Source: Dipteronia dyeriana
Lineage: Eukaryota > Streptophyta > Magnoliopsida > Sapindales > Sapindaceae
DNA: 64,000 nucleotides
Reading direction: 5' to 3'
NCBI GenBank assembly: GCA_032871835.1
Contig: CM065297.1
Coordinates: 45,264,203-45,328,202, forward strand
Shown here: in pieces, positions 1 to 64,000 of the stretch
How the letters are laid out: each line of letters starts with the position of its first letter
Position numbering within the stretch: position 1 is the stretch's first letter
Made by a program: the position numbers and the translations under genes
The notes under the pieces: generated by a model
Seen by the model: the letters and a program-made list of their open reading frames with translations, nothing else
Database searches by the model: none
What the model was told of the DNA's origin: nothing

Positions 1-2
1 TC

Positions 3-555
3 AACATAATCAGCTTCCATGTTAGAAACAACTTGAAATTGCACAAACGCGGTTAAATTGTCTTAAGCTAACCTAGAGGGGGGTGAATAGGTTATTACAC
101 CTTATCCAAGCCCTTGAAACAAAATTTCGTTTGCCCTCTAGTTTGTTTGAATAAAAATACTTAAGATAATAGAACTTACTTGAAAAAGCAAAATGTGTTA
201 TTCCCTCTCTTATGACTTTTTGGTTCTCTCGAATTAGCTATTGCTCCACTGTTGTCATAGTAGATAGTGATCTGCTTATTTGCATTAGGAACTACTTCCA
301 AGTCAATCAAGAATTGGAGGAGCCAAACAACCTTTTTAGTAGCTTCGCATGCGGCAACATAATCAGCTTCCATGGTAGAAACAGCTTGAAATTGCACAAA
401 CGCGGTTAAATTGTCTTAAGCTAACCTAGAGGGGGGTGAATAGGTTATTACACCTTTTCCAAACCCTTGAAACAAAATTTCATTTGCCCTCTAGTTAGCT
501 TGGATAACAATACTTAAGATAATAGAACTTACTTGAGAAAGCAAAATGTGTTATC
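3..555. repeat. Imperfect tandem duplication, period 353 bp
   Basis: Bases 3-202 realign with 356-555 at an offset of 353. Each unit joins the end of a minus-strand Copia RNase H to the first 160 or so bases of the family C LTR (TGCACAAA at 40 and at 393). The first unit is cut by the window edge. About a dozen differences separate the units, so the duplication is not recent. It must postdate the insertion of C into the RNase H, because both units carry the same junction. Confidence 0.85.
206..392 (-). pseudogene. Family A Copia RNase H, C-terminal fragment
   Basis: Read on the minus strand this encodes the end of a Copia RNase H: an AVSTMEADYVAACEA segment, then WLLQFLIDLEVVPNANKQI, a YYDNSGAIANS segment and a SHKRG end. 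The same stretch is seen in the family A copies at 19100-19280 and 61250-61430. The coding frame is cut at 392 by the element C LTR (TGCACAAA from 393) and at about 206 by the tandem duplication joint. Five bases before the LTR are GAAAT, a candidate target-site duplication whose partner is not visible. It is a remnant of an older family A copy lying on the minus strand. Confidence 0.8.
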
Positions 556-3053
556 AAGATAAGTACTGTCAAACAAGCTTACATGTTGCAAGAGATAAGA
601 CAATCAAACAAAACTAAAATATACAATACATGTATTCTAATTAATATTCAATATATATAAGTATTCCTTCAAAGACTATTAAAAAAAACATTTTCAACAT
701 ACAAGTACAATAACATTTACAATTTTGATCATTAGAAGTGCTTATTGATCACATATCACCTCTATCTCGTCCATTAAGAAATCTATTCATTAAACTTGTA
801 GAACAAGATATACACATACACATACACATAAATATATGAGAATGTTAGGAAGAATTGACAAATTGTTTTTTACGTGGTAAAACCTCCGTAGAGGAAATAT
901 CCACGGGTTGAATACAACCATCGAGTACTTTTATTGGAAAGTAGATAAGAAATTTAAGAAAAGTGAACAACACATGACACACTCTCTGTTAGACTCTAAA
1001 ACTACCCAATCCTTATTGGTAGATTGGAAATTCCTCAAAAGTGATCAACAAATGACTCACTTTCTATTGGATTCCACTCTAACCAACACCGTTAAGAAGT
1101 TGGAAATTCCACTAGAATGGTCAACAAATGATTCACCCTATCCATGGACTTCATTGCATCTTAACATCCCGGGTCTACCAATAAAAGTGTACTTTCTATC
1201 CAAGGCACCCATGCCTCTAGAAAGTCTCCCATGCTTGATTGTCCGAGCCACACGCTCCAATCAAGACTCTTTGCTTGGCTATCCAAGGCACATATGCCTC
1301 TAACCAAGAGTTCATGCCTTTTACAAGGACTTCATATGTGATCAATGAATGCATAAATGCAAACAAGCATTCAATATAGAATATGAGGATCAAACATATC
1401 TTAAGGGAACTAGACATACGCATGAAAGATCATAAACAAATATTGCCTAGTTACTGAACATGAATAATATTCTTGAATTATGTGAAACACCATAAACACA
1501 TTAAAATCCTAGAAATACTCATGTGACTAAAACTTGAATCAAAGCATATATATAAATATATATAAAGAACTTATTCATGGTTTTAGTAACAAACACAAAC
1601 ATATGCTAGAATCGTGAGATAACATCAATTTCTAGCTACAACCTAGTGCATATTTCTATCACAAAATTCAATTACAAGCCAAAATAGCTCTAAGCACTCA
1701 ATCACATGTGTTATTCCAAAATATATTCAATTGAAGAGACCTAACACATGTAGAGAATATTTCTTATGAAAATCAATCAATCAAAGTCCAAAATAGTCCT
1801 AAATGAAAAGTTAGCTCAATACAAAACACACACATGTGAAAACATAGGCTTAATCGAAAACCTAACTCAACATGTGAGATTCTAATCATGCTCAATCTAG
1901 GATTTCTAGAGTTTAAAACTCTAATAAAAGTATACACATTAAACATACATATATAAAAGAAGAAAACCCAAGGTAATTGAAAGTTTTTGAAGATCAAATG
2001 ATAAGAAAATTTTCAATACCTTAGTAAAAAAGTGTAGTCCCGTTTTTGATGGAAAAAATAATTGACCTCAAATTTATTGAAAATGATAGAGAAATAAAAT
2101 ACGAACAATCTCCAACTTGAATCGTTCTAATCAGAGTTCAAACGAACAAGATATGGTGTTTGGGTGATAATAAACTTGATAGAAAAATTTTGCACTTGTT
2201 TTCTCCTTAGAATTAAAATGAGAGAGGGAAAGTGTATTTAAATGAGAGGCAAGAGAAGAGTAAAAACACCAAAACAGCCCCCAAGCCTCCTCCATCCCCG
2301 AGATGGCGCATGGGAATCTTGGGGAGGAAAGGCTGGTGGCCTTTGGCTACTTGCGTCCTCCTTCGTGCACCTTCGCGTTCTTCGACTGTTCTCCGGCCTC
2401 TAAACTCCGAATTCAATTTTTTTTTGTATTGCGATCCGGGACTCTCTCACGCATGTGGACGTCTATGAAACTTTGCCCAGAAAATAACAATTTACTCGAT
2501 ATACGAAGACGAAGATAATATATACAACATGACCGGAAAGTTTCATAACTCTTTAATCGGAACTCAAAATCAAATGTATGAGTAACAAAAATAACCTGAA
2601 CTCAATAAGAAACAATATAAGATCAAATTCAAGTCCAAGGTCCATGTTATACAAATATATACACATACAAACACATATCACACATGAATGCTTATTTCAA
2701 AGACAATCTACAAACATTAATTTTTCCAAAACTAATCAATTTCACACCAATGCATGAGCATTCAATATCAAGTGAGTGAATGTGTTATACAAAATGAGCA
2801 CAACGATCCAGGGACACATATGGATGCAATATGTATGTGTGTGCCTATGACTTGTAAGAGAAATGAGGTATTTTAATATACCTTTGTAGAACCAATGAAG
2901 CACATTTCTCTTGAAGACTTTTGCACTTGATTGATAGGTTGCCACATCTTCCTTTAAAGCCTGGATCATCATCAATTTAGAGACGACTAACCAAAACAAG
3001 TGAAACATAGTTTTGATATGGAATAATGCCAACATAAAACCAAAAACCTAACA
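393..3053 (-). repeat. Element C 3' LTR (left copy)
   Basis: 2661-bp LTR. In plus orientation it starts TGCACAAACGCGG and ends CCTAACA, so on the minus strand it runs TGTTAGG to TGCA. It matches 8468-10648 over its first 2.2 kb with scattered substitutions and small gaps. The open frames inside it (for example 908-1303) are not conserved in phase in the other copy and are not supported as genes. Confidence 0.88.
929..1140. repeat. Imperfect 75-85 bp tandem units in the C LTR
   Basis: Three degenerate units share a pattern of TTGGAAATTCC followed by GATCAACAAATGACTCAC and a TTGGATTCCAC-like segment (about 929-1010, 1011-1089 and 1090-1140). The same series occurs in the other LTR copy at about 9000-9195, so it predates insertion of element C. 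Confidence 0.65.
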
Positions 3054-3070
3054 ATCTCCCCTTTTGGCAA
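3054..3070 (-). promoter_or_regulatory. Polypurine tract of element C
   Basis: On the minus strand the bases next to the LTR read TTTGCCAAAAGGGGAGAT, directly before TGTTAGG. This is the position and composition expected of the plus-strand priming site, and the same form as GCCAAAGGGGGAGAT in element B. Confidence 0.85.
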
Positions 3071-3999
3071 ATTCCATGTCAAAACCTCTATACAAAATTA
3101 CTAACACACATTACAGTGAAGATTGGTCACTTATGAGTTACAATGATTTACAATGACTCACACACTCCTAGACTAATCTTCAATAAGTCTTGAACTTCTT
3201 CTTGATCTTCTCTTGTAGTCACCTAAAATCAACTTAAAACACAATGCATATCCAAGAGAAAATATATATGTGGCAACATATAATTTTGGAAAGAAATTAA
3301 CAATAAAATTTCAATTAGATCATGTATCTCCCTCTTAACACATGCTATCTCAAAGATATTCTAGCCAAAGTCAACATAATATTACATGCCATAAAGAAAA
3401 CTTCTAGTTGTTCATGTTTCCAAATATACCAAAAAAACACATATAGAGATTGAAAGGAAACTAAGTAGACTATCACATATGATTCTCCCCCTTTTTAACA
3501 TGAAATGAAGCCAAAACGATAAGAGAGAAATGTACCTCATGGCCATGCCACTATCCACTTGTGTCATCAAAGAACTTTGAGCGATTGGTTAACCTCACGT
3601 AATGCTTAAGAGATGGTGTTGTGCATGTAGAAATACTAGCCTCCAACTCTTGAATCCTAGCATCTTGTTAAGCTACCTTTGTCTTTAGTTCTTCAATCTT
3701 CAATTTTGACTCTTCAACCTCTTTCTTCAATTATCTTGTCCAATTTGGAAGAAAGTTTGTGCTTACCATATGGCTTGCCTTTTGGTTTCCACTAAAAAGC
3801 CCTAATGTGTCACAAGCCTTTCCCTTGTTCTTGTATGACATAAATGTCACCCTTTTGTCACTAAATTTTTCTAAGGGAGGTAATATCACTTATTCCTCTA
3901 GTGATTTAACACCATGAGCCAAACACAAATGAGTTATAAACCCCAGTAGTGCTAACTTTTTGTCCAACCTAGTTGTTAAAGCTGCACTATCTAAGTATG
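3071..3999 (-). other. Element C interior without an intact gene
   Basis: About 0.9 kb between the PPT and the extra open frame. On the minus strand, 3540-3990 gives short lysine- and serine-rich peptides with stops and may be the decayed C-terminal part of the frame at 4000-4473. The remainder is AT-rich with no motif I recognise. Confidence 0.5.
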
Positions 4000-4473
4000 T
4001 CATGAGAATTTCACCAAGGTTTTAGGTTGATTTGTTAATAAGGCAAGTACAATCCTGATTTTCTCTTTGTTAAGCTCGATAGTGTTTGAAGATCCTTCAA
4101 GATTAGTACATGCAAAGAGAAGCCCAAAAGAACTCACCTTAGTTAACTCACTTTGACTAATATAGGCTCTATTCATCCACTCAAAAGACACGTCATCACA
4201 TAGAGTTTGAACCATGATATTAAGATTTTCTATTCTATCCACATCTAGCAAGTCCGACTCAATATCATTAGGCAATCCAAGAAACTCATTAATAGTCTCC
4301 AAATTTACTCTAAAGACAACACCTCTTATTTCTATTAATGCATCTAGGTAGGTAGCACTCTCTTTATATTCTTGATAGAATTCTCTCATAATAATATCAT
4401 TAACCATACTAAGCATGCTTACCCATGATTCCCAATTTCTCTCAATCATGCATCTATGAACAAGAACATACAA
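4000..4473 (-). CDS. Putative plant transposon protein-like domain (extra ORF of element C)
   Basis: 157-residue frame with no internal stop. Around residues 25-70 it has a MREFYQEY segment, then IEIRGVVFRVNLETINEFLGLP; near residue 125 a FACTNLEG segment, and then a helical ALLTNQPKTLV end. The pattern REFY...IRG..V....TIN.FLGLP is what I associate with the family called putative plant transposon protein, often found on non-autonomous plant retroelements and sometimes labelled envelope-like. Function is unknown. It lies on the gag strand between gag and the 3' LTR. No signal peptide or membrane segment is evident. The upstream end of the original gene is unclear, since the ATG may be an internal one. 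Assignment is from motif memory only. Confidence 0.55.
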   Translation of the reverse strand: MYVLVHRCMIERNWESWVSMLSMVNDIIMREFYQEYKESATYLDALIEIRGVVFRVNLETINEFLGLPNDIESDLLDVDRIENLNIMVQTLCDDVSFEWMNRAYISQSELTKVSSFGLLFACTNLEGSSNTIELNKEKIRIVLALLTNQPKTLVKFS

Positions 4474-6462
4474 ATTTGGTCAAGTCAATACCTCTCTCTT
4501 GAACTAGCTTCTTAGTCCCATAACGCCTAAAGGTTTCACCTCAGAGGTTTTGGATCACTTGGAGGATGACTTGGACTTATCAATGGGCTTAGAAGAATTT
4601 CCACCACCGGTTGCTTTAGTTCTTCCCATGACCTAGTGTAGACAAACACTAAATAAAAATTGAGTGGAGAATAATAAAAGTAATTTAGTCACATAAAATT
4701 ATACATCTAAAACTTATGATAAGGTAATGAATCATCATGCAAGATAAAGACAATCAAGCAACATCTCACAATATCCATTATATCAAGAATGCCAACATAT
4801 AAACAAATGAACATGTGAAAATATCATAAAAGAGAACAAAGTTTAGCATACTATGCTCCCCCTTGATAAATGCTCTATCTAAGATCAAGATAGAACAATG
4901 TTCGCAATGATATTGGCACAATCACACAATCAAGCAATTTTAAAGAAATCAAACAAAATAAGCTCCATAAACTTTGAGAGATACACCAAGATTTTCAATT
5001 TCTCTCATAACTCATCTAAAATTGCTAGAAAATCAATTACTTGTAAGCAAAAAGTGTGTGTGTGATCTTGCTTCATATATATGAAGAGGATTAACTTGAT
5101 AATCAACATGTAAATCACATCCACATCTATTCATCTTAAGCTTTTCCGTAAAAGGTCAAACTGATTATCATCTGAAAATTTTCCTTGTAAGAGAATAGAA
5201 CTTAATATTTGAGCTGATGTGTGCATGTGGCTCATCATCCCATTTATATTTTTTAATCCGAGCACTTTTTGATATTCAATTTAACTCCTTTAAGCCCCCT
5301 ATTTTTTATAGGCTTTGAATCAAAGATTTTTTTTATTGATTCTTTTCAACACTTCTTTGATTTTTTTATTACAACATAAACTTATACTCTTCATGATGGC
5401 TTTCACTCATCATAATGGTGTATCCCTTTCCTACATCGGGCGGCTTCACAACCATTATTTGTAGCCCTTTCCATGAAGGTGCTCATTGAGTTTTATGCAG
5501 TTGCTGAAGCAAAATATCTACTAACCATAGTTCATCTTAAATGTACAAGTCAAAAGACTTCAAGGTGTATCCATAACCTACATATTAGCAAAATCAACTT
5601 ACTCAACAAACATATCAGAGAAGCACAGACCTTTTTAAAAACCAAGTTTTATGGCTTACAAGCACATGATCTAAGAGAAATATAAAGAGATTTACTCAAG
5701 ATCATTACTCCTTAAGAGATTAGCTTTCAAAGAATATGAAGCTCATATTTTTCAAAATATGCCACTCCACATTCAAACATATATTTCACACATCATGATT
5801 AAGATCAATGTGAACAATATCACTAAAAGATCTTAAAAGAGAAAATGTGAACAAGAACCATAAGATTGCTATACTTGCTCTCTCATGTGACATGCGAGAA
5901 GATGTGATAGAAACATTGAGTCAAAAGATAAAAACTAGAAAGCAAGCGTTAAGGTATAAGAGTACCTTAGCAAGCTTTTTCATCAAATGTAAAGTCTTTA
6001 CCCTTTTTATGAGCTCTCTTGGCTTTTTTATCTCATTGACAACATATTATTGGTATGTCTTCCCAAGAGAATAAAGACTAAACACTTCAACTCAAAACAC
6101 ATAATAAAATGGCTTTCACTAAAAGTCTTAAAAAAATTCATCACCATATAGATTTCAAAAATAGACTTCTCAAAAGTCAACAAACAAATTTTGACCATCA
6201 TAGTGAATCTTGTGAAATTGCTAAGTTCATGTCAAGTTGTAATAAACCAAAGAAAGTGAGTAAAAGTTTCACAACATGACACAAACCTTAAAGTTATTCA
6301 CATGTGCAACTTACTCTAATGCTAAGAGCAATCACCCTTGAACCACTTGTTCTTGGGTGAACCTACACAAACAGTATCAACATCTTTCTTAACAACAATA
6401 TTAAAATGAGAGTAAAGTCCTTCAATGACCTGATCTAAAATTATATCATTGATACGCTTCTT
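4474..6462 (-). other. Non-coding middle of element C
   Basis: Two kilobases occupying the place where pol would sit in an autonomous Copia element. No integrase, reverse transcriptase or RNase H motif was found in either strand. Short open frames at 5473-5685 and 5847-6074 on the plus strand lack homologues in the other elements here and have no recognisable motif. The CTCCCCCTT-type stretches at about 3483 and 4855 resemble PPT-like sequences read on the minus strand. Confidence 0.5.
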
Positions 6463-7403
6463 TTATAGTTTAGTATCACATGATTTGTCAAGATTAACAA
6501 GGTTTGTTTTCTTGTTACTCCAAAGTTGCTTACCATGCTTTGCAACCATATCATGCTTTTGAAATTCTAAAGTCTTAGCATGCTTGAATTGAAGTTCAAT
6601 CTCATTATCTCTAGACGCATTTCCTAATTTGCAAGGTTCAATATATTTAAAGCACTTAGGCCTAATATGATCTATAGTATTGCAAAAATGACAAATGGGA
6701 ATAAAAGATGAGATTGTACCTTCTGGAGTAGAAGTAGCAATATTAGAAGTTTGTTGAGATTCCATGTCCTTTGACTTCTTCTTAGCCTTATATCTTTTCT
6801 TCTTAGGTGGTTTCTTGTCAACTTCAATTCTCTCCTTGCTTGTAGAAAGTGATGCTTCTATGAACTTCTCATCAACTATCAAGCCACTTGTACCTCCTTG
6901 ATAATTAGCAAGATTCTTTACTTTTGATATATCGATCGACCTATTGACTAAGTTCTTAATGGCGTCCTTAGCAATGCCGATTTCTTCAATATATTCTTGC
7001 TCCTTCTTCTTTAAAATAGAAATGATATTTTCTTTCTCAAGAACTATCTTTTCAATCTCTCTAAGCTTCCTTAAAATTTCATCTTTTTCACTTATAAGCC
7101 ATTGAGTAACTCTCACAAACTCATATACTTGTAAAGTGATCAAATCTTCTTTCTTTTCAACCTCACTCAAAGCTTGACTCTTATCCTTTTCAAGATTCTC
7201 CACTTTAGTCAGTAACTTAAGATAGGTTGGTTTAGAACTAGAACACTCTTGGTGATTTGATCAACAACCTTGCTTAAAGATGTTTGACAACTTTCCTCTA
7301 GCATGTTGTAAGAGGCTGTGAAAGCAATAAAGTTGCTAACCAACTCTTCTTCACTTGAAGACTCTTCATTAGAGCTCTCATCCTCACTAGTGTAATCATC
7401 ACT
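6463..7403 (-). pseudogene. Element C gag, C-terminal part with coiled coil and second zinc knuckle
   Basis: The uninterrupted part is 6463-7203 (246 residues). Its first half is a charged heptad-rich coiled coil (ILRKLREIEKIVLEKENI and following). A basic KKKRYKAKKKSKD segment follows near residue 135, then a CCHC knuckle CHFCNTIDHIRPKC (C-X2-C-X4-H-X4-C) near residue 170. The stretch 7204-7403 continues the protein in another phase with an acidic segment and VSNFIAFTAS, matching MANFIAFTSS in element B. In SIRE-type elements the protease follows this knuckle; here the frame ends about 75 residues later without a D-S-G motif. At least one frameshift separates it from the upstream gag. Confidence 0.75.
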
Positions 7404-7805
7404 CTATATAGCTGTCATAGCCTTACCCTTCTTGTCCTTATTTGTATTCTGACTTGGACACTCTAAAGCATAATGTCCAAACTTCTTGCACTTGAAGTAT
7501 TTAACTTTGTGAATGCCCTTTGCTTGACCACTCTTCTCCTTCTTTGGAGATGATGATTTCTTGACTTCCTTCTCCGTAGAAGATTTGCCATTTGGCTTGC
7601 CATTTCTTCTCATAAAATTTTGAAACTTTATAACCAATAATGCCATCTCCTTCTCATCATCTTCATTATCCTCATTGATGACTTTGAGAGCTACTCCCTT
7701 GCTCTTAGCTTTAGGTTTCAAGCTTGCCTCATAGGTTTGAAGAGATCTTAGCAATTCGTCAACAATCATGCTATCAACATCTCTACTCTCTTCAATAGCC
7801 GTCAC
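7404..7805 (-). pseudogene. Element C gag, central part with CCHC zinc knuckle
   Basis: 133 residues. The N-terminal part is acidic (NEDNEDDEKEMALL) and leads into a basic linker and the knuckle CKKFGHYALEC near residue 110, where the pattern is C-X2-C-X4-H-X4-C if the Lys-Tyr-Phe-Lys-Cys start is counted from its first Cys. This binds packaged RNA in gag proteins. The same order (acidic segment, linker, knuckle) is seen in element B at 52985-53311. Stops between 7806 and 7978 separate it from the gag start. Confidence 0.75.
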
Positions 7806-7978
7806 CTTAGCTTGAACCGTTTGGGCAAGGATCTTAGGACCTTCCTATTGAGTCTCTGTGCGTTGATTGGTATGCCAAGTGATTGGCATTGATTAGCTAT
7901 GTCCAAATGCTTAAATTGAAAGTCATCAAATTCGTCCTCCTCATTCATTTACAATATTTCAAATTAAGATTTAAGCAT

Positions 7979-8392
7979 TTAGAGCCGAGATTTCCTTACC
8001 GCCTTTGTTCCCTCATTGGTCACTTGAAGCACATCACAAGCTTTTTTGGCGGTCTCCAAATTTTGGATATAGGAAAATTGCCTACTATCCACTCCTCCAA
8101 AGATAGCGTTCATGGCTCTATGAAGCCACTTAGCGGACTTAAAGTCATTTGTATTCCATTCACCTCTTGGTTTCAGTACTATAGATCCAACTATAGATCC
8201 ATCTTCAAGCGTTTTGTTAGATGAATGGTAACCTTCCTCAGTTGACATCCACGCTTGTTCATCTATAGATTTGATATAAGCTTTCATCCTCAACTTCCAA
8301 AACCCGTAATTATACCCTTTAAGAAATGGAGGTCTAGAGTTTGATGCTCCTTCAGACATCGTCTCCTCATGTTGACCCATTGATCCAAACAC
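7979..8392 (-). pseudogene. Element C gag, N-terminal capsid part
   Basis: 137 residues starting 76 bases downstream of the LTR edge on the minus strand. The segment SNSRPPFLKGYNYGFWKLRM and the downstream AKWLHRAMNAIFG are the conserved N-terminal gag pattern of SIRE-type Copia elements; element B has the matching NRPPLLTGLNYASWKGKM. The frame ends at KSRL, followed by frameshifts. The start is the first ATG after the PBS. Role in an intact element: particle assembly in the cytoplasm. Confidence 0.8.
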
Positions 8393-8447
8393 CGAACAAT
8401 CAACCGAGTTTGTAGCCTAGATCTCGCTAAGTTTTGTCTAGCGACCT

Positions 8448-8459
8448 GCTCTGATACAA
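8448..8459 (-). promoter_or_regulatory. Primer binding site of element C
   Basis: On the minus strand TTGTATCAGAGC lies eight bases inside the LTR edge at 8468. It matches the usual plant initiator-Met site TGGTATCAGAGC except for one base. Confidence 0.75.
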
Positions 8460-8467
8460 AATAAAAT

Positions 8468-10648
8468 TGCACAAATGCGATTAGATTGCCTTAAGCTTAC
8501 GTAGAAGGGGGTGAATTGGTTATTACACATTTTTCAAACCCTTGAAACAAACTTTCATTTGTCCCTCTAGTTAGCTTGGATAACAATACTTAAGATAATA
8601 AAACATACTTGAGAAGGTAAAATGTGTTATCAAGATAAGTATTGTCAAACAGGCTTACATGTTGCAAGAGATAAGACTATCAAACAAAACTAAAATATAC
8701 AACACTTGTATTCTCATTAATATTCAATATATACAAGTATTCCTTTAAAGACTATTACAAGCAAACATGTTCAATATACAAGTACAATAACATTTACAAT
8801 TTTGATCATTAGAAATGCTTATTGATCACATATCACCACGATCTTGTCTATTAAGAAATCTATCCATTAAACTTGTAGAATAAGATATACACATACATAT
8901 ACAAATATAGGAGAAGGTTAGGAAGAATTGACAAATTGTTTTTAAGTGGTAAAACCTCCGTAGACGAAACATCCACAGGTTGAATACAACCATCAGGTAC
9001 TTTTATTGGAAAGTAGATAAAAAATTCCTCAAACGTGACCAACACATGACACACTCTCTATTGGACTTTACATCTATCCAATCCCTATTGGTGGATTGGA
9101 AATTCCTCAAAAGTGATCAACAAATGTCTCATTTTCTTTTGGAGTCCACTCTAACCAACAACATTAAGAAGTTGGAAATTCCACTAGAATGATCAGCAAA
9201 TGACTCACCCTATCCATTTAATCCATCGCATCTTAACATTCCTTGTCTACCAAAAAAAGTCTAATTTCTTTCCAAGGTACACATGCGTCTAGAAAGTCCC
9301 CCATGCTTGATTGTCCAAGCCACATGCTCCAATCAAGACTCCTTGCTTGGCTATCCAATGCACACATGCCTCTAACCAAAACTTCATGCCTTTTATAAGG
9401 ACTTCCTATGTGATCAATGAATGCATAAATGCAAAGCTGCACTCAACATAGAATATGATGATCAAACATATCCTATGGGAACTAGGCATATGCATGTAAG
9501 ATCATAAACAAATATTGCCTAGTTACTAAACATGAATAATATTGTAGATTTATATGAAACACCACAAACACATTAAAATCCTAGAATTATTCATGCGGCT
9601 AAAACTTGAATCAAAGCATATATATATATATATTGAAGATTTTAGTAACAAACACAAACATATGCTAGAATCATGAGATAACATCAATCAAAGTTCTAGC
9701 TACAACCTAGAGCATATTTTTATCAAAAAATTCAATTACAAGCCAAAATAGCTCTAATCACTCAATAACATGTGTTATTCCAAAATATATTCAATTAAAG
9801 AGACCTAACACGTGTAGAGACTATTTCTTATCAAAATCAATCAACCAAAGTTCAAAATAGTCCTAAATGAAAAGCAAGCAAAATACAGAACACAAACATG
9901 TGAAAACCTAGGCTTAATCAAAAACCTAACTCAACATGTGATACTTTAATCATTCTCAATCTAGCTTTTCTAGAGTTTAAAACTTTAATCAAAGTATACA
10001 CATTAAACATACATACATAGAAGAAGAAAACCCAAGGTAATTGAAATTTTTTGAAGATCAAATGATAAGAAAATTTTCATTACCTCTTTAGAAAAGTGCA
10101 GTCCCGTTTTTGATGAAAAGCCACCAGAAAATCTTGAATAAATGACCTCAAAGTTCTTGAAAAAGATAGCGAAATGAAGTACAAACAATCTCCAACTTGA
10201 ATCGTTCGAATCATAGTTCAAGCGAACAAGATATGCTGTTTGGGAGGAAAGAAAGTTGAGAGAAAAATTCTGCACTTGTTTTCTCCTTAGAATTAAAATG
10301 AGAGGGGGAACGTTTATTTAACTTAGAGGAAAGGGAATAGTAAAAAGACCTAAGCAACTCCCAAGCGTCTCCTCCATCCCTGAGATAGCCACACACGTGG
10401 TTATCTCATGGGCAGAAGGAGGTCCTTCCCGAGATGGCCACACTCCATCTCAAGGAGGAGACGCTAGGTTGCCTGTGGCCACTCGCATCCTTCTTCGCAC
10501 ACCTTCGCATTCTTCGCCATGGATGTCTATGAAAGTTTGCCCAGAAAATTAAAATTTGACTCGATATACAAAGACGAAGACAATGTATAAAACATGATCG
10601 GAAAGTTTTATAACTTTTGACTCGGAACTCAAAATCAAAAGTATGAGT
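8468..10648 (-). repeat. Element C 5' LTR (right copy), truncated
   Basis: 2181 bp aligned with 393-2585 of the left LTR. It begins TGCACAAATGCG next to the PBS and breaks off at GTATGAGT/10648, where the family A LTR terminus TGTTGGG starts. The missing end was not found elsewhere in the window. The ORFs inside are not shared in frame with the left copy. Confidence 0.85.
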
Positions 10649-13600
10649 TGTTGGGATTATGCTCGATAGCAAGAGTATAGTAATGTATTTAACAATCCTT
10701 TCATATTAATAAAGTGATTTCTAGTATAACAAATCTTATAGCATTTAAAGTTTAATTATTATAATTGTCAAAAGTAAATAATCATAAGGTCAAAAGACTA
10801 TGGGAAAAGAAGAATTGTTCATACATCAAGATATGTATGAGTTAGACACAATTCTTTAGTTAGTCTTGAATAATATTTATAACTTAAGATAAAGGTTGGG
10901 CGTCTTTATCTTGTCAAAGTTGCAGATTCTTTTGATAGCATTTGAGTGGGATCAAATGTGTTATTTTGAGTCTAAAATCATCAAAGTGTGTTGTCTTTGG
11001 GCAAAAGAATCTACTGCACTAGGTGCATTGAATAGGATCACATTGAATTAATTTATCCAAAACTGTCAATGGATAAAAGTTTTCACTAGATGTGTAGGAA
11101 AAATCGTGCAACGGAAGCATAAAATTTATAAAATTGGGGTTTGGTATAAATAAAAAAGTTTCCCTTTTAATAACAAGAACCTTAACCCAAGATTAATTGT
11201 TGTATATAAAAAGTGTCGTACATTTTTCTCATGACGATTGAACAAGCTCCGAATTGAATCTTCAAGAACTTCAAATCTAATCGCGAAATTGAATCACCTA
11301 GGAGTGTGGGCCCCCTTTCTTTAAATTGTATACCTGAGGATGGAAACAAACAAAATCTTTTTCTTTGTTAGTTACAATTATCCTCCAAGAGAAAAATCCA
11401 AGAACGTCCGGTCACTTGCGAATTATCAATCTACTTGATTGAAAATCGCGTGAACCCGATTTGATTTTGAACACAAAACCCTTTTGATGTAAATGATACT
11501 AGTGTACTATAAAAAACAAAAAGTTTTTTATTTACTCTTTTCTCCTTGGTCGAATTCTACACTTTATATCTATGAGTCGATCAAATTTTGTCTAGAGCAA
11601 AAACTAAAATTTTCTCCCTCAAAATTCTCTCTTGCTAGGTCGAATTCTCTCTTGAAAGATACCTAGCTTGGCCAAAATTTCACGCATAGAAACATAGGGC
11701 TGGCCGAATTTATCAAGGTGGTATTTATAAAATCACTAATCCTTTCCTAAGAGGGATTTACTTGGTTGTTAAGAATCCTTTCCTTAGGTGAATTTACTTG
11801 GTGGTTAAGAATCCTTTTCAAAGAAAGATAGATTTACTTGTTGACCAAGAATCCTTTTCCAAACAGAATTCTTTCTTACACTAAGACTCCTAATCCAACT
11901 CAATAGTGTATTTGTAACCATATTAAAGATTTCCTAATTTGACTAGATAAATAATTCTTATTATTTATCTACTTATCAAATATAATCTTTAATATTAATT
12001 ATACTACCAACAATAATAATAGGAGACCATCTCCTACTAGAAAAATAATTTTGACTTTTAATTAAATAGTTAATTAATTACCAAATTAATTAATTTCCAT
12101 TTAATTATATAATAAAATAAAAATTATATAATTTAGCTAAACTATATTGCTTTGCTGCCCAACACAATATATGGACCATCATATTAATTTTTCTATTTTA
12201 TAAAATCCATTGGACCTTAATAAAAAGTCCACATGTGAACTAGACCCATTCTTACAAAAAGAAACAAGTCCACTTGCCTCAATACAATTCTAGATGGACC
12301 CCTAAATTGGTCCAGTAGAATATATTAAGTGATCCATGCAAGTTCGTGTGGATTGAGGATCTTGACAAGCTATCTAAATTTAAGCTCCAATAGACACAAC
12401 CCAATCACAATCAACAAATGATTCACTTAGGTCCGATCTATTAATTTTAGTTCATTCCACTAAATAACTAAAATTGAACTCTTAAATAAAGATAGAATAA
12501 GTTAATATTTCTCATTCATACTATACAATCTTAATGGAGAAAGTGTATCCTAGTGAAGAATATCAGTAATCGTCAAGAGCTTATAGCCCGCCTATAGCAC
12601 TTCAAGTTAACGTAATTACTCATATGATCACATTTTGAACATGGATATTTTGACTTGTCCAAAAGTCATGTTTCAATAGACACTGTTGAAAACTTAACGT
12701 TAAAATTTAATATCCAATACCTCAAAACATCCATATGATGATATTCTACTCTCATTTAATAAATGGAGCCACGATGTCCATATCTATAAATGAAGTCCTC
12801 TATCGATTAACAAATGAAAACCACCAAACTGTCGAGGATAGACTATGCTATATAATCGTATTTATTGATAGCCCAAATGATAACACTTGAAACCATAAGT
12901 CCATCATTTATCTTAGGATTGAGATAGACTCTTCGATTGTCTTCAAGTGAAAACTTTTATCCATTGAAGGTTCTACATAAAGTCTTTCTTTGTGATCCAA
13001 TTCAATGCACCCAGTGCACTAGATTCTTTTGCCCAAAGACACAGCACTTTGACGATTTTAGACTCACCATAACACATTTGATCCCACTCATATGCTAGCA
13101 AAAGAATCTACAACTTTAACAAAATAAAAACCCCTAAACATTATATTAAGTTGTGAATATTATTCAAGACTAACTAAAGAATTGTGTCTACCTCAAACAT
13201 ATCTAGATGTATGAACAATTCTTCTTTTCTCATAGTCTTTTGACCTTATGATTATTTACTTTTGACAGTTATAATAATTAAACTATAAATGCTATAAGAT
13301 TTGTTAAACTAGAAATCACTTTATTAATATGAAAAGATTGTCAAATACGTTAATATACTCTTGCTATCGAGCATAATCTCAATAAGAAGACAATCGGAGA
13401 GTCTATCTCAATCCTGAGATAAATGATGAACTTATGGCTGCAAGTGTTATCATTTGAGCTAACAATGAGTACGATTATATAGCATAGTTTATCCTTGATA
13501 GTTTGGTTGCATTAATTTGTTAATCGATAGCGGACTTCATTTATAGATATTGACATCATGGTTCCATTTATTAAATGAGAGTAGAATATCTTCATATGAA

Positions 13601-15338
13601 TGTTTTGAGGTATTGGATATTAAATCTTAACGTTAAGTTTACAACAGTGTCGATTGAAACATGGCTTCTGGACAAGTCAAAATATCCAAGTTTAAAATGT
13701 GGTCATATGAGTAAATATGGTAACTTACAGAGCTATCAGCTGCTTATGAGCTTTTGGCGATTACCGATATTCTTCATGAGGATACACTTTCTCCATTAAG
13801 ATTGTCTAAGTGGAGATTATCTAGGGTATGAATGAACAATATTAACTTATTCTATCTTTATTTAAGAGTTCAATTATAGTTCTTTAGTGAAATGAACTAA
13901 ACTTAATAGACCGGCCCTAAGTGAGTCATTTATTGGTTGTGATTGGATTGTGTCTATTGGAGCTTAAATTTAGATAGCCCGCCAAGATCCCCAATTCATA
14001 CAAACTTACATGGTTCACTTGATATATTCTGCCAGACCAATTTATGGGTCCATTTAGAATTGTATTGAGACATGTTGACTTGTTTCTTTTTGTAAGAAAG
14101 GGTCTAGTTCACATGTGAACTTTTTATTTAGATTCAATGGATTTAATAAAATAAAAAAATAATATATATGCCAATGTGTGGTCTTGGGCTGCAAGGCTAA
14201 ATATATTAGCTTAATATACTGTTTTTTATTTTATTATTTAATTAAATGGAAATTAATTAATTGTTTAATTAAAAGTCAAAATCTTTTTTCTGGTAGGAGT
14301 GAGTCTCCTATTGTCATACTATTGTTGGTAATATGATAAGTATTAAATACTATATTTGATAAGTAGATAAATAATAAGAATTTTTTTATCTAGTCAAATT
14401 AGGAAGTATTTGATTGCTATTAAAACTCTAATTGACAATTGTTCAAGTTAGGAAGTTTTAATTTAGTCACAATTTAATTATATTCAACAATTGGTCATTG
14501 AATAAATATACTGTTTGAGTTGGATTAGGAGTCTTGGTGTAGAAAAGAATTCCTTTTGGAAAGGGATTCTTGGTCACCAAGTAAATCTATATAAGGATAT
14601 GATTCTTGCCCACCAAGTAAATCCTTCTTAGGAGAGGAATAAGTCTCTTAAACTAAATACATTAGGAGTCTTGGTTTGTAAAAGTTTTTTTTTTAAAAGA
14701 GGATTGAATCCAAATTTTGATAGTAGTCTTGGTGAAGTAAAAATCCTCTTTCTAGGAGTATTTTTGGCCTCATATATACTCCTATATATAATTTCCACCA
14801 AGCCTTAATTTTTTGGTGTGACAAGTTGTTTTTTATTTGTTTTTTATTGTTATATATTTAAAAAAACTTCTTCCAACTCATTGTGTGAAGAATTCGTCCA
14901 AGCATAGAGAAAAGAGGAAACGTTTTTGTTTTCGATAGTACACTATTATCCTTTGCATCAAAAGGGATTTATGTACAACATCGAATCAAAGTTCACACGA
15001 GTTTCAATCAAATTGATTGATAATTCACAAGTGACCAGACGTTCTTGGTTTTTCTCTTGGAGGATTATTGTGACTAACAAAGAAGACGATTTTGTTTGTT
15101 TCCATCCTCAGGTATACAATTTAAAGAAAGGGAGCCCACAATCCTAGGTGATTCACGTTCGTGATTGGATTGGAAGATCTTGCGAATTCAATTCGGCGCT
15201 AGTTCAATTGTCAAATTAAATAAATAAATAAAAGGTACGAAACTTTTAATATACATCAATTAATCTAGGGTTATGGTTATTTCTTTTAAAGGGATTTTTA
15301 AAAAAAATATTGCAAACCCTAATTTTTACGTTTCCGTT
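10649..15338 (+). repeat. A1 5' LTR, split by a reversed solo LTR
   Basis: Starts TGTTGGGATTATGCTCGATA. The LTR is continuous when 11088-13384 is removed: the left part ends TTTTCACTAG and the right part resumes AGAAGACAATCGG, as in the uninterrupted LTR at 19890-19920. The 3' end stops at CTTCCGTT-like sequence (15338) and jumps to ATCAGAGCC, so the last bases of the LTR and the first bases of the PBS are deleted. Confidence 0.88.
11093..13384 (-). mobile_element. Solo LTR of family A, reversed, inside the A1 LTR
   Basis: 2292 bp, alignable in reverse orientation with the other family A LTRs. In plus orientation it starts TGTAGGAAAAATCG and ends AATCTCAATA; the expected terminal CA is TA. 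Flanking bases are AGATG (11088-11092) and AGAAG (13385-13389), a target duplication with one mismatch. There is no internal region, so it arose by LTR-LTR recombination after insertion. Confidence 0.88.
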
Positions 15339-15757
15339 ATCAGAGCCTGGTTGTACCCTTGATTAATTGATGTATTCATGAATGGATTTTAGTAAGATAC
15401 TTCCTTACAAGGATAGACTAGACAATTAACCCATACGATATCTACTCCCAAATGAGGGATATTCGTGAGGGATTTTATTGAAGGTCGATAACTTGGTAAC
15501 ACACTCAATGTGTTTTTAGTAATATCCTTCCAAGAGTTCTTGTTAATAAAATTGCAAGGCTAAAATTAAAAACGTTGGTTGTTATGTTAACAATTAGGTA
15601 GGACCTTGTCCGAATAGTAAATGGTACGAACTCCAAAAGAAGTCGTGACATTTATGGGTGTTGCATCACCGTTGAATTATTTTTAATTCAAGATAAATAT
15701 TCAAAAATGCTATATCATGATTGTTTACTTATATATTTTTTTCTTAAAAAAGAAATC

Positions 15758-16462
15758 ATGACGACATCCCTAATCAACATCCTAAAAGATAATACTTTAA
15801 CTGATAGTAATTATGTCAAATGGAAATGGAAAATTGGGTTTTTGTTGCGAGTTGAAAAACCATAAGTTCGTTCTGTCTATTCCTAAAACACCTACTCCTA
15901 TTAATGAATCTAATAATTAGCAAAGAGATTAGTATCAGTAATGGAAGTCTTCAGATGAGATGGCTAAATGTACGTTACATTATGGCAACAATCTCCGACG
16001 TATTCAACAACAACATGATGGAATGGAGACTGCGCCAATATAATGATGTCTCTGGAAGAGATGTTTGCCATGAAGTTCAGGACGACTAAGAGAGAGGCAG
16101 TGATTGTTTTCATGAATCTTAGGATGAAACCTGGACAGGATGTAAATGACCACTTGATGAAAGTCATAGCACATCTCAATATTGTTGAACTCAATGGTGA
16201 GACAAAAAATTGACATGATTGTCAACTCACTATCAAATTCCTTTGATCAATTCAAGTTGGACTACACCTTAAATAATAAGGAGTACACCTTGTAAGGCCT
16301 GATGCAAGATGTTCAAAACACCGAGAATATCCTTGTGAAAGGCAAGGTACAAGAGGTTCATGAAGTAGGTAAAGTTGCTACTTTTAAGACTCGTAAGAAG
16401 GTTAATGAACAATAGAAGAAAAAACAACTTGGGCCTAACTAGAAGAGGTTTCGGTAAAGGAA
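15758..16462 (+). pseudogene. A1 gag remnant
   Basis: Starts at an ATG 420 bases after the LTR edge, reading into LINILKDNTLTDSNYVKWK, the typical N-terminus of TNT1-94-type gag (L...NY..WK). A stop follows about 30 codons later and the rest is recoverable only across several phases: a capsid-like segment around 16020-16200 (MKPGQD-type pattern) and a KTRKKV-type basic end at 16385-16430. No CCHC knuckle remains. The leader before it is shorter than in the copy at 21855, which has an extra 1.1 kb. Confidence 0.7.
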
Positions 16463-17678
16463 AAGACTGAATGAGAATGAATTCAACTTGAGTTTAGGCA
16501 ATAGAACATTGGTGTCTACTAGTGCAATGGAAGATACTAGAATTAATTTAGATTCTTATAGGCATATAGATTTAATAAACGTTTATTGTGTACCACAATT
16601 CTAGAGGAATTGAACTTCGGTTTCTTGTCTAAGTAAATTTGGATATTCGATTACTTTTAATAAAAGTTTTATTATTAGTAAGAATAAGAAATTTGTTGGC
16701 AAAGGTACATTGGAATATGGCTTATTCTACTTGCATAGAAATATCTCGCACTTGTTTGACACGGAATCAACACAAACTAATCATAATAGAGTAAAATTAT
16801 CAAAAGATGAAACCTACCTATAGTATTTGCACCTAGGTCATATTAACCTTAATAGGATTAAAAGATTGGTTAGTGATGGACCATTAAGTGACTTAAAGAT
16901 TAATGATCTACCAACAAGTGAATCTTGTTTGGAAGGTAAGATGACCAAAAGGTCTTTCACGACCAAAGGCACATGAGCCACTGAATGTTTAGGATTGATA
17001 CACACTGATGTGCATGGTCCTATGAACATTCAAGCTAAAGGTGGATATGAGTACTTCATCACTTTCACGGATGATTAGTCAAGATTTGGTTATGTGTATC
17101 TCATGAGACACAAGTCAGATGCTTTTGATATGTTCAATGCATTTAAAGCTGAAGTAGAAAATCAGCATGAGAAACGCATAAAAATCTTGAGGTCTGATTA
17201 TGATGGAGAATATCAATCTGGTGAGTTTTAGCAATATCTTATTGATAATGGGATAATTTCTCTGTTTTCTGCACCAAGTACACCTCAAAAAATTGGGGTG
17301 GCAGAAAGGAGAAATAGAACTCTTTAGAACATGGTTAGGTCTATGTTGAGTTATTCAACGCTTCCTAATTCTTTTTGGGGATATGCTTCACAAACTGCCA
17401 TGTACATTCTAAACGATGTACCATCTAAGTCAGTTCATAAAACACCGCATGAGTTTAGGACCGAGTGAAATCCTAGTTTACAATGCTTAAGGATATTTGG
17501 ATGTCCTGCGCACGTGTTAAAAGGACAGACAGAAAAGATGGAATCTCGTTCAGAAACATGCATATTTGTAAGGTATCCAAATGGAACAAAAGCATATTAA
17601 TTCTATAGTCCTTCAAATCTTAAAGTATTTGTTTCGACAAATGCTAAATTTCTAGAAGAGGACTATACGAATAATTTT
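16463..17678 (+). pseudogene. A1 pre-integrase and integrase remnant
   Basis: The first part (16463-16800) is the region that normally follows the protease active site; the D-S-G active site itself is absent. Then the pre-integrase domain LGHINLNRIKRLVSDGPLSD (about 16833-16892) and CLEGKM, followed by the integrase core: LIHTDV near 16995 (first Asp), LRSDYDGEY near 17190 (second Asp) and VAERRNRTL near 17300 (Glu). Stops include TAG at 16821 for the Trp of the WH motif, TAG at 17229 (from CAG) and TGA at 17466 (from CGA). The enzyme would insert element cDNA into chromosomes; this copy cannot be translated whole. Confidence 0.85.
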
Positions 17679-18703
17679 ATGCCTAAAAGTAGAATTGTCC
17701 TGAATGAGTTTTCAGGAGATACAATTTCACAAGAGGTTTCACAACCTAGCCCAATTATAAGTTCCTTACCAACACAAAATCAACAATCTACCATACCTGA
17801 TCGTAGTGGGAGGGTTAGTAGAAAACCTAAGAGATATATCGATCTAGGAGAATCTGTAGAGAATCTCCCAGACGATGATGATCCCTATACGTACAAGAAA
17901 GATATGGAAGATGTTGATTGTCGCCATTGGCAAAAGGCAATGCAATCCGAAATTGAATCTATGTTCAAAAATAAAGTCTGGTTTCTTGCAGACTTGCCTA
18001 AGGAATAAAGCCCATTAGGTGCAAGTAGGTATATAAGAGGAAGAGAGGAATGGATGGAAAGGTGGAAACCTATAAAGCTAGATTGGTAGCTAAAGGTTAC
18101 ACACAGAAGGAAGGTATTGATTATGAAGAAACCTTATCTTCTGTGGCCATGCTTAAATCCATTAGGATATTCTTATCAATTGCAGCATCTCTAGACCTAG
18201 AGATTTGGTACATAGATGCCAAGACAGCTTTCTTTAACGGAAGTCTTGACAAAAGCATTTTTATGATGCAACTAGAATGATTCATTGAAAAAGGCCAAGA
18301 GGATAGGGCATGCAAGTTGCAAGGATCCATATATGGACTGAAGCAAGCATCCAGACCCTGGAACATAAGGTTCGATCAAGCTGTGAAAAGTTTTAGATTT
18401 ATACAAAACCTTGATGAACCCTATATAGATAAAAGGATTAAAAGTGACAAGTTGGTTTTCCTTGTTCTTTACGTTGATATACTACTCATCGGAAATTTTG
18501 TATGTGTATTGACATCAGTAAAAGAATGGTTAGAAAAACAATTTGATATGAAGGACTTAGGAGAAGCAAGTTATATTCTTGGTATCCAAGTCATAAGAGA
18601 TAGAAAGAATAGATTGATTGCATTATCCCAAGCTTCATACATAGATAAAATCTTGTCTAGGTTTTCCATCCATGATTCCAAGAAAGGTATGTTACCTTTC
18701 TGA
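17679..18703 (+). pseudogene. A1 reverse transcriptase remnant
   Basis: Open pieces 17679-18008, 18050-18280 and 18317-18703 give the linker (RSGRVSRKPKRY), the N-terminal RT segment (HWQKAMQSEIESM), then KARLVAKGYTQKEGIDYEET, DAKTAFFNGSL and QGSIYGLKQASRPW. The catalytic YVDD box reads LYVDILLIGN: one GAT codon is deleted relative to LYVDDILLIG at 60630, removing a catalytic Asp. The thumb region MKDLGEASYILGIQVIRDR is kept. Frameshifts occur near 18009 and 18281. Confidence 0.88.
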
Positions 18704-19393
18704 CATGGAATCAAACTTTCTAAGGAAAAAGTTCCTAAGAATGAGCATGAAGAGCAATTCATGAGTAGGGTTCCATATGCATCTACAGTTGGAAGTCTCA
18801 TGTATGCAATGCTCTGTACTATACTTGATATTTGTTTTGCTATGAGTATAGTTAGCAGGTTTCAATCGAAACCTGGTCCTGATCACTGGATGGCAGTCAA
18901 ACATATTTTTAAGTATCTCAGGAAAATGAGAGATTATATGCTTGTATACTCTGTAGGGGATTTAATTCCTGTTGGGTATATAAATTCTGATTTATAGTAA
19001 GATTTTGACTCCAAGAGATCAATATCAGGATCTGTGTTTACTATTGGAGGAGGGGCAGTCATATGTAGGACTATCAAGCAATATTGTATTGCTAATTCTA
19101 CCATGGAAACCGAGAATGTTGCCTCATGCAAGGATGCTAAACAGGCTGTCTGGCTCCGCCAGTTCTTGATTTACTTGGAAGTGGTTCCTGATGCGAATAA
19201 GCAGATCACTCTCTATTATGACAATAGTGGAGTAGAGGCTAATTCGAGAGAACCAAGAAGTCATAAAAGAGGGAAACACATTGAAAGAAAGTATCACCTT
19301 CAGAGGGAAATTGTTCATAGGTGTGATGTGACAATTACCAAGATCACGTTAGTAGACAATCTAGCGGAACCCTTTACAAAGGCTCTTCCATAA
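18704..19393 (+). pseudogene. A1 RNase H remnant
   Basis: Open pieces 18761-18997 and 19034-19393. The first begins MSRVPYASTVGSLMYAM, the usual RT-RNase H connection; a stop interrupts at the conserved D-D/Y segment (INSDL then TAG at 18995). The second has the STMETENVASCKDAKQAVWL and DNSGVEANSREPRSHKRGKH segments and ends with LAEPFTKALP, the normal pol terminus, 74 bases before the 3' LTR. Confidence 0.85.
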
Positions 19394-19452
19394 AAGAGTT
19401 TTAATGGGCACTAGAGAGCATGAGGATGAGAGATATGACACATTTACTATAG

Positions 19453-19466
19453 AACAAGTTGGAGAT
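19453..19466 (+). promoter_or_regulatory. Polypurine tract of A1
   Basis: AACAAGTTGGAGAT directly precedes the LTR start TGTTGGG. The same site in copy A3 (61606-61617) reads GCAAGTGGGAGAT; here one G has become T, shortening the purine run. Confidence 0.7.
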
Positions 19467-21854
19467 TGTTGGGATTATGCTCGATAGAAAGAGTATAATA
19501 ATGTATTTAACAATCTTTTCATATCATTAAAGTGATTTCTAGTTTAACAAATCTTATAGCATTTATAGTTTAAATACTATAATTGTCAAAAATAAATAAT
19601 CATAAGGTCAAAAGACTATGAGAAAAGAAGAATTGTTCATACATCTAGATATGTATGAGTTAGACACAATTCTTTAGTTAGTCTTGAATAATATTCATAA
19701 CTTAAGATAAAGGTTGGACACCTTTATCTTGTCAATGTTGTAGATTCTTTTGCTAGCATTTGATGGGATCAAATTTGTTATAATGAGTCTAAAATCATCA
19801 AAGTGTGGTGTCTTTGGGCAAAAGAATCTAGAGCACTGAGTGCATTGAATAGGATCACAGTGAATTACTTTATCAAAAATTGTCAATGGATTAAAGTTTT
19901 CACTAGAAGACAATCGGAGAGTCTATCTCAATCGTGAGATAAATGATGGACTTATAGTTGCAAGTGTTATAATTTGAGCTATCAATGAGTACGATTATAT
20001 AGCATAGTCTATCCTCAATAGTTTGGTGGCATTCGTTTAATAATAGATAGAGGACTTCATTTATAGATATGGACATCGTGGCTCCATTTATTAAATGAGA
20101 GTAGAATATGATCATATGGATGTTTTGAGGTATTGGATATTAAATCTTAACGTTATGTTTTCAATAGTGTCTATTGGAACATGGCTTCTGGACAAGTAAA
20201 AATATCCAAGTTCAAAATGTGGTCATATGAGTAAATATGGTAGCTTGGAGACCTATAGACGGTCTATGAGCTCTTGGCGATTACTGGTATTCTTCATAAG
20301 GATACACTTTCTCCATTAAGATTATCTAGGGTATGAATGAACAATATTAACATATTCTATCATTATTTAAGAGTTCAATATTAGTTGTTTAGTGGAATGA
20401 ACTAAAATTAAAGGATCGGACCTAAGTGAATCATTTATTGGTTGTGTCTGGGTTGTGTCTATTGGAGCTTAAACTTATATAGCCCACCAAAATCCCCAAT
20501 CCACACGAACATGCATGGATCACTTGATATATTCTACCGGACCAATTTATGGGTCTATTCAGAATTGTATTAAGGCATGTGAACTTGTTTCTTTTTGTAA
20601 GAATAGGTCTAGTTCACAGGTGAATTTTTATTTAGATCCAATGGATTTAATAAAATAAAAAAAATAATATATATTCCCATGTGTGGTCTTGGGCGACAAG
20701 GCTAAATACATTAGGTTAATATATTGTTTTTTATTTTATTATTTAATTAAACGGAAATTAATTGTTTAATTAAAAGTCAAAATCTTTTTCCTAGTAGGAG
20801 TAGGTCTCCTATTGTCATATTATTGTTGGTAATATGATAAGTATCAATTACTATATTTGACAAGTAGATAAATAATATGAATTTATTTATCTAGTCAAAT
20901 TAGGAAGTATTTGATTGCTATTAAAACTCTAATTGACAATTGGTCAAATAGGAAAGTTTTTATTTAGTCACAATTTAATTATATTCAATAATTGGTTATT
21001 GAATAAATACACTATTTAAGTTTGATTAAGAATCTTGGTGTAGAAAAGAATTCTTTTTAGAAAAGGATTCTTGGTCACCACGTAAATCCATCTAAGGGTA
21101 GGATTCTTTCCCACTAAGTAAATCCTTCTTAGGAGAGGATTAGGTCTCCTAAACTAAATACAATAGGAGTCCTATTGTGTAAAAGAAATCCTTTTTTTAA
21201 GAGGATCAGATCCAAATTTTGATAGGAGTCTTGGTGAAGTAGAAATCGTCTTTCTAGGAGGATTTTCGGCCACCTATATATTCTCGTATATATAATTTCG
21301 ACCAAGCCTTAATTGTTTGGTTTGAGAAGTTGTTTTTTATTGTTATAGAAAAAGAAAAAAAAACTTCTTCCAACTTATTGTGTGAAGAATTCGGTCAAGC
21401 ATAGAGAAAAGAGGGAACATTTTTGTTTTCGATAGTACACTAGTATCATTTGCATCAAAAGGGTTTTGTGTACAACATCGAATCAAGGTTCACACGAGTT
21501 TCAATCAAATTGATTGATAATTCACAAGTGACTGGACGTTCTTTGTTTTTCTCTTGGAGGATTATTATGACTAAGAAAGAAGATGATTTTGTTTGTTTCC
21601 ACCCTAAAGTATAGAATTTAAAGAAAGGGAGCCCACACTCCTAGGTGATTCACGTTCGTGATTGGATTGGAAGATCTTGCAGATTCAATTCGACGCTAGT
21701 TCAATTGTCACAAAATAATAATAATAATAAATGGTCAACACTTTTAATATACATAAACTAATCTAGGGTTAAGATTCTTTCTTTTAAAGGGAATTTCTTA
21801 AAAATATATTTCAAACCCTAATTTTTACGCTTCCGTTGTTTGATTTTCCCTACA
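19467..21854 (+). repeat. Family A LTR shared by A1 and the next internal region
   Basis: 2388 bp, TGTTGGG to CCCTACA. It is the best uninterrupted reference LTR of this family in the first half of the window. It follows the A1 PPT on the left and precedes a PBS on the right, so it serves as 3' LTR of one unit and 5' LTR of the other. Confidence 0.9.
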
Positions 21855-21856
21855 AT

Positions 21857-21868
21857 TGGTATCAGAGT
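21857..21868 (+). promoter_or_regulatory. Primer binding site of the second family A unit
   Basis: TGGTATCAGAGT two bases after the LTR end, one base different from the usual initiator-Met site. Confidence 0.85.
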
Positions 21869-23221
21869 CTAATTGTACCCTTGATTAATTGATGTATGTG
21901 CACGTGAATATTTTTCTTTTTATTGTATATATGCATGTTTTAGAAGTGATGACACTCTAAGTATTCACATATATATTTACATTGGAATTTTTGGATATAT
22001 ACATGTTTTATATGTGGTTTGTTATTGCTCAATTTTTGTACTAGAATTTCAATGTATTTTTGTTTTGGGATTGTAACAAGACGGGTGGCCTATCATCGCC
22101 AAAATTTCCTTCTTGGAAGTTGCTAAGTTTATTTTTTTATTTTGTTATTGTAATAATAAAAAAAAAAACTACACTATATTGTAATTAAAAAACAACTGCC
22201 GTATTTTTTATATTTAAAATTCTTCTGTAATACAGTCAATTATCAAGACTCACCGTTTTGAAGAATTGGAAGCAACCAGAATAAGTTTGAGAGCGTGAAA
22301 GCCATAGCAACAAACGTGTGTGCGAAGAGCACGTTGCCATGATTGTTGTGGCATGGGCTGCGTAAGGCAGCCCTTTATGGGTTTTTGGGCTGCACACACC
22401 CATGGGAGGGAGCCAAGGGTGTGCACGCCCATGAGAGGCAGCCGAGGGAGCCCAAATGACGAAGGTAGCGTGAAGACTTGTTCACCAAAAAAGGATTTTT
22501 TTTGTATTCGAAGACATACGTAATTTACTTGCTATTCTTGGATGGACCAAAATTGTACCTATTATATTTTTGTAAATATTGCAATGTTTGTCATTGTTTG
22601 ATAACATGTCATATAGAATAGGAGTGCCACTCATATATCTCTTTTAGTATGAACATGCATTGAATGGTTTAGGTATCTAATTGGCATCTAGATAACTTGG
22701 TAAATCATTCTATGGAATTCAATCACACGCCTTAAACAATTGAGTGCGAGAAGGTGTTTTGGAACACCTACGGCCTCCAAGTTTAGTTGAGCTTTATGTT
22801 TCATGTAATAACCCCCCAAGAGGTATTCATGAATTGAATTTAGAAAGATACTTCCTTACAAGGATAGACTAGACAATTAACCCAAACGATATCTACTCTT
22901 AAATGAGGGATATTCTTGAGGGATTATATTGAAGGTCGATAACTTGGTAACACACTCAATGTGATTTTATTAATATCCTCCCAAGAGTTCTTGTTAATAT
23001 AATTGCAAGGTTAAAGTTGAAAATATTACTTGTTATGTTAACAATTAGGTGGGACCTAGTCCAATTAATAATGGTGCAAACTCCCAATGGAGGCATGACA
23101 TGTATGGGTGTTGGATCACCGTTGAATTTTACGATTGAATTATTTTTAATTCAAGATAAATATTCAAAAGTGCTATATCATGATTGTTTACTTATATAAT
23201 TTTTTTTATTAAAAATAAATC
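21869..23221 (+). other. Family A untranslated leader with GC-rich hairpins
   Basis: 1.35 kb between PBS and gag with no supported gene. A GC-rich island at 22310-22470 stands out from the AT-rich surroundings and contains the perfect hairpin GGGCTGCGTAAGGCAGCCC (22355-22373, 7-bp stem, 5-nt loop), followed by CACACACCCATGGG and GTGTGCACGCCCATGAG repeats. The same leader is present in A3 at 47290-48560 with two such hairpins. Position and structure would suit RNA packaging or dimerisation, which is inference. Confidence 0.6.
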
Positions 23222-23946
23222 ATGACCCCATCTTTCATCAACATCCTAAAAGATAATACTTTAATTGATGATAATTATGTCAAATGGAAAAGGAAATTTG
23301 GGTAGTTGTTGCTAGATGAAAAACCATAGGTTCATTCTGTCTATTCCTAAAACACCTACTCCTATTAATGAATCTAATTAGGATCAAAGAGATGAGTATC
23401 AGTAGTGGAAATATTCAGATAAGATAGCTAAATATACATTACATTATGGCCACCATCTCCAACGTGTTCAATAGCAACCTGAAGGAATGGAGACTGTTAC
23501 CGATATAATGAATTCTCTGGAAGAGATGTTTGCTATGAAGTTCAAGACGACTAAGAGAGAGGTAGCAAATATTTTCATGAGTCTTAGTATGAAACCTGGA
23601 CAGGATGTGAAAGCCCACTTGATGAAAGTCATAGAACATCTCAATATTGCTGAACTCATTGGTACTGAGATAGGTGGTGACACGAAAAATTGACATGATT
23701 GTCAACTTACTATCAGATTCATTTGATCAATTCAAGTTGGATAACACATTGAATAATAAGGAATACACCTTGCAAGGCTCGATGCAAGATATTCAAAGCG
23801 CCGAGCAAATCCTTGTGAAAGGCAAGGTATAAGAGGTTAATGCTGTAGGGAAAGTTGCTACTGTTAAGACCCTTAAGAAGGTCAAGAAACAATAGAAGAA
23901 AAAGAAACTTGAGCCTAACTAGAAGAGGTTTCAGTAAAGGAAAAGG
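23222..23946 (+). pseudogene. Gag remnant of the second family A unit
   Basis: The ATG at 23222 starts an N-terminus with ILKDNTLIDDNYVKWK, stopped after about 30 codons. The piece 23487-23693 holds MFAMKFKTTKREVANIFMSL and MKPGQDVKAHLMKVIEHL, the central capsid segment. Basic residues follow up to 23940, with no CCHC knuckle. The sequence is less decayed than the A1 gag. Confidence 0.75.
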
Positions 23947-24721
23947 TTGAATGATATTGAATTCAACTTGAGTTTAGGAAACAGAGAATTGGTGTCTACT
24001 AGTGCAGTTGGAGATATTAGAATTAATTTAGATTCTTCTAGGCATTTAGATTTAATAAACTTTAATTATCTACCACAATTCAAGAGGAATTTAATTTTGG
24101 TTTCTTGTCTAAATAAATTTGGATATTTGGTTACTTTTAATAAAGGTTTAATTAGTAGTAAGAATATCAAATTTGTTTGCAAAGGTACATTGGAAAATGG
24201 CTTATTCTATATGCATAGAAATATCTCTCACTTATTAGACACGGAATCGACACAAACTAATCATAAAAGAGTACAATTATCAAAATATGAAACCTACCTA
24301 TGACATTTGCGCCTAGGTCATATTAACCTTAATAGGATCAAAAGATTGGTTAGTGATGGACCTTTAACTGACTTAAAGGTTAATGATCTACCAAGTCGTG
24401 AATCTTGTTTGGAAGGCAAGATGACCAAAACGTCGCTCACAACCAAAGGCATAAGAGCCACTGAATGTTTAGGATTGATACACACTGATGTGTGTGGTCT
24501 TATGAGCATTAAAGCTAAAGGTGAATATGAGTACTTCATCACTTTCACGGATGATTACTCAAGATTTGGTTATGTGTATCTCATGAGACATAAGTCAGAT
24601 GCTTCTGACATGTTCAAAGAATTTAAAGTTGAAGTAGAAAATCAGCTTGAGAAATGCCTAAAAATCTTGAGGTCTGATCGTGTAGGAGAATATCTATCTC
24701 GTGAGTTTAATGAAATTGTAA
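23947..24721 (+). pseudogene. Pre-integrase and partial integrase of the second family A unit
   Basis: 23947-24303 and 24307-24735 are open. The first holds NELVSTSAVGDI-like sequence and the post-protease segment ending YETYL, then a TGA (24301) replacing the Trp codon of the WH motif. The second holds LGHINLNRIKRLVSDGP, CLEGKM, LIHTDV (first Asp) and LRSDR (second Asp). The frame runs into LTR-like sequence at about 24722, so the integrase Glu, RT and RNase H are deleted. Confidence 0.85.
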
Positions 24722-24872
24722 TGAAATTAGCTTAGTATATATATTTTTTATTTTTTTATTAAATTAAATGGAAATTAATTTATTTATATATTTATTAATT
24801 GTTTCATTAAAGTTAAAATCTTTTTCCTAGTAAAAGTAGGTCTCCTACTGCCATATTATTATTGTTAATTTG
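24722..24872 (+). repeat. Family A LTR scrap
   Basis: AAATTAGCTTAGTATATATATTTT through TAGTAAAAGTAGGTCTCCTACTGCC aligns with the middle of the family A LTR (compare 20700-20835). It is joined directly to integrase sequence, so about 2.3 kb of pol and the LTR start are missing. Confidence 0.75.
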
Positions 24873-25848
24873 TTAATTATCTCCATGACATGATGATGCT
24901 TAAATGACATGCTAATGAAAAATGATAAAGCATGAAGTGATGATTGCAATTGTTAAATGCAACACATTGTGTGAAAATGCTAGTGAGACTAAAATGTTTA
25001 ATCCATGTCTCTCTTTCTTTATTAGTTTAACATGGCTATTATCCTACGGGTATCCTCCCGGAAAAATCAAATAGGGTGCAAAGTTTCTCATGCCATGTTT
25101 AGTTTATAAAGTTGGATATAGTGCCTTTAAAACTTGATATTTATAAGAACTCTATATCCTTGCTTCTCTCATGACAAATGGTGAAATTGGTTTGAATTAT
25201 ATTGGAAACCTTTGTCATTTGCTTTGCCAAATACCATTGTTTTTGGACTTGAATGCAATATGTCTTGTATGCAAAGCACTTTTTTGATTCACACATTGTC
25301 TTTCAAATAAATCTCCTTGTGTCTCTTCTATCAATTGAGGTTGCATAAATAGGGCTTATATAATTATGCAACAATCTTGTATGCTTTTTTCTTTCTTTAC
25401 CTTGAGTGACCCGGTTGGGGACTTGTCATTTGTCTATATCATGACATAATGGGGGAGTAGAATTGACATAGCATTGTGATGTTAGGGGAGTAGCATGTGT
25501 TGGCTTTGAGGGGGAGCATTGCTTGTTTGAGGGGGAGATTACATGTAGGGGGAGTAACCCGTTAAGGGGGAGCTTTGGATGAGCATTTCATGATATCATA
25601 CTCATATTTCTAAATGCAAATGCTTTTGTTTTATATTCACTTGATCATCTCACATGAACTTGGTTTGGAAAGAGTATTTGTGCTTGCCTTATGTGTAGGG
25701 TTGATATTCCTACAAGAGATTGAAGACTTAAAGTTTTTTTTTTATATTTATCTCTTTGTAATGTAGAATATCTTCCTGGTGATTTATTTTGTTTTGAGAG
25801 GATCAATGTGAGTGGTGGTTTTGTCACGAAATAGACAAAGTGGGAGAT
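24873..25848 (+). mobile_element. 3' untranslated end of a family B copy
   Basis: Aligns with 57747-58751 of the complete element B, from ATTATCTCC..ACATGATGAT to the PPT-like GACAAAGTGGGAGAT next to the LTR. It includes the same series of G-rich purine tracts (25450-25575). No coding sequence is present; gag and pol of this copy are absent, and the join to the family A LTR scrap marks a deletion or recombination. Confidence 0.85.
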
Positions 25849-27592
25849 TGAAAAGTCCTCATTTGTTGATTGGCTTATTTCGTGAACAACCACATTGTTG
25901 GGGTTCATGTAAGGGTAGCTTAGGCTCTCAAGACCTCAAGAGGAGAAGCACCAAAGGTAAAATTCTTGTGCTTACTTACTTTGAAGAGATAGTTGCACAC
26001 ACTCATATATTCATGCATAACTCTTGATCTTATATGTTGAGTGTTTTCTTGTATGCATTTTAGTTTAAATGACTCTTGTTGACCTACTTGCATCTTGCTA
26101 TGAAAGTTGTATGTCATGCTAGGCATTAAAATAGGATGCAAATTCATCACTCTTGAACTTATTGCTTATGTGCTTTTGAGCTTTTGAGTGTTAAAAAAAT
26201 AGGTCTTGCGCTGGTGGTGCGCTACTCTACCAGCGCACCTAACCAACGCAACTTTCACGTTGGCATGTTGCTAGTGTTGCGCCACAGAGCTTCACTTCTG
26301 CACCCCGCGTAGTTGAAAAATGTAGGCGTGCGCTAGTGGTGAGCTACTCGTCCAGTACACTTCACCAGTGCAAACTTCCCAGAGGATCTGCGCTTGTGTT
26401 GAGCTACTGGGAAGCGCCACTCGTCCAACGCCAGCTTTAAAAATAGGTTGTGCACTGGTGGTGCACTACTTTACCAGCGCACATCACCAACCCATGCAGA
26501 GGAAGCTGGAATGTTTTTTTCAAAACGACTTCACTTTGATTGGAACTTATATATATATAACTCAATGCCTTAAGGTCGTGTGTGAGTTCAGAATATCACA
26601 TTTCTTCCTTAGAACACATTTCAAAGGAAAAACACTTCCAAGAACTCATTTTTACTCACTCAAAGCATTCCCATGAGCATTAAATCTTCATCTTGCATCA
26701 TCTAAGTTCATCTAGAGTGCATCAATGGATAGGGCTGGTTCATCACATCCTGTTTGGTAAGTTCTTCACTATCTTCTTACAAGCCAAGTGTTTTGCTTAC
26801 TAAACCATCTCTTTAAATAATTGTATTCTCTTAGAACAATCTTAGATACAAATTAGAGATTGTTGTGATGCCATGATTGAGTGTTGTATTGTGATAGCTT
26901 CATAGGATTGTTTAATCTATGTTTAGCTAAGCTATTTGAACATGTCATTTAGCCCTTGATATCTAGGATTGCATTGATTGCCATCTCATTATCCTAGATA
27001 AGCATATAGGGTTTCCTACCCTTGTTTGTTCATTGAATATCATTATATATTCTCTAAGGACACTTTATCTCTTCATTGAGAAGTAAGACTTGTGTTGCTT
27101 CCGGGAGTAGGTAGCTTAAAGGACAAGCATGATGAACTAGGTTCACTTATACCGGGATTAGGTAGTGGTGGAGGATTAAACTGGGATTAGGTTGTAATTC
27201 CTTTATCATTAGTGGATTCGAGGTTCTAGTGTGGCGCATCCGGGAGTAGGTTGCTTCAAGCGTAAGCAAATTGGACTAGGTCCACTTAATACCGGGATTA
27301 GGTAGTGGTAGTGGGTTATATACTGGGAGTAGGTTGTAACGCCTCTATCATCAGTGGATTCGTTATTCGAGTGTGGCGCACTTAACAACCTGTGGTTTTT
27401 CCCATTTGGAGGGTTTCCACGTATATCTCAAGTAACTTTATTATTTCCGCATTTTTACACTTGTGATTTTATTGTAACTAGCTAGGGGTATTTTCGTAAA
27501 CTTGATCTTTAACGAAAATTGGGTAAAACTGTTTAAAATCTATTCACCCCCCCTCTAGATTAATTTTACACACCATATTATTTGTTTCTTCA
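25849..27592 (+). repeat. Family B LTR (isolated copy) with an internal duplication
   Basis: TGAAAAGTCCTC to TTTCTTCA. It aligns with 50620-52211 and 58752-60323 but is about 150 bp longer because the segment from CCGGGAGTAGGT to GTGTGGCGCA is present twice (27098-27238 and 27239-27385). A TATA-like run lies at 26549-26560. Confidence 0.88.
26206..26510. repeat. GC-rich inverted-repeat cluster in the B LTR
   Basis: Four degenerate units of about 50 bp each carry a CGCTGGTGGTGCGCTACT-like half followed by ACCAGCGCAC and a CACCAGCGCA-like half, so each can fold on itself. The same cluster occurs at 50968-51255 and 59073-59363. In the copy at 51203-51248 the last unit is nearly perfect: an 11-bp and a 7-bp stem around an 8-nt loop. 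Confidence 0.75.
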
Positions 27593-27669
27593 AGAATTTA
27601 ACAATCTACCCCTTTGGTAAATTCCATGTCCAAACACCTATACAAATACTAAAACATGCAACATGAAGA
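27593..27669 (-). repeat. Scrap of the PPT region of a family C-like element
   Basis: TTAACAATCTACCCCTTTGGTAAATTCCATGTCC and the bases after it align with 3049-3110 of element C (LTR edge, PPT and adjacent interior, minus orientation). It marks another, otherwise lost, C-like insertion between the B LTR and L0. Confidence 0.65.
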
Positions 27670-28504
27670 TGTAGGAGAAAACATGATATGGAAGGGAACA
27701 TATCGATTGGTTTATTTTAAAAAAAATCTTCAAAGAATGGACCTTGACCCTTGATTAATTAACATATAAATAAAAGGTATCGTACTTTTTTCACGTGATG
27801 ATTGATGTTGCACCGAATTAAATCAACAAGATCTTTCAATCCAATCACGAAAGTGAATTACCGAGGAGTGTACGCTCCCTTTCTTTGAATTGTATACTTG
27901 AGGATGGAAAACAATCAAAACCTTTTTCTTTTGTTAGTCACAATAATCCTTCTAGAGAAAAACGTAGAACATTTGGTCACTTATGAATTCTCAATCTAAT
28001 GATTGAAACTTGCGTGAACCCGATTCGATGTTGTACACAATTTTTTTTGATGTAAAGGATACTAGTGCACTATCGAAAACGAATATGTTCCCTCTTTTCT
28101 CTATGCTTGGCCAAATTCTTCACACAATGAGTTGGATCAAATTTTTTATTAAGAAAAGCAAAGTAAAAAAAAAACTTCTCACACAAGAACTAGGGTTGCT
28201 AAATTCTTTGATAGGGATATATATAGGTGGTCAAATTCTCACACAAGGAGGATTTCTATTTCACCAAGACTTCTATCATTTTTCGAAATTCTACCCTATT
28301 CCAACTCATTAGTGTATTATCCAATAATAAATTATTGAATATAAATTAATTGTGACATTATCAAAAACTTCATAATTTGACCAACTGTCAAGTAGAGTTT
28401 TGATAGATATCAAAGATGTCCTAATTTGATGAGATGAATAAATTCTTTTTGTTTATCTACTTATCAAATAAAATCTTTAATCCTTTTCAAAGTACCAACA
28501 TTAG
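27670..28504 (-). repeat. L0: reversed family A LTR, first segment
   Basis: In plus orientation it starts TGTAGGAGAAAACATG, a decayed version of the family A LTR end, and continues through the region with AATTGTATACTTGAGGATGG. It is cut at 28504 by element D and resumes at 40163. The duplicated ATTAG at the two joints shows that D inserted here. Confidence 0.85.
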
Positions 28505-29953
28505 TGACACGTCCTAAAAAGTGTTCATACTCCCAAGTATAAGAGTGTCATAGTAATAAATTAACTGGTAAGACCAGGTCGAACCACAGAGAGGTTGTTC
28601 ACTAGTCCATGTAGAATTAATTATCTAAATTAATTACTAAGCTTGTTATAAAATGTAAATCATTAAAATTAAAACTGGGGCTAATAGATCCACTGTTGGT
28701 AATTCGATTATGATCCAATAATTAATATTTAGTCTAGATTATTGGGAGGGTATTCCATTCCACTGACCACTCTCTGATAGATGTGGGTAACAGTACCCAC
28801 TGTGCTAGACAACATCTGTCTGTCTATAGTGAGTCAACACTCCACAAAGATCAGAAGGGATAAATCACTCTTTGATAGATATGGGTATAAGTACTCAATG
28901 TGCTAGACAATATATGTCTGTCTATAGTGAGTCAAAAACTCAACAAATATAAGAGGGGAGAAACCACTCCCTGATAAATATGGGTAAAAGTACTCACTAT
29001 GTTAGACAATATCTGTCTGACTACAGTTAGTCAAAAACTCCATAAAGATCAGAGGGGAGAAAGCAAAACAATAATAAACTTGTCATAATTGGATCATATT
29101 TTCCATACCAACAGTATCACCTTTGGCCCAAGCTATATAAAATTAGCCAGACATAATTTAAATAGAAAATTGCTATTTTATTTAAACTAAGAATTTGAGA
29201 ACAAAAGAGAGAGAATTTCACAAATCTAATATCAGATTTGGATTCAGAATGTGTAAATTAGGGGGGAGAGGTCCCCTATCTATATAAAATACGGATGAAA
29301 ATTGACTATCAGATGAATTTAGAATGGAGCGTCCAAATTGTGCCACGTCATCAGTGAACAGTGACAGTGAACAGTAAATGCATCCGTGAAAGTGAATAGT
29401 GAATAGTGCACCGGCTTCTAGAATATTATTCTCTACAGCATGTGTACGGTGCACTCATAATTAGGCCAATAGAAATGTTCCACATCATCGATCAATAATC
29501 TTCTAGAAAGTCCACTATAAACAGTGCACCGACTTCTAGAATGTGATTCTCTGCAGCCGCGTGTACGGTGCACTCACAGTTTTGGCCAATAGAAAGGTGC
29601 CACATCCTCAGGAACAGTGAAAGTCAACTATGAACAATGAAAGTCAACAGTGAACAGTGAACGCCAACTGTGAAAAGTGAATAGTCAAAATTACAAAAAT
29701 GCCTTTCGTGGCCTTCCTAAGGTTTTTGACATTCTAAACTTGAAAACGATGTTTTTTTTGCTATTTGACTTCTCCATAATTCTAAATTAATCGAATTACC
29801 TCTGAAATACAAGGAAAAATACACGGATTACTACACAACACATTTATTTAAGCGAGCGAACGAAATTATATCTAAATTGAGGAATTAGTCATATTGGAAG
29901 TGTAAAATGATGATATTATCCCTTAGTAAACATACACTTTTCAGTGTTAATCA
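28505..29953 (-). repeat. Element D 3' LTR (left copy)
   Basis: 1449 bp, plus-orientation ends TGACACGTCC and TTAATCA. It pairs with 38746-40157. It contains three tandem units (28762-29060), AACAGTGAA stutters (29357-29690) and a pair of units sharing TGTACGGTGCACTCA (near 29443 and 29562). The minus-strand TATA region lies near 29270-29285. Confidence 0.92.
28762..29060. repeat. Three tandem units of about 105 bp in the D LTR
   Basis: Units start near 28762, 28868 and 28972 and share CACTC.CTGATAGATATGGGTA, AGTAC.CACTGTGCTAGACAA and TCTGTCTG.CTATAGTGAGTCA. Three matching units sit in the other LTR at about 39003-39303, so the triplication predates insertion. Within a unit GACAGATATTGTC-like sequences form short inverted repeats. 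Confidence 0.85.
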
Positions 29954-31133
29954 CACACCTTAATCATCTTATTGCTAGTCCCTAGCAACTAAAACGAAAA
30001 TAGTAAAAACTCAAATTCAAATCTCTAAACTACCAAATAGAAAAACTCTCTCATACCTCTTTTCTCACCCTTTGACAACCAGTCATCAATCAAGTTATCA
30101 ATCAAACTTTCTTGTGCTCAATAAAAATCAACACGATAACTATGAGATTCAATTGAAATCAAACAACATTTTCATTCCGAAATCTCATCAGGGCTTTTTC
30201 CTTAGGTAGCAGTTTTATTCTTTTTTTTTTCTTTAATATAACAAAATTGGAAACAAACATTCCATCTTTAATCCATGTAGCGAGCTTTAGGCCAATGACT
30301 CCCAATCCAGTTGGATTTAGGGCATTTAGTGTTAAAACACTCCTACGGGCTTAATTACTCGGATTGCAGATGTTTTTTTTGTACAATTCCCTTAAGCTTT
30401 CTCTTTAACCCGTGTAACGAGCTTTGGTTCAATGACTCCCAAACCAGTTGGTCTGGGCATTAGGTGTTGAAGCACCCCTCAGACTTAATTGCTCGAGTTA
30501 AAGAGGCTATGGAACTGCACTTTATTCTTATCCGGACTCCACCGTTTTATGTGAACACTCTATGCTTATTGAGGCATGAGGCCCGGCTACTAAGTAAGAG
30601 TTTTGGTCAAAACATACAAAACTATTATTATTATTATTACTGTATATATTTTGAAACAAGACCACTGCCTTCGATTGTTACCCTTGAATGATGTTTCAGA
30701 ACTAAATATCGCAAAATCTCAACTTACTGCACATAATCACGTGTCAATGTGCGTGTTTGTCCAGAATAGTTAGAAAAATTTCTCAAGATGACTTAATGAA
30801 CAAAAGGATTAGTCAATGATATCATAATAGAGAGTTTATAAATTTGAATAGTCAGAAGAGAGGAAAATAAATACATCAAAAATAAAAAGATGCGTCTCAA
30901 AAGTATCTAAAAGATCTCCTTACTCGGCCATCTTTACAAAAAAAATGGTCAGAAGTTAGTTTTTTTTTTTTTAAAAGTTAATGAATCAACTATCCCCTTG
31001 TCCCCAATGTCTTTAGAAAGAGGTAAGGTTTAGAAGATATCACCTGAACAACTTGAAAGACAACAAAATCTTGCAAAACAACAAAAGAAATACAAAATAA
31101 AGGAAAATAAAATGCATAAAAACCATGGGACAA
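29954..31133 (-). other. Element D 3' untranslated region with a duplicated segment
   Basis: No supported gene. Two related segments of about 100 bp, 30271-30371 and 30408-30505 (offset 137), share CGAGCTTT, CAATGACTCCCAA.CCAGTTGG and GCTTAATT.CTCG. A run of 13 T at 30960-30972 (A on the element strand) lies about 160 bases beyond the end of the LOG-like reading frame. No clear PPT is visible next to the LTR edge at 29953. An ATT triplet run is at 30625-30640. Confidence 0.6.
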
Positions 31134-31238
31134 TCACAAACTGAGATTCAGATCAATTCTGTGTTTCTTGTTCTCTTCATCAATGGACCAATCAATTTTG
31201 GAGGTTGAAGGATCTGGCTCATAATTAAAAGCTTGTAA

Positions 31239-31787
31239 CTAGTCAATCAGCTCATGAGGACTTAAAGCAGCGATAAAGATTTTTCGGATTGAAGGTGGAA
31301 TGTAATAATTTTTCAAAGCATGATCAAGAAATGAAAGCAAACCATCATAAAATTTATTAACATTCAACAAACCGACGGGTTTCTCATGGATGTGTAGTTG
31401 CGCCCAAGATGCCATTGTAAAAATTTCTTCTATGGTTCCAAAACCACTTGGCAAAGCTATAAACGCATCAGCATAATGTAACATAGCATTCAAATTTTCA
31501 GGCATACCTGAAACAGCTAGCTCTTCACCGTTTGTCTTTCCGGTGATGTCTGTTGTGGCCATAGGTTTTAGGACAATACCCAGAACTTGACTACCTCCGT
31601 CTCGTGCAGCTCGTGAAACACACCCCATTAATCCCAAGTTACCTCCTCCATACACTTGGTGTATTTTTCGCTCAGCCAAAACCTTACCAAGATGAGTTGC
31701 AGCATCAACAAGCTCTTTGTATTTATCATAATTGGTGCCACCAAACACACAAATGTTTGTGAATCGTTTAGTTGAAGGTGATGCCAT
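31239..31787 (-). CDS. LOG-like cytokinin riboside 5'-monophosphate phosphoribohydrolase family, captured copy
   Basis: ATG at 31787; 182 residues to a TAG at 31239-31241. The same frame then stays open for 39 more codons (LQAFNYEPDPSTSKIDWS segment onwards) to TGA at 31134, so the original protein was about 222 residues, the usual LOG length. Visible family features: ICVFGG near residue 12, VYGGGNLGLMG near 45, SGMPEN near 93, ADAFIALPSGFGTIEE near 106-121 and KPVGLLNV near 135. LOG enzymes release active cytokinin bases from riboside monophosphates in the cytosol. Here the PGGxGT signature has Ser for the second residue and the usual Arg-Lys pair after SGM is Asn-Leu, so activity is doubtful. 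No introns, unlike host LOG genes, which suggests an mRNA-derived copy. It lies on the gag-pol strand inside element D. Confidence 0.85.
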   Translation of the reverse strand: MASPSTKRFTNICVFGGTNYDKYKELVDAATHLGKVLAERKIHQVYGGGNLGLMGCVSRAARDGGSQVLGIVLKPMATTDITGKTNGEELAVSGMPENLNAMLHYADAFIALPSGFGTIEEIFTMASWAQLHIHEKPVGLLNVNKFYDGLLSFLDHALKNYYIPPSIRKIFIAALSPHELID

Positions 31788-32092
31788 TAATGCACTCTCT
31801 GAAATTTTATTTTGAATGTTTATGAGTGCTTAAAGCAAAAAGAAAAATAAATGCTTGTATTTACAGATCCCGAAAAGGTAACACAATGATACACCTATAT
31901 GTATAGGGCGGCATATTTGTCAATGATATTTGATCCAAATGGTTCAAAAATCAAAAGTAAACAACAATAATTACAAAAGACATTAAATGTGGAAGGAAAA
32001 ATATAATAAAAATAAAAGGATATTTACTGGTAGTTATGACTGTGGATCATATCTTTCTCTTGTTTTATGTCCAGAAACGGCTTCAACGTCCT

Positions 32093-32722
32093 CTATGGGT
32101 CTGGGATATGCTTCCCATCCATTTTTCTTATAAATTGGCAAACAGGGTCTTTTAAAGTCAGATTCCCAAGACTATATTGTGCATGTTCTTTTTGAAATTG
32201 TGGCCATAATCGGTCAATTGCCATTTGCACATATCCACTCGGATGTGCATCAAGAGTCGTTAGGATATTATCCAATGACTCACTACGCAAACCATGCCTA
32301 ATAAATAAAAATTTATCTTCCCGATTATTAGACACCATTCCTAAAGAATGACAATGTGTGTTGCAAGTTGTACTTGCATATTTGTGACAAGTAACCCCTA
32401 ACTTCTTAGCTCTTCGTTTTTTTGCAAGGTTACTTCTTCCAAAACCAGGCACATAAGATATAAATGAATCAGCAGACTCACCTGCTAGACGTACCTTAGC
32501 TTCGATCAACCAACGAATTTCAACAGGAATTTTGTTTATCATCAGTAAGCGTAATCTATCTGAACGTGCTTTGTAAATCTTTTTCAGAGCATTTTAGGGC
32601 AACGATGGAAAATGTTTTCGCAGGTTTGTGAAAATTTCATCCACGCCTTGTTTTTGGGATACGTTATTTGGAAAACTGAATTAAACCGACTTGAATTGTC
32701 ATGGAGTACCGTTGTCTGCCAT
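32093..32722 (-). pseudogene. Unrecognised frame of element D (Cys/His-containing)
   Basis: The open stretch 32093-32542 codes 149 residues, and the same phase extends upstream to an ATG at 32722 across three stops, giving about 209 codons. Features: a basic amphipathic start (NALKKIYKARSDRLRLL), IPVEIRWLIEAKVRLAGESA, a Lys/Arg-rich stretch LAKKRRAKKLG, a Cys/His group TCHKYASTTCNTHCHSLG that might bind a metal, and a C-terminal LTLKDPVCQFIRKMDGK. I do not recognise the family. It sits between integrase and the LOG-like frame on the same strand. It could be a second captured gene or an element-specific accessory protein. No signal peptide or membrane segment is evident. Confidence 0.5.
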
Positions 32723-32884
32723 TTAACCGGGGTTATATAGCAAAATACACCAAGCAAAAATTGAACCTAGAAATTAATCCTGCAAAAATTCAAAACGTAA
32801 AAGAGAACAAAAACAAAAATAATAATTGCAAACACAAATAAAGTCAAAAGCAAAAGATTTGTTTACTCAACTTTGTAACAAGGG

Positions 32885-34048
32885 TCAAAAAGGACGGTAG
32901 AGTCTTTTTAAAAATCTGTATTTTCTAAGAAATGGTTTCACACGTTGTCCATTTACTTTAAACACATTACCATTCCTAGGATTCTTAATATAAAGGGCAC
33001 CATATATATACACGTGTTTCACAACAAATGGACCAATCCATTTTGATTTCAATTTGCCAGGAAATAAATGAAGTCGAGAATTATAAAGCAAAACCTTTTG
33101 ACCAACTTCAAATGATCTTCTTAAAATTCGTCTGTCATGAAAGGTTTTAGATTTGTCTTTAGGGATTTTTTCTTTTTTATATTCATCATTTCTTAATTCT
33201 TCAAGTTCATTTATTTGCAACATGCGCAATTCACTAGCATCATTTAGGTTAGAATTGAAAGCTTTAATGGCCCAATATGCTTTTTCTCAAGTTCAACAGG
33301 TAAGTGGCAAGGTTTTCCATAAAATAAACGATGAGGAGACATACCCAAAGATCTTTTGAATGCAGTGTGGTAAGCCCAAAGTGCATCATTTAGTCTAAGA
33401 GACCAATCTTTTCGATCAGGTTAACCGTTTTTTGTAAGATATGTTTTATCTCCCTATTTGCTTACTCAACCTGACCACTTGTTTGAGGGTGGTATGGTGT
33501 GGCAATTTTTTGTGTGACTCCATATTTCTTCATTAAAGACTCAAAAGGTTTGTTACAAAAGTGTTTACCTCCATCACTGATAATCGAGGGATTCCAAATC
33601 GAGTCAAAAGATTTTCCTTTAAAAACTTAATCACTGTTTTGTGATCATTATTTCGATAAGGAATTGCCTCAACCTATTTTGACACATAATCAACGGCAAC
33701 CAAAATGCACACAAATTCAAATGACGGCGAAAATGGACCCATAAAATCAATTCCCCCCAACAATCAATTATTTCAATGACAAGAATTGGTTTAAAGGCAT
33801 CATGTTTCGCTTGGAAATGGATCCTAACGTTTGACAATTTTCACAGGTTTTATAGAATGGTTGTGCGTCTTTAAACAAGGTGGGCCAATAAAATCCACAC
33901 TGTAAGATTTTTACAGCCATTTTCTTTGACGAAAATGACCACCATATCCTTCAGAATGACAAAATTCATTGACACGACTTACCTCATTACCTGAAATACA
34001 CCGTCGAACAATTTGATCAGGACAATACTTGAATAAGAACGGGTCATC
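32885..34048 (-). pseudogene. Element D integrase remnant
   Basis: The C-terminal domain is open at 32885-33229 (114 residues) with [20 protein letters not shown] and [12 protein letters not shown], the Gypsy integrase GPF/Y-type module. The core lies at about 33230-34048 with many stops: an ISDGGKHFCNKPF segment (second catalytic Asp region) near 33580 and HPQTSGQVE (Glu region) near 33470. A zinc-finger-like NEFCHSEGYGGH segment lies near 33960. No chromodomain is visible, in keeping with Athila. Confidence 0.82.
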
Positions 34049-34489
34049 CTAGTAAAAACGTTTTATCTCTGTCAAAAATTTATTTTTATCCTTTGCATTC
34101 CAATCGAGTGGCATCATTCCTGTTGCACGATAATTAACAATGTCAGCATACCAAGGCAAATTTGTGATAGAGAATAAAAGATCATCAAGAAAAGAATCAT
34201 TGATGGGTGCTTTATCAAATGATGACTCAACGGTGAGTCGTGATAAATGGTCTGCAACAAAATTTTCAACACCCTTTTTTTCCTTAATTGTGAGATTGAA
34301 TTCTTGTAGTAACAAAATCCAGCGAATCAATCTTGGCTTTGCATCATGTTTAGACATTAAATATTTCAAAGCAGCGTGATCAATAAAAACAATGGTTGAA
34401 GAGCCAATCAAGTATGACCAAAATTTATCCAATGCAAATATCACATCAAGTAATTCTTTCTCAGTGGTGGTGTAATTAATTTGTAACAA
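34049..34489 (-). pseudogene. Element D RNase H remnant
   Basis: 146 residues with [22 protein letters not shown] at the start, [11 protein letters not shown] in the middle and [17 protein letters not shown] followed by [11 protein letters not shown], which are the standard Gypsy RNase H landmarks. The N-terminal part (34490-34900) is present only across several phases. It would degrade the RNA strand during reverse transcription. Confidence 0.85.
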
Positions 34490-35607
34490 TTCAAAGTTCT
34501 ACTAGCGTAATAAATCACAAAAGGCTTACCTTCTCTTCTCTGTCCTAAGACAGCTCCAACAACAAAATCACTCGCATCACACATCAATTCAAAAGGCAAT
34601 GGTCAATCGGGGGATTGCATGACAGGAGCAGACGTTAAAAGGTCAACTATCTTTTTAAAAGACTCTCCACACTCTTGTGTACATTCAAATTTTGTATCTT
34701 TTAATAAGAGGTTACAAAGTGGTTTAGATATGACACTGAAATCTTAAATAAACCTCATATAAAATCCTACATGCTCTAACAATTACCGCACATCTTTGAC
34801 TGTTTATGGTGGTGGTAACTTCGAAATGACTTTAATTTTTGCCTTATCAGCCTCGATTCCTTTAGATGACACAACATGACCCAAAACAATTCCAGATGTG
34901 GTCATATAATGACATTTTTCCTAGTTAAGCACAAGTCCTTTATCTATGCAATGTTTCAAGACTCTTTCCAACTTATTTAGACATTCATCAAAAGAATCCC
35001 TAAACACAGTTAAATCATCCATAAAGACCTCTAAACAGTGTTCAATCATGTCACTAAAAAAGCTTAGCATGCATCGTTGAAATGTGGCTGAAGCATTACA
35101 CAAACCAAATGGCATTCTTCTAAATGCAAAGGTTCCAAATAGGCATGTGAGTGTGGTCTTTTCTTGGTCTTCTAATGCAATGGGAATTTGATAGTATCCA
35201 GAGTACCCATCAAGAAAGTAGTATTTGGGATGTCCTGCTACTCTTTCTAAAATATGGTCAAGTAATGGAAGCGGAAAATGATCTTTTCTAGTGGCATCAT
35301 ATAATTTTCTATAATCAATGCACATGCGCCAACTAGATGGAACACGAGTTGGAATTAACTACCCCATTTCATTTTTAACAACAGAGATTCCAGATTTTTT
35401 TGGCATAACTTGTGTAGGACTCACCCATTTACTATCAGAGATAGGGTAGATAATTCCCACGTCAAGTAATTTAAGGACTTCGGTCTTGACAACTTCTTTC
35501 ATGTGTGGGTTAAGTCTTCTTTGGGGTTGTCGATATGTTTTAGCATTTTTCTCCAAATTTATTGGATGTGAACAAATCAATGGGTTAATACCTTTCAAAT
35601 CTTTCAA
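34490..35607 (-). pseudogene. Element D reverse transcriptase remnant
   Basis: 35359-35607 holds the RT start (RRLNPHMKEVVKTEVLKLLD, IYPISDSKWVSPTQVMPKK). 34921-35325 holds MCIDYRKL, HFPLPLLDHILERVAGH, FLDGYSGYYQIPIA, FGTFAFRRMPFGLCNASATF and the catalytic FMDD box in LEVFMDDLTVF. These are Athila-type signatures. Stops or frameshifts separate the pieces near 35340 and downstream of 34921. Confidence 0.88.
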
Positions 35608-35610
35608 AGT

Positions 35611-36570
35611 TCAACCAATTGCATTCTTATTTTTCTTTAAAACATGTAACAACTTACCTTCTTGCTCTTCTGTGAGGTTAGAAGAGATTACCACTGGGTA
35701 GGTCTGCTCGACCCTAAGGTACGCATATTTGAGTTCTTCTGGTAAGGGCTTCAAATCCAGTTGAGGTGCTTTTTCTTCTGGCTCATCATCTTTCTGTTCC
35801 AATTCTTCAAAATCTGAAGTGTCTCCTTCTTCTTTGGCAACCTGTAAACAATTATCAAGATGTGAATACGTGCATGACTCAGTTGAATTGATCAAACAAA
35901 CTTCAGATGAGTTAAAAAAATCTTCATTTTTATTTTCATCATCAAATGGTTCCTTAGACATGTTGAAAACATTAAGCTTAATTTCCATATTTCCAAAAGA
36001 CATGCTTATTATTACAGTCCTGCAATTAATAATGGCATTAGACGTAGCAAAAAATGGTCAGCCCTATATAACAGAAATTGATTTGTGCTCATTAACAACA
36101 TGTTGTGTTTCCAAGACAATAAAATCTACTGTGTTGATAAATTTATCGACTTGTACTAACACATCTTCCACTATTCCTTTTGGTATTTTAATTGACCTAT
36201 CAACAAGACAAAGTGTGGTTGAAGTCGGCTTTAACTCACCAAGTTTAAGTCACTGATAAAATTAGTATGGGATCAAATTTACACTAGCACCTAGGTCAAG
36301 TAAAGCATGCCCAATTTTACAGTTACCAATTATGCAGGAAATAGTGGGACAACCAGGATCATTATATTTCAAAACATTTTTTATTGGAAAGAATGGAACT
36401 TACCTGTTCGGCCATAAATGCTTTATTTCTTACCTGATGCTTCCTTTTCACAGTGTACAAATATTTCAAAATTTTGGCATATGAAGGTACCTGTTTGATT
36501 GCATCCAACAAAGGGATATTGATCTTTACCTATTTGAAAATTTCAAAAATCTCTAGGGGATGCTTCTGTT
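35611..36570 (-). pseudogene. Element D protease region remnant
   Basis: 35611-36003 is open and ends in the linker to RT (LPEELKYAYLRVEQTYPVVI, then EGKLLHVLKKNK). Upstream, in the same sense, 36004-36320 shows LLDLGASVNLIPY, the Athila protease active site with D-L-G-A, then LGELKPT and VDRSIKIPKGIVEDVLVQVD, broken by stops. The enzyme would cut the gag-pol polyprotein. Confidence 0.8.
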
Positions 36571-36571
36571 T

Positions 36572-38155
36572 TTATGAATTTTTAAGAGCCTGAGGATATG
36601 GAAGTGTAGGTGGGAATTCAATTATTTCTTCGTCAATAGTGGTTTCATCAACTCCTTCCTTACCCTTGGAAAATGACTCATCATCATTTTTACTAGATTC
36701 AAGAATAGGTTTTTTAATGACCTTACCATTACGAAGAGTGATAATTGATTTGACTTGATCTGGGCATTGATTATTATCATAGGAACTTGACTGACTCTTG
36801 GTATTTGGTTGTGGTTGAGATAGAAAATTACCTTTTTTATGTGTGGTGAGTGTAGAAGCAATCTTTACCAAAGTATCTTTAACATCTATCAAGGTTTGTG
36901 CAGTTTGGCAGTTAATGGCTTTTTGTTTATCAATGAATGAGTGCAAAGTGTCTTCAAGGTTTTTCCTAGATGGTGGGACATAAGGCGTATAACCTTGATG
37001 GTTTTGGAAATTTTGGTGTGTTTGTGGATTTGATGGACCTGGTGGTTGTGAAGACTGGGCTTGATTGTTGTTCCTCCAACTAAAGTTTGGATGATTTCCC
37101 CAACTAGGATTGTAGGTTTGTGAGTATGGGTTGGAATTTGGCTTATTGAAAGTGTAAAAAACATTGGCTTGTTCATGAAGACAATCTTTTATGGTTGGTA
37201 AAGTTAGGCAACTATGAGTGATATGATCATCAGAATCACATACATGGCATACAATTTCTTGCACAGATTTTACATGTTCACTCTTTTTAGTTTCTAAAAC
37301 TTCAACTTTCCTAGCTAGGGATGCGAATCTAGCTTGAAGGTCATGATCTTCCTTAATATTGTAAATGCCTCCACTAGATGGAGATGGTTGTGGTTTGTTT
37401 ATGGACTCATAGGAACCAATGGTGTCCCAATTTTGAGCATTTTCAGCGATGTGGTCAAGATAGTCAAGTGCTTCTTCGGGATTTTTGTCACTGAACTCCC
37501 CATTACACACAATTTCAATGACTTGTCTACTTTGAGGTGTGAGTCCCTCATAGAAATGTGACACTATCCTCCATGTTTCAAAATCGTGATGTGGACATAC
37601 ATTTAACAACTCTTTAAAACTATCCCAACATTGTTAAAGTGTTTCCCCAGGTTTTTGGGTAAATGAAGTGATTTGCCTCTTAAGAGAGTTTGTTCTATGA
37701 GGTGGGAAAAAATTCTTTAAGAACTGATATTGCATATCATTCCAAGTTTGAATTGACTCTGACCTAAGGTTTTGTAACCAAGTTTTAGCATTATCATTTA
37801 AGGAAAAAGGGAAAAACTTAAGCCTGATTATATCCATGCTAACATTTTGGTCAGTACACGTGTTATTTGCAAATATTGGTTTTCAGATTCGAGACAGTGA
37901 AAATTGGGTAAAAGTTGAATGATTCACGGTTTAAAATTAAAGTGTGCAGCATTTGGTGGGAAAGCTATGCATGAAGGTACTCATGTACGTGTGGGGTTCA
38001 TGTAGTCTCTAAGAGTTCTAAGTGGATTTGGGTTAATGTGTTGGTCCTGGTCAACATAAGGCGGATTGTTGTTGTGTTGAGACACTTTATCCAGGTTGTC
38101 TAAAAGGTTCTCGACTTGGTTTCTTGCTAGATGTCTAAGTGGGTTTTCAGCCATG
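36572..38155 (-). pseudogene. Element D gag remnant
   Basis: The original start is probably the ATG at 38155 (MAENPLRHLARNQVENLLDN). DYMNPTRT and IQLLPNFH segments follow, then 37634-37837 with RLKFFPFSLNDNAKTWLQNL (capsid domain) and 36572-37609 (345 residues) with YEGLTPQSRQVIEIVCNGEF, a CHVCDSDDHITHSC CCHC knuckle near residue 120 and a Pro/Asn/Gln-rich region. The end ITLRNGKVIKKP leads to the protease. Stops occur near 37610 and between 37838 and 38100. Order and motifs are those of Athila gag. Confidence 0.85.
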
Positions 38156-38613
38156 TTGTTGGTGATTGTGGGTGATTGTGATCTCCTAATTAATCTACCA
38201 CTAGATGTTCGAGACCAACGTCTCCTGCAAATTTAATGAGGGTTCATGGAGGTGAAATACACAAAAATAAATAAAATAAAAGAAAAAGTGATAAAAATAA
38301 CAAGATGCAAAATTCTAAGGGTGTAAATGCAAATATACACAAGTGTTGGGGCAAAAGTGTAAATAATTATAAATCTAAGGAATAAAGTGAAAATGCGATA
38401 ATTACAGGGACTGATATGCAAAAATGAAAATAAAATGACCTATAAGTAAATACAAACTAGATATAAGCTAAAATGCAAATAAAAAGTTGAAGGACTAAAA
38501 TGCAAAAATGTGATTAATGATTACAAGCGTTTTTTTTTAAGTGGATGAAGTTTATGATTGAGATAAGAGATGCAAAATTGAATAAAAAAAAGAACAAAGA
38601 AGATAGAAAAAAA

Positions 38614-38707
38614 ATAGCAAAACTAAAATAAAATTAAAAAGAAATTACTTCTACAAAAAAATAGCAAAACTAAAATAAAATTAAAAAGAAATTACTTCTA
38701 CAAAGAA
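38614..38707. repeat. Direct tandem duplication of 47 bp in the D leader
   Basis: ATAGCAAAACTAAAATAAAA through TTACTTCTACAAA occurs at 38614-38660 and again at 38661-38707, essentially identical. Being cleaner than the LTR divergence, it looks younger than the insertion. Confidence 0.9.
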
Positions 38708-38721
38708 AAGGCGGACTTACC

Positions 38722-38739
38722 TCCCTGGCAGCGGCGCCA
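38722..38739 (-). promoter_or_regulatory. Primer binding site of element D (Asp tRNA type)
   Basis: The plus strand reads TCCCTGGCAGCGGCGCCA, which equals the 3' end of plant Asp tRNA (GUC anticodon), from memory, with two mismatches. It lies six bases inside the 5' LTR edge, as expected for Athila elements. Confidence 0.85.
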
Positions 38740-38745
38740 AAAACT

Positions 38746-40157
38746 TTACACGTCCTAAAGAAGTGTTCCTACTCCCAAGTATAAGAGTGTCATAGTAATA
38801 AATTAACCGGTAAGACCGGGTCTAACCACGTGGAGGTTGTTCACTAGTTCTTGTAGAATTAATTATCTAAATTAATTACTAAGCTTGTTATAAAATGTAA
38901 ATCAATTAAAATTAAAACTAGGGCTAAGGGATCCCTTGTTGGTAATTCGATTATGATCCAATTATTAATATTTAGTCCAAATTAATGGGAGGGTATTCCA
39001 CTCCACTGACCACTCTCTGATAAATATGGGTAAAAGTACCCACTGTGCTAGACAACATCTGTTTGTCTACAGTGAGTCAAAACTCCACAATGATTAGAAG
39101 GGATAAACCACTCTCCGATAGATATGGGTAAAAGTACTCATTGTGCTAGACAATATCTGTCTATCTACAATGAGTAAAAAACTCCACAAAGATCAGAGGG
39201 GAGAAACCACTATCTGATAAATATGGGTAAAAGTACTCACTGTGCTAGACAATATCTGTCTGACTATAGTGAGTTAAAAACTCCACAAAGATCAGAGTGG
39301 AGAAAGCAAGAAAATAATAAAATTGCCATAATTGGATCATATTTTCCATACCAACAGTATCACCTTTAGCCCAAACTATATAAAATTAGTCAGACATAAT
39401 TTAACTAGAAAATAACTATTTTATTTAACTGAGAATTTAAGAACAAAAGAGGGAGAATTTCACAATTCTAATATCAGATTTGGATTTAGAATGTGTAAAT
39501 TAAGGGGGAGAGGTCCCCTATTTATAAAAAATACAGATGAAAATTAACCATCGGATGAATTTAGAATGGAGCGTCCAGATTACGCCACGTCATTAGTGAA
39601 CAGTGAACAATGAACAATAAACACATCCGTGAAAATGAATAGTGAACAGTGCACCTGCTTCTAGAATATTATTCTCTGCAGCACGTGTACGGTGCAATCA
39701 AAATTTAGGCCAATAGAATTGTGTCACATCATCGGTCAATAGTCTTCTAGAAAGTCAACTACGAACAGTGCACCGACTTCTAGAATTTGATTCTCTGCAG
39801 CCGCGTGTACGGTGCACTCGCTGTTTGGGCTAATAGGAATGTGCCACATCATCAGGAACAATGAAAGTCAACTGTAAACAGTGAATAGTTAAAATTACAA
39901 AAATACCTTTTGTGGCCTTCCTAAGGTTTTTGACGTTCAAAACTTGAAAACGATGTTTGTTTTGCTATCTAACTTCTCTATAATTCTGAATTGATCGAAT
40001 TACCTCTGAAATACAGGGAAAAATACACTGATTACTACACAACACATTTATTTAAGTGAGCAAATGAAATTATGTCTAAATTGGGAAATTAATCATATTG
40101 GAAGTGTAAAATGATGATATTATCCCTTAGTAAACATACAATTTTCAGTGTTAATCA
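38746..40157 (-). repeat. Element D 5' LTR (right copy)
   Basis: 1412 bp. In plus orientation it starts TTACACGTCC (the expected TG is TT) and ends TTAATCA next to ATTAG. It is slightly shorter than the left LTR, mainly in the AACAGTGAA stutter region near 39850. Confidence 0.92.
39519..39526 (-). promoter_or_regulatory. Likely TATA box of the element D LTR
   Basis: On the minus strand TATAAATAGGGGACC. The left LTR has TATATAGATAGGGGAC at the matching place (about 29268-29283). Transcription of gag-pol and of the captured frames would start a little downstream, toward lower coordinates. Confidence 0.55.
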
Positions 40158-40162
40158 ATTAG

Positions 40163-40911
40163 TATGATACAAGGAGACCTTCTCCTATTAGAAACAGATT
40201 TTGACTTTTAACTAAAAAATTAATTAATGAATTTCCATTTAATTAAATACTAAAATAAAAACATTATATTAGCCTAATATCCTTAGCCTTGCCACCCAAG
40301 CCAATAGTATGAAGAAAATGTTGTTTTTCTTATTTACTAAATTGATTGGACTTTACTAAAAAGTCCACATGTGAACTAGACCAAATCTTAAAAAGAAATA
40401 AGTCCACATGCCTTAAATTAATACATTAATATAATTCAACAACCCATTTAATTAAAATGTAGAAATTTTATTCTAAATGTGTTAATAGATTGCTAATTGC
40501 ACCCCATTAGGGCCGCCCAAGGAATTCGACACATGACAGGTACTTCAAGAGTTACCGCGTGTCTTGATCACACATGACCGCACATCTTCAAATGTTTTGG
40601 ATTCCGAAATCCAAAAACAAATCTAGATGGACTTATAAGTTGGTCCAGTATAATATATCAAGTGATCCATGCAAGTTTTTATGGATTGGGGATCTTGGTG
40701 GGCAATCTAAATTTAACCTTCAATAGACATAACTTAATCAAAATCAACAAATGATTCACTTAGGTTTGATCTATTAGTTTTAGTTCATTCCACAAAAGAA
40801 ATAAAATTGAACTCTTTAATAAATATAGAATAAGAAAATGTTTCTCATTCGTACCCTAGACAACCTTATTGGAGATAGTGTACCCTCATAAAGAATACTA
40901 GTAATCACCAA
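40163..40911 (-). repeat. L0: reversed family A LTR, second segment
   Basis: It continues the LTR broken at 28504: GTATGATACAAGGAGACC through ACTAGTAATCACCAA. It contains about 190 extra bases (roughly 40425-40615, including GGGCCGCCCAAGGAATTCG) that other family A LTRs lack between the CACATGCCTTAA and TCTAGATGGAC landmarks. It is cut at 40912 by L1. Confidence 0.82.
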
Positions 40912-41649
40912 CGTTGGGATTATGCTCAATAGCAAGAGTGTAATATTGTATTTGATAATCTTTTCATATTAATAAAATGATTTCTAGTTTAACAAATCTT
41001 ATAGCATTTACAGTTTAATTATTAGAATTGTCATAAAAATATAATCATAAAGTCAAAAGACTGTGGGAAATAAAGAATTGTTTGTACATCTGGATATGTA
41101 TGAGGTAGAAACAATTCTTTAGTTAGTCTTGAACAATATTCACAACTTAATATTAAAGTTGGTTGCCTTTTTCTTGTTAAAGTTGTAGATTCTTTTTCTA
41201 GCATTTGAGTGAGATCAAATGTGTAATGATGAGTCTAAAATCATCAAAGTGTGGTGTCTTAGGGAAAAAGAATCTATTGCACTATGTACATTAAATAGGA
41301 TCACAGTGAGATACTTTATCCACAACCGTCAATGGATAAAAGTTTTCACCTGAATACAATCGGAGAGTCTATCTTAATCATGAGATAAATGATGGACTTA
41401 TGGTTACAAGTGTTATCATTTGAGCCACCAATGAGTACGATTATATAGCATAGTCTATCCTCGATGGTTTTGTGGTATTCACTTGTTAATCGATAGAAGA
41501 CTTCATTTATAGATGTGGACATCATTGCTCAATTTATTAAATGTGAGAAGAATATCATCTTTCGGATATTTTGAGGTATTGGATATTTAATCTTAATGTT
41601 AAGTATTCAATAGTATCTACTGAAATATGGCTTCTGGACAGGTCAAAAT
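40912..41649 (+). repeat. L1: family A LTR start, cut by L2
   Basis: Begins GTTGGGATTATGCTCAATAG (terminal T changed to C) and aligns with the first 740 bases of the family A LTR up to GGACAGGTCAAAAT. At 41650 a reversed LTR end begins. The rest of L1 is not in the window. Confidence 0.82.
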
Positions 41650-42266
41650 TGTAAGGAAAATCGCACAACGGAAGACTTAAAATATATAAATATTTTTTTA
41701 TGACGATTGAACTAGCGTCAAATTGTATCCGCAAGATCTTCCAATCCAATCACAAATGTGAATCACCTAGAAGTGTGGGATCTTTTTCTTTATATTGTAT
41801 ACCTGAGAATGGAAACAAACAAAATCTTCTTCTTTGTTAGTCACAAAAATCCTCCAAGAGAAAGACCAAGAACTTCCGGTCAATTGTGAATTATCAATCA
41901 ATTTGATTGAAACTCGCGGGAACCTTGATTCTATGGTGTACACAAAACCCTTTTGTTGCAAAGGATAACTGTGTACTATCGAAAACAAAACGTTCCCTCT
42001 TTTCTCTATGCCTGGTCGAATTCTTCACACAATGAGTTGAAAGTTTTTTTTTTATTATAACAATAAAAAACAAATAAAAAACAACTTCTCACACCAAAAA
42101 TTAAGGCTTGGTCGAAATTAATAGGTATTACATATTGGAGACCAAATCCTCTCCTTAGAAGGATTTATTTGGTGGACAAGAATCCTTTCCTTAGGTGGAT
42201 TTACAAAGTGACAAAGAATCCGTTTCAAAAAAGAATTCTTTCTTACACCAAGATTCCTAATCCAAC
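41650..42266 (-). repeat. L2: reversed family A LTR, cut by A2
   Basis: Starts TGTAAGGAAAATCGCACAAC, the reversed LTR terminus, and runs to AAGATTCCTAATCCAAC, where the A2 LTR begins. The left flank AAAAT is a candidate target duplication. The remainder lies beyond the window. Confidence 0.82.
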
Positions 42267-44620
42267 TGTTGGGAATATGCTGGATAGCAAGAGTGTAACA
42301 ATGTATTTGACAATATTTTCATATTAATAAAGTGATTTTTAATTTAACAAATCTTACAGCATTTATAGTTTAATTAATATAATCGTCAAAAGTAAATAAT
42401 CGTAAGGTCAAAAGACTATGAGAAAAGAAGAATTGTTCATACATCAAGATATGTATGAGGTAGACACAATTCTTTAGTTAGCCTTGAATAATATTCACAA
42501 CTTAAGATAAAGGTTGGGCGCCTTTATCTTGTTAAAGTTATAGATTCTTTTGCTAGCATTTGAGTGGGATCAAATGTGTTATGATGAGTCTAAAATCATC
42601 AAAGTGTGGTGTCTTTAGGCAAAAGAATCTAGTGCACTAGGTGCATTGAATTGGATCACAATGAAATACTTTATCTACAACCGTCAATAGATAAAAGTTT
42701 TTCATTTGAAGACAATTGAAGAGTCTATCTCAATCCTGAGATAAATGATGGATTTATTGTTACAAGTGTTATCATTTGAGCTATCAATGAGTACGATTAT
42801 ATATCATAGTCTTTCCTCGTAAGTTTGGTGGTATTCATTTGTTAATTGATAGAGGACTTCATTTATAGATATGGACATCGTGGCTCCATTTATTAAATGA
42901 TAGTAGAATATCATCATATGGATGTTTAGAGGTATTGGATATTAAATCTTAATGTTAAGTTTTCAGTAGTGTCTATTGAAACATAGCTTCTGGACAAGTC
43001 AAAATATCCAAGTTCAAAATGTGGTCATATGAGTAAATATGGTAACTTGGAGAGCTATAGGTTGTCTATGAGCTCCAGGCGATTACTGGTATTCCTCACA
43101 AGGATACACTTTCTCCAATAAGGTTGTTTTTGGTATGAATGAGGAATATTAACTTATTCTATCTTTATTTAAAATTCAATTTTAGTTCTTCAGTGGAATG
43201 AACTAAAATTAATAGATCGGATCTAAGTGAATCATTTGTTGATTGTGGTTGGGTTGTGTCTATTGGTGCTTAAATTTAGATAGCTCACCAAGATCGCTAA
43301 TCCACACGAACTTGCATGGATCACTTGATATATTCTACCGGACCAATTTAGGGGTCCATCTAGAATAGTATTAAGGCATGTGAACTTGTTTCTTTTTGTA
43401 TGAATAGGTCTAGTTCACATGTGGACTTTTTTTATTAAGGTGCAATGGATTTAATAAAATATGAAAAATAATATATTGGCCCATGTATATGTGTTGGGCG
43501 GCAAGGCTATGTGAAATAGCTTAATATATTGTTTTTTATTTTATTATTTAATTAAATGAAAATTAATTAATTTCGTAATTAATTATTATTTAATTAAAAG
43601 TCAAAATCGTTTTTCTAGTAGGAGATGGTCTCCTAAAATTATACTATTTTTGGTAGTATAATCAATATTAAAGACTATATTTGATAAGTAGACAAATAAA
43701 AGGAATTTTTTATTTAATCAAATTAGGAAGTCTTAAATATGCTTACAAATACACTACTGAGACGGACTGAGAGTCTTGGTGTAGGAAAGAATTCTTTTTG
43801 GAAAAGAATTCTTTTTGGAAAAGAATTCTTGATCACCAAGTAAATCTACCTAAGGATAAAATTCTTCTTTGAAAATGATTCTTAACCACCAAGTAAATCC
43901 ACCTAAGGAAAGGATTCTTAACAACCAAGTAAATCCTTCTTAGAAAATGATTTGAAATCCTAATAAAATTCCAAGAAGTATTTCGGCCAGCCCTATATAT
44001 ATATATATAAAAAAAATTGGCCAGCCATATAGTTTTTCCAGGAGAAGAATTCAGCCAGCCCTAGTTATATATAGAAGGAGAATTCGGCTACTATAGAATT
44101 TGAGGGAGAAAAATCTGTTTTTGCTCTAGACAAAATTCGATCAACTCTAAGGAATAGTGTTAGATTCGGTAAAGAAGAACGGAAAGAAAGAACGTTTAGT
44201 TTTCGATAGTACGCTAGTAGCCTTTACATTAAAATGTTTTGCGTACAACATCGAATCAAGGTTCATGCCAGTTTCAATCAAATTGATTGATAATTCACAA
44301 GTGACCTATGTTCTTGCTTTCTTCTTGGAGTATTATTGTGACTAACAAAGAGAATTTTTTTTTTGTTTCCATCCTCAGGTATACAACTTAAAGAAAGGGA
44401 GCCCACACTCCTAGGTGATTCACGTTCGTGATTGGATTGTAAGATCTTTTGGATTCAATTCGGCGCTTGTTCAATCGTCATGAGAAAAAGGTACAATACT
44501 TATTATATACATCAATTAATCTGTGGTTAAGGTTCTTGCTATTAAAAAGGGAAATTTTTGAATTTATACCGAAACCCTTATTTTGATTTTTCACGCTTCC
44601 GTTGCACGATTTTCCCTGCA
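42267..44620 (+). repeat. A2 5' LTR
   Basis: 2354 bp, TGTTGGGAATATGC to CCCTGCA. Left flank CCAAC. It shares many variants with the LTR at 44825 (for example TTTAGGCAAAAG, GAAGACAATTGAAGAG and TGTTTAGAGG), so the two come from closely related sources. It contains degenerate 45-50 bp units with CACCAAGTAAATCC (43770-43945). Confidence 0.88.
43770..43945. repeat. Short tandem units in the family A LTR
   Basis: AAGAATTCTTTTTGGAA is repeated at an 18-bp offset near 43785-43830, followed by three units of roughly 45-50 bp with ATTCTT..CCACCAAGTAAATCC.CCTAAGGA. Comparable units occur at 46370-46460, 46535-46615 and 63140-63390. The number of units varies between LTR copies. Confidence 0.7.
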
Positions 44621-44824
44621 ATTGGTATCTAAGCCTGGTTGTACCCTTGATTAACCGGTGATAATTATGTTACATGGAAATGGAAAACTGGGCATAAGTT
44701 CGTTATGTGCACTCCTAAACCATTTACTCCTACTAATGAATCTACTCAAGAGCAAAGAGATGAGTATCAGCAGTGGGAGTCTTCTGATGAGATGACTAAA
44801 TGTTACATTATGGCCACCATCTCC
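44621..44824 (+). pseudogene. A2 internal fragment (PBS and start of gag)
   Basis: TGGTATCTAAGC (44623-44634) is a PBS with one main change. Then the sequence jumps to gag: GTGATAATTATGTTACATGG (NYV.WK segment) through GAGCAAAGAGATGAGTATCAG to CCACCATCTCC. The 1.2-kb leader seen at 21869 is missing. The gag is cut at 44824 by the A3 LTR; TCTCC (44820-44824) is the candidate target site. Confidence 0.75.
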
Positions 44825-47275
44825 TGTCAGGATTATGCTCGATAGCAAGAATATAATAATGTATTTGACAATCTTTTCATATTAATAAAGTGATTTCTAT
44901 TTTAACAAATCTTATAGCATTTATAGTTTAATTATTATAATTGTCAAAAGTAAATAATCATAAGGTCAAAAGACTATGAGAAAAGAAGAATTGTTCATAC
45001 ATCTAGATATGTATGAGGTAGACACAATTCTTTAGTTAGCCTTGAATAATATTCACAACTTAAGATAAAGGTTGGGCGCCTTTATCTTGTTAAAGTTATA
45101 GATTCTTTTGCTAGCATTTGAGTGGGATCAAATGTGTTATGATGAGTCTAAAATCATCAAAGTGTGGTGTCTTTAGGCAAAAGAATCTAGTGCACTAGGT
45201 GCATTGAATTGGATCACAATGAAATACTTTATCTACAACCGTCAATAGATAAAAGTTTTTCATTTGAAGACAATTGAAGAGTCTATCTCAATCCTGAGAT
45301 AAATGATGGATTTATTGTTACAAGTGTTATCATTTGAGCTATCAATGAGTACGATTATATAGCATAGTCTTTCCTCGATAGTTTGGTGGTATTCATTTGT
45401 TAATTGATAGAGGACTTCATTTATAGATATGGACATCGTGGCTCCATTTATTAAATGATAGTAGAATATCATCATATGGATGTTTAGAGGTATTGGATAT
45501 TAAATCTTAATGTTAAGTTTTCAGTAGTGTCTATTGAAACATAGCTTCTGGACAAGTCAAAATATCCAAGTTCAAAATGTGGTCATATGAGTAAATATGG
45601 TAACTTGGAGAGCTATAGGTGGTCTATGAGCTCCAGGCGATTACTGGTATTCCTCACGAGGATACACTTTCTCCAATAAGGTAGTTTTTGGTATGAATGA
45701 GTAACATCAACTTATTCTATCTTTATTTAAGAGTTCGATTTTAGTTCATTCAATTTTAGTTCTTTAGTGGAATGGACTAAAATTAAATAGATTGGACCTA
45801 AGTGAATCATTTGTTGATTGTGATTGGGTTGTGTCTATTGGAGCATAAATTTAGATAGCTCGCCAAGATCCCCAATCCACATGAACTTGCATGGATCACT
45901 TGTTATATTCTACCGGACCGATTTAGGGCTCTATCTAGAATTGTATTAAGGCATGTGAACTTGTTTCTTTTTATAAGAATGGGTCTAGTTCACATGCAGA
46001 CTTTTTGTTAAGGTCCAATGGATTTTAAAAATTAAAAATAATATTATATGGCCTATATACATGTGTTGGGCGGTAAGGCTATTGAGAATAGCTTAAATTA
46101 TATTATTTTTATTTTATTATTTAATTAAATGGAAATTAATTAATTTATTGATTAATTAATTATTTAATTATAAGTCAAAATCTTTTTCCGATTATGAGTT
46201 GGTCTTCTAAAAGTATACTATTGTTGGTAGTATAATTAATATTAAAGACTATATTTGATAAGTAAAAAAATAAAAGGAGTTATTTATCTAATCAAATTAG
46301 AAAGTCTTTAATATGGTTACAAACACACTATTGAGTTGGATTAGGAGTCTTGGTGTAGGATAGAATTCCTTTTTGGAAAGAATTCTTAACCACCAAGTAA
46401 TTCTACCTAAGGAAAGAATACTTAACAACCAAGTAAATCCTTCTTAGGAAACGAATAAAGTTTCCTAATACATATTCTATGAATTTCTGCCAGCTATGTA
46501 TATATAAGAGGAGGATAGAATTCCTTTTAGATAAGGATTCTTAACTACCAAATAAATCCACCTAAGGAAAGGATTCTTGCCAACCAAGTAAATCCTTCTT
46601 AGGAGAGGATTAATCATCCTATATATATATGTGTGTGTTTGAAATTCGGCCAGCCTATATAAATAACTGCAAGAATTAATTTTGGCCAAGCTTGGGACTT
46701 TCTAAGAGAGATTTTGGCCAAGCAAGAGAGAATTTTGAGGGAGAATTTTTATTTTATTTTTACTCTGGACAAAATTTGACAAACTCTAAGCAATAGTGTG
46801 TGAATTCAGCCAAGAAGAGAAAAAAGGGGAACATTTTTGTTTTCGATAGTATACTAGTATCCTTTACATCAAAAGGGTTTTGTGTACAACATCGAATCAA
46901 GGTTCATGCGAGTTTCATTCAAATTGATTGATAATTCACAAGTGACCAGACGTTCTTGGATTTTTCTCTTGGAGGATATTTGTAACTAACAAAGAAAAGA
47001 TTTTGTTTGTCTCCATCATCAGGTATACAATTTAAAGAATGGGAGCCCACGTTCCTAGGTGATTCACATTTGTGATTAGATTGGAAGATCTTATGGAATT
47101 GATTTGGCGCTTGTTCAATCGTCATGAGAAAAAGGTATGACACTTTTTATATACATCAATTAATCTAGGGTTATGGTTCTCGTTGTATAAAAGGGAAAAT
47201 TTTTTATTTATACGAAAACCCTAATTTTCATAAATTTTCTCACACTTCCGTTGCGTGTGGTTTTTTTTCCCTACA
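44825..47275 (+). repeat. A3 5' LTR
   Basis: 2451 bp, TGTCAGGATTATGC to CCCTACA, followed two bases later by the PBS. It pairs with 61618-64000, with many shared features including GCGGATAGAATTCCTTTTAG-like units near 46510 and 63290. Confidence 0.9.
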
Positions 47276-47277
47276 AT

Positions 47278-47289
47278 TGGTATCAGAGC
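47278..47289 (+). promoter_or_regulatory. Primer binding site of A3
   Basis: TGGTATCAGAGC, the exact usual initiator-Met tRNA site, two bases after the LTR. Confidence 0.9.
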
Positions 47290-48568
47290 CTGATTGTACC
47301 CTTGATTAATTGATGTATGTGTTCGTGAATATTTTTCTTTTTATTGTATATATGCATGTTTTAGAAAGAGATGGCACTACATGTATTCACATATATATTT
47401 ACATTGGAATGTATGGATATATATATTTGTTATATATGTGGTTTGTTATTGCTCAATTTTTGTCCTAGAACTTCAATGTATTTTGTTTTGGGATTGTAAC
47501 AAGAATGGTGGTCTATCATCGCCATAATTTCCTTCTTGGTAATTGATAAGTTTTTTTGTTGTTGTAATAATAAAAAAAACTAAAGTATTTTTATTTATAA
47601 TTCTTCTGTTAAACACTCAAGTTTTGAACACTCGAAGGTTTGAAGAATTAGGAGCAACCGGAACAAGTTTGGGACCATGCGAGCCGTAGCAACGAACGTG
47701 CGTGCGAAGAGCACGTAACCACATTTTTTGTGGCATGGGCTGCGTTCGGCAGCCCTATGGAAGCCATGGGCTGCGCATGGCAGCCTTTTTATGGGTTTGT
47801 GGCATGCGCACGCCCACGGGTGAAGATTTGTTCGCCAAGAAAGGAGTTTTTGTATTCCAAGACATATGTAATTTACTTGTTTTTCTAGGATGGACCAAAA
47901 TTGTAGCTATTTACATTTTTGTAAATATTGAAATGTTTGTCATTGTTTGATAACATGTAATATAGAATAAGAGTGCCACTCATATATCTCTTTTGGTATG
48001 AACTTGCATTGAATGGTTTAAGTATCTAAATTGGCATCTAGATAACTTGGTAAATTATTCTTTGGAATTCGATCACACGCCTTAAACAATTGAGTGGGAG
48101 AAGGTGTTTTAGAACACCTACAGCCTCCATGTTTAGTTGAGCTTTATGTTTCGTGAATAACCTCCCAAGAGGTATTCATGAATGGAATTTAGCTAGATAC
48201 TACTTTACAAGGATAGACTAGACAATTTGCCCAAACGATATCTACTCCCAAAAGAGGGATATTCGTAAGGGATTATATTGAACGTCGATAACTTGGTAAC
48301 ACACTCAATGTAATTTTATTAATATCCTCTAGAGAATTCTTGTTAATAAAATTGCAAGGCTGAATAGAAAACGTTGGTTGTTATGTTAACAATTAGGTGG
48401 GACCTAGTCCAACTAGTAAATGGTATGTACTCCCAAAGGAGGCGTGTCATTTTTGGGTGTTGGATCGCCGTTGAATTTTTTCTATTGAATTATTTTATTT
48501 AATTCAAGATAAATATTCAAAAGTGATATATCATGATTGTTTACTTATATAATTTTTGTTATTAAAAA
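47290..48568 (+). other. A3 untranslated leader with two GC-rich hairpins
   Basis: It aligns with 21869-23221. Two perfect hairpins: GGGCTGCGTTCGGCAGCCC (47737-47755) and GGCTGCGCATGGCAGCC (47769-47785), followed by CGCACGCCCACGGG. The loop differs from the copy at 22355 while the stem is unchanged. No supported gene; the short frame 47702-47950 is a by-product of the GC-rich stretch. Confidence 0.65.
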
Positions 48569-48930
48569 GAAATCATGTATAAGTTCATTCTGTATCTTAA
48601 CCACCAAACTAATGAATCTACTCAGGAGCAAAGAGATGAGTAGTAGTAGTGGAAGAATTTAGATGAGATGGCTTAATGTAAGTTACATTATGGCCATCAT
48701 CTCCAACGTGTTGCAACAACAACATGAAGGAATGGAGACTGCTACCGATATTATGATGTCTCTAGATAGGGATTCATATGGTTGGTAAAGTTGCTTTTGA
48801 AGGTCAAGAAACAACAGAGGAAAAAGAAACTTGGGCCTTCTTAGAGGGAGACCAAGAAAGTAACCAAGATCAAAGGGAAGTGTTTCCTTTGTGGTGAAAA
48901 GGGTTAAAGGAATAGACTGAATAAGAATGA
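48569..48930 (+). pseudogene. A3 gag, strongly deleted
   Basis: From AATCATGTATAAG to GGTGAAAAGGGTTAAAGG. It keeps the short EQRDE segment, part of the capsid and a half zinc knuckle KGKCFLCGEKG; the His and last Cys of the knuckle are missing because the sequence jumps to RNRLN and the post-protease region. This half knuckle is absent from the other two family A copies. Confidence 0.75.
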
Positions 48931-49848
48931 ATTCAACTTGCACTTTGGCAATGGAGCGTTGGTGTCTACTAGTGGAGTGGGAGATATTTGAATCAATTTA
49001 AATTCTAGTAGGCATTTAGATTTAATAAACGTTTATTACGTACCTCAATCCAAGAGGAATTTAATTTCAGTTTCTTGTTTAAATAAATTTTGTTATTCGG
49101 TTACTTTTAATAAAGCTTTTATTATTAATAAGAATAACAAAATTATTTGCAAAGGTACATTGGAAAATAGTTTATTCTATTTGAATGGAAATATCTCTCA
49201 CTTGTTGGACACAGAATCAACGGAACCTAATCATAAAAGAGTAAAAATATCAAAAGATGAAACCTACCTATGGCATTGGCGCCTAGGTCATATTAACCTT
49301 AATAGGATTAAAAGATTGGTAAGTGACGGACCTCTAAGTGACTTAAAGGTTGATGATCTACCAACTTGTAAATCTTGTTTGGAAGGTAAAATGACCAAAA
49401 GGTCGTTTACGACCAAAGGCACAAGAGCCATTGAATGTTTAGGTTTGATACACACTGATGTGTGTGGACCTATGAGCATTCAAGATAGAGGTGGATATGA
49501 GTACTTCATCACTTTCATGGATGATCGCTCGAGATTTGGTTATGTGTATCTCATGAGACATAAGTTGGATGCTTTTGAAATGTTCAAAGCATTTAAAGCT
49601 GAAGTAGAAAATCAGCTTGAGAAACACATAAAAATCTTGATATCTGATCGTGGTGGAGAATATCTATCTGGTGAGTTTCAGTAATATCTTATTGATAATG
49701 GGATAAATTCTCAGTTTTCTGCACCAGGCACACCTCAACAAAATAGGGTGGCAGAAAGGAGAAATATAACTCTTTTGGATATGGTTAGGTCTATATTGAG
49801 TTATTCAACACTCCCTAATTCTTTTGGGGATAAGCTTTACAAACGGCA
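48931..49848 (+). pseudogene. A3 pre-integrase and integrase core
   Basis: The longest piece, 49160-49684 (174 residues), has YLWHWRLGHINLNRIKRLV (pre-integrase with intact WH), CKSCLEGKM, LIHTDVCGPM (first Asp), FITFMDDRSRFGYVYLM and LISDRGGEY (second Asp). TAA at 49682 replaces a Gln codon; VAERRN with the catalytic Glu follows at about 49750. One T is missing in the ATTCTTTTGGGG run near 49815 compared with A1, which shifts the frame. The active site would be complete without these two changes. Confidence 0.88.
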
Positions 49849-50619
49849 ATGTACATTCTAAATGATGTACCATCTAAGTTGGTTCCTAAAATGCCGCATG
49901 AGTTGTGGACCAGACGAAAGCCTAGTTTACAACACTTAAGGATATTTGGATGTCCTGAGCAAGTGTTAAAAGGAAAGACAGAAAAGATGGAACCCCATTC
50001 AGAAACATGCATATTTGTAGGGTATCAAAAAGGAACAAAAGGATATTATTTTTATAGTCTTTCAGATCTTAAAGTATTTGTTTCGACAAATGCTAAATTT
50101 CTGGGAAAGGACTATATGAATAATTTTTTGCCTAAAAGTAGAATTGTCCTGAATGAGCTTTTAGGAGATACAATTCCACAAGAGGTTTCGCAACCAAGCC
50201 CAATTGTTAGTTCCGTACCAACACAAGATCAACAATCTACCATACCTCATCGTAGTGGGAGGATTGTTAGACAACCCGAGAGATACATCGATCTAGGAGA
50301 ATCTGTAGAGAATCTTCCGAAAGATGACCCCCATACTTACAAGGACGCAATGGAAGATGTTGATTGTCACCACTGGCAAAAGTCAATGCAATTCGAAATT
50401 GAATCTATGTTCAAAAACAAAGTCTGGTCTCCTGTAGACTTGCCTAAAGGGATAAAACCCATTAGGTGCAAGTGGGTATACAAGAGGAAAAGAGGAATGG
50501 ATGGAAAGGTGGAAACCTTTAAAGCTAGATTGGTAGCTAAGGTTATACACAAAAGGAAGGTATCAATTATGAAGAAACCTTCTCTCCTGTGGCCATGCTT
50601 AAATCCATTAGAATACTCT
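49849..50619 (+). pseudogene. A3 integrase C-terminus and start of reverse transcriptase, cut by element B
   Basis: 257-residue frame. MYILNDVPSKLVPKMPHELW and the IFGCPEQVL to CIFVGYQKGTKGYYFY part are the Copia integrase C-terminal region; a low-complexity linker (SQPSPIVSSVPTQDQQS) leads to RT (HWQKSMQFEIESMFKNKVW, RCKWVYKRKR). A one-base deletion near 50540 (GCTAAGG versus GCTAAAGG in A1) shifts the frame before KGYTQ. The sequence stops at the target site ACTCT (50615-50619) of element B and resumes at 60329. Confidence 0.87.
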
Positions 50620-50967
50620 TGAACAGTCCTCATTTTGTTGATTGGCTTATTTCGTGAACAGCCACATTGTTGGGGTTCATGTAAGGGTAGCTTAGGCTCT
50701 CAAGACTTCAAGAGGAGAAGTGTCAAAGGTAAAATTCTTGTGCTTACTTACTTTGAAGAGATAATTGCACACACTCACATATTCATGCATAACTCTTGAT
50801 CTTATTTGTTGAGTGTTTTCATGTGTGCATTTTAGTTTACCTGACTCTTGTTGACCTATTTGCATCTTGCTATGAAAGTTGTATGTCATGCTAGGCATTA
50901 AAATAGGATGCAATTTCATCACTCTTGAACTTATTGGTTTGTGCATTTGAGTGTTGAAAAATAGTCC

Positions 50968-51255
50968 TTACGCTGGTGGTGCGCTACTTGACCAGCGCAC
51001 CTCACCAGCGCAACTTTCACAGTGGACCGCATCTAGTCGTGCACCACTGATCTGCGCTGCTGCACCCGCACGTAGCTGAAAAATGTAGGTGTGCGCTACT
51101 CGTCTAGCGCATCCTCACCGGTGCAAAATTCCTAGAGAATCTGCGCTTGTATTGCACTACTAGATGCGCCACTCGACCATCGCCTGTTTTAAAAAATAGG
51201 ATGTGCGCTGGTGGTGCGCTGCTCGACCAGCGCACGTCACCAGCGCACGCAGAGG
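50968..51255. repeat. Hairpin cluster in the element B 5' LTR
   Basis: Four GC-rich units. The last is the strongest: GTGCGCTGGTG (51203-51213) pairs with CACCAGCGCAC (51238-51248), and the inner GTGCGCT (51214-51220) with AGCGCAC (51229-51235), leaving loop GCTCGACC and a 2-nt bulge. It lies about 60-350 bases upstream of the TATA-like run. Confidence 0.85.
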
Positions 51256-51303
51256 AAGCAAGAACATTTTTTTCCAAAAACGACCTCACTTTGATTGGAT
51301 CAT

Positions 51304-51320
51304 ATATATATATATATATA
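51304..51320 (+). promoter_or_regulatory. TATA-like run in the element B LTR
   Basis: A TA repeat after TTTGATTGGATCA. Matching runs occur at 26549-26560 and 59419-59432, always between the hairpin cluster and AACTCAATGCCTTAAGGTCG. It is the only plausible TATA element in the LTR; the transcription start is not known. Confidence 0.45.
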
Positions 51321-52213
51321 ACTCAATGCCTTAAGGTCGTGTATGAGTTAAGAATATCACATTTCTTCCTTAGAACACATTTCAAAGGAAAAACATTTCC
51401 AAGAACTCATTTTTAATCACACAAAAGCATTCCCATGAGCATCAAATCTTCATCTTGCATCATCTAAGTTCATCTAGAGTGCATCTATGGATAGGGTTTC
51501 TTCATCACATCTTGTTTGGTAAGCTCTTCACTATCTTCTTGCAAGTTAAGTGTTTTCCTTACTAAACCATCTCTTTAATTAATTGTATTCTCTTAGATTA
51601 TTTCTAGATACAAATTAGAGATTGTTGTGATGCCATGATTGAGTGTTGTATTGTGATAGCTTCATAGGATTGTTTGATCTATGTTTAGCTAAGCTATTTG
51701 AACATGTCATTTAGCACTTGATATCTAGGATTGCATTGATTGCCATCTCATTATCCTAGATAAGCATATAGGGTTTCCTAGCCTTGTTTGTTCATTGAAT
51801 ATCATTATATATTCTCTTAGGACACTTTATCTCTTCATTTAGAAGTAAGACTTGTGTTGCTTCCGGGAGTAGGTAGCTTAAAGGACAAGCATGATGAACT
51901 AGGTTCACTTATACCGGGATTAGGTAGTGGTGGAGGATTAAACCGGGATTAGGTTGTAATTCCTTTATCATTAGTGGATTCGAGGTTCTAGTGTGGCGCA
52001 CTCATCAGCCCGTGGTTTTTCACATTTGGAGGGTTTCCACGTATATCTCAAGTGTTTTTACTATTTCCGCATTCATTGCACTTGTGATATCTTTGCAACT
52101 AGATAGGGGTATTTTCGTCAACTTGACTCTTAGCGAAAATTGGGTAAAAGTTAATTATAATCTATTCACCCCCTCTCTAGATTAATTTTACGCACCATAT
52201 TATTTGTTTCAAT

Positions 52214-52225
52214 TGGTATCAGAGC
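52214..52225 (+). promoter_or_regulatory. Primer binding site of element B
   Basis: TGGTATCAGAGC two bases after the 5' LTR, the exact initiator-Met type site. Confidence 0.92.
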
Positions 52226-52307
52226 AAGTTCCTAGACATACATAGGTGATCCTTGCTCATTTTAGTGTGTGTTGCATTTTATTTGTTTGTGTTGACCATT
52301 TATACAC

Positions 52308-53030
52308 TTGCATTCATATCATTCATTCATAAACACATTGAGTGGAAACGGTGGCAATGAGGGAGCTTCCAGCAACAGACCTCCACTTCTCACCGGGTTG
52401 AATTATGCCTCTTGGAAAGGCAAGATGGAGTCATACATATGCCAAATTCATGATAGGGCATGGATGGCGGTTGCAGATGGCTACATTCCACCCATGATGA
52501 CTCCCGCAGATGGAGGAGATGATGTACTCAAACCAATGGCTTAGTGGAATGCACAAGAGTTTGAGGCTTCAAAGTGGAATAGGAAGGCAATGCATGCCAT
52601 CCTTTGTGCAATGGATGATAACCAATACAAGTTGGTTCAAAATACTAGGATAGCTAAGGAAGCATGGGATATCCTAGAAGTTGAACATGAGGGAGCCGAC
52701 GTGGTTAAGGAATCGAAGCTTCAAGTTCTCCAAATGCAATTCGAATTGCTCAAGATGGATAAGAATGAGTGCTTCAATGATTTTGAAATAAGGTTGATGG
52801 ACATTGTGAACCAAAGTCATCAACTTGGTGATCCTTATTCGGATAGGAAGATCAAGCAGAAGATTATGAGATCTTTACCCGATAGGTTTGAGTCTAAGGT
52901 GATGGCTTTGGAAGAAAATAGTGGTTACAAGGACATGAAGCTAAATGAAGTGATTGGGTGGCTTCTAGCATATGAATCTAGGAAATGTCCCAACCCCACA
53001 CCATCAAAGAAGCAAAAAATATTGCTTTGA
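52308..53030 (+). pseudogene. Element B gag, capsid part
   Basis: 52308-52544 and 52590-53030 share one phase, separated by a TAG at 52542 and with no ATG before 52426; the original start codon seems lost (the open frame begins TTG). Motifs: SSNRPPLLTGLNYASWKGKM, WMAVADGY, AKEAWDILEVEHEGADVVKE, FNDFEIRLMDIVNQSHQLGD, PDRFESKVMALEE. These are SIRE-type gag. A one-base change near 53000 shifts into the next phase. Confidence 0.88.
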
Positions 53031-53311
53031 AGGCCTCTAAAGTTGAGAATGAGGAAGGTGATGACTCGGATGAAGAGATGTTCTTGCTAATGAGGAAGTT
53101 CACAAAATTCTACAAGTCCGAGAAGAAAGGCTTTGGATCCAAAGGTCAAGACTTGAAGAAAAAGGCTCCCTTCAAGAAGTTTGAGCCTAGGCAAGAGAAG
53201 ACCGAGAAGAAAGGAGTCCAATGCTATGAATGTGGTGGAATAGGTCACTTTTCCCCGGATTGTGCAAATGACAAGAACAAGAAGAAGGGAAAAGTGATGG
53301 CTGCAACATAG
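52985..53311 (+). pseudogene. Element B gag, zinc-knuckle part
   Basis: 108 residues continuing gag in the next phase: an acidic segment (VENEEGDDSDEEMFLLM), a basic linker and the knuckle CYECGGIGHFSPDC (C-X2-C-X4-H-X4-C), then a Lys-rich tail. TAG at 53309 interrupts before the next segment, which begins SESDDSNEGDESSDDEE in the same phase. Confidence 0.87.
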
Positions 53312-54064
53312 AGTGAAAGTGATGACTCTAATGAAGGAGATGAGTCTTCGGATGATGAAGAACTCATGGCTAACTTCATAGCATTTACATCCTCTCTTAG
53401 GAGCAAACATGCTAGTGAAGAAGATTATGATAGTCAAGAAGGAGACTACTCAAGTGATGATGGATCTTCATCACAAACCACAAATGGAAGTGTGGATAAG
53501 ATGGATCTCAAGGACTACATGGCTAAGTTTGATAGCTCAAGATTAAAGAACAAGAATGAGATCAAGAGATTAAAAGAAGAAAATCTAGATCTCTCAACTC
53601 AAGTTGACCAACTAAATAAAGAGTTGCAAAGATCTAAGAGGAGTGAAGAAGGGTTGAAGAAAGAGCTTGAAGATGCTAGAGAGTTATTGGCCAAGATGAA
53701 CTCTAGCACCAAGAAACTTGACCACATGCTAGATGTTGGAAAAAGGCCAAGTGATAAGAAGGGGCTTGGGTTTGAAGATGACAAGATGTCCTCCACTCCA
53801 AGCAAGACCATTTTTGTAAGAAGTATGAACTTCAATGGGTCCTGTTCTCATCAAACTCCTAGGAAGAAGCTTGATCTAGGAGAGTGTTCAAGTAGTGCTC
53901 AAGTGAAGATGGCAGCAAGAAGCCCACCTCAAGCTCATCCTACAAGGGCTCCTCAAGTTAACTTCCCTCAACCAAAAGCTCACAAAGGGAAGACACCCAT
54001 CATGCAAGCTCAACCAAGGAAGCAATCAAGTTTTGCTCAACAACAAATAAGGAAAGCTCCTTAA
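53312..54064 (+). pseudogene. Element B gag, coiled-coil part
   Basis: The open piece 53366-54064 (232 residues) starts MANFIAFTSSLRSKHASEED and contains a strong coiled coil (LKEENLDLSTQVDQLNKELQ and LKKELEDARELLAKM). A Pro/Gln/Lys-rich tail ends at TAA (54062) in place of a Gln codon. The corresponding part of element C also lies between two knuckles. Confidence 0.85.
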
Positions 54065-54682
54065 CAACAAGCAAGACAACCACAAAGACATGGGAAGGCT
54101 CCAATGCATCTTCAAGGATATGGTATAATTCCTAACTTTTTACCTACATGTCATTTTTGTGCTATTGATGGTCACATTAGACCAAATTGCTTTAGGTATA
54201 TCTAATTGTGTAGGATTGAAAGCATGATAGAAAAGAAAAGGGCTAGAGCCATGATGCATGATCCTAGGACATCTAGAGCCATGATGCATGATCCTAAGAA
54301 ACCTAGAGCCATGATGCATGTCACTAGGAAAAGTGGAACACCTTTGCATGATCCTAGAACATTTAGAGCCCATGTACCATTGACCACTAGGAAGAAAAAT
54401 ACTGTACCTAGGTGTATTAGAAAGGATGATCACATTTTCCATGTTGCACAGATTGCGTTGAAAGCTCATTCTTGTGATTTTTGGTACTTGGATAGTGGGT
54501 GCTCTAGGCACATTACTGTAAAAAAGAGTTTCTTTAAGACTCTTGTGATAGAGGAGGGAGGAAATGTCACTTTTGGCGTGGATCCAAAAAGAAAGTCAAA
54601 GGAAAGGGAACCATTTCCATTCCCGGATTGCCTTCCTTGTCCAATGATTTGTATGTTGATGGTTAAAAAGCCAATTGGATAA
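54065..54682 (+). pseudogene. Element B second knuckle, 30-bp repeats and protease
   Basis: Near 54148-54190 the second knuckle CHFCAIDGHIRPNC is readable, followed by a stop. From 54206 a 158-residue frame holds four 10-residue repeats (AMMHDP-type, 54245-54364), then CDFWYLDSGCSRHITV with the D-S-G protease active site near residue 96. The conserved SGD-type flap region is partly shifted. The protease would mature gag-pol. Confidence 0.83.
54245..54364 (+). repeat. Four 30-bp in-frame tandem repeats
   Basis: AGAGCCATGATGCATGATCC begins at 54245, 54275 and (varied) 54305, and the fourth unit at 54335 has CCTTTGCATGATCC. Period is exactly 30 bp, so each unit adds ten codons between the second knuckle and the protease. 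Confidence 0.9.
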
Positions 54683-55576
54683 GGATTTTTACATCTTAGT
54701 GATAATGGACTCTCCGTCTTGTTTAGGAAAAATGATTGTTCTATCCTATTGTCTAATGGACAAACCTTGTTAAAATGTATGAGGTCTAGTGATAATTGCT
54801 AGTGTCTTGAAGCTAGAAGTGTGTCTTGTAATGTGTCAAAGGATGAACAAATAGAGTTGTGGCATGAAAGACTTGGTCACATGAACTTTAGGGATTTAAG
54901 AATCTTAGATAAGTTCAATGTTGTGCGAGGCCTTCCCAAGCTTGGGTAAAAGGTTAATGGTGTTTGTGGACCTTGCTAACAAGGGAAGCAAAAGAAAAGT
55001 ATGCATAAAAAGGGCAAGTATATAACCACCAAAGAACCTCTAGAGCTTCTCCACATGGATCTTATGGGTCCTATGCAAACCGAGAGTTTAGGTGGAAAGA
55101 AATACATTTTTGTGTGTGTAGATGACTTCTCTAGGTACACATGGACTTATTTCCTTAGAGAAAAATCTGAAACTTTTGACAAGTTTAAAATGCTTTGTTC
55201 TAAAATTCAAAATGAAATGAACTCCAAGATTAAAAGCATTAAGAGAATCAGGAGCGACCATGGGAAGGAATTTGAGAATGCCCACTTTAAAAACTTTTGC
55301 AATAGTCTAGGTATTTCTCATGAGTTTTCGGCTCCTAGGACACCTCAACAAAATGGAGTTGTTGAGAGGAAAAATAAGGTTCTTCAAGAAATGGCCCGTG
55401 TGATGTTGCTTAGCAACAATGTTCCTAGGAATCTTTGGGCCGAGGCTGTCAATACGGCTTGCTACATAAGAAATAGAGTCTTCCTTAGGCTTCACAGTAG
55501 GCAAACCTCCTATGACTTATGGAAAGGTAGGAAGCCAAATGTTAGCTACTTCCACACCTTTGGAAGCAAATGCTAA
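54683..55576 (+). pseudogene. Element B pre-integrase and integrase
   Basis: 54683-55000 is broken but shows ELWHERLGHMNFRDLRIL (WH...LGH pre-integrase) and a VCGPC segment. 55001-55576 (191 residues) is the core: ELLHMDLMGPMQTESLGGKK (first Asp), FVCVDDFSRYTWTYFL, RSDHGKEFEN (second Asp), FSAPRTPQQNGVVERKNKVL (Glu) and the LWAEAVNTACYIRNRV end. TAA at 55574 follows TFGSKC, where FILN-like sequence continues. All three catalytic acids are present. Confidence 0.9.
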
Positions 55577-55783
55577 ATTTTGAATGACCGTGATCAACTT
55601 GGAAAATTTGATGCTAAGAGTGATGAGGGTATCTTCATTGGTTATGCCTTGAATAGTAGATCCTATAGAGTTTTTAATCTAAGAACTAGGACTGTAATGG
55701 AATAATTTAATGTTGCCATCGATGATACTAGGCTCAAATCTATTGACCATGAGGAGGAGGTAGATTTAGTTGGTAACTCCTCT
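55577..55783 (+). pseudogene. Element B integrase C-terminal linker
   Basis: The phase continues after the stop with LNDRDQLGKFDAKSDEGIFI and GYALNSRSYRVFNLRTRTVM, the usual Copia integrase tail, then another stop (TAA near 55704) and an acidic linker into the RT frame. Confidence 0.8.
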
Positions 55784-56857
55784 TTGGAGAAAGTAGTTGA
55801 TATCTCTAATGTTGAAAAGACTAATCTTGATGATGACATAGCACAACTTAGTGATAGGATTCCTCACTTGGACTCAAAAGAACCTGCTCCATGGGTTAGG
55901 AAACTTCATGACAAATATGACATTATTGGTGAAGTTAGTGAGGGTGTTAGGACTAGGCGTCAAATGGCCAATCTTATTAGCTACACTTGCTACCCCTCTC
56001 AAATAGAAACCAAGAAAATTGATAAAGCCTTAAAAGATGAATTTTGGGTTATTGCCATGCAAGAAGAGCTTAACCAATTTGAAAGGAATGAGGTTTGGAC
56101 TCTAGTTCCTAGGCCTAAGAACACAAATGTGATAGGCACCAAGTGGGTATATAGGAACAAATCCGATGAGGATGGCAACATTGTGCGAAACAAGGCTAGG
56201 TTTGTAGCACAAGGATACTCTCAAATTGAGGGTATTGACTTTGAGGAGACATTTGCTCCCGTTGCTAGGATTGAGTCCATTAGGCTTCTTCTATCAATTT
56301 CTTGTTTGCACAAGTTCAAATTATATCAAATGGATGTTAAGAGTGCCTTCCTCAATTGTTTCTTGCAAGAGGAAGTGTTTTTTGAGCAACCCAAAGGGTT
56401 TGTGGATCCTTACCACCCTAATCATGTCTATCACCTCAAGAAAGCTTTGTATGGGTTGAAACAAGCACCTATGGCTTGGTATGAGCATCTCACTCAATTT
56501 CTCATAGATAGTGGCTACACTAGGGGTAGTGTTGACAATACTCTCTTTGTAGCTCAAATCTATGTTGATGATATAGTCTTTGGCTCCACCAGTGACACCA
56601 AAGTCCAACAATTTGTTGATGTCATGTCTCATGAATTTGAGATGAGTCTTGTTGGTGAGTTAAGTTACTTTCTAGGTTTACAAATTAAGCAAATGGATGA
56701 TGGGATTTTTATATCTCAAGCTAATTATGCCAAAAACCTAGTGAACAAATTTGGCCTTGAAAGTGCCAAACATTGTGGTACACCCATGAGTACCACTTTG
56801 AAGCTAAGCAAGGATGCTAGTGGTAAAAGTGTGGACCAACTTTATATCGTGGCATGA
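55784..56857 (+). CDS. Element B reverse transcriptase (longest open frame in the window)
   Basis: 357 residues with no stop. Order: acidic linker, [16 protein letters not shown] near residue 70, [19 protein letters not shown] near 95, [36 protein letters not shown] near 140-160, [20 protein letters not shown] near 190, [17 protein letters not shown] near 230, the catalytic [10 protein letters not shown] box near 265 and [18 protein letters not shown] near 300. A short segment upstream of the YVDD box (between LFVAQ and IYVDD) looks shortened compared with other SIRE-type RTs. The frame ends at 56857 through a small shift into RNase H, which overlaps by four bases. The ATG is internal to the polyprotein. 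Confidence 0.9.
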
Positions 56858-57504
56858 TTGGAAGCTTGCTCTATTTGACCATAAGTAAGCCCGATATCTC
56901 CTTTAGTGTGGGTGTGTGTGCTAGGTACCAAGTGAATCCTAAGGAGTCCTATCTCTCTTCTGTTAAGAGAATCATTCGATATGTGAATGGGACATCCAAC
57001 TATGGGATTTGGTACTCTTTTGACACTAATGCTAGTCTTGTATGCTTTAGTGATGCAGATTGGGCAGAAAATTGTGGTGATAGGAAAAGTACATCGGGCG
57101 GTTGCTTTTTCCTTGGGAACAACCTAGTCTCTTTGATTTGCAAGAAGCAAAATTCGATTTCCTTGTCCACGGCTAAGGCCGAATACATTGCTGCTATGAG
57201 TGGATGCATACAACTCCTTTGGATGAAGCAAATGCTAGTCGACTATTGATTCAATCAAGGTACTCTTACTCTCTTTTGTGGTAACATGAGTGCAATTAAC
57301 ATTTCAAAGAATCCGGTTCAGCATTCTAGGACTAAGCATATTGACATCCGTCATCATTTCATTAGAGAACCAGTTGTGAGCAAATGCATTATACTTGAGC
57401 ATGTAGGTACAAACGATCAACTAGCGGATCTATTTACTAAACCGTTAGATGTTACTCGATTCAAGACTCTTAGTAGATCTATTGGGATTTGTTTAATGAA
57501 GTGA
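56854..57504 (+). pseudogene. Element B RNase H
   Basis: 56854-57249 (131 residues): [20 protein letters not shown], then VKRIIRYVNGTSNYGIWY, FSDADWAENCGDRKSTSGGC (catalytic Asp) and STAKAEYIAAMSGCIQLLWM (Glu). TGA at 57247 interrupts, and the phase resumes with NMSAINISKNPVQHSRTKHI, HHFIRE and DQLADLFTKPLD up to a TGA at 57502, the natural end of pol. Confidence 0.9.
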
Positions 57505-58736
57505 TGTGTTGTGGTCTTTGACGGAACTCAAGCAAAAAGAGCTATTGTATACTTGTTGCATGCAATTTTTTCTTAAAAAATATGTTTATGCCACTTTATT
57601 GATTGCTTGAGTATCTTGGTTGCACTTATAGTATTTTGTATTTTCTTAAATAAGTGTGAACATTGCTTTGATTACAATCCATGTCATATTTATGTTCAAA
57701 CATGCATTTTTGGACTAGGAGATATACATTGGAAGTCCATGTTAAATGACCTATAATTATCTCCATTACATGATGATTCTTAAATGACATGCTAATGAAA
57801 AATGATAAAGCATGAATTGATGATTGCAATTGTTAAATGCAACACATTGTGTGAAAATGCTAGTGAGACTAAAGTGTTTAATCCATGTCTCTCTTTCTTT
57901 ATTAGTTGAACATGGCTATTATTATACGGGTATCCTCCCGAAAAAATCAAATAGGGTGCAAAGTTGCTCATGCCATGTTTAGTTTATAAAGTTGGATATA
58001 GTGCCTTTAAAACTTGATATTTATAAGAACTCTATATCCTTGCTTCTCTAATGACAAATGGTGAAATTGGTTTGAATTATATTAGAAACCTTTGTCATTT
58101 ACTTTGCCAAATACCATTATTTTTGGACTTGAATGCAACATGTCTTGTATGCAAAGCATTTTTTTGATTCACACATTGTCTTTCAAATAAATCTCCTTGT
58201 GTCTCTTCTATCGATTGAGGTTGCACAAATGTGGCTTATATAATTATGCAACAATCTTGTATGCTCTTTTCTTTCTTTGACTTGAGTGACCCGGTTGGGG
58301 ACTTCTCCTTTGTCTATATCATGACAAAAAAGGGGAGTAGCATTGACCTAGCATTGACCTAGCATTGTGATGTTAGGGGAGTAGCATGAAGTAGCCTGTG
58401 TTGGCTTTGAGGGGGAGCATTGCTTGTTTGAGGGGGAGATTACATGTAGAGGGAGTAACCCATTGAGGGGGTGCATTGCATAAGCATTTCATTATATTAT
58501 ACTCATATTTCTAAATGCAAATGCTTTTGTTTTATATTCACTTGATCATCTCACACGCACTTGGTTTGGAAAGAGTATTTGTGCTTGCCTTGTGTGTAGG
58601 GTTAATAGTTCTACAAGAGATTGAAGACTTGAAGTTTTTTTTAATGTTTATCTCATTGTAATGTAGAATATCTTCCCAGTGTTTTTCAATTTTGTTTTGT
58701 GAGGATCAATGTGAGTGGTGGTTTTGTCACGAAATA
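57505..58736 (+). other. Element B 3' untranslated tail with PPT-like tracts
   Basis: 1.23 kb with no supported gene and no envelope-like frame. Between 58331 and 58475 several purine tracts recur: AAAAAAGGGGAGTAG, TTAGGGGAGTAGCATG, GAGGGGGAGCATTGC, GAGGGGGAGATTACATG and GAGGGAGTAACCC. They resemble the true PPT at 58737. The same series is at 25450-25575 in the other B copy. Confidence 0.7.
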
Positions 58737-58751
58737 GCCAAAGGGGGAGAT
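58737..58751 (+). promoter_or_regulatory. Polypurine tract of element B
   Basis: GCCAAAGGGGGAGAT directly before the 3' LTR start TGAAAAGTCC; this is the plus-strand priming site. Confidence 0.92.
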
Positions 58752-60323
58752 TGAAAAGTCCTCATTTGTTGATTGGCTCATGTCGTGAACAACCACATTG
58801 TTGGGGTTCATGTAAGGGGAGTACTATCAAATGTAAAATTCTTGTGCTTACTTACTTTGAAGAGATAAATGAACACACTCACATATTCATACATAACTCT
58901 TGATCTTATTTGTTGAGAGTTTTCTTGTATGCATTTTAGTTTACATGACTCTTGTTGACCTATTTGCATCTTGCTATGAAAGTTGTATGTCATGCTAGGC
59001 ATTAAAATAGGATGCAATTTCATCACTCTTGAACTTACTGTTTTGTGCATTTGAGTGTTGAAACATAGGCCTTGCGCTGGTGGTGCGCTACTCGACCAGT
59101 GCACCTCACCAACGCAACTTTCACAGTGGACAGCCACTAATCGTGCGCCAATGATCTGCGCTGCTGCACCCGCGCGTAGCTTAAAAATATGGGCGTGCGC
59201 TGGTGGTGTGCTACTCATCTAGTGCATCCTCACTAGTGCAAACTTCCCAGAGAATCTGTGCTTGTGTTTCGCTACTGGGATGCGCAACTCGACTAGCGCC
59301 TGTTTTAAAAAATAGGCTGTGCGCAGGTGGTGCGCTGCTCGACCAGCGCAAGTCACCAGCGCACGCAGAGGAAGCTGGAACTCTTTTTTCCAAAACGACC
59401 TCACTTTGATTGGATCTTATATATATATATAACTTAATGCCTTAAGGTCGTGTATGAGTTCAGAATATCACATTTCTTCCTTAGAACACATTTCAAAGGA
59501 AAAACATTTCCAAGAACTCATTTTTAATCACTCAAAGCATTCCCATGAGCATCAAATCTTCGTCTTGCATCATCTAAGTTCATCTAAAGTGCATCTATGG
59601 ATAGGATTGCTTTATCACATCTTGTTTGGTAAGCTCTTCACTATCTTCTTACAAGTTAAGTGTTTTCCTTACTAAACCATCTCTTTAATTAATTGTATTC
59701 TCTTAGATTATTTCTAGATACAAATTAGAGATTGTTGTGATGCCATGATTGAGTGTTGTATTGTGATAGCGTCATCGGATTGTTTGATCTATGTTTAGCT
59801 AAGCTATTTGAACATGTCATTTAGCACTTGATATCTAGGATTGCATTGATTGCCATCTCATTATCCTAGATAAGCATATAGGGTTTTCTAGCCTTGTTTG
59901 TTCATTGAATATCATTATATATTCTCTTAGGACACTTTATCTCTTCATTGAGAAGTAAGACTTGTGTTTCATCTGGGAGTAGGTAGCTTAAAGGACAAGC
60001 ATGATGAACTAGGTTCATTTATACCGGGATTAGGTAGTGGTGGAGGATTAAACTGGAATAGGTTGTAATTCCTTTATCATTAGTGGATTTGAGGTTCTAG
60101 TGTGGCGCACTCATTAGCCCTTGGTTTTTCCCATTTGGAGGGTTTCCACGTATATCTCAAGTGTTTTTACTATTTCCGTATTTATTACTCTTGCGATTTC
60201 TTTGCAACTAGATAGGGGTATTTTCGTCAACTTGACTCTGAATGAAAATTGGGTAAAAGTTCATTATAATCTATTCACCCCCCCCCATCTAGATTAATTT
60301 TACACACCATATTATTTTTTTCA
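58752..60323 (+). repeat. Element B 3' LTR
   Basis: 1572 bp, TGAAAAGTCC to TTTTTTCA, next to target duplication ACTCT. It is 20 bp shorter than the 5' LTR, partly from a gap near 58818. The hairpin cluster at 59073-59363 is more decayed than in the 5' LTR. Confidence 0.93.
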
Positions 60324-60722
60324 ACTCTTATCCATTGCGGCATCTCTGGACCTAGAGATTTGGAAATGGACTCCAAGACTGCTTTCCTTAATGGAAGTCT
60401 TGACGAAAGCATCTACATAATGCAACCAGAAGGCTTCATTAAAAAAGGCCAAGAGGAAAGAGTATGCAAGTTGCAAAGATCCATAAATGGATTGAAGCAA
60501 GCATCCAGATCCTGGAACATAAGCTTCGATCAGGCCGTGAAAATTTTTAGATTTATTCAAAACCATGATGAACCTTGTGTATACAAAAGGATTAAAGGCG
60601 ACAAGTTGGTTTTCCTAGTTCTTTACGTTGATGATATACTACTCATCGGAAAAGATGTAGGTGTATTGATATCAATAAAAGAATGGTTGGCAAAACGATT
60701 TCATATGAAGGACTTAGGATAA
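60324..60722 (+). pseudogene. A3 reverse transcriptase, second half
   Basis: Begins with the second ACTCT and resumes the RT interrupted at 50619. The open frame 60360-60722 has SKTAFLNGSLDESIYIMQPE, NGLKQASRSWNISFDQAV, the intact LYVDDILLIGKD box and FHMKDLG followed by a stop (TAA at 60720). The start of the frame reads MEMDSKTAF where A1 has a YIDAKTAF-type segment, so a small deletion or shift lies near 60360. Confidence 0.87.
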
Positions 60723-61603
60723 GCAAGTTATATTCTTGGTATCCAAGTTATAAGGGATAGAAAGAATAGAACGATTGCATTATCCCAAGCTTTATACATA
60801 GATAAAATCTTATCTTGGTTTTCCATGCAAGATTCCAAGAAAGGTATGTTACCTTTCAGACATGGAATCAAACTTTCTAGAACAAGTTCCTAAGAATGAG
60901 CATGAAGAGCAATTCATGAGTAGAGTTCATACGCATCGGCAGTTGGAAGTCTCATGTATGCAATGGTCTGCACTAGACAAAATATTTGTTTTACTGTTGG
61001 CATAGTTAGCAGGTTTCAATCGAATCCTGGTCCTGATCACTGGACGGCAGTCAAGCATATTTTCAATTAGGAGAACGAGAGATTATACGCTTGTATACTC
61101 TGGAGGGGATTTATTTCCCTTTGGGTATACAATTTCTAATTTTTAGTCAGATTCTAACTCTAGAAGAACAACATCAGGATCTGTGTTTACTGTTGGAGAA
61201 GGGGTAGTCATATGGAGGATTATCAAGCAATCTTGTATTTGCTGATTCCACCATGGAAGCCGAGTATGTTGCAGCATGCGAGGCTGTAAAAGAGGCTGTC
61301 TGGCTCCGCTAATTCCTGATTGACTTGAAAGTGGTTCCTGATGTGAATAAGCAGATCAATATATATTGTGACAATAGTGGAGCAGTGGCTAATTCGAGAG
61401 AACCAAGAAGTCATAATAGAGGGAAACGCATTGAAAGAAAGTATCACCTTCTAAGGGAAATTGTGCATAGGGGTGACGTGATGATAACTAAGATCGCGTC
61501 ACCAGAAAATCTAGCGGATCCCTTTACAAAGACTTTTCCACAAAAGAGTTTTGATGGGCATCTAGAGAACATGTGGATGAGAGATATGACACATTTTCTA
61601 TAG
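60723..61603 (+). pseudogene. A3 RNase H
   Basis: 60723-61320 is broken: ILGIQVIRDRKNR, then the RNase H start near 60920 and a STMEAEYVAACEA segment near 61250, in shifting phases. 61325-61603 is open with the NSGAVANSREPRSHNRGKRI segment, LLREIVHRGDV and LADPFTKTFP, then a short tail (MWMRDMTHFL) ending next to the PPT. Confidence 0.85.
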
Positions 61604-61605
61604 AG

Positions 61606-61617
61606 CAAGTGGGAGAT
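61606..61617 (+). promoter_or_regulatory. Polypurine tract of A3
   Basis: CAAGTGGGAGAT immediately before the LTR start TGTTAGGATTATGC. Confidence 0.85.
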
Positions 61618-64000
61618 TGTTAGGATTATGCTCGATAGCAAGAGTATAATAATGTATTTGACAATCTTTTCATATTAATAAAGTGATTTCTATTTAAACA
61701 AATCTTATAGCATTTACAGTTAAATTATTATAATTGTCAAAAATAAATAATCATAAGGTCAAAAGATTATGAGAAAAGAAGAATTGTTCATACATCTAGA
61801 TATGTATGAGGTAGACACAATTCTTTAGTTAGTCTTGAATAATATTCATAACTTAAGATAAAGGTTGGGCGCTTTTACCTTGTTAAAGTTGTAGATTCTT
61901 TTGCTAGCATTTGAGTGGGGTCAAATGTGTTATGATGAGTCTAAAATCATCAAAGTGTGGTGTCTTTGGGCAAAAGAATCTAGTGCACTAGGTGCATTGA
62001 ATTGCATAACAATTAAATACTTTATCTAGAATCTTCAATAGATAAAAGTTTTTCATTTGAAGACAATCCAAGAGTCTATCTCAATCCAGAGATAAATGAT
62101 TGACTTATGGTTGCAAGTGTTATCATTTGAGCTATCATTGAGTACGATTATATAGCATAGTCTATCCTCGATAGTTTGGTGGTATTCATTTGTTAATCGA
62201 TCGAGGACTTCTTTTATAGATATGGACAACATGGCTCCATTTATTAAATGAGAGTAGAATATCATCATATGGATGTTTTGAGGTATTGGATATTAAATCT
62301 TAACTTTAAGTTTTCACTAGTGTCTATTGAAACATGGCTTCTAGACAAGTGAAAATATCCAAGTTCAAAATGTGGTCATATGAGTAAATATGGTAACTTG
62401 GAGAGCTATAGGCTGTCTATGAGCTCTCGACGATTACTGGTATTCTTCACGAGGATACACTTTCTCTAATAAGGCTGTCTAGTTTATGTATGAGTAGCAT
62501 CAACTTATTCTATCTTTATTTAAGAGTTCAATTTTAGTTCTTTAGCGGAATGAACTAAAATTAAATAGATCGGACCTAAGTGAATCATTTGTTGATTGTG
62601 ATTGGGTTGTGTCTGTTGGAGCTTAAATTTAGATAGCCTGCCAAGATCCCCAATCCACACGAACTTGTATGGATCACTTGATATATTCTACCGGACCGAT
62701 TTAGGGGTCCATCGAGAATTGTATTAAGGCATGTGAACTTGTTTCGTTTTATAAGAATGGGTCTAGTTCACATGTGGACTTTTTATTAAGGTCCAATGGA
62801 TTTAATAAAATAAGAAAAATAATATATTACCTATATACATGTGTTAGGTGGCAAGGCTATTGAGAATAGCTGAAATTATATTATTTTTATTTTATTATTT
62901 AATTAAATGAAAATTAATTAATTTATTGATTTATTAATTATTTAATTATAAGTCAAAATCTTTTTCCTATTAGGAGTTGGTCTCCTAAAATTATACTATT
63001 GTTGGTAGTACAATTAATATTATAGACTATATTTAATAAGTAGATAAACAAAAGGAGTTATTTATCTAATCAAATTAGGAAGTCTTTAATATGGTTACAA
63101 ACACACTATTGAGTTGGATTAGGAGTCTTGTTGTTGGATAGAATTCTTTTTTGGAAAGGATTCTTAACCACCAAGTAATTCTACATAAGGAAAGAATTCT
63201 TAACAACCAAATAAATCCTTCTTAGGAAAAGAATTAAGTTTCCTTATACATATCCTATGAATTTCGGCCAGCTATGTATATATAAGAGGAGGATAGAATT
63301 CCTTTTAGATATGGATTCTTAACTACCAAATAAATCCACCTAAGGAAATGATTCTTGCCAACCAAGTAAATCCTTCTTAGGAGAGGATTAATCATCATAT
63401 ATATGTGTTTGAAATTTGGCCAGCCTATATAATTAATTGCAAGAATTAATTTCGGCCAAGCTTGGGACTTTCTAAGAGAGATTTCGGCCAAGCAATTGAG
63501 AATTTATAGGGAAAAAAAACAATTGTTTTTGGTCTGCCCAAAATTCAACCAACTCTAAGCAATATTGTGTAAATTCGGCCAAGAAGAGAAAAAAGGGGAA
63601 CGTTTTTGTTTTTGATAGTATACTAGTATCATTTACATAAAAAGGGTTTTGTGTACAACATCGAATCAAGGTTCGTGCGAGTTTCAATCAAATTGATTGA
63701 TAATTCAAAAGTGATCGGACGTTCTTGGATTTTTCTCTTGGAGGATATTTGTAACTAACAAAGAAAAGATTTTATTTGTCTCCATCCTCAGTTATACGTT
63801 TTAAAGAAAGGGAGCCCACACTCCTAGGTGATTCACGTCCGTGATGGGATTGGAAGATCTTGATGAATTGATTCGGCGCTTGTTCAATCGTCATGAGAAA
63901 AAGGTACCAAACTTTTTATATCCATCAATTAATCTAAGGTTAAGGTTCTCGTTGCATAAAAGGGAAATTTTTTTATTTATACGCAAACCCTAATTTTCAT
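61618..64000 (+). repeat. A3 3' LTR, cut by the window edge
   Basis: 2383 bp from TGTTAGG to CCCTAATTTTCAT. By comparison with 44825-47275 only about 60 bases are missing at the end. The pair with the 5' LTR is close in sequence across the whole length. Confidence 0.9.

Follow-up and report, generated by a model that had tools for sequence, protein, structure and literature searches.

Athila-like elements with a LOG-like extra open reading frame (ORF) are said to have been described by Steinbauerova in 2011. According to the accessible part of PMC9289625, a YgdH/LOG domain occurs in Gypsy consensus sequences of Citrus and Populus, a result presented there as 'in line with' Steinbauerova 2011, and the presence of LOG in Gypsy elements is, as a general idea, already known. 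That paper also deals with orchid Gypsy elements carrying an m6A demethylase domain, in which a Gypsy element has likewise acquired a host-type enzyme, whereas the enzyme and the plants are others here, and a function that is claimed in the title of that paper is in our case predicted from sequence. The locus described below shares with the Citrus and Populus elements, as presented in the part of PMC9289625 consulted, a LOG-family domain encoded in an additional ORF of a Ty3/Gypsy element, and it adds further plants, a tree with a single clade, changes in the pocket, an LxLxL tail, a link with an ORF similar to viral nucleic-acid-binding proteins (NABPs) and an amplified derivative devoid of reverse transcriptase (RT). 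In the main text of a 2024 analysis of LOG evolution in plants (PMC11593424), words starting with 'transpos' or 'retrotranspos' are absent. A literature search over titles and the beginnings of abstracts, with subscription papers mostly outside it, found the partner ORF and the LxLxL tail named in no source, yielded nothing relevant for the carlavirus/NABP Pfam families in combination with retrotransposons, and met no single LOG clade across eight plant genera, pocket loss, LxLxL tail or viral-NABP-like partner ORF.

The stretch of DNA analysed (the window) comprises 64,000 nucleotides of the Dipteronia dyeriana genome (contig CM065297.1, positions 45,264,203 to 45,328,202). Its LOG-like frame sits between the integrase and the 3′ LTR of a Ty3/Gypsy element, on the same strand as gag-pol and within ATTAG duplications, an arrangement put forward in the original prediction and borne out by the repeats and the order of the Pfam domains. 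The features, in window positions, are the following.

28500..28504, no strand: target-site duplication ATTAG, left (read from the sequence)
28505..29953, minus: 3′ LTR, direct repeat with 38746-40157
31134..31787, minus: LOG-like frame, 217 codons (PF03641, E=3.7e-32)
31137..31157, minus: C-terminal LxLxL (EAR-type) tail IDLNLSL, in the window translation beyond the in-frame stop
31425..31451, minus: PSGFGTIEE in the translation, counterpart of the LOG motif PGGxGTxxE (motif as given in the available part of PMC4979012)
31494..31496, minus: catalytic Arg position (CgLOG Arg99), Asn in the window copy
32093..32593, minus: aORF1, second extra ORF, located upstream of LOG, whose relatives match viral nucleic-acid-binding zinc-finger families; window copy decayed
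32885..33286, minus: integrase C-terminal part, 61% identical to the corresponding region of L048 and, along 91 residues, 70% identical to the Rhamnella model P0221
33244..33950, minus: integrase zinc-binding and core pieces in several frames (PF17921, E=2e-5; PF00665, E=5.7e-5)
34049..34602, minus: RNase H pieces (PF17917)
34921..35358, minus: reverse transcriptase piece (PF00078, E=1.1e-17)
36572..37882, minus: gag, in two frames (PF03732, E=1.1e-14)
38727..38739, minus: primer-binding-site-like TGGCGCCGCTGCC adjoining the 5′ LTR (read from the sequence)
38746..40157, minus: 5′ LTR, direct repeat with 28505-29953
40158..40162, no strand: target-site duplication ATTAG, right (read from the sequence)

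Paired LTRs, a target duplication and the order gag, RT, RNase H and integrase on one strand identify a Ty3/Gypsy element, of which this copy is decayed, with several broken frames. The integrase fragments score under the Pfam cut-offs (PF17921, 25.0 versus 25.5 bits; PF00665, 23.8 versus 32.6 bits), and an intact, homologous integrase frame is present in L048, a record considered below. The TGGCGCCGCTGCC site presumably resembles Athila-type primer sites, and we take the name Athila to be consistent with the primer site, the 3′ extra ORFs and the structure of the element. With substitution rates of 1.3e-8 and 6.5e-9, the divergence of the two LTRs (K2P 0.096) corresponds to an insertion age of about 4 to 7 million years. 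A repeat of about 98 bp period also occurs three times in each LTR (28738-29065 and 38981-39308). Elsewhere in the window, plus-strand frames at 23947-24735 resemble, as judged by eye, pieces of another retroelement polyprotein, probably of Ty1/copia type.

The LOG frame matches PF03641 with 111.7 bits against a cut-off of 27 in the Pfam search, as well as PF18306 (E=4.3e-12) and AtLOG3 (PDB 2a33, E=1.5e-49), all of which is far beyond chance. An unsplit LOG frame with its landmarks (VYGGGNLGLMG, ADAFIALPSGFGTIEE and KPVGLLNV) had been correctly predicted, and the translation has, in addition, an in-frame TAG that the original prediction omitted (31241-31239, minus strand, after codon 182 of 217). 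In CgLOG, Arg99 and Glu122 are proposed as catalytic in the available part of PMC4979012, with Met96, His97, Lys100, Glu125 and Trp129 forming the prenyl pocket. The window copy retains Glu122, carries Asn in place of Arg99 and has Leu and Thr at the positions of Lys100 and Glu125; the strict motif PGGxGTxxE is absent from it, the sequence reading PSGFGTIEE. With an in-frame stop and the catalytic Arg replaced, the window's own LOG copy is dead. Among the 35 other distinct Dipteronia copies, Arg99 is present in 34 and Glu122 in all.

A search of the same genome (914 Mb) with the window LOG gave 861 candidate places, the best 150 of which, window included, were scored. All 150 match the LOG frame, with 81-100% identity, and the frame is, as predicted, an integral part of a Gypsy-type family spread through the genome. 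The matched stretch is free of stops in 63 of the 150 scored copies and bears them in 87 (hand count), and in-frame stops occur in 14 of the 35 distinct copies. The window, 35 distinct other copies and repeated entries make up 46 loci, all of which carry aORF1, whole or in part. From the 150 rows closest to the window LOG, twenty copies were extracted together with some 5 kb of flank at either end, and their fractions describe this sample rather than the genome: aORF1 is kept in all 20 (19 nearly whole, one 28%), the integrase core in 18 and LTR sequence in 18 (one partial), so that in this genome the frame proves, on the flank comparison proposed beforehand, neither single nor devoid of element flanks. 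An identical deletion covering RT and most of RNase H (window 35765-34216) is common to 14 of these 20 copies (L010-L012, L014-L018, L021, L022, L024 and L026-L028), RT is kept in four, and the remaining two are cut short. The sharing of one RT-removing deletion by 14 of the 20 indicates that an RT-less, non-autonomous derivative keeping LOG was amplified.

In a tree of 67 LOG proteins, the element-type LOGs form one clade of 50 rows (support 100/100, branch 0.88), the existence of which the original prediction had proposed to check. It takes in Dipteronia, Xanthoceras, Acer, Citrus, Populus, Parasponia, Reevesia and Paulownia, together with unnamed environmental rows, and its nearest neighbour, weakly placed (85/79), is a host row of Carya. 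A single element clade beside host LOG7-type rows suggests one old capture. The host rows, classed as such by name and place in the tree, were collected by searching with an element-type LOG, and several are named LOG7; a LOG7 origin is provisional because the other LOG groups in the tree are AtLOG3 and AtLOG8 only. The Paulownia rows lie among rosid rows, which could be due to transfer between plants or to incomplete sampling. The Populus model P0011, annotated as 'probable LOGL10', falls inside the element clade; the suggestion that many atypical LOG-like annotations derive from such elements thus holds for at least one of them. Three Populus models of that name (P0011, P0081 and P0295) look element-type, P0011 being the one placed by the tree.

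Long LOG queries for host genes returned mostly element copies, and a short exon query was used instead, which gave 12 exon-sized places with at least 66% identity in the same genome. L047, the single host LOG gene sampled, is split at two points, inside LPGG and behind KP; the gaps measure about 1.4 kb and 0.09 kb and look as introns would. Element copies run through both points, so the predicted origin through mRNA fits. Host LOG7-type enzymes (cytokinin riboside 5′-monophosphate phosphoribohydrolases), the nearest host rows in the tree, have the same domain and most of the active-site residues, whereas the element LOG lacks introns at the two L047 points and, in the window's sub-clade, has lost Lys100 and Glu125 and ends in a C-terminal LxLxL.

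This sub-clade comprises 39 rows (support 98/88 in the 67-row tree) and retains Arg99 in 36 and Glu122 in 38, whereas Lys100 is found in a single row (P0111) and Glu125 in none. All four residues are kept in the other 11 element rows, Xanthoceras and Acer included, and in the 17 remaining rows of the tree. Ordinary cytokinin activation by the sub-clade is therefore doubtful on sequence grounds, Lys100 and Glu125 of the pocket being gone, and the term 'hormone-activating' used in the original prediction is unsupported, with the window copy broken and its sub-clade devoid of two pocket residues. Ordinary LOG activity was rejected as the default for the sub-clade on account of these lost residues. 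A wider set of 185 of the 193 LOG rows (160-270 aa) was sorted by Lys100 and Glu125, 134 of them lacking both by definition, and the 31 representatives drawn from it (less than 85% identity, mean identity 62%) were used for the tails and for positions other than these two. They keep Arg99 in 31 and Glu122 in 30, and, within PGGxGTxxE, Pro in 30, the three Gly in 30, 30 and 29, Thr in 31 and the last Glu in 30, in a protein collection that lists translated frames and so favours intact ones.

With regard to the C-terminus, LxLxL occurs within the last ten residues in 33 of 36 sub-clade rows, in one of seven other element rows and in none of 15 host rows (tree rows 205 aa or longer). Counts for the larger set, whose rows were assigned by residue and in part manually, are 106 of 114, 1 of 11 other element rows and 0 of 31 host rows, shuffled tails averaging 2 of 114, and the motif is present in 28 of the 33 readable tails among the 35 other distinct Dipteronia copies. 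Judged from these tails, LxLxL is a gain of the window's sub-clade. EAR-type motifs, of the form LxLxL or DLNxxP, bind TOPLESS, and the tail of the element LOG is predicted to do the same. LxLxL is one form of the EAR repressor motif, according to the available part of PMC6479872, and the accessible part of PMC7446885 describes pathogen effectors such as HaRxL21, which bind TOPLESS through an EAR motif. Such effectors and the element LOG alike show an EAR-type motif in the protein of a parasite, whereas here the motif lies on an enzyme of a genomic element and TOPLESS binding is a prediction.

Selection on LOG within the Dipteronia genome is weak or unproven. Singletons show an N/S of 3.12 (mutational expectation 2.39) versus 1.83 for variants present in at least three copies (p=0.085, 36 copies); the same test gives p=0.57 for aORF1 (34 copies) and p=0.20 for the integrase C-terminus (31), and is significant for gag (p=0.015, 14 copies). 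Pairwise dN/dS is about 0.75 among recent LOG copies, and the distant ones give 0.37, 0.49 and, for a third, decayed copy, 0.81 over 115 codons, a mixed outcome for the dN/dS comparison that had been proposed. The stronger argument for constraint is the conservation of the catalytic residues at a mean identity of 62%, taken from collections that favour intact frames.

The relatives of the partner ORF, aORF1, are mostly 182 aa long and show a KKRRAKR-type basic stretch followed by C-x2-C-x4-C-x3-C; in an alignment of 41 of the 120 relatives listed, the four Cys are conserved in 90% or more of the proteins. At E<=0.01, PF05515 (viral NABP) is found in 36 and PF01623 (carlavirus) in 34 of these 41. 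Six of nine relatives scanned singly pass a Pfam gathering score and three pass none, and the window aORF1 reaches 14.5 bits versus a cut-off of 20.9. The viral cysteine-rich NABPs of these two families share the basic stretch and the cysteine pattern with the relatives of aORF1, which differ in their 182 aa and in being carried by a retrotransposon. The AlphaFold model of aORF1 is poor (pLDDT 64, pTM 0.30), so that the link with viral proteins is one of sequence profiles, and neither a LOG nor the aORF1 alignment had a relative among the viral contigs scanned. We take the cysteine-rich proteins of allexiviruses to belong with PF05515. Silencing suppression has been reported for these proteins in the accessible part of PMC12389679. 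Against L048, the median dN/dS of aORF1 is 0.25 (from those 26 among the 46 loci with more than 140 codons matched, repeats included), which indicates that it was under purifying selection; the corresponding integrase value is 0.14 (32 loci, dS 1.8, near saturation).

Outside Dipteronia, direct evidence for the element context is partial and comes from Xanthoceras locus tags, the published Citrus and Populus consensuses and large clusters. In Xanthoceras, LOG (P0243) and aORF1 (P0121) bear the adjacent tags ACOSQ2_032186 and ACOSQ2_032187, on contigs of equal size. The Rhamnella model P0221 fuses an integrase C-terminus (70% identity to that of the window) with aORF1, and the large 90% clusters of LOG proteins have 79 members in Citrus, and 28 and 29 in Reevesia. 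Three LOG/aORF1 pairs have the same source and equal contig size (4511, 3394 and 8723), which is only suggestive, because a fourth equal size (1018) is too short for both genes and chance equality therefore occurs. Integrase followed by aORF1 was also found in L048 (DAIEQH010000041.1, 194-2347), a record filed as a Candidatus Nomurabacteria MAG, which reads as plant retrotransposon DNA inside a bacterial MAG record and is likely contamination. The 983 bp behind its aORF1 contain no LOG; the two ORFs are thus separable and, given L048, aORF1 may be older and wider than LOG.

We lean, with moderate confidence, towards the reading that the window LOG is a broken copy of an extra ORF in a multicopy Ty3/Gypsy family, acquired in a single event, by way of mRNA, from a LOG7-type host gene and used with the zinc-finger ORF to act on the host. 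Its observed base is made up of the position, the linkage of the ORFs, the unsplit frame, the single clade, the kept Arg and Glu, the lost pocket residues, the gained tail and the family of aORF1, from which we infer expression, enzyme activity, TOPLESS binding and silencing suppression as further steps. A single chance insertion or assembly error, with a host LOG retrocopy inside one element, is practically excluded: nothing was found in its favour, it is refuted by the 150 matching places and the element flanks of the 20 long-flank copies, and it is also at odds with the same neighbours in the copies examined and with one clade across several plant orders.

It is rather unlikely that LOG is a neutral passenger, that is, a host transcript recombined into the element and copied since without benefit. 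Such an origin would agree with the weak selection on LOG within the genome, with the many stop-bearing copies (14 of 35 distinct, 87 of 150 by hand count) and with the L048 element, whose aORF1 has no LOG close behind, but it would not be expected to keep Arg99 in 31 and Glu122 in 30 of 31 representatives at a mean identity of 62%, to maintain a new tail in 33 of 36 sub-clade rows, or to leave LOG in an amplified RT-less derivative (14 of 20 copies, though these loci were found by their LOG). An active cytokinin-making gene, in which an ordinary LOG enzyme would raise local cytokinin and cell division, seems improbable. The frame does belong to the LOG family by sequence, Arg99 and Glu122 persist in most relatives, and the 11 element rows outside the sub-clade, Xanthoceras and Acer included, keep Lys100 and Glu125; however, the sub-clade itself has Lys100 in 1 and Glu125 in 0 of 39 rows, both residues belonging to the prenyl/adenine pocket in the part of PMC4979012 consulted.

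Under the preferred reading of a captured LOG that acts on the host together with the zinc-finger ORF, the LOG protein would be made from the LTR transcript of the element, would retain the dimeric LOG fold and would cleave a nucleoside 5′-monophosphate by hydrolysis, but in the window's sub-clade the normal prenylated cytokinin precursors are probably not its substrates. By binding TOPLESS co-repressors, the tail would direct the LOG protein to host chromatin. The zinc-finger protein encoded by aORF1 would attach to nucleic acid and dampen RNA silencing, and the pair is likely to help the element to act on its host. The Xanthoceras and Acer forms, outside the sub-clade and with both pocket residues, would still make active cytokinin. 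The details reported above point to an accessory module more unusual than a plain cytokinin gene. A tentative extension, which we consider possible, is a two-gene module for host manipulation, in which a plant-virus-type zinc-finger protein would counter RNA silencing and a LOG acquired a single time in the ancestry of several eudicot orders would have been re-aimed, through loss of the cytokinin pocket and gain of a TOPLESS-recruiting tail, as a nuclear effector.

If the proposed roles hold, this retrotransposon family encodes effector-like proteins, namely a hormone enzyme with a changed pocket and a virus-type zinc-finger protein, which would tie together RNA-virus accessory genes, transposon biology and cytokinin signalling. 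Some gene models of the 'probable LOGL10' type would then be transposon genes, and the role of the extra ORFs located behind the integrase in such elements would have a testable answer.
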